Shown here: in pieces, positions 1 to 35,938 of the stretch | Layout of the letters: the number at the start of each line of letters is the position of its first letter | Position numbering within the stretch: the first letter of the stretch is position 1 | IMG/VR virus record: IMGVR_UViG_3300011114_000572 | Location: 1 to 35,938 of that record | Length of the DNA stretch: 35,938 bases | Source of the DNA: a virus | Direction: 5' to 3' (one strand) | Notes under the pieces: model-generated | Told to the model about the DNA's origin: nothing | The model's input: the letters and a program-made list of their open reading frames with translations, nothing else | Databases searched by the model: none | Program-made: the position numbers and the translations under genes

Positions 1-184
1 GCGGGTCCGACGCCAAGTGGTGCTTCATCACCGAAGACCTGCTGAAGCCCGAATACGGGCGCATGTTCCCCGACGCCCAGCCGATCAGTTCGATTTTGTC
101 ACGCGGCGTGGGTGATCAGTCTCTGAGCCAGTGGTTCCACGAAAATACGATCCGCATCGCGGAATACTTCTACGTAGAATACGT
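1..184. repeat. Left copy of 184-bp terminal direct repeat
   Basis: Bases 1-184 match 35755-35938 with one difference: G at 58 against A at 35812. The repeat lies inside the portal gene and the reading frame is continuous across it. It is best read as the overlap of a circular or circularly permuted assembly rather than a biological terminal repeat, because it sits inside a gene and ends exactly at the contig ends. Confidence 0.95.
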
Positions 185-1580
185 GCCCGCGACGCTGAAC
201 CTGTACCCCGGCAACGCCACGGCGTTTGACGGCACGATGCCTGACATGAAGCTGCGAGCCATTTTCGGCCAGCCGCTGCGGTCCCGCAAGGCCGACCGCC
301 GCAAGGTCATGTGGATGAAGACCAACGGCTACGAGGTGCTGGAAGAGCGCGAGTGGGCGGGCAAGTGGATACCCGTCGTGCGCGTCATTGGCAACGAGTT
401 TGAGGTCGATGGCCGGATGTACGTGTCGGGCCTTGTGCGCAACGCCAAGGACGCGCAGCGCATGTACAACTACTGGGTCAGCCAGGAGGCCGAGATGCTG
501 GCCTTGGCGCCCAAGGCACCCTTCATTGGCTACGGCGGTCAGTTCGAAGGCTACGAGTTGCAGTGGAAGACCGCCAATACGACCAACTGGCCGTATCTTG
601 AGGTCAATCCGGACGTTCAGGACGGGGCGGGCAACGTGTTGCCGCTTCCCATGCGCGCCCAGCCCCCGATGGCCCAGACGGGCCTGATCCAGGCCAAGAT
701 GGGCGCTGCTGAGGACATCAAGGCCACCACGGGCCAGTACAACGCTAGCCTCGGCCAGCAGGGCAACGAGCGGTCCGGTCGGGCCATCCTCGCGCGCCAG
801 CAGGAGGGCGACACCGGCACGTACCACTTCGTGGACAACCTTGGTCGCGCCATCCGCTACGTGGCCCGCCAGTTGGTGGACATGATCCCTCAGATTTACG
901 ACACCCAGCGCATCGCCCGCATCATTGGTGTGGACGGCGAGGTGGGCATGGCGAAGATCAACCCGATGCAGCCCGAGCCGGTCAAGAAGATCGTCGATCA
1001 GGCTGGCAACGTCACCGAGAAGATTTACAACCCGTCGTTCGGCGTCTACGACGTGGTCGTCACCACCGGACCCAGCTACCTCACCAAAAGGCAGGAAGCG
1101 GTCGAAGCGATGGCAAACATCCTCCAGACCAGCCCGCAGTTGTGGGAGGTCGCAGGCGACCTGTTCATCAAGAACATGGATTGGCCGGGCGCACAGGAGA
1201 TGGCGGCCCGCTTCAAGAAGATCATCGACCCGAAGGTGCTGGCAGAAGACGACAAGTCGCCCGAATTGCAGGCGGCCGAACAGCAGGTCGAGGCGGTATC
1301 GCAGCAGCTTGAAGAGGCGATGGGCCTGCTCAACAACGTGCAGTCGTCGATGGACGCGCAGGAACTGCGCATCAAGGCGTACGAGGCCGAAACCAAGCGT
1401 ATCGCCGCCACGTCTGCCGGCATGTCTACCGAGCAGATACAGGACATCGTGATGGGCACCATCGCGGCAGCGGTCGAGACGGGCGACATTTCGGGCAACC
1501 GCCCGATGATGCCGCAGATGGACGAGCAGCGCGGCGCCATGCAGGAAGAGCCTGTAGAACAGATGGGACCAATGGAATGA
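3..1580 (+). CDS. Portal protein, C-terminal part (continues from 35181-35754)
   Basis: This is the dodecameric head-tail portal through which DNA is packaged and ejected. The frame is open from the first bases. Joined across the contig ends to the piece starting at 35181 it gives about 717 aa, close to the 725 aa of the P22 portal. Its place directly after the terminases, its length and its layout support a P22-type portal. Visible features are an aromatic- and Arg-rich middle and a glutamine-rich helical C-terminus (around residues 405-460 of the part starting at base 63, with repeated QQ and EA pairs) that suits the coiled-coil barrel of P22-type portals. The stop overlaps the next start as ATGA at 1577-1580, so the two genes are probably translationally coupled. 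The only polymorphism in the terminal overlap changes a codon here (Gly at 57-59, Glu at 35811-35813). Confidence 0.9.
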   Translation, partial: GSDAKWCFITEDLLKPEYGRMFPDAQPISSILSRGVGDQSLSQWFHENTIRIAEYFYVEYVPATLNLYPGNATAFDGTMPDMKLRAIFGQPLRSRKADRRKVMWMKTNGYEVLEEREWAGKWIPVVRVIGNEFEVDGRMYVSGLVRNAKDAQRMYNYWVSQEAEMLALAPKAPFIGYGGQFEGYELQWKTANTTNWPYLEVNPDVQDGAGNVLPLPMRAQPPMAQTGLIQAKMGAAEDIKATTGQYNASLGQQGNERSGRAILARQQEGDTGTYHFVDNLGRAIRYVARQLVDMIPQIYDTQRIARIIGVDGEVGMAKINPMQPEPVKKIVDQAGNVTEKIYNPSFGVYDVVVTTGPSYLTKRQEAVEAMANILQTSPQLWEVAGDLFIKNMDWPGAQEMAARFKKIIDPKVLAEDDKSPELQAAEQQVEAVSQQLEEAMGLLNNVQSSMDAQELRIKAYEAETKRIAATSAGMSTEQIQDIVMGTIAAAVETGDISGNRPMMPQMDEQRGAMQEEPVEQMGPME

Positions 1581-1939
1581 GTTGCGATAAGTTCATAGGC
1601 ATGCTGTTTCTGGCCCGCGACGTGACGCACTCGGCGCACCTCAACACGCGGTCCTACGCCAAACATGTGGCGCTGAATGGTTTCTACGACGAGATCATCG
1701 ACCTGGCGGACAAATTTGCCGAGATGTACCAGGGCAAGTACGGCCTTATCGGGCCGATTGCGCTGATGTCGGCGGACAAGTCCAGCAATGTGCTGACGTT
1801 TCTTGAGAAACAGGCAGAACAGATCGAGAAAGTCCGTTACGACGTCGTCGATAAGGAATGCACCCCGTTGCAGAACGTCATCGACGAAATCGTCGGTTTG
1901 TACTACACCAGCATATACAAGTTAAAGTTCCTCGCATAA
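1577..1939 (+). CDS. Small helical protein, DUF5856-like
   Basis: A 120-aa acidic, mainly helical protein with no TM segment or signal peptide. It starts with an ATGA overlap on the portal stop, so it is probably co-translated. The pattern LARDVTHSAHLNTRSYAKH near the N-terminus, followed by LADKFAEMYQGKYG, is one I associate with a widespread family of small phage proteins with a ferritin-like helical look (DUF5856). That assignment is from memory and was not tested. Function is unknown. Its position among the head genes suggests a virion or head-assembly role, but an early metabolic role cannot be excluded. Confidence 0.8.
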   Translation: MSCDKFIGMLFLARDVTHSAHLNTRSYAKHVALNGFYDEIIDLADKFAEMYQGKYGLIGPIALMSADKSSNVLTFLEKQAEQIEKVRYDVVDKECTPLQNVIDEIVGLYYTSIYKLKFLA

Positions 1940-1949
1940 GGAAACCGTC

Positions 1950-2225
1950 ATGGGCTTGAAGTCTACTACGTCAATTTTGGGCTACCAGCAGATCACCAGC
2001 TTGTCGGCATCTGCCGCGCTAACTGTCCCGGTTGGGGCCACTATGGCGTTGATCACGCCCGAAACCCAAGCTGTCCGTTGGCGCGATGACGGCACCGCGC
2101 CGACCACTTCGGTCGGAATGCCGATTGCAGCGGGCGCGTACTTTACGTACGACGGCGACCTGAAGTCGATCCGTTTTATTGAGCAGACGGCATCCGCCAA
2201 GATCAATGTTAGCTATTACGCATGA
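1950..2225 (+). CDS. Small beta-rich virion-type protein, function unknown
   Basis: A 91-aa protein with a good ribosome-binding site (AAGGAAAC) upstream of the ATG. It has no charged coiled coil and no TM segment. The body is short beta strands with motifs such as QAVRWRDDGTAPTTSVGMP and IRFIEQTASAKINVSYYA, a pattern common in small proteins encoded among phage head genes. A head-decoration or minor structural role is an inference from composition and position. Its stop overlaps the next ATG (ATGA at 2222-2225). Confidence 0.8.
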   Translation: MGLKSTTSILGYQQITSLSASAALTVPVGATMALITPETQAVRWRDDGTAPTTSVGMPIAAGAYFTYDGDLKSIRFIEQTASAKINVSYYA

Positions 2226-2413
2226 TTACTGTCGATACCCTCAATATATCTGACATTCGGTTACGGTACTGGCGCGAATATTTCGACGCCGGTCCGGGAC
2301 CGTTTGCGACTGAGGGTAACGGTAGTTCGCCTACACCCGCGCTTGCCCTTGCCCAGCGCGACAACGACTACATTCTTGATCGCGCTGGCGACTACATCGA
2401 AACGAGGGTTTAG
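2222..2413 (+). CDS. Hypothetical 63-aa protein
   Basis: A short ORF that overlaps the previous stop as ATGA and ends 2 nt before the next ATG, so it fits the tight operon. The product is acidic with aromatic residues (RYWREYF) and a Ser/Pro/Ala-rich centre. I do not recognise a family. The coupled start and lack of gaps argue that it is translated. Confidence 0.65.
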   Translation: MITVDTLNISDIRLRYWREYFDAGPGPFATEGNGSSPTPALALAQRDNDYILDRAGDYIETRV

Positions 2414-2415
2414 CC

Positions 2416-3183
2416 ATGACTTCTTACATTTATAATATGGTCGATACGTGGGCGCTCAGCGGTGGCCCCTACACTTCCATCAAGATGAACGCTACGGACA
2501 ACGACAGTGGTTCTGCATCGCTGCTGATGGACTTGCAGGTGGGTACGGCGAGCCAAGCGTCTATTGATAAGCGGGGAACCTTTTCTTTTGCTGCGCCTGC
2601 TTCTGGTACAGCCCCCAGCCGCCCCGGAATTGGCAATTGGTATGGTAGTCTTGGTATATTTGGATCAGGCGGAACTCTGGCGCTTTCAATCTCAAGTGCA
2701 TCTGTCAACACTGGAACCAGCTATCAATTTTCGTGGAACGCAGACACCATCCTCTCCCGCCGCGCCCTCGCCAACCTCCGCCTTGGCGCTGCTGACGCTG
2801 CCGCACCCGTAGCACAGACGCTCTCCGTGCAGTCGGTTGTCGCTGGTACATCTAACACCGCGGGCCCGAACCTCACGATTACTGGCTCTCAGTCTACCGG
2901 AAGTGGCGTTGGCGGGAGCATTATCTTCCAAACAGCAGTCGCTAATTCGGGCGGCGGCGCAACTGTTCAGAATACGCTGGCTAACGCTATGGTCATTGAC
3001 AGCGTCAAAACTGTTCGCCTTGGCACTGGCTACACGGTCGCCACGCTTCCGGCTGCGGGAACAGCCGGACGGCGTACTTACGTAACCGATGCAACAGTAC
3101 CAACTTTCCTTGGTACTCTTACCGGCGGCGGCGCAGTTGTTTGCCCGGTCTTTGATAACGGAACCGCATGGGTATCGGCATAG
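2416..3183 (+). CDS. Beta-rich structural protein, fibre- or decoration-like
   Basis: A 255-aa protein rich in Gly, Ser, Thr and Ala with repeating short beta strands (NLRLGAADAAAP, LSVQSVVAGTSNTAGPNL, VGGSIIFQTAV), typical of phage tail-fibre or capsid-fibre shafts. The C-terminal block (ATLPAAGTAGRRTYVTDAT, then VCPVFDNGTAW) is a recurrent ending of phage fibre and structural proteins. It has no TM or signal sequence, as expected for an intracellularly assembled virion protein. Whether it sits on the head or tail cannot be told; its place before the scaffold gene mildly favours the head. Confidence 0.75.
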   Translation: MTSYIYNMVDTWALSGGPYTSIKMNATDNDSGSASLLMDLQVGTASQASIDKRGTFSFAAPASGTAPSRPGIGNWYGSLGIFGSGGTLALSISSASVNTGTSYQFSWNADTILSRRALANLRLGAADAAAPVAQTLSVQSVVAGTSNTAGPNLTITGSQSTGSGVGGSIIFQTAVANSGGGATVQNTLANAMVIDSVKTVRLGTGYTVATLPAAGTAGRRTYVTDATVPTFLGTLTGGGAVVCPVFDNGTAWVSA

Positions 3184-3193
3184 GAGCCTAACA

Positions 3194-3550
3194 ATGACGA
3201 ATAGCTACCAATGGGCTGTAAATTCCATGACCGCCTACCCGGAAGTGGACGGCCTGACAGATGTCGTGTTTCAGGTTGCGTGGGTCTGTTCCGGCACGGA
3301 CGGCGTCAACAACACGGCCACCTATGGCAGCGTAGACCTGACACTGGATCCGGCGGCCCCCTTTACGCCTTATGCTGACCTCACGCTTGATCAGGTGCTG
3401 GGCTGGGTGTTTAGTGTGCTGGGTGCAGACGGTACGGCAGCGGCAGAAGCAAAGTGCGACGAACAGCTTGCTGCGATGGCAACACCGACTACGGTCGCCC
3501 CGCCTCTCCCGTGGAACACACCCTCGCTTGACACCACAACCGTAACGTAA
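3194..3550 (+). CDS. Hypothetical phage protein, DUF7936-like
   Basis: A 118-aa protein. I chose the ATG at 3194 over an upstream one at 3089 because the upstream part overlaps the previous gene by 95 nt and a ribosome-binding-like GGAG lies at 3183-3186. The pattern W.VNSMTAYPEVDGLTDVVFQVAW, with TLDPAAPFTPYADLT and GWVFSVLG, recalls a small protein family (DUF7936) common beside head genes of podoviruses. That label is from memory. Function unknown, probably virion-associated. Confidence 0.8.
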   Translation: MTNSYQWAVNSMTAYPEVDGLTDVVFQVAWVCSGTDGVNNTATYGSVDLTLDPAAPFTPYADLTLDQVLGWVFSVLGADGTAAAEAKCDEQLAAMATPTTVAPPLPWNTPSLDTTTVT

Positions 3551-3604
3551 GATAATGACCAAAACCCGACTGGCCGGGAAAGCCAGGAACCGAAAGGTGA
3601 CTAA

Positions 3605-4372
3605 ATGACCGAGAACGAACTAGCGGGTGCGCCCGCGCCGGAACAGGCTCCCACGGCTGAACCTGTTGCCGCATCCGATACACCGCCGGAACCGACGCCC
3701 ACGGAAGCATCCAAGACCTTCTCACAGGAAGAATTGGACGCAATCGTCGGCAAACGTCTCGCAAGAGAACAACGGAAATGGGAGCGCGAGCAAGCGCAGA
3801 AAGCCAAGTCCCAGCCCGTTCCGACGGAACCGCTGAAAGCTGACGACTTCGCAGATGCACCATCCTACGCCGACGCCCTTGCCGAACGCAAAGCCCAGGA
3901 ACTCTTGGCTAGGCGCGACGCAGAGGCCGAACGCGCAGCAACGCTCGACGCCTATCACGACCGTGAAGAGGAAGCCCGGAACAAGTACGACGACTTTGAA
4001 CAGGTCGCGTACAATCCGAAACTCCCCGTCACGGAAACGATGGCGCAGACCATTCAGGCAACCGATAACGGTCCCGATGTAATCTATTACCTCGGATCGA
4101 ACCCCAAGGAAGCCGAACGGATTGCGCGTCTCTCACCGCTCTTGCAGGCACGGGAAATCGGAAAGATTGAGGCCCATCTTGGTTCCAATCCACCGGCCAA
4201 GAAAACTTCCACCGCCCCGGCACCGATTGCTCCGGTCACGGCCCGCACCTCTGGTGCGCCTGCATACGACACCACCGACCCACGTTCTGTGAAGAACATG
4301 TCAACGTCGGAATGGATCGAAGCGGAACGGCTGCGCCAGATCAAGAAGTACGAGGCTCAACGTAGACGCTAG
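3605..4372 (+). CDS. Capsid scaffolding protein
   Basis: A 255-aa, highly charged helical protein directly upstream of the coat gene, the standard place for a scaffold. It has a Pro/Ala/Glu-rich disordered N-terminus (residues 1-38), then FSQEELDAIVGKRLAREQRK (about 39-58), a signature start of scaffold-type coiled coils, then a long Ala/Glu/Arg helix (about 85-130). The very basic C-terminus (ERLRQIKKYEAQRRR) fits the coat-binding helix-turn-helix end known from P22 scaffold. It would guide procapsid assembly and leave before or during packaging. Confidence 0.85.
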   Translation: MTENELAGAPAPEQAPTAEPVAASDTPPEPTPTEASKTFSQEELDAIVGKRLAREQRKWEREQAQKAKSQPVPTEPLKADDFADAPSYADALAERKAQELLARRDAEAERAATLDAYHDREEEARNKYDDFEQVAYNPKLPVTETMAQTIQATDNGPDVIYYLGSNPKEAERIARLSPLLQAREIGKIEAHLGSNPPAKKTSTAPAPIAPVTARTSGAPAYDTTDPRSVKNMSTSEWIEAERLRQIKKYEAQRRR

Positions 4373-4391
4373 TCCATAGGACATAGACATC

Positions 4392-4488
4392 ATGGCTAAC
4401 AGCCTTCTTACCATCGACATGATCACCCGCAAGGCTCTCGAAATCCTTGAAAATAACTTGGTTATCACCCGCAACGTGAACCGTCAGT
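4392..4488 (+). CDS. Major capsid (coat) protein, exon 1
   Basis: Exon 1 encodes the first 32 residues (MANSLLTIDMITRKALEILE onward, ending NVNRQ) and one base of codon 33. Read straight on, it hits TAA at 4488-4490. Removal of 4489-5223 joins T4488 to AT at 5224-5225 to make a Tyr codon, so NVNRQ is followed by YDDSFAVEGAKIGSTLRI, the uninterrupted N-terminus expected of a P22-type coat protein. The spliced gene is 1209 nt, encoding 402 aa (P22 coat is 430 aa). The ATG lies about 20 nt after the scaffold stop. Confidence 0.9.
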
Positions 4489-5223
4489 AAACTTTTGTCT
4501 AGCTGACGTTAAACCCCGTTAAATGCTGGAAACTCCTTATAGCATTCCGCACCACAGCGTAGCTGGTAACGGCAAGCGCGACGGTTTGAAAAGCGAAATG
4601 ATTGGACAATCAGCAGCCAAGCATCGTATAGTTTACGTTACTACGATGAAGGTTCAACGACTAGCCGGTAACGGCGTAGGGCCAAGTGGCTCGAAATGCG
4701 GGGCAAGCATGAGGCAGACATTGGAAGAGCGGTTTTTTGCTAAGATTGCAAAAAACGAAAACGGATGTCATGAATGGACCGGACACATAATGCCTAACGG
4801 CTACGGACAAATGCACAAGGACGGCAAGACGGCTTACGCGCATCGCGTAGCTTATGAGCTTGCTTTCGGTGCTGTTGCCGGGTTTGTGCTCCACCACTGT
4901 GATAACCGTAAATGCGTAAACCCTGAGCACCTGTTTGTCGGCACTCACGACGACAACATGCAGGATATGGTCGCAAAATCGCGGCACGCATTTGGGGACA
5001 AAAACGGCAGACGTAAGTTGTTTGCCGAACAGGTCCGCAGTATTCGCTCTGAAATTGGTCTGCACCGGGAAATTGCGGCTAAATACGGCGTTACACCTTC
5101 TTTGGTGTCTATGATCCGTAGCGGCCGGATTTGGCGAGATGTTTGAAGATATAGTCTGGTCCTCAGCGAGAGTTGAGGCTGCGAAAGCGGGCGCTGACCT
5201 AACGAGCAGCGTTGAACAAAACG
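4489..5223 (+). ncRNA. Group I self-splicing intron in the coat gene
   Basis: A 735-nt intron. P1: exon bases 4482-4488 (CGTCAGT) pair with the internal guide 4502-4508 (GCTGACG) and put the classical U-G wobble exactly at the 5' splice site. P3: 4516-4520 (CCGTT) pairs with 4670-4674 (AACGG). P4: 4524-4528 (TGCTG) pairs with 4611-4615 (CAGCA). P7: 4659-4663 (GACTA) pairs with 5152-5156 (TAGTC), inside R-like GTTCAACGACTA and S-like AAGATATAGTC core elements. Two hairpins follow (CCTCA/TGAGG and CGCTG/CAGCG), as in P9. The last intron base is G5223, as required. The reading frame of the coat protein is restored exactly. Subgroup (perhaps IA-like) is not certain; splicing itself is inferred. 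Confidence 0.9.
4709..5146 (+). CDS. Intron-encoded HNH homing endonuclease
   Basis: A 145-aa protein encoded in the intron loop between the 5' and 3' strands of P7. I start it at ATG 4709 (MRQTLEERF, preceded by GGGG) because the longer ORF back to 4523 would read through the P4-P7 core. The HNH_3-type fold is visible: NGCHEWTG, YGQMHKDGKTAYAHRVAYEL, then FVLHHCDNRKCVNPEHLFVG with the catalytic His pair and CVNPEHL signature. A C-terminal helix-turn-helix (REIAAKYGVTPSLVSMIRSG) is probably the DNA-binding part. Its TGA stop (5144-5146) shares a base with the S core element. It would cut intronless coat alleles and spread the intron. Confidence 0.88.
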   Translation: MRQTLEERFFAKIAKNENGCHEWTGHIMPNGYGQMHKDGKTAYAHRVAYELAFGAVAGFVLHHCDNRKCVNPEHLFVGTHDDNMQDMVAKSRHAFGDKNGRRKLFAEQVRSIRSEIGLHREIAAKYGVTPSLVSMIRSGRIWRDV

Positions 5224-6335
5224 ATGATGATAGTTTCGCTGTCGAAGGCGCCAAGATTGGTTCGACCCTCCGCATCCGTCTGCCCGACCGCGCTCTGGTC
5301 ACGGACGGTGCAGCACTTCAGGTGCAGGACGACAACGAGCAGTTCACCACGCTCGCCGTCAACAACCAGAAGCACATCGGCGTGAACTTTACGTCGGCCG
5401 AACTCACCATGCAGCTCGACGACTTTGCCGAGCGCGTGCTGAAGCCGCGTATTTCGCAGCTTGCCTCGTCCATCGACGCAGACGTCGCCAACTCCTACAA
5501 GGGCGTCTTCTCGACCGTCGGCACTCCCGGCACGACCCCGGCCACTTCGCTTGTCCTGCTTCAGGCCCAGCAGAAGCTGAACGAGTACGCTGCCATGATG
5601 CCGAACCGCTACGCGACCGTTAACCCGGCCGCCAACGCCGGTCTGGTCGAAGGCATGAAGGGCCTCTTCAACCCCGTTGACACGATCTCCCGCCAGTTCA
5701 AGAACGGCATGATGGGGGAGGGCGTCCTCGGCTACGAGGAGATCAACATGTCGCAGTCGATCAAGTTGCACACCTGTGGCAGCCGCGTCGCTACGGGTGC
5801 CACGGTCAACGGCAACGCCTCGGAAGGCGCATCGACTATCGTCCTCGCCAGCGCCGGTAACGCGCTGACGTTTACGGTGGGCGACGTGTTCACCGTGGCT
5901 GACTGCTTCTCCGTCAACCCGCAGACCCGCGAAAGCACGGGTTCGCTCCAGCAGTTCACCGTGACTGCCGCGAACACCTCGACTTCGGGCGGCGCTGTGA
6001 CCCTGGCTGTGTCGCCGGCGCTCTACTCGCCGACGAACGCTCTTGCCTCGGTCAGCACCCTTACCATCACTGGTAAGGCTGTGGTGTTTGTTGGTGCGGC
6101 TTCGACGGCCTACCCGCAGAACCTGGTCTACCACAAGGACGCGATCTCGTTCGCCACGGCTGACCTGCTCATGCCGAGCGGCGTCGATATGGCCTCCCGC
6201 CAGGTTCACAACGGCATCTCGATGCGTATTGTGCGCCAGTACGACATCAACAACGATAGACTACCTTGCCGCATCGATGTATTGTACGGTTATTCAGTGA
6301 TCAGGCCCCAAATGGCTTGCCGTATCTGGGGCTAA
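5224..6335 (+). CDS. Major capsid (coat) protein, exon 2
   Basis: Exon 2 carries residues 33-402. After the junction come YDDSFAVEGAKIGSTLRI and RLPDRALVTDGAALQ, the N-arm of P22-type coat proteins (HK97 fold). The middle has a Gly/Ser/Thr-rich insertion-like domain with the signature GDVFTVADCFSVNPQTREST. The end (NGISMRIVRQYDINNDRLPC, then RIDVLYGYSVIRPQMACRI) is typical of this family. Reading back from this exon without splicing gives an ORF starting at 5139 that includes intron sequence; that start is not the native one. A strong terminator follows at 6343. Confidence 0.9.
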
Positions 6336-6342
6336 TGGGTTG

Positions 6343-6368
6343 GGCGCTGGGTAACACCAGCGCCTTTT
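6343..6368 (+). terminator. Rho-independent terminator after coat gene
   Basis: An 8-bp perfect GC-rich stem (GGCGCTGG/CCAGCGCC) with a 6-nt loop is followed at once by TTTT. It lies 7 nt after the coat stop. It may lower transcription into the downstream tail genes. Confidence 0.85.
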
Positions 6369-6402
6369 CCTGCATCAACTCAATCAAGAAGGATTTTTCC
6401 TC

Positions 6403-6816
6403 ATGGCTATTCCTACTGTAGGCGGCGGCTATCAGTTTAATGATGGCAACCTGAACGAACTTAAGGTTTCTGTTTCTGCGGCTCCGGCAACGGCGGCTGA
6501 CGTCGTAACCCTCACCGTGGCGCAGATCACCAACGGTATCATCATCGGCACTCCTACCGCTGCTGCGGCTTACACGCTGCCGCTGGCCGCCGATTTGGAC
6601 ACCGCGCTGACCAATGGTAAGGTCGGCACGGTTTTTGACTTTCGTGTCATCACCACGGCGGCCTACGTCATCACGATGACGACTAACACCGGCTGGACAA
6701 TTGGCACCAGTGGTTCGCAGGGTCTGATGACCATTGCTGCCACGGCTGGCACTGTGCGGGCTTTCCGCGCCCGTAAGACGGGCGACGGCACCTGGGCGCT
6801 GTACGCCATCTCGTAA
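6403..6816 (+). CDS. Small beta-rich virion protein, possible decoration protein
   Basis: A 137-aa protein with an AAGGA ribosome-binding site. It has a regular beta pattern (VVTLTVAQITNGIIIGTP, AAAAYTLPLAADLD, VFDFRVITTAAYVITMTTN) and a C-terminal RARKTGDGTWALYAIS. It is flanked by two terminators (6343-6368 and 6822-6857), so it may be expressed as a separate unit, as expected for an abundant capsid decoration or head-fibre protein. No family is recognised; the role is inferred from composition and from lying next to the coat gene. Confidence 0.75.
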   Translation: MAIPTVGGGYQFNDGNLNELKVSVSAAPATAADVVTLTVAQITNGIIIGTPTAAAAYTLPLAADLDTALTNGKVGTVFDFRVITTAAYVITMTTNTGWTIGTSGSQGLMTIAATAGTVRAFRARKTGDGTWALYAIS

Positions 6817-6821
6817 CCAAC

Positions 6822-6857
6822 AGACGGGCGGTCTTTGGGCCGCCCGTCTTCCCTTTT
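6822..6857 (+). terminator. Rho-independent terminator
   Basis: A 10-bp perfect stem (AGACGGGCGG/CCGCCCGTCT) with an 8-nt loop is followed by a TCCCTTTT tract. It lies between the decoration-like gene and the next small gene. Confidence 0.8.
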
Positions 6858-6866
6858 GGAGGAACA

Positions 6867-7061
6867 ATGGCGACCATTTACCTAGCCCACCCCAAGCATG
6901 GCGTTAAGATTGCCACGATGGAGATGGAAGCGCAGTACGACGAGATGAACGGCTGGAGCCGTTTTGAACCAGAAGACCAGTTGATTGCCGAACCAGAACC
7001 CACTAACGTAATGCCGGAACCACGGCGTCGCGGACGGCCGCGCGCAGAAGCGAGCGAATGA
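6867..7061 (+). CDS. Small hydrophilic protein with basic C-terminus
   Basis: A 64-aa protein with GGAGGAAC just upstream of the ATG. The N-terminal half (IYLAHPKHGVKIA) is followed by an acidic stretch and a C-terminal RRRGRPR, an AT-hook-like basic motif. Small proteins of this layout are frequent beside head-completion genes in phages, but I know no function. It ends 1 nt before the next ATG. Confidence 0.75.
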   Translation: MATIYLAHPKHGVKIATMEMEAQYDEMNGWSRFEPEDQLIAEPEPTNVMPEPRRRGRPRAEASE

Positions 7062-7062
7062 C

Positions 7063-7773
7063 ATGACGAGTGCGGGCGACATCATAAACGGTTCTTTGCG
7101 GCTACTCGGTGTTCTGGCGGAAGGGGAAACCCCCTCTTCCGAAACCGCTCAAGATGCGCTTTTTGCCATGAACCAAATGGTTCAGTCGTGGAATACTGAA
7201 CGTCTGTCAGTTTTCTCAACCCAAGATCAAGTTGTTACGTGGCCCGCAAGCACGCAGTCGCGCACGCTGGGGCCGACCGGCAACATCGTCGGGCTTCGCC
7301 CGGTGCTGGTGGACGACGCCACCTACTTCCGTGATCCGGCCAACGGCATCTCCTACGGCCTCAAGCTGATCAACCAGCAGCAGTACAACGGCATCGCGGT
7401 CAAGACCGTCACCAGCACCTATCCGCAGGTGATGTGGGTCAACATGACCTACCCGGACATTGAGATGTACGTGTACCCAGTGCCGACCAAAGAACTGGAG
7501 TTTCACATCGTCTCGGTGGAAGAACTAAGCCAACCGGCCAATCTGGCAACGGACCTTGCGTTCCCGCCGGGCTACCTGCGCGCGTTCCGCTACAATCTGG
7601 CGTGCGAAATTGCCCCTGAATTTGGCGTCGAGCCGTCGCGCCAGGTGCAGCGCATCGCCATGACCTCCAAGCGCAACCTGAAGCGCATCAACAACCCGGA
7701 CGACATCATGGCTCTGCCGTACAGCATTGTCGCCACACGTCAACGCTTCAACATCTTTGCGGGTAACTACTAA
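7063..7773 (+). CDS. Head completion / tail adaptor protein, P22 gp4-like
   Basis: A 236-aa protein. Its N-terminus (SAGDIINGSLRLLGVLAEGE, then ALFAMNQMVQSWNTERLSVF) has the helical layout of the P22 tail accessory factor gp4 family, which docks under the portal, closes the packaged head and starts the tail. The C-terminal half (FPPGYLRAFRYNLACEIAPE, then SRQVQRIAMTSKRNLKRIN) is also typical. At 236 aa it is longer than P22 gp4 (166 aa), as in many environmental relatives. It shares one base with the next gene (TAATG). Confidence 0.85.
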   Translation: MTSAGDIINGSLRLLGVLAEGETPSSETAQDALFAMNQMVQSWNTERLSVFSTQDQVVTWPASTQSRTLGPTGNIVGLRPVLVDDATYFRDPANGISYGLKLINQQQYNGIAVKTVTSTYPQVMWVNMTYPDIEMYVYPVPTKELEFHIVSVEELSQPANLATDLAFPPGYLRAFRYNLACEIAPEFGVEPSRQVQRIAMTSKRNLKRINNPDDIMALPYSIVATRQRFNIFAGNY

Positions 7774-8666
7774 TGGCCGACACCAAAATCTCCCAACTTC
7801 CTGCGGCTACGACCCCCCTGTCGGGGGCTGAAGTTGTGCCCTTGGTGCAGAGCGGCGCCACCGTGCAGACGCCGGTCAATGAGATCAGCCTGCTCACAGC
7901 GGCGACGGCTAACACTTTTACTGCCAACCAGATCATCTCCGTCACCGACAACACCAACGCAGCCCTGCGCGTCACGCAGCTTGGCACTGGCCTTGCGCTT
8001 CGTATTGAGGACAGCACAAACCCTGACAGCACCCCCGTTGTCGTTGATGCGTCGGGTAATGTAGGTATTGGTACTGCGGCACCCGCAAATATACTCGACG
8101 TTTCAGGAGCCATCCGCGCCACGGGTGTCACCACGCCGACTTCCGGCGCAGGCGTCGAAATATTCTATAGCTCCAATATTGGCTATATTATCCCGTATGA
8201 CAGAACGAGCGTGGCATTCAAGTCGCTGGTCATGCAGGCTCTGTCAATTACTTTTACCACGGGCGCTGTGCCGCGACTGACTATTGACAGCAGCGGCAAC
8301 ATCCTGAACACCTCTTCCGGCGGCCTTGGGTACGGCACAGGGTCTGGCGGCACGATCACGCAGCTTACCAGCAAGACCACTGGCGTCACGCTGAACAAGA
8401 CCAACGGGCAGATTATCACTAGCAACGCTTTGATGGCTGGCGGCGCCGAAATTACGTTTACCGTGACTAACAGCACGGTGGCGGCCACTGACACAATTAT
8501 TCTTCACCGTGCAAGCGGCGGCGGCGCGGGTTCCGTTGGCTACACTGTGTACGTTGATAGCACCGCTGCGGGGTCTTTTGTAATCTACATAAAAAATCTT
8601 TTCGGCACAAGCAAATCAGAAGCCATCACATTAAACTTCGCGGTCATCAAGGCAGTGACTTCGTAA
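7773..8666 (+). CDS. Tail-fibre-like structural protein
   Basis: A 297-aa beta-rich protein. The N-terminus (DTKISQLPAATTPLSGAEVV) is a common start of phage fibre proteins. The middle has fibre-shaft repeats (VVDASGNVGIGTAAPANILD, LTIDSSGNILNT). Residues about 200-297 form a jelly-roll-like block (TTGVTLNKTNGQIITSN, YTVYVDSTAAGSFVI, SEAITLNFAVIKA) that is clearly related to the product of 33434-33850. It lies between the gp4-like and gp10-like genes, so it is probably a tail appendage; head fibre is the alternative. Confidence 0.78.
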   Translation: MADTKISQLPAATTPLSGAEVVPLVQSGATVQTPVNEISLLTAATANTFTANQIISVTDNTNAALRVTQLGTGLALRIEDSTNPDSTPVVVDASGNVGIGTAAPANILDVSGAIRATGVTTPTSGAGVEIFYSSNIGYIIPYDRTSVAFKSLVMQALSITFTTGAVPRLTIDSSGNILNTSSGGLGYGTGSGGTITQLTSKTTGVTLNKTNGQIITSNALMAGGAEITFTVTNSTVAATDTIILHRASGGGAGSVGYTVYVDSTAAGSFVIYIKNLFGTSKSEAITLNFAVIKAVTS

Positions 8667-8693
8667 TGACCTTTATGCGCGGTGACGAGTAAC

Positions 8694-10235
8694 ATGCAGA
8701 CGCCGATACTGGGTTCGTCTTATGTGGCCCGCAGCGTCAACGCTGCGGACAACCGCATGGTGAACCTGTTCCCCGAGGTCGTGCCAGAGGGCGGCAAGCA
8801 GGCCGCGTTCCTGAGCCGTGCGCCGGGTTTGCGTTTTCTTGCAACCGTCGGTCCTGGGCCTATCCGTGGTCTGTGGTCGCCGCAGATCACCGGGTCGGAC
8901 GCATACGTCGTTTCTGGCCCCAACTTCTACAGCATCACGACCAGCTACACGGCCACACTGATCGGCACTGTCAGCGGCACCGGCCCCGTGTCCATCTCCG
9001 ACAACGGCACGCAGATATTCATCGCCACCAACCCCGACGGCTACATCTACAACATGAGCACGTTGGCCTTTGCTCAGATTACCGACCCGGACTTCCCCGG
9101 CGCCGCCACCGTTGGCTATCTTGATGGGTACTTCGTCTTCAACGAACCCGACACGCAGAAGGTCTGGGTGACGAGCCTTCTGGACGGCACCAGCGTCGAT
9201 CCGCTGGATTTCGCCAGCGCGGAGGGTGCTCCAGACCAACTCGTCAGCGTCAACGTCGATCACCGCGAGGCGTGGCTGTTTGGGACGTCTTCGGTCGAGG
9301 TGTGGTATAACGCCGGCACGTCCGACTTCCCGCTACAGCGCATTCAAGGCGCGTTCAACGAGTTGGGCTGCGCGGCCGTCTATTCTGTCGTCAAACTGGA
9401 CAACACGCTGTTCTGGCTCGGCGCCGACGCGCGCGGGCGGGGCGTTATCTACCGCGCTGAAGGCTATCGCGGCGCCCGCGTCTCGACCCACGCGATTGAG
9501 CACGCCATCCAAAACTACTCCACGCTTTCGGATGCGGTTGGGTATTCATACCAGCAAGAAGGCCACAAGTTCTACGTCCTTACGTTCCCGTCCGCTGACG
9601 CTACGTGGGTCTACGACGCGACGACCGGCGCGTGGCATGAGCGTGGCGGCTGGCGGAACGGCCATCTGACCCGGCACAGGTCCAACTGCCAGATGAACTT
9701 CAACAACGAGGTCATCGTCGGCGACTACGAAAACAACAACATCTACGCCTTTGATCTCAACGTGTACCGCGACTACTCCTACATCCAGAAATGGATACGG
9801 TCGTGGCGCGCGCTGCCGACGGGCACCAACAATCTCCGTCGTACGGTGCAGCATTCGCTTCAACTTGACTGCGAGAGCGGCGTCGGCCTTGACGGCAGCC
9901 CCGACGTGCTGGACGCGCAGAACATCACGACGGAAACGGGTGCGCTCTTGATCACCGAGGCGGGCATTTACCTCGTCACCGACGCGGAAAGTTTGGTCAG
10001 CCAAGGTGTAGACCCGCAGGTCATGCTGCGCTGGTCGGACGACGGCGGGCACACTTGGTCGCGCGAGCACTGGACCTCGATGGGGGCTATCGGCCGCGCC
10101 GGTCAGCGTGTCTTCTGGCGCCGTCTGGGCATGTCGCTCAAGTTGCGCGACCGCGTCTATGAGATTTCGGGAACTGATCCGGTCAAGATAACAATCATGG
10201 GGGCGGAGCTTCTTCTCGATGGCACTACTTCCTAA
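8694..10235 (+). CDS. Tail accessory / packaged-DNA stabilisation protein, P22 gp10-like
   Basis: A 513-aa protein. The start MQTPILGSSYVARSVNAADN and RMVNLFPEVVPEGGKQAAF, followed by RAPGLRFLATVG, are diagnostic of the phage DNA stabilisation (gp10) family, which forms the hexameric hub below gp4 and helps retain packaged DNA. The central WVTSLLDGTSVDPLDFASAE and AWLFGTSSVEVWYNAG and the late HTWSREHWTSMGAIGR follow the beta-propeller-like family pattern. P22 gp10 is 472 aa. I chose ATG 8694 over GTG 8682 because GGTGA sits about 8 nt upstream of it. The 3' end overlaps the next gene by 17 nt. Confidence 0.88.
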   Translation: MQTPILGSSYVARSVNAADNRMVNLFPEVVPEGGKQAAFLSRAPGLRFLATVGPGPIRGLWSPQITGSDAYVVSGPNFYSITTSYTATLIGTVSGTGPVSISDNGTQIFIATNPDGYIYNMSTLAFAQITDPDFPGAATVGYLDGYFVFNEPDTQKVWVTSLLDGTSVDPLDFASAEGAPDQLVSVNVDHREAWLFGTSSVEVWYNAGTSDFPLQRIQGAFNELGCAAVYSVVKLDNTLFWLGADARGRGVIYRAEGYRGARVSTHAIEHAIQNYSTLSDAVGYSYQQEGHKFYVLTFPSADATWVYDATTGAWHERGGWRNGHLTRHRSNCQMNFNNEVIVGDYENNNIYAFDLNVYRDYSYIQKWIRSWRALPTGTNNLRRTVQHSLQLDCESGVGLDGSPDVLDAQNITTETGALLITEAGIYLVTDAESLVSQGVDPQVMLRWSDDGGHTWSREHWTSMGAIGRAGQRVFWRRLGMSLKLRDRVYEISGTDPVKITIMGAELLLDGTTS

Positions 10236-10686
10236 CGCCTCACAAATCCCGGCGCAACGTGTGCCGATCAACGAGCACCCGCAGCCGCCCGATTACGTGG
10301 CGCGTGAGTGGTATCGCTTTTTTGACAACCTGCACACGTACGCCCCGACGCCGGTCACGTTCGCGCCGACCCTGACGTCCGTCACGAACGTGACGTCTGT
10401 CACCGCAGGTACGTGTTTTTACAACCAGATGGGCACCACCATTACGGTAACTGGCAGCGTTACCCTTGACCCTGCCGCAACCGGAAACACGGTGTTCCAG
10501 ATGGACCCCCCGGTTCTGGACGGGCTGACCGTCTCCCAGGCTGCGGGCATGTTCATTTCTACCGCCGCCGGCGCCTCCGACGTCGGGTCCGTCACCGTCG
10601 CGTCCAACAAACTCCAGTTCCGCCTTAACGCTGTCAGCGCAGCGTCCGCCGTTTACGTTTTCCATGTCAACTACCAGATTGTATAA
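10219..10686 (+). CDS. Small tail-associated protein, hypothetical
   Basis: A 155-aa protein with a short N-terminal arm (PQPPDYVAREWYRFFDNLHT) followed by a Thr/Val-rich beta domain (TVTGSVTLDPAATGN, VTVASNKLQFRLNAVSAA). The N-terminal arm plus beta domain suggests a small virion protein that anchors through its N-terminus. It begins inside the 3' end of the gp10-like gene (17-nt overlap), which argues for co-translation and a tail role. I do not recognise a family with certainty. Confidence 0.75.
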   Translation: MALLPNASQIPAQRVPINEHPQPPDYVAREWYRFFDNLHTYAPTPVTFAPTLTSVTNVTSVTAGTCFYNQMGTTITVTGSVTLDPAATGNTVFQMDPPVLDGLTVSQAAGMFISTAAGASDVGSVTVASNKLQFRLNAVSAASAVYVFHVNYQIV

Positions 10687-10713
10687 CAGTCTGCTTTACG
10701 TTAGGTTTGCCAC

Positions 10714-11331
10714 ATGAGCGTGACCCTCTCTCCCCTTGCTGGTGCTGCGGCCCAGTTCTTTGACGACAACGGCGTCCCGCTTTCGGGCGGCAAGCTGTAC
10801 ACCTACGCTGCGGGCACGACGACGCCTAAAGCGGCGTATACCGACTACACGGGCGCCACACCGCACACCAACCCCATCATTCTGGACGCCGCCGGTCGGC
10901 CGCCGTCAGAGGTCTGGCTGACCTTTGGTGACGCCTACAAGTTCATCCTGAAGGACAGTAACGACACGCTGGTCGGTACGTTTGACAATATCGACGGCAT
11001 CCCGCCGTTCTACACGGCCCGCGCTTCGGTGGTGTTCAACGGCTCGACGGCGGCCATAACGTCCAGCCTGAACGTGAACAGCGTCGTCAAGAACGCGACG
11101 GGCAACTACACCATCACCTTTACTTCCGGCATTCTCTCCAGCGCCAACTACGCCGTGAGCGGCGCGGCGCTCGGCACGACCAGCCTCGCCCCGTTCGTGT
11201 TTGCCGACACCACGACGCCGCCCACCGCCGTGACGCTGCGGGTGCAGGTGCTGTCGCTCACCTGGCCCTCTGCAACTCCTGCCACGGCGGCCTACGACAG
11301 CACCCGCGTCAGCATCGCGGTGTTTGGGTGA
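10714..11331 (+). CDS. Tail fibre / tailspike head-binding-domain protein
   Basis: A 205-aa protein. Residues about 10-90 (FFDDNGVPLSGGKLYTYAAG, then TTTPKAAYTDYTGATPHTNP, ILDAAGRPPSEVWL, YKFILKDSNDTLVGTFDNI) match the recurring N-terminal virion-anchoring domain of tailspikes and tail fibres. The C-terminal part is a short Thr/Ser-rich beta domain with no visible depolymerase or lyase region, so this is a short appendage and not a full tailspike. It may be a receptor-binding protein or an adaptor for one. Confidence 0.8.
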   Translation: MSVTLSPLAGAAAQFFDDNGVPLSGGKLYTYAAGTTTPKAAYTDYTGATPHTNPIILDAAGRPPSEVWLTFGDAYKFILKDSNDTLVGTFDNIDGIPPFYTARASVVFNGSTAAITSSLNVNSVVKNATGNYTITFTSGILSSANYAVSGAALGTTSLAPFVFADTTTPPTAVTLRVQVLSLTWPSATPATAAYDSTRVSIAVFG

Positions 11332-11335
11332 CGTA

Positions 11336-11779
11336 GTGGACGAGGCAGCGCAATCCCTGATTGTCCACTTTGAAAACCTAGACCTGCCGCCCGAGGCGGC
11401 GTCTTGGCTTATGGACGTCTGGCGCATGATCCAGGCGTGGGATGATGTGGCGGACGGCGACGAAATTGAACGTGACCGGCTGGGGAACGCTATCTGGGCG
11501 TCTCTCGTCACCATGCCGGCCAATCCGTTCTACATCGCCAATTTCCAAGCGTTGCAGGCCGGGCTGGCGCTGCAAATTCTCAAGTGGCAGGCCGCTGAGG
11601 ACGCCGAACGGACAGGGCAGGCTGACCCCCGGTCCTTCATCTGGCGGGCTGGGTTTTATGATTTGGTGCTGCTGGTTGTCCTTTTGACGAAGGGGCACGC
11701 AACTGCTATGAAAGACGCCGTAAAGGTCATGCACTTGTACGGCGAAACGCTGCCCGAATACCTGAAGGAGTTCCCCTGA
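11336..11779 (+). CDS. Hypothetical helical protein
   Basis: A protein of about 147 aa, mainly helical and Trp-rich (ASWLMDVWRMIQAWDDVADG, FIWRAGFYDLVLLVVLL). The hydrophobic stretch LVLLVVLLTKG is short and could be a buried helix rather than a TM segment. GTG 11336 is preferred (GGGTGA lies upstream); TTG 11324 would overlap the previous gene by 8 nt. The stop shares a base with the next start (TGATG). The context between fibre and ejection genes suggests a tail or ejection accessory, but I do not recognise it. Confidence 0.75.
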   Translation: MDEAAQSLIVHFENLDLPPEAASWLMDVWRMIQAWDDVADGDEIERDRLGNAIWASLVTMPANPFYIANFQALQAGLALQILKWQAAEDAERTGQADPRSFIWRAGFYDLVLLVVLLTKGHATAMKDAVKVMHLYGETLPEYLKEFP

Positions 11780-12468
11780 TGCCCGCACCAATTATTGCTG
11801 CTGCTGGAATTGGCGCCGCTGGTGCTGTTGCGTCGGGTATTTTTGGAGCCAACAAGGCCGCCGACGCGCAGAAGAATGCGTCTAAGCGGGCCATCAAGTT
11901 CCAGAAGGAAGCCTTGGCGCAACAGATGGCGCTGGTTAAGCCCTACGTCGAGGCGGGCAAGAACGCGCTGGCCGAATATCAGAAGCTGGTGCCATACGAA
12001 GATTTCGGCATGAAGCAGTTCGAAGCTGATCCGGGGTACAACTTCCGCATGGCCGAGGGCATGAAGGAATTGGAACGGTCGGCAGCGGCGCGCGGTTTGC
12101 TTCAGTCGGGCGGCACGCTCAAGGGCATCCAGCAGTACGGCCAGAACCTTGCCAGTTCCGAATACCAGAATGCTTTTGGGCGTTATCTTACTGAGCGTGA
12201 GGCGCGCATGAGCCCTTACGCATATTTGACGGGTCAGGGCCAGGCTGCGGCAGTGGGGCAGGCAACTAACGTCGGCACTACGGGTGCTAAACTAGCCCAG
12301 ATTGCCATGGCTAAGGGAGACGTACAGGCGGCGCAGGCGGCCGGTATGGGGGGCGCCATTGGAAATGCGTTCAGTTCAGCCGGTCAGGGCGTCGGCAGCT
12401 ATTACGCCAACCAGCCGTACATGAACTATTTGCAGTCCATCACGCCGACCTACACCGTCAATCAATAA
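11779..12468 (+). CDS. DNA ejection / internal virion protein, P22 gp7-like
   Basis: A 229-aa Ala/Gly-rich protein. It has a hydrophobic N-terminus (IIAAAGIGAAGAVASGIFGA), a helical region with ALAQQMALVKPYVEAGKNAL, then the conserved block FEADPGYNFRMAEGMKELER, AARGLLQSGGTLKGIQQYGQ and LASSEYQNAFGRYL, which I recognise from DNA-transfer proteins of podoviruses. These travel inside the capsid and are ejected into the cell envelope ahead of the DNA. First of three consecutive ejection-type genes. Confidence 0.8.
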   Translation: MPAPIIAAAGIGAAGAVASGIFGANKAADAQKNASKRAIKFQKEALAQQMALVKPYVEAGKNALAEYQKLVPYEDFGMKQFEADPGYNFRMAEGMKELERSAAARGLLQSGGTLKGIQQYGQNLASSEYQNAFGRYLTEREARMSPYAYLTGQGQAAAVGQATNVGTTGAKLAQIAMAKGDVQAAQAAGMGGAIGNAFSSAGQGVGSYYANQPYMNYLQSITPTYTVNQ

Positions 12469-12480
12469 GGTGCTCCGCCC

Positions 12481-13617
12481 ATGCCACTCGACCCCAGTAT
12501 TGTCAGCAACGCCTTCGCTAACATATCCATGCCGGATATGAACGCGCTCATGCAGCAGCGCGTGCGGGGCGCGGAGAACATCTACCAGATCGAGACGGGT
12601 CGCCAAGAACAGGCCGCGCAAGCCGCAAAGGCACAGGAAGACGCCGCCGTCAAGGCGTTGCTTCCGGCATACTCGTATGTGCTTGAGACGGGTGATTTGG
12701 CCGGCGGTCTTGAACTTGCGCCGCCTCAATATCGAGAAAGTTTGATCCCGCATATGAAGGCTTTGGAAGGCAGGCCGTTGGGAGAAATTCAAGCTGCGTT
12801 GACAGGTTCGCTGGTGACGTCCGACGCCGGCCGCGCGTTCTTGGAGAACCGGAGCCGCGCAGCAACATTTGGTGTTCAGTCTCGGCAACAGGATTTGGCG
12901 GAAAAGAAGTACGAGCAAGAACTCGCCGCTGCCGGTCAGCCAGAGCCTATGTCGGCGTATGAGGAAGCACAACGCGGTTTCCGCGAGCGGGAGATCGCGC
13001 TTAAAGAACAGGAAGCCGCCGCAAAAGCAACAATGCCGGAAGGCATGGACCCTAAAACCAAGGCCAAATTGGATCAGGCATATCCGCAAGCGGCGCGGAC
13101 CACGCAAACCACATTAACCAATTTTGACCAAGACATTGCAGACTTAGACGCGCTTATTAAAGACCCCGGTCTAAAAAGTATTTCTGGCCTATACGGGGCA
13201 AATACACCCAACGTTAGCGCCGAAGCCCGCCGCGCAAAAGCGCTATTTGACAAGATAAAATCTGGCGCAGGTTTGTCGGCGTTGCTCGCCATAAAAGCGG
13301 CGTCGCCTATGGGCGGCGCGCTTGGCAACGTGTCAAACCAAGAGGGTGAAAAGTTGGAAAAAAGCGTTGCTGCGTTTGCGCAAAACCAAGATTACGCCGA
13401 TCTTAAACGCGCGCTTTACACGTATCTTGTTGACGTTAAAATAGCAAAACAAAACGTGCTCGACGCGTTTGATGAAGCATACAGCTATCGGGGCGAAACA
13501 TCGGCAGCAGACATGGCCGCACAAGCCCAAGCACAGCGCAGTCAGGTTGCTAAGGAAACGCTCCCGCAAAATCTTCCCCCGGCACCGAATGGCGTAACGG
13601 TTATAAGGAAGAATTAA
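12481..13617 (+). CDS. Internal virion / ejection protein (second)
   Basis: A 378-aa, Ala/Gln/Glu-rich, mostly helical protein with no TM segment. It shows long amphipathic helices (QEQAAQAAKAQEDAAVKALL, REREIALKEQEAAAKA) and a C-terminal half with GALGNVSNQEGEKLEKSVAA and YLVDVKIAKQNVLDAFDEAY, a pattern common in phage internal proteins. Its place between a gp7-like protein and a large Ala/Gly-rich protein suggests the second ejection component (gp20 position in P22). From here to 15334 codon use drifts to more A/T at third positions than in the head genes. Confidence 0.72.
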   Translation: MPLDPSIVSNAFANISMPDMNALMQQRVRGAENIYQIETGRQEQAAQAAKAQEDAAVKALLPAYSYVLETGDLAGGLELAPPQYRESLIPHMKALEGRPLGEIQAALTGSLVTSDAGRAFLENRSRAATFGVQSRQQDLAEKKYEQELAAAGQPEPMSAYEEAQRGFREREIALKEQEAAAKATMPEGMDPKTKAKLDQAYPQAARTTQTTLTNFDQDIADLDALIKDPGLKSISGLYGANTPNVSAEARRAKALFDKIKSGAGLSALLAIKAASPMGGALGNVSNQEGEKLEKSVAAFAQNQDYADLKRALYTYLVDVKIAKQNVLDAFDEAYSYRGETSAADMAAQAQAQRSQVAKETLPQNLPPAPNGVTVIRKN

Positions 13618-13618
13618 A

Positions 13619-15334
13619 ATGGCCTCCTTTACGGTAACGCTGCCTAATGGGTCATCTTATGATGTAGAAGGCTTGCCGGATGATGCAACGGAAAGCGATG
13701 CGTTAGCTGCTGTACTAGCGCAACATCCTGAAGCTGCCGACGCAGATAATAGTCTTCAACAGTGGCTTGGCGTGGCAACGCGCGCGTTGCTTCCGTATGG
13801 CGTCGCGGCTGGCGCCGGCGCGGCGGCTGGCGCACCGTTTGCTGGTGTTGGCGCAATACCTGGCGCGGCAGCAGGCGTGCTGGCGTTAGGCGCCGGCGAC
13901 ATCGGTACGGGCATATATAATCTTGCGGCCACGCCGTTCGGCGCGCCTCGCATGGCGTTGCCATCCGAAACTATTCGGCAGGCGTATGAAGGCGCAGGGC
14001 TTCCCGGCACGCGAGAGCCTGTAACACCTGAACAGCGCATATTTAGCGCGGGTCTTGAGGCCGCTACGGGCGCGGGCGGAACGGCAAGAGCGTTAACCGC
14101 GCTTGCGCCGACGTTGCGCGCGGGCACAACGGCGCGCGGCGTAGCTACTGAACTTGGTCGAGGCGCAAGAGCGCAGGCCGTCGGCGGCGCAGGGTCTGGC
14201 GGTCTTACACAAACGGCTGTTGAAGGCGGCGAAACTGACCCGCTAAAATTGTTCTTGGTGTCGTTAGTGGGCGGCGTTGGCGGCACATTGGCCGGCGGCC
14301 GCACGCCTAGGCCTACAATAACTGGTGCTGATGTCCGCGATCAAGCGCGGCAGTTTTATCAGCAGATGGAACGCGAAGGCGTGTTTTTCTCTCCTCAAGC
14401 CGCAGATGACTTAGCCAACCGGCTAGAAAATACGCTGGTAAATTTGCGGGGGGCCACAATAGCCAGAGAATACCGCACGGCTATCGAGGATCAAATTACT
14501 AATCTGCGAAATCGAAACTACCCTGATTTGTCTTTTGAAGAACTGGAAACAATACGCAGTAATCTTGGGTTAATTGGCCGCGATGCAATGGGCCGCGTTG
14601 TGCCTAACACCCCCGGAGAGCAAGCAAATCGGCTTGCGGGGGTTATTCAAGATGACTTAGATGATTTTGTATCTAACGCTGGGCCTGCGCAAGTTACGGC
14701 AGGTGACCCGCAGGTTGCGGTTGATGCAGTTAGGCAAGCGCGTCGTCAATGGCAAAACGCACGGAAAGGCGAGATTTTAGAGCAGGTCTTAGCCAAAACA
14801 GAAACCAGCAAAAGCAGCAGACCTAAAATAGAAGAATTGCAAACCAGCCTAAAGCCTATCGTCGATGATAATCGGCTTATGGCTAAATTTACGCCAGACG
14901 AACAAGAAGTTCTGCGCAGTTTGCAAAGCGGCAATTTTTCAGAGAAAGCGCTTAGTTTTGTCGGCCAATTTGCGCCCGATGTAAAAACAGGTCCTGGCTT
15001 GACAAAATTAGCCGCCTATGTCTTGCCCGCAACAGCGGTCGCGTCTACGATCAGCCCTGCCTACGGCGTCGCTGTAGGTACTCTCGGCGGCGCGGCGTTG
15101 GCGTCGCGCGCCTTGGCAAACCGCATGGCTTTGCGCCGCGCCAGTGATGTGGCCGAAAATGTCCTCGCCGGGCGCCCGCCGCCAGGATTGCCGGAACGCA
15201 CGGTACGCGCTGCGGGGCGCGGCGCAGCGTATGTCCCTCCGGTCGTATTGGGCTCACAGGCCGTCAATAACGCATTCTTGACTGATGCGTATGGGAACCA
15301 ATACGACGCTCAAGGCAACCGGATGTCGAGGTGA
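13619..15334 (+). CDS. Large ejection / pilot-type internal protein (third)
   Basis: A 571-aa protein. The first about 40 residues (FTVTLPNGSSYDVEGLPDDA, then LAAVLAQHPEAA) form a small domain often found at the N-terminus of phage injection proteins. Residues about 55-105 are Gly/Ala-rich and hydrophobic and could insert into a membrane, and a second hydrophobic region lies around 450-495. Between them are helical segments (RQFYQQMEREGVFFSPQAAD, FEELETIRSNLGLIGRDA). It occupies the gp16 position of P22, but I see no transglycosylase or peptidase motif. Many A/T-ending codons, unlike the head genes. Confidence 0.72.
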   Translation: MASFTVTLPNGSSYDVEGLPDDATESDALAAVLAQHPEAADADNSLQQWLGVATRALLPYGVAAGAGAAAGAPFAGVGAIPGAAAGVLALGAGDIGTGIYNLAATPFGAPRMALPSETIRQAYEGAGLPGTREPVTPEQRIFSAGLEAATGAGGTARALTALAPTLRAGTTARGVATELGRGARAQAVGGAGSGGLTQTAVEGGETDPLKLFLVSLVGGVGGTLAGGRTPRPTITGADVRDQARQFYQQMEREGVFFSPQAADDLANRLENTLVNLRGATIAREYRTAIEDQITNLRNRNYPDLSFEELETIRSNLGLIGRDAMGRVVPNTPGEQANRLAGVIQDDLDDFVSNAGPAQVTAGDPQVAVDAVRQARRQWQNARKGEILEQVLAKTETSKSSRPKIEELQTSLKPIVDDNRLMAKFTPDEQEVLRSLQSGNFSEKALSFVGQFAPDVKTGPGLTKLAAYVLPATAVASTISPAYGVAVGTLGGAALASRALANRMALRRASDVAENVLAGRPPPGLPERTVRAAGRGAAYVPPVVLGSQAVNNAFLTDAYGNQYDAQGNRMSR

Positions 15335-15338
15335 GGAC

Positions 15339-15596
15339 GTGGACTATCAGGTGTTGTTCAACCTCGCCGTAGGTGCGGTGAGCGTTACGGGAGGGTGGGT
15401 CTTGAGCCGCGTGTATCACAGCTTGGACCGTCTCGACGAGGACGTGCGCAAGATACCGTTAAGTTACGTCCAGAAGGACGATTTCAAGACGGCCGTCGCG
15501 GACATCAAGAACGACATCCGTACCGGCTTCGCGCAGGTGGACCGCACGCTGAACAGCCTCTTCGACCGCGTCAACGAGAAGGCTGACAGGCCATGA
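15339..15596 (+). CDS. Small membrane protein with coiled coil (possible lysis accessory)
   Basis: An 85-aa protein starting at GTG 15339 (GAGG upstream, 4 nt after the previous stop). One N-terminal TM helix (VLFNLAVGAVSVTGGWVLSR) is followed by a charged helix (SLDRLDEDVRKIPLSYVQKD, KNDIRTGFAQVDRTLNSLFD). This layout is typical of XhlA-like or holin-accessory proteins just upstream of a phage lysozyme. It overlaps the lysozyme start as ATGA. The lysis role is inferred from position; no enzymatic motif is present. Confidence 0.75.
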   Translation: MDYQVLFNLAVGAVSVTGGWVLSRVYHSLDRLDEDVRKIPLSYVQKDDFKTAVADIKNDIRTGFAQVDRTLNSLFDRVNEKADRP

Positions 15597-16042
15597 AGAT
15601 CAACGCCGCCGGTCTGGACCTGATCAAGCGTTGGGAGGGCCTGCGCCTGACCGCGTACCAGGACATCGTCGGCATCTGGACGATTGGCTACGGCCACACC
15701 GCCGAGGCAGGCCCGCCGGCGCCCAAGGCGGGCATGAAGATCACGGAGAAGGAAGCCGACGACATCCTGAAGCGCGACCTTGGCCAGTACGAGCGCGCCG
15801 TCACCAAGGCCATCTCGGTGGCCCCGACGTCCAACCAGTTCGCCGCGATGACCAGCCTCTGCTTCAACATTGGACCGACCAACTTCGCCAAGTCTTCCGT
15901 CGTGCGCCGCATGAACGAAGGCAACCCCAAGGCCGCAGCGGACGCCTTCCTGTTGTGGAACAAGGCGGGCGGCAAAGTGCTGAAAGGCTTGACGGCGCGC
16001 CGTGAAGACGAGAAGAAACTGTTTTTAACCCGGAGTACGTAA
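15593..16042 (+). CDS. Endolysin, GH24 lysozyme
   Basis: A 149-aa T4/P22-type muramidase that cleaves the N-acetylmuramic acid to N-acetylglucosamine bond in peptidoglycan. The catalytic triad is seen as Glu15 (KRWEGLRL), Asp24 (AYQD) and Thr30 (WTIGYGHT), with the same spacing as T4 lysozyme E11-D20-T26. The C-terminal domain has FAAMTSLCFNIGPTNFAKSS and LLWNKAGGKVLKGLTARR, both family-typical. There is no clear signal-anchor sequence, so release probably depends on the holin gene just downstream. Confidence 0.95.
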   Translation: MKINAAGLDLIKRWEGLRLTAYQDIVGIWTIGYGHTAEAGPPAPKAGMKITEKEADDILKRDLGQYERAVTKAISVAPTSNQFAAMTSLCFNIGPTNFAKSSVVRRMNEGNPKAAADAFLLWNKAGGKVLKGLTARREDEKKLFLTRST

Positions 16043-16043
16043 C

Positions 16044-16220
16044 ATGACTGCACACAAGGCACTCGCCGCTTTCCTGACCAGCCTTTTGGCCCTTGTCGGC
16101 CTCTTTGGCGTTTCTACTGGCTGGGTGACGCCCACCATGATCGACTCCGTCTCCGTCATTGGCGGCGCGCTTCTGACCGCTGTCGTCACCTACATGGTCC
16201 CTAACCAGCCCAAGGCATGA
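16044..16220 (+). CDS. Holin, two TM segments
   Basis: A 58-aa protein of basic N-terminus (MTAHK), TM1 (ALAAFLTSLLALVGLFGV), a short polar turn (TPTMIDS) and TM2 (VSVIGGALLTAVVTYMV), with a short tail ending NQPKA. Size, topology and place directly after the lysozyme fit a small class II-type holin that forms the membrane lesion releasing the endolysin. The stop overlaps the next ATG (ATGA at 16217-16220). Confidence 0.82.
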   Translation: MTAHKALAAFLTSLLALVGLFGVSTGWVTPTMIDSVSVIGGALLTAVVTYMVPNQPKA

Positions 16221-16444
16221 CCTGGCTGGAGATCGCCGCCATCGTCGTCCTGTTGCTTGGGATCGGCGCTGGCGGCTACTTGGTTGCCCAACGCCCGACC
16301 TTTTGGTGGGGATTGGGCGTCATTGCCTTTAGGTCTGCTCTTCCGTTTCTGGCCAAACGCATGACCCCGGAACAGGAGAAGTCGTTTCAAGATTGTGTTC
16401 GTCGGGGCGGTGAGTGGGACCCAGCGCGCAAGCGTTGCAAGTGA
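16217..16444 (+). CDS. Small membrane protein of the lysis cassette
   Basis: A 75-aa protein. A strongly hydrophobic N-terminus (WLEIAAIVVLLLGIGAGGYL) and a second semi-hydrophobic stretch (FWWGLGVIAFRSALPFLA) precede a soluble, Cys-containing C-terminus (KSFQDCVRRGGEWDPARKRC). It is translationally coupled to the holin. It could be a second holin, an antiholin or a spanin-like protein; no lipobox is seen, so I leave it unnamed. Its 3' half is overlapped by a convergent minus-strand gene (16329-16658). Confidence 0.75.
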   Translation: MTWLEIAAIVVLLLGIGAGGYLVAQRPTFWWGLGVIAFRSALPFLAKRMTPEQEKSFQDCVRRGGEWDPARKRCK

Positions 16445-16658
16445 AGTCAATGATCAGCCCGACCCACTCCTCGTAAGAGTTTGGCCCCACGTCCTTGACG
16501 TGCTGGATAGCCGCCGCAATCAGTTCCGCGCGGGTCATGTGCGCCCCTCCAGTGCGGTCCAAAATTATAGCCACAACGGCTTCCAGTGCCGCTGTCATTC
16601 CATTGTGGAGGTTGCCGTTGTAGGCGCTGATGGACTTCAGTGTCAGTTCATCGCTCAT
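16329..16658 (-). CDS. Hypothetical helical protein, convergent overlap
   Basis: A 109-aa product. Residues 1-75 look like a real folded domain (LTLKSISAYNGNLHNGMTAA, LEAVVAIILDRTGGAHMTRA, IQHVKDVGPNSYEEWVGLII). The last about 35 residues lie opposite the lysis membrane gene and have a looser composition. The start overlaps the upstream stop as ATGA (16655-16658), a strong argument that it is the last gene of the minus-strand operon. The 116-bp tail-to-tail overlap with 16217-16444 is unusual. Function unknown. Confidence 0.7.
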   Translation of the reverse strand: MSDELTLKSISAYNGNLHNGMTAALEAVVAIILDRTGGAHMTRAELIAAAIQHVKDVGPNSYEEWVGLIIDFTCNACALGPTHRPDEHNLETTSPVPGSCVWPETEEQT

Positions 16659-16837
16659 TGCTTGATCCTCTCCAACAGTTCCTGGCGCTCGCGCTGCGCC
16701 CGCAGCATGGTGTAGCGCTGGTGGATGCGGACGATGAAGGTGGGCCGCTTGTGGACCTTGACCTCTTCGTTCAGCAGCACATGTACTTGCTTCTCGTCCT
16801 TCAACGGTAGCACGGCATTAAGTTCGAACCAGTTCAC
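16655..16837 (-). CDS. Small basic protein next to helicase
   Basis: A 60-aa protein starting at GTG 16837, which overlaps the helicase stop as GTGA. It has a beta-type N-terminus (NWFELNAVLPLKDEKQVHVL) and a long basic C-terminal helix (TMLRAQRERQELLERIKQ). A longer ORF extends to 17008, but that part is out of frame inside the helicase gene and is not used. It is coupled on both sides, so it probably works with the helicase; no family recognised. Confidence 0.72.
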   Translation of the reverse strand: MNWFELNAVLPLKDEKQVHVLLNEEVKVHKRPTFIVRIHQRYTMLRAQRERQELLERIKQ

Positions 16838-18174
16838 CCTTTCAACTCCTCTAACGCAATATCGGAAATCGCGCGCTTGTCCGCCAAAGCGGACCAGATG
16901 CGCTCGTCTATCGTCTTGTTCGTCAGCATCACGTACACCCACACGTCGCGCTCCTGCCCGCCGCGATGGATGCGGCCGACCGTCTGCTCGTACAGTTCCA
17001 GCGACCACGGCAGCGACAGGAACACCATTTTGTTCCCGCCGTACTGAAGGTTCAGGCCGTGGCCGGCCGACTTGGGGTGGACGGCTAACAAAGGCACCTC
17101 ACCAGCATTCCACCGCTTGACCACGTCGGCGCCGTCGTCCAGCGTCCACAGGTGTGGATAGCGGGTCTTCAACTGCGCCAGTTCCTCGACGAAGTTGTAG
17201 ACGAGGATCGTATTGTCCTGCTGGTTCCCCTCAAGGATTTCGTCCAGCATGTCGAAGCGGTGCGTCGAGAACCAGTGCGCATACTTGTATGATTTGAAAA
17301 CGCCGGCCTTGTCCGAGGCTTCTGATACGGTATCGTAGACCCAGCCCCCGGCCATCTGTTGCAGTTTGCTCGTCACGGCCGCCGCCGTCAGGGCGGTGAT
17401 CTCGGCCCCGCCCAACTCGACCAGATAGTCCTTCTTCATCTTCTCGTAAGCCGTACGATCCATGTCGCTGCGCATCTCGACGACATGGCAGGGCGGCAAC
17501 TTGTCCTTGTAGACGCCAGGTTCCAGCACAAACGTCGCCGGGCGGATGCGGGCCATGACCTGTTCCAGCGCGCCGCGACGCGGTTGCCAATCGCCAAAAT
17601 CGCGGTTGATGCAAACGAAGTATTGCTGGAGGAACGCGCCCTTGGCCCGGCCTAGCAGCTTCTCGTCCACCACCTTGCACTGGCCGAAGACGTCTTCCAG
17701 ACCGTTCGAGGTGAACGAGCCCGTAAGGCCCCAGCGCACGGGGAAGCGGTCGAGCATCTTGTAGAATGCCTTGAAGCGTTTGCCCGACGGGTTCTTGAGC
17801 CGGGTGAGTTCGTCGAACACCACGCCGTCGAACGCCAAGTCCTGCGGCAGCTTGTCGAGGTTGTCGTAGTTGACGACGACGATGTCACTGCTAGAAGACA
17901 GCGCTGCCTTGCGTTGGGTGGAGGTGCCGACAGCAATGGAATAAGACAGCGACGGCGCCCACTTCGCCACCTCGACGGGCCACACGTCCGTACACACGCG
18001 TTTGGGCGCCACCACCAGCCAGCGCCTGGCGTGCCCCTCCCGCTTCATCTCCAGCATGGCCGTCAGCGTGATGGCCGTCTTGCCGGCACCGACGGGGGCC
18101 AGGATCATGGCGCGGTCACGCTCGTACAGGAACGTCACGGCTTCGTTCTGGTAGGGTCTAAGCGTAAGGCCCAC
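16834..18174 (-). CDS. SNF2/DEAD-type superfamily 2 helicase
   Basis: A 446-aa protein starting at GTG 18174 (GLTLRPYQNEAVTFLYERD, a Q-motif-like opening). Motif I is APVGAGKT (residues 26-33). The motif II region is VVFDELTRLKNPSGKR (D-E-L instead of D-E-A-H), motif III is LTGSFTSN, and motif VI is YEQTVGRIHRGGQERDVWVY. These are the hallmarks of SNF2-like helicases in phages. It follows a VRR-NUC gene with a 40-nt overlap, a recurrent pair in phage genomes thought to act in replication or recombination. The 517 aa reading frame reaching 18396 would run over the nuclease gene and is not used. Confidence 0.9.
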   Translation of the reverse strand: MGLTLRPYQNEAVTFLYERDRAMILAPVGAGKTAITLTAMLEMKREGHARRWLVVAPKRVCTDVWPVEVAKWAPSLSYSIAVGTSTQRKAALSSSSDIVVVNYDNLDKLPQDLAFDGVVFDELTRLKNPSGKRFKAFYKMLDRFPVRWGLTGSFTSNGLEDVFGQCKVVDEKLLGRAKGAFLQQYFVCINRDFGDWQPRRGALEQVMARIRPATFVLEPGVYKDKLPPCHVVEMRSDMDRTAYEKMKKDYLVELGGAEITALTAAAVTSKLQQMAGGWVYDTVSEASDKAGVFKSYKYAHWFSTHRFDMLDEILEGNQQDNTILVYNFVEELAQLKTRYPHLWTLDDGADVVKRWNAGEVPLLAVHPKSAGHGLNLQYGGNKMVFLSLPWSLELYEQTVGRIHRGGQERDVWVYVMLTNKTIDERIWSALADKRAISDIALEELKG

Positions 18175-18440
18175 TCGTCTATCTCCGTCTTGCGCCACAG
18201 GCACGCATACAGTTGACCTGTGCGTTGCATGTCGGCGGCGAATTTGCGTTGCAGCGGCGACAGCCGCCCGTTGGGTGCTTTGATTTCCACGAACCACGTC
18301 TGGCCGTTTGGCAGACACGCGATGCGGTCGCTGACGCCCTTGCAGTTCAGCGCGCGGAACTTGTAGTGGACGCCGCCCATACGCTCGACGGTCCACACAA
18401 AGTATCGTTCGATCTCACTTTCGCGCGTCATGCACATCAT
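18135..18440 (-). CDS. VRR-NUC domain nuclease
   Basis: A 101-aa stand-alone nuclease domain of the PD-(D/E)XK superfamily. The active-site pattern is clear: conserved Glu near the start (ESEIERYFVWTVERMGG), Asp in KGVSDRIACLPNG, E-x-K in TWFVEIKAPNGRLSP, then LQRKFAADMQRTGQ. Members are structure-selective DNA nucleases. Start choice is open: ATG 18440, or ATG 18431, which gives MTRESEIE. Its upstream region is shared with the divergent 18507 gene. It overlaps the helicase by 40 nt. Confidence 0.88.
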   Translation of the reverse strand: MMCMTRESEIERYFVWTVERMGGVHYKFRALNCKGVSDRIACLPNGQTWFVEIKAPNGRLSPLQRKFAADMQRTGQLYACLWRKTEIDEWALRLDPTRTKP

Positions 18441-18454
18441 CTATCAAACAATCA

Positions 18455-18483
18455 TTGACACGTCAACAAACATTCTGTAACGT
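18455..18483 (+). promoter_or_regulatory. Divergent control region with sigma70-like promoter and inverted repeat
   Basis: On the plus strand TTGACA (18455-18460) is separated by 17 nt from TAACGT (18478-18483), upstream of the 18507 gene. The -35 overlaps an inverted repeat TTGAC-AC-GTCAA (18455-18466), so the minus strand also carries a TTGACG -35 directed at the VRR-NUC gene. The symmetric repeat may be an operator for both directions. The -10 boxes are weak, so this is a prediction only. Confidence 0.5.
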
Positions 18484-18506
18484 CGCCGCATCAACAGGAG
18501 GATACA

Positions 18507-19631
18507 TTGGCTGCTCACTCTAACGTCGTCGGCGGGTCAACCGCCAAGCGCGTGCTGGCCTGCCCCGGCAGTGTCGCACTCGTCCAGCAGATGCCGCCGC
18601 AGCCGTCGTCGGTCCACGCCGACACCGGCACGCTGCTGCACAACACCATCGCCAGCATCTTGGAGACGGGCAAGCCGCCGCATGAGTTCCTGGGCGCCAC
18701 TTACAACGCCATCGAACTGACCGACGACCTGCTGGAGCGCAAGCTGCTGCCGGCACTGGCCGCCCTTGACGAGATCGACCCCGACAAGACGATGGAATAC
18801 GCCGTCGAACAGGTCGTCGGCTTTGGCAACGCCCTGCCTGGTGTGTTTGGTTCCGCCGATCTTGTTGGCAGGATTGGCAACCGTGGCGTGCTGCTGGATT
18901 GGAAGTTTGGCGACGGCGTTGCGGTGAGCGCGGAAGAGAACCCGCAGGGGTTGTTCTACGTCGCGGCCGCCCTTCGCACCACGAAGACCAAGTGGGCGTT
19001 CCTCGACGTCGAGGACATCGAGATCATCATCGTCCAGCCGCCGTATGTGAAACGCTGGGTGACGACGCCCGCCCGCGTCAAGCAGTTCGAGGCTGAACTG
19101 ATGCTGGCGGTGCGCGCAGCCGAGCAGCCCGACGCGCCGCTGGCCGCCGGCGACCACTGCCGCTGGTGTACGGCCAAGACGATCTGCCCGGTGGTGAGCG
19201 GTGCCGTCGCCCGCGCCGCCCGCACCGCCATCAAGACGGTTAATGTTGACCGCCTGGCCGAGGCACTCGGGCAGATCGACCTGCTGGAGGGTTACATCAA
19301 GGACGCCCGCGACATGGCGCAGCAACTGCTGGAAAACGGCGTCGAGGTGCCCGGCTGGAAACTGGTGCCCAAGCGCGCCACACGCAAGTGGGCGGACGAC
19401 AAAAAAGTCTTGACAACACTGACCGAAGCAGGGCTTAATATCGAACAGTTGACGGACCCCAAGTCGCCGGCGCAGATGGAGAAGGTGTTGAAGAAGCACA
19501 ATGTCCCGATGCCGACCGACCTGATCGTGTCCGTCTCAACAGGTAGCACGCTGGCACCCGAGGATGACCCCCGGCCCGCCGTTCTTAACATTGGCAAGCA
19601 GTTGACCGCCGCTCTTGGGAAGATTGCCTGA
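18507..19631 (+). CDS. DUF2800-type nuclease (PD-(D/E)XK, RecB/Cas4-like)
   Basis: A 374-aa protein beginning at TTG 18507 with a perfect AGGAGG ribosome-binding site. It shows SNVVGGSTAKRVLACPGS, TGTLLHNTIASILETG, the catalytic-type strand GVLLDWKFGDGVAVSAEENP, then GLFYVAAALRTT (Q-x-x-x-Y-like helix), and a Cys cluster CRWCTAKTICP that recalls the Fe-S or Zn clusters of Cas4/AddB nucleases. This matches the DUF2800 family, usually paired in phages with a ssDNA-binding protein and DNA polymerase. It probably acts in DNA recombination or replication. Confidence 0.82.
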   Translation: MAAHSNVVGGSTAKRVLACPGSVALVQQMPPQPSSVHADTGTLLHNTIASILETGKPPHEFLGATYNAIELTDDLLERKLLPALAALDEIDPDKTMEYAVEQVVGFGNALPGVFGSADLVGRIGNRGVLLDWKFGDGVAVSAEENPQGLFYVAAALRTTKTKWAFLDVEDIEIIIVQPPYVKRWVTTPARVKQFEAELMLAVRAAEQPDAPLAAGDHCRWCTAKTICPVVSGAVARAARTAIKTVNVDRLAEALGQIDLLEGYIKDARDMAQQLLENGVEVPGWKLVPKRATRKWADDKKVLTTLTEAGLNIEQLTDPKSPAQMEKVLKKHNVPMPTDLIVSVSTGSTLAPEDDPRPAVLNIGKQLTAALGKIA

Positions 19632-19632
19632 T

Positions 19633-20118
19633 ATGCTGACAGCAGAAGAACTGCGCGAGATGCTTGATTATGATCCAGCGACAGGTGTGTTTACGTGGCG
19701 CGCAGGGCGAAATAACCAAGTTAAAGAGGGCCAAAAAGCAGGATCGTTAGATAATAAACTCTACGTACGCATATGGTTAAATGGTCGCGGTTACAGAGCG
19801 CATAGATTAGCTTGGTTATATGTCTATGGAGTATGGCCGTTAACAGAAATTGACCATATAAATTGCATTCGGGGAGACAACAGGATAATAAATTTGCGCG
19901 CGGCGACGTCGCTCGGCAACAATGCAAACAGGCAGAAAAAAAAGAATTGTTCTTGCGTTTGTAAAGGCGTGTATAAGTATCGCACAAAGTTCCGCGCGCA
20001 GATACGTATAGGCGGAAAGAAAACTTATATCGGCACATACAGCACCGAAAAAGAAGCGCACGCCGCCTATATGGCTGCTGCGGAAAAGGAATTTGGCGCG
20101 TTTGCGCGCGCTGAATAG
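19633..20118 (+). CDS. Free-standing HNH endonuclease with AP2-like DNA-binding domain
   Basis: A 161-aa protein. I start it at ATG 19633, directly after the nuclease stop. The N-terminal half has the HNH_3 fold: YDPATGVFTWRAGRNNQ, RAHRLAWLYVYGVWPLTEID, HINCIRGDNRIINLRAATSL. The C-terminal half (KYRTKFRAQIRIGGKKTYIG, TYSTEKEAHAAYMAAAEKEF) is an AP2-type DNA-binding domain, a common partner in homing endonucleases. It is A/T-richer than both neighbours and separates two replication genes, consistent with insertion as a selfish gene. Confidence 0.88.
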   Translation: MLTAEELREMLDYDPATGVFTWRAGRNNQVKEGQKAGSLDNKLYVRIWLNGRGYRAHRLAWLYVYGVWPLTEIDHINCIRGDNRIINLRAATSLGNNANRQKKKNCSCVCKGVYKYRTKFRAQIRIGGKKTYIGTYSTEKEAHAAYMAAAEKEFGAFARAE

Positions 20119-20161
20119 AGCGCCGGGCTGACCCGGCATTGGTAAACTAAAGGAAACTAAA

Positions 20162-20797
20162 ATGAACGACGTAGTTGCATTCGGTAACGGCAAGCTCCCC
20201 TCCGTACAGTCGCTGACCACCGCGCTTCGCAGCCTTGAGAGCGAAGTGGGTGCCGCCGGCATGGTCATCCTCAAGATGGACAAGACCGGCCATTGGGTGT
20301 TCGGCGCCGACCAGACCGAAATTGATGACGACAGCACCTGGGCAATCAACCCGTTCTCCTTTGTCCACGGCTTCATCGCTTGGGGCGAGGGTGAGGTGCT
20401 GGGCGAGAAGATGGTGCCGGTGTCGGAACCGCTTCCCGAAATGGATACTCCCCCGCCGGGCGCCAAGCGCGGCTGGGAGATGCAGGTCGGCATGAGCCTG
20501 AAGTGCATGAACGGCGAAGACAAGGACATGGAGGCGCGCTACAACGTCACCTCCGTGGGCGGCAAGCGCGCCGTCCAGAAGCTGGCCCTTGACATCGCCA
20601 CACAGGTCGAGAAGGATCAGTCCAAGCCTGTGCCGGTGGTGCGTCTGAAGAAGGACCACTACACGCACAAGTCTTACGGCCGCATCTGTACCCCTATCTT
20701 CGAGATCACCCAGTGGGTGTCGCTGGAAGGTAAGGACGAGACGCCCGCGCCGGAAACGCCAGCGGAGCCCACCGCCCGCCGTCGTCGTACTGCGTAA
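20162..20797 (+). CDS. Putative ssDNA-binding or replication accessory protein
   Basis: A 211-aa acidic protein with a good AAGGAAA ribosome-binding site. It shows MVILKMDKTGHWVFGAD, WAINPFSFVHGFIAWGEGEV, GWEMQVGMSLKCMNGEDKDM and VVRLKKDHYTHKSYGRICTP, then a disordered C-terminus ending ARRRRTA. Its position after a DUF2800-type nuclease and before the DNA polymerase is where many phages carry a ssDNA-binding protein, so that role is plausible. I do not see a definite OB-fold signature. Confidence 0.6.
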   Translation: MNDVVAFGNGKLPSVQSLTTALRSLESEVGAAGMVILKMDKTGHWVFGADQTEIDDDSTWAINPFSFVHGFIAWGEGEVLGEKMVPVSEPLPEMDTPPPGAKRGWEMQVGMSLKCMNGEDKDMEARYNVTSVGGKRAVQKLALDIATQVEKDQSKPVPVVRLKKDHYTHKSYGRICTPIFEITQWVSLEGKDETPAPETPAEPTARRRRTA

Positions 20798-20804
20798 GCG
20801 GGCA

Positions 20805-20843
20805 GCGGGGCCGCTTTTTGCCTCCCTGGTTGGGCGGCCCCGC
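20805..20843 (+). promoter_or_regulatory. Strong stem-loop just upstream of the mom-like start
   Basis: A perfect 10-bp GC-rich inverted repeat (GCGGGGCCGC at 20805-20814, GCGGCCCCGC at 20834-20843) encloses a 19-nt loop that begins with TTTTT. It ends 10 nt before ATG 20854, and no ribosome-binding site is visible between. It could act as a terminator for the previous gene or restrict ribosome access to the mom-like mRNA. In phage Mu, mom translation is blocked by mRNA structure and opened by Com; no com-like gene is recognised here. Confidence 0.6.
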
Positions 20844-20853
20844 ACCTCACACC

Positions 20854-21417
20854 ATGACAGACACAGTTTTCACTGTTCGCAAAATCGACCACAAAACCGC
20901 GAAAATGTGGGTTGAAAAATGGCACTATTCGCGGCGCATTCCGACAGGCAAAAACATAAGCTATGGCGTATTTGCCGGCGATGATTTATACGCCGTCATA
21001 GTCTACGGCATCGGCGTAAATCCGTATCAAGCCAAGTTTTTGGGCGTTGATAAGGTTTTAGAAATCAAGCGCATGTGCCGCAGCGAGCCGCCACGGCCGG
21101 AATACCCACTCAGCAAATTTATCTCCGCCACTACAAAATTGGCGAGGCGAGAATACCCGTGCGAGTGCATCGTCGCTTTTGCAGACCCAGAACAAGGCCA
21201 CGAAGGCGGCGTCTATAAAGCGAGCAATTTTACGTTGCACGGGACAACCGGCGCGGAATGGCATTTGATTGACGAGAATGGCGTGAAGCGACACAGAAGA
21301 TATGCGTTTCGGCACGCTAGGCGGCGCGGTATTTCGTTAGCCGATAGCCGCGTTGAATTAGGTGTCACACGCATTAAGACCGCGCCGAAGTACCGTTGGG
21401 TGCGGCGGTTAAAATGA
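20854..21417 (+). CDS. Mom-like DNA adenine modification enzyme (GNAT fold)
   Basis: A 187-aa protein. It matches the pattern of the phage Mu Mom family, GNAT-like enzymes that convert adenine in DNA to an N6-carbamoylmethyl-type base and protect phage DNA from host restriction. Visible signatures are EKWHYSRRIPTGKNISYGVF, LYAVIVYGIGVNPYQAKFLG, VLEIKRMCRSEPPRPEYPLS, CIVAFADPEQGHEGGVYKAS and a basic C-terminus. Start at ATG 20854; the ORF reaching 20818 would start inside the hairpin. Codon use is A/T-richer than the polymerase next to it, suggesting acquisition. It overlaps the polymerase start as ATGA. Confidence 0.85.
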   Translation: MTDTVFTVRKIDHKTAKMWVEKWHYSRRIPTGKNISYGVFAGDDLYAVIVYGIGVNPYQAKFLGVDKVLEIKRMCRSEPPRPEYPLSKFISATTKLARREYPCECIVAFADPEQGHEGGVYKASNFTLHGTTGAEWHLIDENGVKRHRRYAFRHARRRGISLADSRVELGVTRIKTAPKYRWVRRLK

Positions 21418-24245
21418 GTGTCCTTTGGTGCGATTTTGAAACTAGGTCCCGTTGCGATTTGCCGTCGCGCGGGGTCTATAATTATTGTCAAGACCCCAGC
21501 ACCGAGGTGCTGTGCATGTCCTACGCCTTCGACGACGAGGATGTGCAGACGTGGCGGCCAAGTGAGCCCTTCCCGACGCGCGTCGCGCTGCACCGGGGGC
21601 AAATCCGCACCCATAACGCCGCGTTCGAGCGGCTGATCTTCTGGTACGTGATCTGTCCTGATTTCGGCATCCCCGAGCCCAAGCTGGAGCAGTTCTACTG
21701 CACTGCAACACAGGCCCGCGCCAACTGTGCGCCGGGCAGCCTTGAGGACGTCGGCCGCTTCGCGGGTGCCAGCATGAAGAAGGACCACCGTGGCGCCGCG
21801 CTGGTGCGGGCGCTCTCGATCCCGCGCGCTGACGGGCAGTTCCAGTATAACCCTGCGCTGATGCTTGAGATGATCCAGTATTGCGAGCAGGATGTCCGGT
21901 CCATGCGCGCCGTCTCCAAGTCCATGCGCGAACTAGCCGACGAGGAACTGGCCGACTACTACGTGAACGAGCGCATCAACGACCGTGGCGTCATGCTGGA
22001 CGTGCCCTTGGCGCGCGCGGCGGTTAAGTACGCCGCGCAGGAACTGGACGACATACAGGACGTGGTGCGTGAGGTGACGGGCGGTGCGTTGACATCCGTG
22101 CGCAGCCCGCGCATGCGGGAGTGGGTGCAGGAGCGCGTCGGCCCCGAGGCCCGCAAGCTGATGCAGGTGTGGAAGGACGGCGTCGAGAAGACCAGCATCG
22201 ACAAGACCGTGCGCGCGAACCTGCTGGCAATGGAGAACCCCGATGAAGTCCCCCCGGAAGTCGCTGAGGTGGTGCAGTGCGCGGACGATCTGTGGGCATC
22301 GTCCGTGGCGAAGTTTAGCCGTGCCGCAGCGCTTAGCGATGATCAAGACGGTCGCGTCCGGGGTGCGTTTGTATTCTGTGGTGGCTCAGCTACGGGCCGA
22401 GCATCAAGCTACGGCTTACAAGTGCACAATTTCCCAAGACGATGCGCCGACGAGCCTGAACTAGTCCGCCAGGCGATGGTGCGCGGGCACCAGATCGTGC
22501 CGCAGTACGGCCGCCGCGTCACCGACGTGCTGAAGGGCATGCTGCGGCCGGCGCTGATCCCGGCACCCGGCAAGTCGTTCGTCGTCGCCGATTGGTCATC
22601 TATCGAGGCCTGCGTGACCCCGTGGTGCAGCGGTGCCGGCGATGACAAGCTGACACTTTTCCGTGATGGCGCCGACGTCTACAAGTTCAATGCTGCCGCC
22701 ACTTTCCGGTGCCGCGTCGAGGACGTCACCAAGGACCAGCGACAGGTCGGCAAGGTGCAGGAGTTGGCCTGCATAGCCGAAGACACGTTAGTATTGACGG
22801 ATAACGGATGGAAGGCTATTCAGGAGGTAACGCAACTCGACGCATTATGGGACGGTGAAGCATGGGTGACGCACCAAGGAGTAATTCCAAGAGGTGTAAA
22901 GCCGACTGTCAATGTGGCCGGCATCGCCGCAACGCCGGATCATTTGTTTCTGGTAGCGAACGAGTGGACCGAGGCGCGGTTACTCGCTTCAAGCGAACCG
23001 TTGCTTTGCCGAGCGTTGGCGACAGGTTCGGAGAACTTACCGTCGTTGGTTTTCAAATCGGTCCCGCTGGCGGGATACGAGGCGCAATTGTGCAATGCTC
23101 GTGTGGTGCCGCCCCTCACGTCGCCGCTCTTCACAACCTTAGAAATGGCGCTTCTACGCGCTGCAATACGTGTGCAAAAAAAGCTACGGGGCATTGGATC
23201 AAGAGTTATTTCCGGTACGCGGCCGTCTGTCCAGATGATGCGCATCGGCGGCGACTTCTTAATCGTTTGTCCGCCTGCAAAAACAGGTGCCACAATCCAA
23301 ACGACCGAGGATACCCAAACTACGGCGGGCGCGGTATACACTTATACGAACCGTGGCACACCGACAAAGCGGCATTTCTTGCCTACGTCATGTCGTTGGA
23401 TGGATGGGATCAACCGCGTCTGGAACTGGACCGCATCGACGTTAACAAAGGCTATGCGCCCGGCAACTTGCGGTTCATCTCAAAACGCGACAACTGCAAC
23501 AACAAACGCAGCGTCCAGCAAATGCAGCGGTACATCATCGAACTTGAGGCGCGTTTACGACATTGCACATGCGGGGCCGCGAAATCGGTTCACGGTGCTG
23601 AGTGCGCAGGGTCCGCTGATGACCCATAACTGCGGCTTTGCCGGCGGCGTGGGTGCCTTCGCGGCCATGGGCCGTGTCTACGGTTTGACCATGCCCGAGA
23701 GCGAGGCCCGCAAGATGGTGGACGCTTGGCGTCGCGCCAATCCGTGGTCGGTGCCTTACTGGCAGGAACTTGAGATTGCGTACACGCGAGCAATTCGGAA
23801 CCCGAAAACCAAGATGAAAGCGGGGCGCGTGACGTATTACTTCGACGGGCTCCACTTGTGGTACGCATTGCCGTCGGGCCGTGTACTCTGTTATCCTTTC
23901 GCTCGGATCGAGGAAGAAGGCGTCACATATGCCAAGGCGTCATGGAAGCCCGCAGCGGATGCGAAGGAGTGGCCCCGCGCCAGGTTGTGGAAGGGGCTGG
24001 CCTGCGAGAACATCACGCAAGCGACAGCCGCCGACATCCTGCGCAACGCCCTGCGAAAGCTGGACACCGTCGGTTTGGAAACGGTACTTCATTGCCATGA
24101 CGAAATTTTGCTGGAAGTAGACGCACATATGGCCGAGCACGCAAAAAAACAGTTGGCCGACATCATGTGCACTGCGCCCGTATGGGCCGACGGTTTGCCG
24201 TTGGCTGCCGAAACGTCGGTGATGGCCCGCTACGGTAAGGGTTAA
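21414..24245 (+). CDS. Family A DNA polymerase precursor with 3'-5' exonuclease and intein
   Basis: A 943-aa precursor starting at ATG 21414. The exonuclease domain shows LWCDFETRSRC (Exo I, residues 4-14), RTHNAAFERLIFW (Exo II) and QYCEQDVRSMRAVS (Exo III). The polymerase domain has motif A SFVVADWSSIEACV (about 389), the motif B region GKVQELA joined to CGFAGGVGAFAAMG, ENITQATAADILRNALRKL, and motif C LHCHDEILLEVD (about 892). Motif B is interrupted after ELA by a 287-aa intein (residues 453-739). Splicing would leave a 656-aa polymerase, a normal size for phage family A enzymes. It is coupled to the mom-like gene by ATGA. Confidence 0.92.
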   Translation: MSVLWCDFETRSRCDLPSRGVYNYCQDPSTEVLCMSYAFDDEDVQTWRPSEPFPTRVALHRGQIRTHNAAFERLIFWYVICPDFGIPEPKLEQFYCTATQARANCAPGSLEDVGRFAGASMKKDHRGAALVRALSIPRADGQFQYNPALMLEMIQYCEQDVRSMRAVSKSMRELADEELADYYVNERINDRGVMLDVPLARAAVKYAAQELDDIQDVVREVTGGALTSVRSPRMREWVQERVGPEARKLMQVWKDGVEKTSIDKTVRANLLAMENPDEVPPEVAEVVQCADDLWASSVAKFSRAAALSDDQDGRVRGAFVFCGGSATGRASSYGLQVHNFPRRCADEPELVRQAMVRGHQIVPQYGRRVTDVLKGMLRPALIPAPGKSFVVADWSSIEACVTPWCSGAGDDKLTLFRDGADVYKFNAAATFRCRVEDVTKDQRQVGKVQELACIAEDTLVLTDNGWKAIQEVTQLDALWDGEAWVTHQGVIPRGVKPTVNVAGIAATPDHLFLVANEWTEARLLASSEPLLCRALATGSENLPSLVFKSVPLAGYEAQLCNARVVPPLTSPLFTTLEMALLRAAIRVQKKLRGIGSRVISGTRPSVQMMRIGGDFLIVCPPAKTGATIQTTEDTQTTAGAVYTYTNRGTPTKRHFLPTSCRWMDGINRVWNWTASTLTKAMRPATCGSSQNATTATTNAASSKCSGTSSNLRRVYDIAHAGPRNRFTVLSAQGPLMTHNCGFAGGVGAFAAMGRVYGLTMPESEARKMVDAWRRANPWSVPYWQELEIAYTRAIRNPKTKMKAGRVTYYFDGLHLWYALPSGRVLCYPFARIEEEGVTYAKASWKPAADAKEWPRARLWKGLACENITQATAADILRNALRKLDTVGLETVLHCHDEILLEVDAHMAEHAKKQLADIMCTAPVWADGLPLAAETSVMARYGKG
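22770..23630 (+). mobile_element. Intein in DNA polymerase motif B
   Basis: A 287-residue intein. Block A begins with Cys1: CIAEDTLVLTDNGWKAIQEV. Block B is GIAATPDHLFLVANEW with the T-x-x-H signature. Block F is VYDIAHAGPRNRFTV and block G is LMTHN, followed by extein Cys (TGC 23631). Splicing joins ELA to CGFAGGVGAF. Between B and F about 190 residues of the intein frame have no sensible domain (Thr/Ala/Ser-rich low-quality sequence), because the DNA there encodes an HNH endonuclease in another frame (22862-23629). Splicing competence is inferred from the conserved terminal residues. Confidence 0.9.
22862..23629 (+). CDS. HNH homing endonuclease nested out of frame in the intein
   Basis: The ORF is shifted -1 (+2) relative to the polymerase-intein frame. 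From about residue 51 it is a recognisable endonuclease: SVGDRFGELTVVGFQIG, a zinc-ribbon-like CSC (79-81) and CNTC (101-104), then RLSACKNRCHNPNDRGYPNY, GGRGIHLYEPWHTD, LELDRIDVNKGYAPGNLRF and NCNNKR, the layout of HNH proteins that end LDRID..GY.PGN. Residues 1-50 and the last about 24 are alternate-frame readings of the intein splicing blocks. The real start is unclear: ATG 22862 has only a poor GGTGA nearby, with GTG 22964 and TTG 23006 as alternatives. Its TAA (23627-23629) lies within the codons of the intein's final His-Asn. Confidence 0.82.
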   Translation: MGDAPRSNSKRCKADCQCGRHRRNAGSFVSGSERVDRGAVTRFKRTVALPSVGDRFGELTVVGFQIGPAGGIRGAIVQCSCGAAPHVAALHNLRNGASTRCNTCAKKATGHWIKSYFRYAAVCPDDAHRRRLLNRLSACKNRCHNPNDRGYPNYGGRGIHLYEPWHTDKAAFLAYVMSLDGWDQPRLELDRIDVNKGYAPGNLRFISKRDNCNNKRSVQQMQRYIIELEARLRHCTCGAAKSVHGAECAGSADDP

Positions 24246-24400
24246 CTATTCCGGCAATCCGCCGGTATCCGGCGTCGCAGCGGTCCTGCGGTATCCATAA
24301 GGTTGCAAGCATACAGACACTCTGATTTCAGGCTCTTAAAACTAACGCGCGCAGGTATCCCTCAGCCCGTTACCTGCGCGCCCTCAACTGGATGGGAAAC
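24246..24400. promoter_or_regulatory. Intergenic control region with GGTATCC repeats and long stem-loop
   Basis: This 155-nt gap separates polymerase and primase-helicase in an otherwise tight operon. It contains three copies of GGTATCC (24264-24270, 24290-24296, 24354-24360) and a perfect 11-bp inverted repeat (GCGCGCAGGTA at 24347-24357, TACCTGCGCGC at 24371-24381, 13-nt loop). There is no T tract after the stem, so it is not a standard terminator. It could be an RNA regulatory structure, a protein-binding site or part of an origin. Confidence 0.6.
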
Positions 24401-26725
24401 ATGGAACTACTTGACTACTTGGTCAGACTGGCACCAGCCGGCGAGACAGCCTTGATTGTTCGGCAGACACCACGCCACGCGGGCGGTGAGGTAAAGTACC
24501 ACGCGGATGGTGCGCCGGTCGCCACCTTCCCGGCCTTCCTGCCGACGCACAAGCGCAAGGATGGCGAGGCCTGGTACATCAACACAGGTTCATTCGTCAT
24601 TGACCGCCTCACGGCGGGCAAACCGTCGGCCAAGAGCGAAAACATCGAGTACGTCCTGTTCATGATGCTGGACGACGTCGGCACCAAGTCCAAGGTTCCG
24701 CCGCTCGATCCGACATGGATCATGGAGACGTCTGAGGGTTCGTTCCAGTGGGGCTATGCGTTCAGCGAGCAGCCGACCAAGGGCGAATTCACTGCGGCCA
24801 TCACGGCCATCGCGGAGGCCGGCTACACGGACCCCGGCGCCACAAACGCGGTGCGCAACTGCCGCCTGCCCGGCAGCGTCAACCTGAAGCGCGGGCGTGA
24901 AGGGTTCAAGGCGCGGCTGGTCGAGTTCCATCCCGGCCGCGAGTACACGTTGGCGGACATCTGCAAGACGCTTAACGTGGTGCCGGGTCCGGCGGACGGT
25001 GCCGGGCTTCCGTCCATCAAGATCAGGGACACCGGCAGCGACACGGTGCTGAAGTGGCTGAACGACAACGCCATGGTGCTGTCCCGCGTCAATAACGAGG
25101 GCTGGTGCGGCGTCGTCTGCCCGAACAGTGCCGAGCATACGGACGGCAACCCGGAGGGCCGCTACTCGCCCGTCAACCGCGCCTTTTGCTGCTATCATGG
25201 GCACTGCCAGCACCTGGACAGTAACGCCTTCCTCGCATGGGTGGCCGAGCAGGGCGGCCCCAAGGTGACGCCCGGCTTCCGCGAGGAGTTGGTGGCCGAG
25301 CGCATGGCGGTGGTGGCTGAGGCATTGAAGCCCAACGACATATTCCGCGACACCGCGTCCGAGATCATCGCCGAAGTGGACCGCAAGGAGGTGGGCCGCC
25401 TTGATAAGGCCGGCTGGTACACGCGCTTCGCCTACGTCGTGTCGGATGACACCTATTTCGATTTGCAGGCCCGCCGTGAGATGTCGCGCGGTGCGTTCAA
25501 CGCGGTGTTTCGCCATGTGTCGTGTAAGAGTATTCACACCGACCGCCGCGTCGAGGCGTCCGTCTGCTACGACGAGAACCGCCAAGCGGCAGGCGCCCGC
25601 GTGCTGGAGGGCGTCACTTACGCCGCCGGCGACAGCGTGCTGGTGTCGCGCGAGGGCGAGGTCTACGGCAACCGCTGGGTTGACGCGCGTCCGGACCTGT
25701 CCGACGTGGCCCCCGGCGACGTCAGCGTGTGGCTGGCCCATGCCGAGCACCTGATACCGGATCAGCAGGAACGCGAACACGTCTTCAACGTCATGGCCTA
25801 CAAGTTGCAAAACCCGCGCGTTAAGATCAACCACGCGATTTTGCACGGCGGCGACGAGGGTTGCGGCAAGGACAGCCTGTGGGCGCCGTTCCTGTGGAGC
25901 GTCTGCGGGCCTAGCCTGCGCAACCGTGGCCTGGTGGACGGTAAGAGCATCAATTCGCGCTGGGGCTATGCCCTAGAGAGCGAAATCATGATCCTGAACG
26001 AGCTAAAGGAACCGGAAGCGTCCGAGCGTCGCGCGCTGGCGAACAGCCTCAAGCCGATCATTGCCGCGCCGCCCGACATGCTGCCGGTCGAGCGCAAGGG
26101 ATTACATCCCTACGACATGGCGAACCGTCTTTTCGTGCTGGCGTTCTCGAACCATTCGGTCCCCATCTCGCTCGAAACGCAGGACCGGCGTTGGTTCTGC
26201 GTCTGGTCGGATGCACCGAAGATGACGGAAGCCGAAGGCAAAGCCTTATGGTCATGGTACGAGGCCGGCGGGATGGCCCGCGTGGCGAAGTGGCTGGCCG
26301 TGCGTGACGTCGCGGCGTTCAGCCCCAAGGCAACGCCCATGTGGACAGAGTACAAGGAACGGCTGATCGAGAACAGCCGCAGCATGGCGGAAAGCTACAT
26401 TGTGGAGCAGATCAACCACCCGTCGATTGAGTTTGCGGCCGGTGTGGTGGCGTCGCCGCTGCATCGCATTTGCAATTCCCTGCAATCCGGCAGCCCGAAT
26501 GGTGCGAAGGTCGTGCCGGCGGCGCTGATCCACGCCTTGAAGGAAGCCGGCTGGATTGACCTCGGCATGATCAAATCGGCCGAGTACCAGACCAAAAAAG
26601 CACTCTGGGCGCGAGAGGATATGGTGCGCAAGTGGAACAAAAGCGAACTCCGGCGCATGGTCGAACAGGCGCCGGAGCAGGGTGTTAAGAAGAATGAACC
26701 GGATTTGAAGCTGGTTAAGAGCTAA
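24401..26725 (+). CDS. Primase-helicase (AEP-like primase plus SF3-type helicase)
   Basis: A protein of about 774 aa. The N-terminal part (VLFMMLDDVGTKSKVPPLDP, SFQWGYAFSEQPTKGEF, AVRNCRLPGSVNLKRG) resembles the RepB/AEP-type primase region. A Cys/His cluster follows (CGVVCPNSAEH, CCYHGHCQH), likely zinc-binding. The C-terminal half is a DUF5906/D5-like SF3 ATPase: VMAYKLQNPRVKINHAILHG, Walker A GGDEGCGKDSL (residues about 480-492), MILNELKEPEASERRALANS and RLFVLAFSNHSVPISLETQD with an arginine-finger-like DRRW. It should unwind and prime phage DNA beside the polymerase. ATG 24401 is preferred; ATG 24392 adds three residues. Confidence 0.88.
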   Translation: MELLDYLVRLAPAGETALIVRQTPRHAGGEVKYHADGAPVATFPAFLPTHKRKDGEAWYINTGSFVIDRLTAGKPSAKSENIEYVLFMMLDDVGTKSKVPPLDPTWIMETSEGSFQWGYAFSEQPTKGEFTAAITAIAEAGYTDPGATNAVRNCRLPGSVNLKRGREGFKARLVEFHPGREYTLADICKTLNVVPGPADGAGLPSIKIRDTGSDTVLKWLNDNAMVLSRVNNEGWCGVVCPNSAEHTDGNPEGRYSPVNRAFCCYHGHCQHLDSNAFLAWVAEQGGPKVTPGFREELVAERMAVVAEALKPNDIFRDTASEIIAEVDRKEVGRLDKAGWYTRFAYVVSDDTYFDLQARREMSRGAFNAVFRHVSCKSIHTDRRVEASVCYDENRQAAGARVLEGVTYAAGDSVLVSREGEVYGNRWVDARPDLSDVAPGDVSVWLAHAEHLIPDQQEREHVFNVMAYKLQNPRVKINHAILHGGDEGCGKDSLWAPFLWSVCGPSLRNRGLVDGKSINSRWGYALESEIMILNELKEPEASERRALANSLKPIIAAPPDMLPVERKGLHPYDMANRLFVLAFSNHSVPISLETQDRRWFCVWSDAPKMTEAEGKALWSWYEAGGMARVAKWLAVRDVAAFSPKATPMWTEYKERLIENSRSMAESYIVEQINHPSIEFAAGVVASPLHRICNSLQSGSPNGAKVVPAALIHALKEAGWIDLGMIKSAEYQTKKALWAREDMVRKWNKSELRRMVEQAPEQGVKKNEPDLKLVKS

Positions 26726-26781
26726 AGGTCAAGCCCTGCCAGCAGCACGGCGGCGATGAGGATAACGATCATCGCCGCCAT
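26722..26781 (-). CDS. Possible 19-aa hydrophobic peptide
   Basis: A tiny ORF reading MAAMIVILIAAVLLAGLDL, almost entirely one hydrophobic helix. It starts within the end of the 26769-26885 gene and ends in the tail of the convergent primase-helicase gene. A membrane peptide coupled to the preceding small membrane gene is possible, but chance cannot be excluded. Confidence 0.3.
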   Translation of the reverse strand: MAAMIVILIAAVLLAGLDL

Positions 26782-26885
26782 TTTTCTGCAATCTCCCGCG
26801 CGAACATGATTAGCAGCGTCCAACCGCCCACTGCGCCGCCGAAGAAAAAGGCGTATTGCAGCCAATGCCAAAGGTTGTTAGGCAT
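26769..26885 (-). CDS. 38-aa membrane protein
   Basis: The product is PNNLWHWLQYAFFFGGAVGG followed by WTLLIMFAREIAEKWRR: one TM helix with a basic cytoplasmic-type end. It overlaps the upstream gene by 8 nt, like other members of this packed minus-strand operon. Function unknown. Confidence 0.6.
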   Translation of the reverse strand: MPNNLWHWLQYAFFFGGAVGGWTLLIMFAREIAEKWRR

Positions 26886-27075
26886 TGCCGTTGACCATGC
26901 CGGCGAGGGCCTGATCCCGCGCTTCAATTTCAATCTGTAACGCGGCAATCAGGGCGTCAATTTCCTCACCATAGCGGAACTTGAGGTCGCGCAACTGGTC
27001 GGCCAGGCTGTCACCCATGACGCGATTGTGAGCGCGTTCCGTTTCGACGTCCGAAATCATCTTTTGCAGGCTCAT
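26878..27075 (-). CDS. Small coiled-coil protein
   Basis: A 65-aa, acidic, fully helical protein (MISDVETERAHNRVMGDSLA, FRYGEEIDALIAALQIEIEA). It is linked to the upstream gene by an ATGA overlap at 27072-27075 and overlaps the next by 8 nt. It has no TM segment. Possibly a small regulatory or adaptor protein; not recognised. Confidence 0.7.
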   Translation of the reverse strand: MSLQKMISDVETERAHNRVMGDSLADQLRDLKFRYGEEIDALIAALQIEIEARDQALAGMVNGNA

Positions 27076-27230
27076 AATTCGATAGTCCTTTCTCTGTTGG
27101 TTAGGCGGGTTCGTACTCTTGGTGGTGACGCTGGCAGCGTCGGCGGAGCAGGCGGCCGCCGTAGCAGCGTGAAGTAGAGGCAGGCAGTGCCCATGAGGGC
27201 GCCGGCGGCAAAGCCTATGAAGAAGTGCAT
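27072..27230 (-). CDS. Small membrane-anchored protein
   Basis: A 52-aa protein with an N-terminal TM helix (HFFIGFAAGALMGTACLYFT) and a Pro/Arg-rich cytoplasmic tail (RRPPAPPTLPASPPRVRTRL). I start it at ATG 27230 because the longer ORF up to 27350 is a frame-shifted reading of the neighbour at 27215-27382. Function unknown. Confidence 0.65.
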   Translation of the reverse strand: MHFFIGFAAGALMGTACLYFTLLRRPPAPPTLPASPPRVRTRLTNRERTIEL

Positions 27231-27382
27231 TCGTCCTCCAATACGGCGCGTATCATGTCCTTTGTCCCGGCCGGCAGCGTGGGCCCGAAATCGCCTAGCA
27301 GCTTGCGCAAGGCGGCGGCCTGTCTTTTGATACGGGCGGCGGCCCACCACTCGCGTTCGTTCTTCGGGAAGTTCGGGTCCAT
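27215..27382 (-). CDS. Small hydrophilic protein
   Basis: A 55-aa product: DPNFPKNEREWWAAARIKRQ, then AALRKLLGDFGPTLPAGTKD and MIRAVLEDECTSS. Good ribosome-binding site (GGAG) about 9 nt upstream. It overlaps the next gene by 16 nt. It looks like a genuine folded helical protein, but no family is recognised. Confidence 0.7.
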   Translation of the reverse strand: MDPNFPKNEREWWAAARIKRQAAALRKLLGDFGPTLPAGTKDMIRAVLEDECTSS

Positions 27383-27388
27383 GATCTG

Positions 27389-27445
27389 CTACTCCAGTGT
27401 AGCGGCAGGCGTGGCTTGATACTCCTTGTTTACTTGGTCACTCAT
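27389..27445 (-). CDS. Possible 18-aa leader-like peptide
   Basis: The ORF encodes MSDQVNKEYQATPAATLE. Its ATG overlaps the end of the 27438-27674 gene and its 3' end supplies the GGAG ribosome-binding site of the next gene. It may be a coupling peptide that passes ribosomes between the two genes; the evidence is positional only. Confidence 0.3.
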   Translation of the reverse strand: MSDQVNKEYQATPAATLE

Positions 27446-27674
27446 CGCTGGCCTCCGTAGGCAGGGGGAGATGTATCGTGTACGGGCCGCTATCAGGCAT
27501 AAACCGTTCAATGTCCTTCCCCGGCCAGGCGTCGAGCGCGGCTGTAATGGCGGCGCGGGCTTCGTCCCTAAAATACCTCGTCCAACGGTCGGGGTTTTTG
27601 TCGAACTCCGCACAATTGTATCGGGCCAATGCGCGCGCGCCCGCTTCCAGCGCCTCGGGTGGTAAGTTAGTCAT
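27438..27674 (-). CDS. Hypothetical 78-aa protein
   Basis: I start it at ATG 27674 (MTNLPPEALEAGARALARYN), which overlaps the upstream stop by 8 nt. The central RWTRYFRDEARAAITAALDA helix followed by an extended C-terminus is a common layout of small phage proteins that resemble Ala-rich helical domains. A longer ORF to 27737 overlaps the upstream gene and is not used. Function unknown. Confidence 0.72.
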   Translation of the reverse strand: MTNLPPEALEAGARALARYNCAEFDKNPDRWTRYFRDEARAAITAALDAWPGKDIERFMPDSGPYTIHLPLPTEASDE

Positions 27675-28044
27675 TGTTTTCCTCCAGTATGGTTTCCACG
27701 CGGTCACGTTCGGCTTTGTATTGGCCGTCGGCGACAAGTTTGCAGAACGTCGTGTAGCTGTGATGCGCCGTCGTGTGGTCCGTCCGGTTCAGGTGCGCCG
27801 CGATCTGGCTCAGCCCCAGGTCGAGCCTGCGCCGGCGCAACTCCCACGCCGCGTGATGGCGAGCCCTGCAATAGCGTTGCTTACGCTGTACGCTCTGCAA
27901 TTGCTCAACCGTCAGGTCGTGCGCAGCCGCGACGGCGGCTAGGATACGCTTGGCCGGGTAGCGGTGCCGGTGTTCGGCGATGCGGGCCTCGTGCGCTTCC
28001 CGTAGGCGTTTGACTTCCGCTTCGATTTGGGTTCTACTCGTCAC
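27667..28044 (-). CDS. Stand-alone DnaA domain IV-like DNA-binding protein
   Basis: A 125-aa protein starting at GTG 28044. The N-terminus is a charged helix (RTQIEAEVKRLREAHEARIA). From about residue 30 it follows the C-terminal domain of bacterial DnaA: KRILAAVAAAHDLTVEQLQS, VQRKQRYCRARHHAAWELRR and LGLSQIAAHLNRTDHTTAHH. The last block corresponds to the DnaA signature GGRDHTTVLHA that reads DnaA boxes. DnaA's AAA+ ATPase (domain III) is absent. It may mark the phage origin, compete with host DnaA or act as a transcription regulator. It sits in the minus-strand operon of small genes. Confidence 0.8.
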   Translation of the reverse strand: MTSRTQIEAEVKRLREAHEARIAEHRHRYPAKRILAAVAAAHDLTVEQLQSVQRKQRYCRARHHAAWELRRRRLDLGLSQIAAHLNRTDHTTAHHSYTTFCKLVADGQYKAERDRVETILEENND

Positions 28045-28210
28045 GTTCCCAGCCTTCCTTGCCCGCCGGAAGCAGATTGCGCCGGCGGGCTTCTTTTGCG
28101 GCGGCCTCCAAGGCCACCGCGTGATTGTTGAGGCGGATCCGGACCGCCGCCATGAAGCGCAGCAGGTCGACGTCATCGAGCCCGGCCACGTTTGCCGCCC
28201 ACTTATCCAT
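28034..28210 (-). CDS. Hypothetical 58-aa helical protein
   Basis: The start is ATG 28210 (MDKWAANVAGLDDVDLLRFM), followed by RIRLNNHAVALEAAAKEARR. It is helical and basic towards the end. It overlaps the DnaA-like gene by 11 nt and the upstream gene by 8 nt. Function unknown. Confidence 0.7.
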   Translation of the reverse strand: MDKWAANVAGLDDVDLLRFMAAVRIRLNNHAVALEAAAKEARRRNLLPAGKEGWERDE

Positions 28211-28445
28211 AGGTCCGGTCCATCTGCCGCTGTAAGGCCGCGCTTTCCTCCCGCCACGATGCGGCGCGTCGTTCCGCGTCCTCCAGTTCTTCAAGCAGGC
28301 GCGCGGCTTGTGTCGCCTCTGTCTCCAGTTGCAGCGCAAGCGCTTCCACTAGGGCAATTGAGATGATACCGACCTTTGCACATTCCAGCGCATGGGAGAC
28401 CAATTCCGCCGGCACCATGTTCAGCATGTCTGTATAGTCGCGCAT
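28203..28445 (-). CDS. Hypothetical 80-aa coiled-coil protein
   Basis: The start ATG 28445 shares one base with the upstream stop (TAATG). The sequence is helical (AELVSHALECAKVGIISIAL) and ends in a strong coiled coil (LQLETEATQAARLLEELEDA, ERRAASWREESAALQRQ). Probably an oligomeric small protein; function unknown. Confidence 0.72.
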   Translation of the reverse strand: MRDYTDMLNMVPAELVSHALECAKVGIISIALVEALALQLETEATQAARLLEELEDAERRAASWREESAALQRQMDRTYG

Positions 28446-28747
28446 TAGTAAGCCTCCGCGTAACGGTCGACGATGCCGTCGTCGGCGAGCATGTCTGTCA
28501 GCTTTTCCTGCAGCCATTCGCGGTCCAGGTCGGCGTAAAGGACGTGGAACAACGGCATATGGCGGCCGACCTTGGTATATATCGGCTTGCCGTCCTTCTT
28601 GCGGGTGAAGTGAAATTCGGTCACGTCCCAATCAATCAAGCCGCGCCGACCGTCTGGCAAATAGTAGTCGATGCGGCATTCGCAGTCCGTTTCGAATAGG
28701 CAGATATCGTCCTTCCAGACTGAAATCGTCGTTTCAATGTACAGCAT
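28445..28747 (-). CDS. Hypothetical 100-aa protein
   Basis: The sequence is beta-rich in the first half (YIETTISVWKDDICLFETDC, RIDYYLPDGRRGLIDWDVTE) and helical in the second (DREWLQEKLTDMLADDGIVD). A clear AGGAGG-type ribosome-binding site precedes the ATG. Function unknown. Confidence 0.75.
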   Translation of the reverse strand: MLYIETTISVWKDDICLFETDCECRIDYYLPDGRRGLIDWDVTEFHFTRKKDGKPIYTKVGRHMPLFHVLYADLDREWLQEKLTDMLADDGIVDRYAEAY

Positions 28748-28756
28748 TGTATCCTC

Positions 28757-28849
28757 CTATGGTGTGATGATGAAGAAAACGAAAACGAAAGCGTAGGATG
28801 CGAGCAACAGCGCCGCGACTTTGGCAAGCTGTAAGGCAAGGTTAAGCAT
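28757..28849 (-). CDS. 30-aa single-TM protein
   Basis: The product begins MLNLALQLAKVAALLLASYA and ends with a very hydrophobic stretch before ITP: one TM helix and almost nothing else. It overlaps the upstream gene by 8 nt and lies just before the 28747 gene's ribosome-binding site. Perhaps a small membrane effector. Confidence 0.55.
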   Translation of the reverse strand: MLNLALQLAKVAALLLASYAFVFVFFIITP

Positions 28850-29081
28850 CGACGGTCTCATAATGCGCGGCAAGCTCGTCGTAGTCGATTGCGTTGAGGT
28901 CCATCATGTCGCGCACAAAGCCAAAACCATCGCCGCGCCCAATGATCTCGTCGAGGTAGTTCTCGACCTCAGCTCGAATAAAGTCCGCCGTGATCTGCAC
29001 GCCGTCCTCCTGCATCATGGTGAAGCTATCGCCGAACCAAATGTTGACGAGCCAAGTTTCGCGGTTCTTCCAGCCGTTCAT
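28842..29081 (-). CDS. Conserved small protein with WKNRETW motif (DUF7249-like)
   Basis: A 79-aa acidic protein. The opening NGWKNRETWLVNIWFGDSFT is a pattern I have seen in a family of small phage and plasmid proteins (DUF7249, label from memory). The rest is helical (ITADFIRAEVENYLDEIIGR) and ends LAAHYETVDA. Function unknown; possibly a modifier of host processes. First gene after the predicted terminator at 29121-29138. Confidence 0.75.
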   Translation of the reverse strand: MNGWKNRETWLVNIWFGDSFTMMQEDGVQITADFIRAEVENYLDEIIGRGDGFGFVRDMMDLNAIDYDELAAHYETVDA

Positions 29082-29120
29082 TGTAGTTTTCCTCTTTGCT
29101 TGTTTGATTGGGGAAAGTAA

Positions 29121-29138
29121 CAGGGGCCGGAGCCCCTG
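29121..29138 (-). terminator. Hairpin terminator after clamp-like gene
   Basis: A perfect 7-bp stem (CAGGGGC/GCCCCTG) with a 4-nt loop lies 7 nt downstream of the minus-strand gene ending at 29146. The following tract on the minus strand (TTACTTT) is only partly T-rich, so termination may be incomplete. Confidence 0.55.
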
Positions 29139-29145
29139 TCAATTA

Positions 29146-29730
29146 TTACTTGACGCTGGCGAGCACGTTGCGCCACTCCGGCACGACGTCGCCGGTGGGC
29201 CGGCGCATGGGCATAAGCACGGCCAGGCAATCGTCACGGCCGGCGAACGTCACGCCGGCGGGATTTGTGGCGGACCATACCTGCAGCTTGAAGCTGCCGA
29301 CGGCGCCACTCAGAATTTTGGACATTTTGCCAATGTCGCCGACATATTCAGGATTGAAATGCGCCAGGTGCGGCGCTTCCTCCGGCGTGGTCGGCGCATA
29401 TGCGGCGCCTTCACCTGCGGGAAGCACGGCGCGCCAGTGCGGAAACGTGCCGTTTACGGGTACGAAAGTAACGCTCCCTAGTGTGTCGCCGTTCAGTTCG
29501 AGCACGATAGCGCGCGGTCCGGCGATCTTAAGCGCGGCTTTCACGCTATCCAAGGGAATGATCACGTCGGCGGCCGGCCGATCGTTAAGCCGCGCCACAA
29601 ACATGCGGTGACCGTCGGTGGTGACCATATGGCCCGACGTGCTCAGGTGCACGCCGCAAAGATAGTAGCGGGTTTGTTCGGTTGACGCGCAAAGCAACGC
29701 GGCCTTAAGCAGATCGGTAGGAATAAGCAT
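29146..29730 (-). CDS. Short sliding-clamp-like protein (DNA polymerase III beta-type, two domains)
   Basis: A 194-aa protein. It aligns by eye with domains II and III of bacterial beta clamps: QTRYYLCGVHLSTSGHMVTT and DGHRMFVARLND resemble the RYYLNG...ATDGHR region. VIIPLDSVKAALKIAG and FVPVNGTFPHWRAVLPAGEG match the G-x-F-P-x-x-R-x-V-L-P region. The C-terminus DCLAVLMPMRR matches the YVVMPMR end. Bacterial clamps are about 366 aa with three domains; domain I is missing. It should raise polymerase processivity. I start it at ATG 29730; the ORF to 29838 is an out-of-frame extension over its neighbour. Confidence 0.78.
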   Translation of the reverse strand: MLIPTDLLKAALLCASTEQTRYYLCGVHLSTSGHMVTTDGHRMFVARLNDRPAADVIIPLDSVKAALKIAGPRAIVLELNGDTLGSVTFVPVNGTFPHWRAVLPAGEGAAYAPTTPEEAPHLAHFNPEYVGDIGKMSKILSGAVGSFKLQVWSATNPAGVTFAGRDDCLAVLMPMRRPTGDVVPEWRNVLASVK

Positions 29731-29746
29731 AGTTTCGTCCTCCAGG

Positions 29747-29929
29747 TTAAAGGTTTTCAGGATTGAACGGACCGGCCGCGACGGCATCGGCCGGGAAGCT
29801 GTGAGCCGGCCGCACCACGAGCATGCGCGCGCCGACACGGTTGAGATTGAACACGGCGTAGGGCATGCCGTTGTCCGTTGCGTCCGCCTTAGCGCGGCTA
29901 ATCAGGGCGTTTAGTAGCGTGTCTACCAT
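29747..29929 (-). CDS. Hypothetical 60-aa protein
   Basis: First gene of the minus-strand operon, with an AGGAT-type ribosome-binding site. The product is VDTLLNALISRAKADATDNG, then MPYAVFNLNRVGARMLVVRP and a short tail: one helix followed by a few strands. It lies 17 nt upstream of the clamp-like gene and is probably co-expressed with it. Not recognised. Confidence 0.7.
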   Translation of the reverse strand: MVDTLLNALISRAKADATDNGMPYAVFNLNRVGARMLVVRPAHSFPADAVAAGPFNPENL

Positions 29930-29961
29930 GTTATCCTCGTTTCGTGTTGCTATGGGGATAA

Positions 29962-29988
29962 CCTATAGACGTTCGCTGCTAATGTCAA
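29962..29988 (-). promoter_or_regulatory. Putative sigma70-like promoter of the minus-strand operon
   Basis: On the minus strand a perfect TTGACA (29988-29983) is followed after 15 nt by TATAGG (29967-29962), about 33 nt before the start codon at 29929. The spacing is short and the -10 imperfect, so it is tentative, but the position suits the start of the 29929-to-26722 operon. Confidence 0.5.
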
Positions 29989-30021
29989 ACATTTCTTTTC
30001 ATCTGAGCGTAAAGCATTATG

Positions 30022-30050
30022 TTGCACGACATGTCCGCTTGTGTTAGGTT
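30022..30050 (+). promoter_or_regulatory. Putative sigma70-like promoter for tiny plus-strand genes
   Basis: TTGCAC (30022-30027) and TAGGTT (30045-30050) are separated by 17 nt and lie about 30 nt upstream of ATG 30081. With the promoter at 29962-29988 they form a divergent pair in a 150-nt intergenic gap. Confidence 0.45.
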
Positions 30051-30080
30051 TTCCCCACAACATAACAGGAGGAGGACAAC

Positions 30081-30206
30081 ATGCGCCCCAATATGCAGCA
30101 TCTCTTAGGGCTCACAAACAAGCCGATTGTATTCCATGCGCAAACCTGGCCGACACCAGTGGATATCCCGTACGTTCCCGCAACATCAAAGATGGAAGGC
30201 AAGTAA
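30081..30206 (+). CDS. 41-aa hypothetical protein
   Basis: A very strong ribosome-binding site (AGGAGGAGG, 30068-30076) precedes ATG 30081. The product starts MRPNMQHLLGLTNKPIVFHA and continues QTWPTPVDIPYVPATSKMEG. It is Pro-rich with no TM segment. The strong ribosome-binding site and divergent promoter position suggest abundant early expression, as for host-takeover peptides, but the function is unknown. Confidence 0.65.
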   Translation: MRPNMQHLLGLTNKPIVFHAQTWPTPVDIPYVPATSKMEGK

Positions 30207-30207
30207 G

Positions 30208-30321
30208 ATGTCTTACGAATTGCTTCTTGTTCTTGTGTTCGACAAACTGGACGACGAGTATATGCCTGGCCGTCACGCGGGCTTCACGGGCGCGCAAACG
30301 CTTTCCGATTTCATGGATTGA
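30208..30321 (+). CDS. 37-aa hypothetical protein
   Basis: It begins 1 nt after the previous stop. The product is SYELLLVLVFDKLDDEYMPG then RHAGFTGAQTLSDFMD. The N-terminal hydrophobic stretch is short (LLLVLVF). It is followed by a palindrome and a terminator, so the two tiny genes form a complete two-gene transcription unit. Confidence 0.6.
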   Translation: MSYELLLVLVFDKLDDEYMPGRHAGFTGAQTLSDFMD

Positions 30322-30339
30322 CGCCGATTTTTAGACGTG

Positions 30340-30357
30340 CTACGGCTTAAGCCGTAG
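30340..30357. repeat. 18-bp perfect palindrome
   Basis: CTACGGCTTAAGCCGTAG reads identically on both strands. It lies between the last tiny gene and the terminator at 30364. It may be a protein-binding site or a short hairpin aiding termination. Confidence 0.7.
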
Positions 30358-30363
30358 TTGATC

Positions 30364-30394
30364 AACCCCGCCCTAATCCGGCGGGGTTATTTTA
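30364..30394 (+). terminator. Rho-independent terminator
   Basis: A perfect 9-bp stem (AACCCCGCC/GGCGGGGTT) with a 7-nt loop is followed by ATTTTA. It closes the 30081-30321 unit and insulates the repeat region to its right. Confidence 0.85.
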
Positions 30395-30402
30395 TGGGTA
30401 AC

Positions 30403-30426
30403 GTTTGGGGTTATGTTTGGGGTTAT
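30403..30426 (+). repeat. Tandem 12-bp repeat (two copies)
   Basis: GTTTGGGGTTAT occurs twice back to back (30403-30414 and 30415-30426). It shares the GGGTTAT core with the 30461-30478 repeats. Confidence 0.85.
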
Positions 30427-30460
30427 GGCGACGTGGCCGAAACGCAATAACGACAGCCAT

Positions 30461-30478
30461 ATGGGTTATATGGGTTAT
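30461..30478 (+). repeat. Tandem 9-bp repeat (two copies)
   Basis: ATGGGTTAT occurs twice back to back (30461-30469 and 30470-30478). With the pair at 30403-30426 there are four GGGTTAT cores within 76 bp, which resembles iterons. Confidence 0.85.
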
Positions 30479-30570
30479 GTTAATCCTATATATTTTCGAG
30501 CGTTATATTCTGTATATGTAGGGGCGTGGCGGTGTGTCGCGCCGTTGCACGGGAGCGATTAAAAAGGGAC

Positions 30571-30597
30571 TGCCCAAACTGCCCATACTGCCCATCC
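30571..30597 (+). repeat. Three tandem 9-mers TGCCCANNC
   Basis: TGCCCAAAC, TGCCCATAC and TGCCCATCC follow each other without gaps. A further GCCCCA pair lies at 30680-30697. They are candidate binding sites for a repeat-recognising protein. Confidence 0.75.
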
Positions 30598-30722
30598 CTA
30601 GCGTCAAGTTTTGCGCCCACGTCATCAGCGGCGTCATCTCGCCAGGTGTTCGCCAGGCGCTGACAGTTGAAAACCGATTGCCCCACAATGCCCCAACATT
30701 ACGTGACGTCAGCCCCAGGCGA

Positions 30723-30847
30723 TTGACTGAACATTCATTCAACTCATATGGCCATTGACTGACTGTTCAGTCAGTCGCCCTAGTTGAACAGTCATTCAAC
30801 TTGACTGACTGTTCAGTCAGCCGGCACTGACTGAACAGTCATTCAGT
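30723..30847. repeat. Array of five related palindromes (TGACTGAACAGTCA core)
   Basis: The elements are 30723-30742 (TTGACTGAACATTCATTCAA), 30755-30774 (TTGACTGACTGTTCAGTCAG), 30784-30799 (TTGAACAGTCATTCAA), 30801-30820 (identical to the second) and 30826-30847 (inverted relative of the second, ACTGACTGAACAGTCATTC core). All share TGAACA or its complement TGTTCA. The identical copies start 46 bp apart. The sequence class resembles TetR-type operators, which is a known look-alike and not proof. Confidence 0.85.
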
Positions 30848-30948
30848 TTGGTGGAGAGGACAAAGGGCCGGGGGGGGCCAGGGACCACGCACACCGCTGC
30901 TGTTGCCGTGGCCAAGGGTCACGCGAACTTTTTATTTTTTAAAACTGC

Positions 30949-30978
30949 TTGACGGCCCACCCCCTACCCCCGTATACT
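30949..30978 (+). promoter_or_regulatory. Near-consensus sigma70 promoter upstream of terminase region
   Basis: TTGACG (30949-30954) and TATACT (30973-30978) with an 18-nt spacer, preceded by an A/T-rich stretch that could serve as an UP element. It points toward the HNH and terminase genes. The expected transcription start is near ATG 30986, which opens a 9-codon peptide (MQLNNPKTA). Confidence 0.65.
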
Positions 30979-31025
30979 CTCCGCCATGCAGCTAAATAAC
31001 CCAAAAACAGCTTAAATCCCGCGTT

Positions 31026-31454
31026 GTGATTAACCCTGACACTGGCGAATGCTTTGACTTAAAAGGCAAACGTCTAGGAACAACCCCCAAACAAACCGGC
31101 TATTTGCGCGTATGCCTTATGAACCGCGAATACCGATTGCACCGTCTTGTGTGGCTGTGGGTACACGGAACGCACGTTCCTGACGGCATGACGCTTGACC
31201 ACATAAACGGCGTTAAGACCGATAACCGTATATGCAATCTTCGACTTGCAACACCTGCGCAGAACTCGGCGTACTATCAAAATGCCGTGCGCAAAGACCC
31301 AGACATGCGCAACATCTACAAAGAGCGTTACGGTTACCGTGTAGCGATGGCGTTCAATGGCAAACGCATCCGCCGCCGCGCGTACACCTTGGAGCGGGCT
31401 AAAAAAGTGCGCGAGCAACTGTTTGAACTATACCCCCCTATTGAATTTCGCTGA
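31026..31454 (+). CDS. Free-standing HNH endonuclease
   Basis: A protein of about 142 aa starting at GTG 31026. There is no good ribosome-binding site, and the frame is open a little further upstream to a stop at 30993. HNH_3-type features are INPDTGECFDLKGKRLG, YRLHRLVWLWVHGTHVPDGM, TLDHINGVKTDNRICNLRLA and TPAQNSAYYQN. The C-terminus (RYGYRVAMAFNGKRIRRRAY, LERAKKVREQL) is an AP2-like DNA-binding region. It is a relative of the HNH at 19633, and like it A/T-richer than its neighbours. It lies between the repeat region and the terminase genes, probably as an inserted homing gene. Confidence 0.82.
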   Translation: MINPDTGECFDLKGKRLGTTPKQTGYLRVCLMNREYRLHRLVWLWVHGTHVPDGMTLDHINGVKTDNRICNLRLATPAQNSAYYQNAVRKDPDMRNIYKERYGYRVAMAFNGKRIRRRAYTLERAKKVREQLFELYPPIEFR

Positions 31455-31474
31455 CACCCGAAATTTTTTTATTT

Positions 31475-31503
31475 TTGACCCTCATCAATCAATCTGTTAC
31501 TTT
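31475..31503 (+). promoter_or_regulatory. Weak promoter-like site upstream of small terminase
   Basis: TTGACC (31475-31480) and TACTTT (31498-31503) are 17 nt apart. The start codon at 31510 lies only 6 nt beyond the -10, and there is no ribosome-binding site, so the message would be leaderless or nearly so. Tentative. Confidence 0.4.
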
Positions 31504-31509
31504 CGCGCC

Positions 31510-31923
31510 ATGTTCCATTCACTGCCCTATGAGCCACGCAAGCTGGAAGCCACCGAGGCGCGTCTGGAGGCGATCTACAGTGCTGCCAAGATGGGCCTGA
31601 AGGGTGAGGCACTGGCACTCGCCGCAGGGATGCTGCCTGTCGAGTACCGCCAATTGACGCAGTTTGACCCCATCGCGGCATTCGCCGAGCAGAAGGGGCG
31701 CGCGGACGGCGAGATGGAGATGGCGCAGACGCTGTACACCGCAGCCCGCGAAGGCGACGCCAACGCCGCGCTGAACATGCTCCGCTACAGCCACGACTGG
31801 GCTGCCAAGCAGGCCATCGAGGTGACCATCGACCAGAAGATCAGCATAACGGCTGCGTTGGAAGAGGCGCAGCGGCGGGTCATAGACCTCACGGTGGAAG
31901 ACTATGCAAACGACACAGTATAA
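31510..31923 (+). CDS. Terminase small subunit
   Basis: A 137-aa helical protein directly upstream of, and overlapping (20 nt), the large terminase gene. The N-terminal half (ATEARLEAIYSAAKMGLKGE, LALAAGMLPVEYRQL) fits a DNA-binding helix-turn-helix. EMEMAQTLYTAAREGDANAA, LNMLRYSHDWAAKQAIEV and a C-terminal helix match small terminases that recognise phage DNA and hand it to the motor. ATG 31510 is preferred because the ORF upstream to 31357 overlaps the HNH gene. Confidence 0.85.
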   Translation: MFHSLPYEPRKLEATEARLEAIYSAAKMGLKGEALALAAGMLPVEYRQLTQFDPIAAFAEQKGRADGEMEMAQTLYTAAREGDANAALNMLRYSHDWAAKQAIEVTIDQKISITAALEEAQRRVIDLTVEDYANDTV

Positions 31924-33430
31924 TGCTGACGATGAGATGGCGCTCATGGCGTCTCTATGGACGCCCGCGCTCAAGGACGACCCGCTGAAGTTCGTGTCTT
32001 TTTTGTTCCCTTGGGGGCAGAAGAACACGCCGCTAGAGAACTTCTCAGGACCACGCAAGTGGCAGCGCGAGGTGCTGCGCGACATCGGCGAGCACATCAA
32101 GCAGAACAACGGCAAGATCGACTTCAACGTACTGCGCATGGCCGTATCCTCCGGTCGCGGCATTGGCAAGTCGGCACTCGTCAGTTGGCTGGTCATCTGG
32201 ATGCTGTCCACCCGGATCGGGTCCACCACCATCGTGTCGGCCAACTCCGAGACGCAGCTTCGCAGCGTCACCTGGGCCGAGATCACCAAGTGGCTGGCCC
32301 TCTCACTCAACAGCCACTGGTTTGAGGTCAGCGCCACCCGCGTGATGCCGGCCAAGTGGCTGACGGAATTGGTCGAGCGCGACCTGAAGAAGGGCACGCG
32401 CTACTGGGGCGTCGAGGGGCGGCTGTGGTCGGAGGAGAACCCGGACGCCTACGCAGGTGTCCACAACTTCGACGGCGTGATGCTGATCTTCGACGAGGCG
32501 AGCGGCATCTCCGACGCCATCTGGGCGGTCGCGGCGGGCTTCTTCACCGAGAACACGCCCAACCGCTTCTGGCTGGCGTTCTCGAACCCCCGCCGCAATA
32601 CTGGGTACTTCTACGAGGCGTTCAACGCCAAGCGCGACTTCTGGCGGAACAAGGTCGTCGATGCAAGATCGGTCGAAGGAACGGACAAGGCAGTCTATGA
32701 GCAGCTTATCCAAGAGTACGGTCCTGACAGCGTTCAGGCTCATGTCGAGGTCTACGGTGAGTTTCCCAGTGCTGGAGATGACCAGTTCATCCCCGTTTAT
32801 CTCGTTGACGACGCCACCCAGCGGCCAAGGTACAAGGACGCTTCCGCCCCTATCATCATCGGCGTCGATCCGGCCAGGTTCGGGGCAGACGCGACGGTCA
32901 TCGCCGTCCGGCAGGGGCGCGACCTGAACGTCATCAAGCGCTACCGGGGCGACGACACGATGGAGATCGTAGGCCGCGTAATCGAGGCCATCGAAGAGTT
33001 CAACCCGGCACTTGTCGTCATCGACGAGGGCGGGCTGGGTGCGGGCGTCGTGGACCGGCTCAAGGAACAGCGGTACAAGCAGGTCAAGGGCGTCAACTTC
33101 GGCAACAAGTCCACCAAGCCCATCATGTACGGCAACAAGCGCGCCGAGATGTGGGGCAACATGCGCGAGTGGCTGAAGACGGCGTCGGTCCCGACGGACA
33201 AGCTGCTGAAGTCCGACCTGACGTCGCCCAAGGTCAAGCCCGACAGCAAGGGCACGATCTTCCTGGAGGGCAAGAAGGAGATGAAGGCGCGGGGGCTGGC
33301 CTCGCCCGACGCGGCCGACGCCATCGCCGTGACTTTCGCGTACCCTGTAGGCACCCGGACGCCCGTTGACAAGCAAATAAGGCGGTCGTATGGTAGGTCT
33401 GGAGTTTCAACTTCTTGGCTAGGATCGTAA
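31904..33430 (+). CDS. Terminase large subunit
   Basis: A 508-aa packaging motor with ATPase and nuclease. Walker A is SGRGIGKS (residues 83-90) and Walker B is VMLIFDEASG (about 190-199), with the coupling motif near WLAFSNPRR. The RNase H-like nuclease shows IIIGVDPARFGADATV (about 319-334), ALVVIDEGGLGAGVV and a late acidic ASPDAADAIAVTF. This is a complete, intact terminase. Headful (pac) packaging would be consistent with the circularly permuted assembly, although that is inferred. Confidence 0.95.
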   Translation: MQTTQYNADDEMALMASLWTPALKDDPLKFVSFLFPWGQKNTPLENFSGPRKWQREVLRDIGEHIKQNNGKIDFNVLRMAVSSGRGIGKSALVSWLVIWMLSTRIGSTTIVSANSETQLRSVTWAEITKWLALSLNSHWFEVSATRVMPAKWLTELVERDLKKGTRYWGVEGRLWSEENPDAYAGVHNFDGVMLIFDEASGISDAIWAVAAGFFTENTPNRFWLAFSNPRRNTGYFYEAFNAKRDFWRNKVVDARSVEGTDKAVYEQLIQEYGPDSVQAHVEVYGEFPSAGDDQFIPVYLVDDATQRPRYKDASAPIIIGVDPARFGADATVIAVRQGRDLNVIKRYRGDDTMEIVGRVIEAIEEFNPALVVIDEGGLGAGVVDRLKEQRYKQVKGVNFGNKSTKPIMYGNKRAEMWGNMREWLKTASVPTDKLLKSDLTSPKVKPDSKGTIFLEGKKEMKARGLASPDAADAIAVTFAYPVGTRTPVDKQIRRSYGRSGVSTSWLGS

Positions 33431-33433
33431 CAC

Positions 33434-33850
33434 ATGGGCAATACCAAACCGATTGGCGTGGCGTATGAAGATCAGGACATCATCGGTGCTGACCGCATCT
33501 ACTCCGCTGGTGAACTTGGCTACACCGCTGCTGCGCAGGGCACCGTCACGCAGGCAACCGACAAGTCCACGGCTGTCACGCTGAACAAGGGCGCCGGCCA
33601 GATCACGATGAACGGTGCCGCGCTGGCGGGTAACACCGCCGTGTCGTTCACGCTGAACAACACCTTTATCAGCTCCAACGACCTTATCCTCCTGAACATC
33701 AGCGCAGGCGCAGTGGCAGACCCGGTAGCCTACACCGTGTACGTCAGCAGCATGACCGCAGGTTCTGTGGTAATCACGCTCCGTAACCTGACCGCGACGT
33801 CGCGTTCTGAGGCTCTTGTCCTGAATTTCGCTGCCATCCACTGCCTGTAA
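33434..33850 (+). CDS. Beta-rich structural protein, paralogue of the 7773-8666 C-terminus
   Basis: A 138-aa protein. The N-terminal arm (NTKPIGVAYEDQDIIGADRI) is followed by a jelly-roll-like domain, TVTQATDKSTAVTLNKGAGQ, NTAVSFTLNNTFISSNDLIL, AYTVYVSSMTAGSVVITLRN and SEALVLNFAAIHCL. The domain aligns throughout with the last about 100 residues of the fibre-like protein at 7773. It begins 3 nt after the large terminase stop. Probably a capsid decoration or head-fibre protein. Confidence 0.78.
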   Translation: MGNTKPIGVAYEDQDIIGADRIYSAGELGYTAAAQGTVTQATDKSTAVTLNKGAGQITMNGAALAGNTAVSFTLNNTFISSNDLILLNISAGAVADPVAYTVYVSSMTAGSVVITLRNLTATSRSEALVLNFAAIHCL

Positions 33851-33851
33851 C

Positions 33852-34013
33852 ATGGTCAACTTGTCCGTCAAGCGTGGCGAAAAGCTGCCTGTCGGCAAGG
33901 GTGCGGGTTTGACCGCCAAAGGTCGGGACAAGTACAACCGCGCGACGGGCTCCAAACTGAAGGCCCCGGCGCCCAACAGTCGCTGTCTGGCTATGGCGGA
34001 CTGCCCGCCATGA
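33852..34013 (+). CDS. Small basic protein, apparently truncated
   Basis: The 53-aa product opens with VNLSVKRGEKLPVGKGAGLT and AKGRDKYNRATGSKLKAP, a beginning I know from a common family of small basic phage proteins that usually continues with a Cys/Arg-rich C-terminus. Here that part is missing and the frame ends in NSRCLAMADCPP. In a second frame the DNA reads [15 protein letters not shown] up to a stop at 34036, so a deletion or frameshift may have fused two small genes. Confidence 0.6.
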   Translation: MVNLSVKRGEKLPVGKGAGLTAKGRDKYNRATGSKLKAPAPNSRCLAMADCPP

Positions 34014-34037
34014 AGCGCATCAAGAAGGGCAAGTAGC

Positions 34038-34172
34038 GTGCCTCTCGTTAAGTCAGCCTCAAAAGGGGCCTTCCGCAAGAATATCAAGGCCGAGATCAAG
34101 GCCGGAAAGCCTGCAAAACAGGCTGTTGCAATCGCGTACAACGTCCAACGCAAGAGTAAGAAAAATGGCTAA
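34038..34172 (+). CDS. Small basic protein, DUF6496-like
   Basis: A 44-aa product starting at GTG 34038: [20 protein letters not shown] then [20 protein letters not shown]. This matches a very common small phage protein (DUF6496; label from memory) found near terminase and portal genes. It overlaps the next ATG (34165) by 8 nt. Function unknown. Confidence 0.78.
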
Positions 34173-34533
34173 GACACCGAAACTTGGCGGCGAACTGCCG
34201 GCATACACCACGATGGGCGTTACAAAGCCCAAGAAGCGTGCGACACGCAACATGACCATGGGCGCGCCCATGACGAGTAAAACCGTGCAGCGGTCGCCGA
34301 GAGAAAACCTCGGCACGCCAGGCACAAGCAAGTTTGTGCAGCGGGCACCGCAAGAAAACACCGACATGCGCGGCACGATTAAATTTGCGCAGCGTTTGCC
34401 TGCCAACTCCTCCCAGCGCAAGCCAAGTGTCATGCCGGGCAACTCCTCCCAGCGCATGCCAAGTGTCATGCCTGGCAACTCCTCCCAGCGCATGCCTGCA
34501 ACTTTCCGCGCCCCGCGCAAACCCGCCAAGTAG
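34165..34533 (+). CDS. Basic low-complexity protein with tandem repeats
   Basis: A 122-aa, very basic protein made of short repeated phrases ([33 protein letters not shown]) and, at the C-terminus, a 12-residue unit [12 protein letters not shown] repeated two and a half times (DNA repeat at 34405-34497). It is predicted to be disordered. Similar small basic proteins cluster between terminase and portal genes in environmental phages. It may bind DNA or assist head assembly; no family is recognised. Confidence 0.7.
34405..34497 (+). repeat. 36-bp tandem repeat inside a gene
   Basis: Units start at 34405, 34441 and 34477 (third unit partial), differing at few positions. The period is a multiple of three, so copy-number change keeps the reading frame of the 34165 gene. 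Confidence 0.9.
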
Positions 34534-34545
34534 AGGAACAAGACA

Positions 34546-35175
34546 ATGGCTAAGAGTGTTAGGACAGGTTCTACCGGCAACCGTATGAGCAGCATCGTGT
34601 CTGGTGACCAACCGGCGCGCGGGAAAGGCTCATACCGTGCAAATAGCTCCGTTCGCGCGGAAAGTTATCTTAACAACCCGGTCCTCTCGCCGGTTTCGCG
34701 GCTAAAAGATTACGTCGGGCAGCCAAGCAAAGTTGGGTTAGCAAAACCAAAGAATATTCCCCGTACCTTTGTGCCAACGGCGCGGCCTCCGGCCAAGAAG
34801 CCTGTCGCCAAGCCAGCACCGCAGGTCATCCGCAACGTGACCCGCGAAAAGCTGAGCTCAGCGCCCGCCAAGGCCCCCGCCTTCAAGGCGGTGAGCATGC
34901 GCACGGGCGACACGACGGGCGTCACCACCGGCAAGACGACGGGCACCGTGGCCCGCACGCCGGGCATGGCGACCAAGACCAAGCAGTCGGCTTACGACCG
35001 CCAGATGGCCAACGCCGCCCGCAACCAGCCCGCAGGCCCTATGGGCGGGGGCGGCGGCAGCAGCAGCAGGGGCGGCAGTCTGGGTGGCGGTGGTGCCAGC
35101 CGCACAAGCAGCGGGGGCGGCAACTTGGGCGGCGCCCGTGGTCGTATCAGTGAACCTGGCGGTTCAAAGAGGTAA
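34546..35175 (+). CDS. Disordered basic Gly/Ser-rich protein
   Basis: A 209-aa product of low complexity. The N-terminus is Ser/Arg-rich, with RLKDYVGQPSKVGLAKPKNI in the middle, a Pro/Ala/Lys stretch, a Thr/Gly repeat (TGDTTGVTTGKTTGTVA) and a Gly/Ser-rich C-terminus (GGGGGSSSRGGSLGGGGASR). It ends 5 nt before the portal start codon. It resembles a flexible linker or nucleic-acid-binding protein of the head module. Function unknown. Confidence 0.72.
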   Translation: MAKSVRTGSTGNRMSSIVSGDQPARGKGSYRANSSVRAESYLNNPVLSPVSRLKDYVGQPSKVGLAKPKNIPRTFVPTARPPAKKPVAKPAPQVIRNVTREKLSSAPAKAPAFKAVSMRTGDTTGVTTGKTTGTVARTPGMATKTKQSAYDRQMANAARNQPAGPMGGGGGSSSRGGSLGGGGASRTSSGGGNLGGARGRISEPGGSKR

Positions 35176-35180
35176 GTATA

Positions 35181-35938
35181 TTGGCTGACGACGGCATCAT
35201 CGGCGCGGCGCAGGTCGCCAACGGCGAGTCGGACAAGTCCGACCTGCTCGCTACCATGCGTTCGCGCTTTACGATGGCGTTGGGGGCCTACAGCGAGAGC
35301 CGCGAGGACGAACTCGACGACCTGCGCTTCATGGCGGGCTCGCCCGACAACCAGTGGCAGTGGCCGGCCGACGTGCTGTCCACGCGCGGCTCGGTGCAGG
35401 GCCAGACCATCAACGCGCGTCCATGCCTGACCATCAACAAGCTGCCGCAGCACGTCCGTCAGGTGACGAACGAGCAGCGCCAGAACCGTCCGTCGCCCAA
35501 GGTCATCCCGGCCGACGACAACGCCGACGTGGCGGTGGCCGAGATATTCGACGGCATCATCCGTCACATTGAGTACATGTCCGACGCCGACGTGGCCTAC
35601 GACACCGCCTGCGACAACCAGGTGATCTACGGCGAGGGCTACATCCGTATTCTTACGGAGTACACCCGCGACGACAGCTTCGACCAAGACCTGAAGATCG
35701 GCCGCGTGCGCAACTCCTTCAGCGTCTACATGGACCCGACGATCCAAGACCCGTGCGGGTCCGACGCCAAGTGGTGCTTCATCACCGAAGACCTGCTGAA
35801 GCCCGAATACGAGCGCATGTTCCCCGACGCCCAGCCGATCAGTTCGATTTTGTCACGCGGCGTGGGTGATCAGTCTCTGAGCCAGTGGTTCCACGAAAAT
35901 ACGATCCGCATCGCGGAATACTTCTACGTAGAATACGT
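35181..35938 (+). CDS. Portal protein, N-terminal part (continues at base 1)
   Basis: The gene starts at TTG 35181, with AGAGG about 7 nt upstream. It reads ADDGIIGAAQVANGESDKSD, then RSRFTMALGAYSESREDELD, RPCLTINKLPQHVRQVTNEQ, RPSPKVIPADDNADVAVAEI and QVIYGEGYIRILTEYTRDDS, the typical N-terminal wing and stem of P22-type portals. The frame is open to the contig end and is continued exactly by base 1, joining to the 3-1580 piece through the 184-bp overlap (about 717 aa in total). Confidence 0.93.
   Translation, partial: MADDGIIGAAQVANGESDKSDLLATMRSRFTMALGAYSESREDELDDLRFMAGSPDNQWQWPADVLSTRGSVQGQTINARPCLTINKLPQHVRQVTNEQRQNRPSPKVIPADDNADVAVAEIFDGIIRHIEYMSDADVAYDTACDNQVIYGEGYIRILTEYTRDDSFDQDLKIGRVRNSFSVYMDPTIQDPCGSDAKWCFITEDLLKPEYERMFPDAQPISSILSRGVGDQSLSQWFHENTIRIAEYFYVEY
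35755..35938. repeat. Right copy of 184-bp terminal direct repeat
   Basis: Identical to 1-184 except A at 35812 where the left copy has G at 58 (Glu against Gly codon). It shows that the contig is a closed or circularly permuted genome of about 35,754 bp. Confidence 0.95.

Follow-up and report, generated by a model that had tools for sequence, protein, structure and literature searches.

The endonuclease in a different frame from its intein

Canonical inteins carry an in-frame LAGLIDADG or HNH domain that is part of the excised intein, and an intein with its homing endonuclease is taught as one fused polypeptide or else as a split intein around a separate gene. The locus described here raises the question of how an intein that leaves its host gene unbroken can be accompanied by an endonuclease that the same DNA encodes in another reading frame. 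We refer to the whole stretch of DNA that was analyzed, a virus record of 35,938 bp, as the window. Our answer is that the locus is very probably a mobile element in which the intein is overprinted, in the -1 frame, by a complete gene for its homing endonuclease that is translated on its own.

An unbroken intein in a family A polymerase gene

The host gene encodes a family A DNA polymerase (Pfam DNA_pol_A, E = 1.3e-17; phrog_17, E = 3.2e-86), and according to the open reading frame and its translation, its frame is free of stops from the ATG at 21414 to the stop at 24245. The following features were located in this frame:

21414..24245, + strand: family A DNA polymerase gene, exteins plus intein in a single open frame (ORF; Pfam DNA_pol_A; phrog_17)
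22770..23630, + strand: class-1-type intein of 287 codons, Cys1 to His-Asn, with flanks ELA and CGFAGG (splicing motifs; empty homologue)
22770..23045, + strand: N-terminal splicing (HINT) part, intein residues 1-92 (AlphaFold pLDDT ~97; foldseek)
23049..23504, + strand: intein-frame linker, residues 94-245, overprinted by-product, predicted to be disordered (pLDDT 30-45; substitution phase)
23535..23630, + strand: C-terminal splicing part with blocks F and G, residues 256-287 (pLDDT ~96; conserved His-Asn and Cys/Ser+1)

The intein starts with Cys1 at 22770 and ends with His-Asn at 23625-23630, directly before Cys+1 at 23631, and all of the blocks A, B, F, and G were found (B as TPDH, F as VYDIAHAGPRNRF, and G as HN). 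Its closest polymerase relative without an intein, MW202483, displays the corresponding empty site as an unbroken ELACGFGG, reading ...QRQVGKVQELACGFGGG... across the insertion point. AlphaFold, run on 54-row alignments whose rows were the window and IMG/VR or GTDB sequences, predicted a two-part HINT fold for the intein (residues 1-92 and 256-287, at pLDDT ~97), joined by a disordered stretch of ~150 residues (94-245). When this model was submitted to foldseek, the top structural matches were nearly all inteins or HINT-type proteins (probability 1.00, E = 0.002-0.05). With Cys1, TxxH, His-Asn, Cys+1, and a predicted HINT fold, the insert thus has the makeup of a class 1 HINT intein. An earlier note on this DNA had recognized an intein with blocks A, B, F, and G in the polymerase frame, as well as a host frame without stops across the insert; the motifs, the predicted fold, and the uninterrupted ORF 21414-24245 bear out both claims.

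Group I introns that bear HNH genes are known from phage polymerase genes (PMC3428280), and the insert might likewise be an intron with an endonuclease ORF that is removed from the RNA. However, an Rfam search of 22400-24000 returned no group I or II intron, its one hit being a chance miRNA match (E = 0.98), and the HINT fold and the open frame are both conserved. Given the absent Rfam match, we ruled out the intron, whose probability we regard as practically nil.

An HNH-like endonuclease gene in the -1 frame

The second gene begins within the intein, 92 nt past the first base of the Cys1 codon, and is read in the -1 frame:

22862..23629, + strand: HNH-like endonuclease gene, -1 frame, 255 aa plus TAA (phrog_374; conserved frame; AlphaFold mean pLDDT 83.8)
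22862..22864, + strand: ATG at which the HNH gene is proposed to start; it shares bases with a Trp codon of the intein (stop profile; ATG/GTG conservation)
22849..22858, + strand: Shine-Dalgarno-like stretch GGGACGGTGA upstream of the HNH start (duplex energy; non-specific, the same in the +1 set)
23009..23566, + strand: folded core of the HNH-like protein, residues 50-235 (pLDDT mostly >90)
23096..23173, + strand: zinc-ribbon cysteines C79, C81, C101, and C104 of the HNH-like protein (invariant in 54-58 homologues)
23627..23629, + strand: HNH stop TAA, formed as CA[T AA]C from the intein His-Asn codons CAT AAC (sequence)

The encoded protein matches phrog_374 (HNH endonuclease, E = 1.7e-35) plus three other PHROGs, with phrog_2081 at E = 4e-23, and its homologues share the conserved pattern DR...Y.P.N.RF...N..N.R. 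The HNH-family PHROGs and the four invariant cysteines together point to an HNH homing endonuclease and agree with the zinc-ribbon HNH that had been proposed for this frame. A Pfam search of the protein gave no match, querying solved structures with the HNH sequence profile gave chance zinc-ribbon matches only, and foldseek of the predicted HNH model against solved structures gave nothing significant (best, the Gme HNH nicking enzyme at E = 1.3). Since there is no significant solved-structure match, the name endonuclease rests on the PHROG profiles, the zinc-ribbon cysteines, and the conserved pattern. The model itself (mean pLDDT 83.8) is confident in the core, residues 50-235, and disordered at both ends, which are the parts that overprint the splicing domain.

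The arrangement recurs in independent genomes

An apparent frame offset of this kind could arise if the HNH were truly an in-frame fusion and a pair of assembly or sequencing indels faked the shift, and the homopolymer A7 at ~23178-23184 is a classic indel spot. However, a second contig (L008) aligns to the window across 6,604 bp without a gap and with 3 mismatches, and the same offset is found in the isolate genomes HE775250, MT104474, and MT711526 and in the EBPR and Vibrio phages. Searching phage genomes by tblastn with the polymerase and with the HNH protein returned the same phages at the same frame offset, viz. EBPR siphovirus 2, Vibrio phage 97.13, Salmonella Ent1, Pseudomonas MR14, and Escherichia fPoEco01. 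In these phages no stop interrupts the intein frame, and the distance from the first base of the Cys1 codon to the HNH start is exactly 92 nt; both frames stay intact in relatives down to ~30% intein identity. The Salmonella Ent1 record labels its intein as "encoding splicing domains," with no endonuclease annotated. As ~236 distinct inteins are unbroken with an out-of-frame HNH (see below), the indel pair is refuted by independent genomes, and we consider it next to impossible.

For a census of related inteins, we scanned IMG/VR with HNH and intein profiles and read the best 80 of 333 and the best 80 of 307 confirmed relatives, supplemented by additional scans for second inteins in the same polymerases, for a third site, and of GTDB genomes; classes were assigned by HMMs for the N part, the C part, and the HNH. 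Among the 260 distinct inteins classified from these sets, 115 were unbroken with the HNH in -1, 121 were unbroken with the HNH in +1, 13-14 were split around the HNH, and 10 had no detected HNH; as similarity to such elements guided the retrieval of the loci, this is a non-random sample of HNH-bearing inteins. An in-frame HNH occurred in 0 of the 260, a statement that covers this family rather than all HNH inteins. Both frames were intact in every -1 locus retrieved, with the HNH starting at ~+92 nt from Cys1. As a control, we inspected 74 loci of free-standing HNH relatives, where no same-strand ORF in another frame spans the complete HNH gene. A Firmicutes +1 HNH used as query against viral contigs found no relatives.

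The hosts of these inteins include Salmonella Jerseyvirus, EBPR siphovirus 2, Vibrio, Pseudomonas, and APSE phages. Insertions occur at two neighboring positions within polymerase motif B and farther downstream in the polymerase, at GGKL^CEN..QA; others lie, judged from flanking residues, in helicase genes. The overprinted layout is lineage-stable and widespread: both the -1 and the +1 frame are used, and several host genes carry it, at several insertion sites. The earlier note had spoken of an "intermediate or new arrangement": an out-of-frame HNH on an unbroken intein is indeed what we find, but the idea of a rare intermediate gives way to a layout that is stable and common. Three observations that it had named as speaking against its reading did not appear, as compensating indels were absent from the gap-free 6,604-bp match to L008, homologues with an in-frame HNH numbered 0/260 among the distinct inteins classified, and no stop was present in the intein frame.

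Selection acts on both frames

The distribution of stop codons marks where the HNH gene begins. Across 113 of the -1 inteins, the HNH frame contains 213 stops in intein nt 1-90, 3 in nt 90-780, and many again beyond, and the third (unused) frame contains ~80 stops per 30-nt bin all along. The edge of this profile coincides with the proposed HNH start, at which we found ATG in 75, GTG in 29, and TTG in 3 of the 113 inteins (ATG or GTG, 104/113); in ~30 of the sequences an ATG stands two codons downstream of this position, in most cases preceded by GAGGAG. The HNH had earlier been taken to run from ~23012, a position that turns out to be the onset of the folded core (HNH residue ~50), the gene itself starting at ATG 22862. 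With the start ~150 nt farther upstream, the HNH gene overprints essential splicing-domain codons in addition to the linker. At its other end, the overlap of the HNH stop with the final His-Asn codons of the intein holds as first described (TAA within CAT AAC), and a TAA formed in this way is found in 33/115 of the -1 inteins, the His codon being CAT every time.

The Shine-Dalgarno-like stretch before the HNH start yields a duplex energy of -7.4 versus a background of -2.4, but +1 inteins, whose HNH starts elsewhere, give -6.9 at the same motif. Because these inteins have the stretch too, we do not count it as evidence and dropped it as proof of internal initiation; it is indistinguishable from a by-product of the intein WDG motif.

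The phase of substitutions separates the two coding functions. We compared rates at codon positions 1/2/3 in 25 independent close pairs, in which the exteins gave 0.145/0.102/0.407. The middle of the intein gave 0.090/0.356/0.132 in the -1 set, peaking at intein position 2, and 0.384/0.160/0.114 in the +1 set, peaking at position 1, i.e., in each case at the wobble base of the HNH. Both intein ends vary chiefly at codon position 3, the intein-frame wobble, and rates in intein nt 93-237 are low at every position (0.083/0.111/0.153), matching the expectation for true dual coding. Codon-position bias, which the earlier note had proposed to check, therefore carries a coding signature of both frames, that of the intein at its ends and that of the HNH in the middle. 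These rates indicate that the HNH and the intein ends are under purifying selection and that the linker is free except for stop avoidance. Since mid-intein changes on HNH wobble bases always alter the intein-frame residue, the linker peptide is best read as the overprinted by-product that it had been supposed to be. On sequence grounds, the intein ends appear to be dual coding, with a middle that need only remain stop-free.

Upon synonymous shuffling with the HNH protein held fixed (81 dereplicated -1 cases), a mean of 4.4 intein-frame stops arose and the median probability of no stop was 0.001; the reverse shuffle produced a mean of 6.7 stops. The joint shuffle probabilities are tiny, but they overstate independence and are too small because of shared ancestry. 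The double open frames go beyond chance.

These data bear on two other readings. The first is programmed -1 ribosomal frameshifting out of the polymerase frame, which would yield an N-extein/N-intein/HNH fusion and could draw on an A_AAA_AAG in the polymerase frame of the window at 23177, where -1 is the right direction. However, a slippery heptamer is present in 11/115 of the -1 inteins (nt 30-240) at no fixed place and is absent from most of the first six genomes compared, the HNH-frame constraint begins sharply at one ATG/GTG, and the +1 frame, used by half of the family, is out of reach of -1 slippage. We rejected frameshifting, as the window heptamer is not conserved, and rate it very unlikely. 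The second holds that the HNH frame alone matters, the intein being non-splicing and the polymerase fused or dead, in line with a middle of the intein frame that is unconstrained at the residue level. Yet the splicing residues are conserved in 113-115 of the 115 -1 inteins (Cys1 115/115, block B TxxH 115/115, His-Asn 113/115, and Cys or Ser at +1 115/115), the intein ends carry intein-frame wobble bias, and there are zero intein-frame stops in any -1 case. Moreover, the insertion lies inside the conserved polymerase motif RQxGK...GxGG (the O-helix), so that an unspliced enzyme should fail. A dead intein is, in our estimate, extremely improbable.

Mobility and origin of the overprinted element

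Polymerases of Jerseyvirus occur with and without the element. While 151 records cover ≥80% of the query, others cover 71% in two pieces and miss exactly the 897-nt intein. The S119 polymerase, at 95.4% identity, has an empty site from which the 897 nt are absent, with an exact junction (GKA^CELGLGY). Such presence and absence in near-identical polymerases fits current mobility.

We propose that the whole polymerase-intein precursor is translated and splices out the intein together with its disordered linker, that other ribosomes would initiate at the internal ATG to make a free HNH protein, and that this protein would cut intein-free polymerase genes, whose repair would copy the entire element. 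Alternatively, the dual coding may be real while the HNH no longer homes and is retained for some other use, e.g., in regulation or to exclude rival phages at the polymerase locus. The layout is indeed old and stable in some lineages, and a stop interrupts the HNH core in only 1 of ~113 -1 inteins (L133), a low level of decay for a gene that is purely selfish. However, overprinting in itself could slow decay, and the presence/absence pattern among near-identical polymerases fits an element that is currently mobile; we thus consider a loss of homing unlikely, if still worth keeping in mind.

For the origin of the homing element, trees of the HNH place the -1 polymerase group apart from a +1 polymerase/helicase group, which sits with free-standing HNH genes, and place another +1 group with split inteins. 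This grouping is consistent with mini-inteins having captured free HNH genes a few times, in arbitrary frames. In the most likely history, free-standing HNH genes would have invaded mini-inteins in whichever frame they met, with one or more such events in each of the -1 and +1 frames; an intein whose spanning frame was kept free of stops would have remained in one piece, and otherwise a split (fractured) one would have resulted.

Split relatives, in which the host gene is broken and the HNH lies between the halves (e.g., L216, L358, and L133), were found at two polymerase sites. In L216 and L358, the HNH stop codon shares bases with the ATG that opens the C-terminal half (ATGA), and the tree nests both within unbroken +1 copies from the same insertion site (polymerase-site clade 98/99; three outgroup rows of this tree are wrongly labelled "hel"). 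An AU test did not reject a separate position of the split copies (p = 0.35). The notion of an intermediate is therefore matched by split relatives at the same polymerase site, with a direction that is statistically unproven, and a route from overprinted to split inteins, drawn from mini-intein and split relatives, is plausible, not proven. Somewhat more speculative, with prospects that we put a little below even, is the broader proposal that inteins carrying an HNH in the replication genes of phages (polymerases and helicases) are normally overprinted, that this state is evolutionarily stable and arose independently several times, and that one-piece inteins usually pass through it on the way to split inteins with free-standing endonucleases.

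Comparison with known systems

The window and its relatives add a third intein-endonuclease layout that is both common and old. Well-studied phages have it, Salmonella Jerseyvirus among them, and in well over two hundred phage inteins the arrangement had escaped annotation; it is a warning that single-frame annotation overlooks such genes. The layout uncouples the dose of the endonuclease from that of the polymerase and partly ties a selfish gene to codons that are indispensable to the host enzyme, which may slow its decay. It offers a concrete and testable route to split inteins, which are major protein-engineering tools and whose origin is an open question, and it would provide a large natural set of same-strand overlapping genes in which the function of both products is known, as far as sequence comparison can assign it. 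No paper that we read describes an endonuclease overprinted out of frame on a genuine unbroken intein, although the title of a 2025 preprint, on the "non-canonical architecture" of actinophage inteins, points to unusual intein-endonuclease layouts, perhaps with overlapping frames, and that work may anticipate part of the finding.

With canonical inteins, the intein of the window shares a predicted HINT domain, an endonuclease in the customary position from block B to block F, and presumably homing; it differs in that the HNH lies in the -1 frame, with no in-frame fusion between these blocks, and is hence a separate protein. Fractured genes, i.e., split inteins with free-standing endonucleases, were reportedly described by Dassa et al. 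in 2009. There, too, the endonuclease is made as a separate protein, but it lies between the intein halves of a host gene that is broken in two, whereas the host frame of the window is uninterrupted by stops and carries the endonuclease on top. A brucellaphage report (PMC4422536, 2015) remarks in one sentence on a putative intein-encoded HNH that is out of frame in a terminase; this is another host gene, and the remark itself gives no splicing motifs, evolution test, or structure. A similar layout is reported for ShiLan (PMC11855218, 2025), where an out-of-frame HNH likewise resides in an insert that leaves the host frame stop-free, with a mobile pattern and a proposed internal start. The ShiLan insert lacks a splicing domain, and its authors conclude that it is neither intein nor intron; in contrast, the host frame of the window encodes a full predicted HINT domain, overprinted by the HNH.

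Insertion sites and frame choice

Among the related inteins, the overprinted ones, in which an HNH-like endonuclease gene shares the bases of an unbroken intein in another frame, occupy several points of the DNA polymerase. Loci L270-L279, which come from Firmicutes genomes and from others, carry overprinted inteins of the +1 kind at the polymerase insertion point that the window's -1 intein uses, so that one site is found with opposite frame choices. Within polymerase motif B, related inteins of L005 and the window lie at two insertion points (GKx^CELxLG and ELA^CGFGG). The two points are four codons apart and hold related inteins, so the site would have either shifted or been reached twice. 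A further +1 overprinted intein sits at the downstream polymerase site (GGKL^CEN..QA) in P45, the DNA polymerase of APSE-4, a phage of an aphid symbiont (L360 1165-2082).

Loss, absence and separation of the endonuclease

At L133 5001-5843, a stop at intein nt 581 interrupts the -1 HNH gene and the intein itself is intact; here the endonuclease has decayed while the intein survives. Five loci in phage replication genes carry short inteins (369-564 nt), candidates for a mini-intein state preceding or following HNH capture.

Short inteins in which HNH was not detected
L217 3080-3643
L220 2210-2614
L233 8085-8609
L261 4010-4378
L269 2186-2587

Split inteins, with the endonuclease gene between the two halves, occupy the downstream polymerase site at L216 4001-4963 and L358 2732-3704. 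In both, the ATG that opens the C-terminal half shares bases with the stop codon of the HNH gene (ATGA), which suggests translational coupling. In two other polymerase split inteins (L029 3190-4419 and L043 3225-4467), assigned to this class by eye from sequence, a GIY-YIG-like ORF, not HNH, separates the halves.

Annotation names

The polymerase of Salmonella phage Ijeoma (L282 101-3199) is annotated 'endonuclease', and phrog_93, a PHROG protein family profile of the same name, matches the intein frame; both names were apparently taken from the hidden gene or from the intein.
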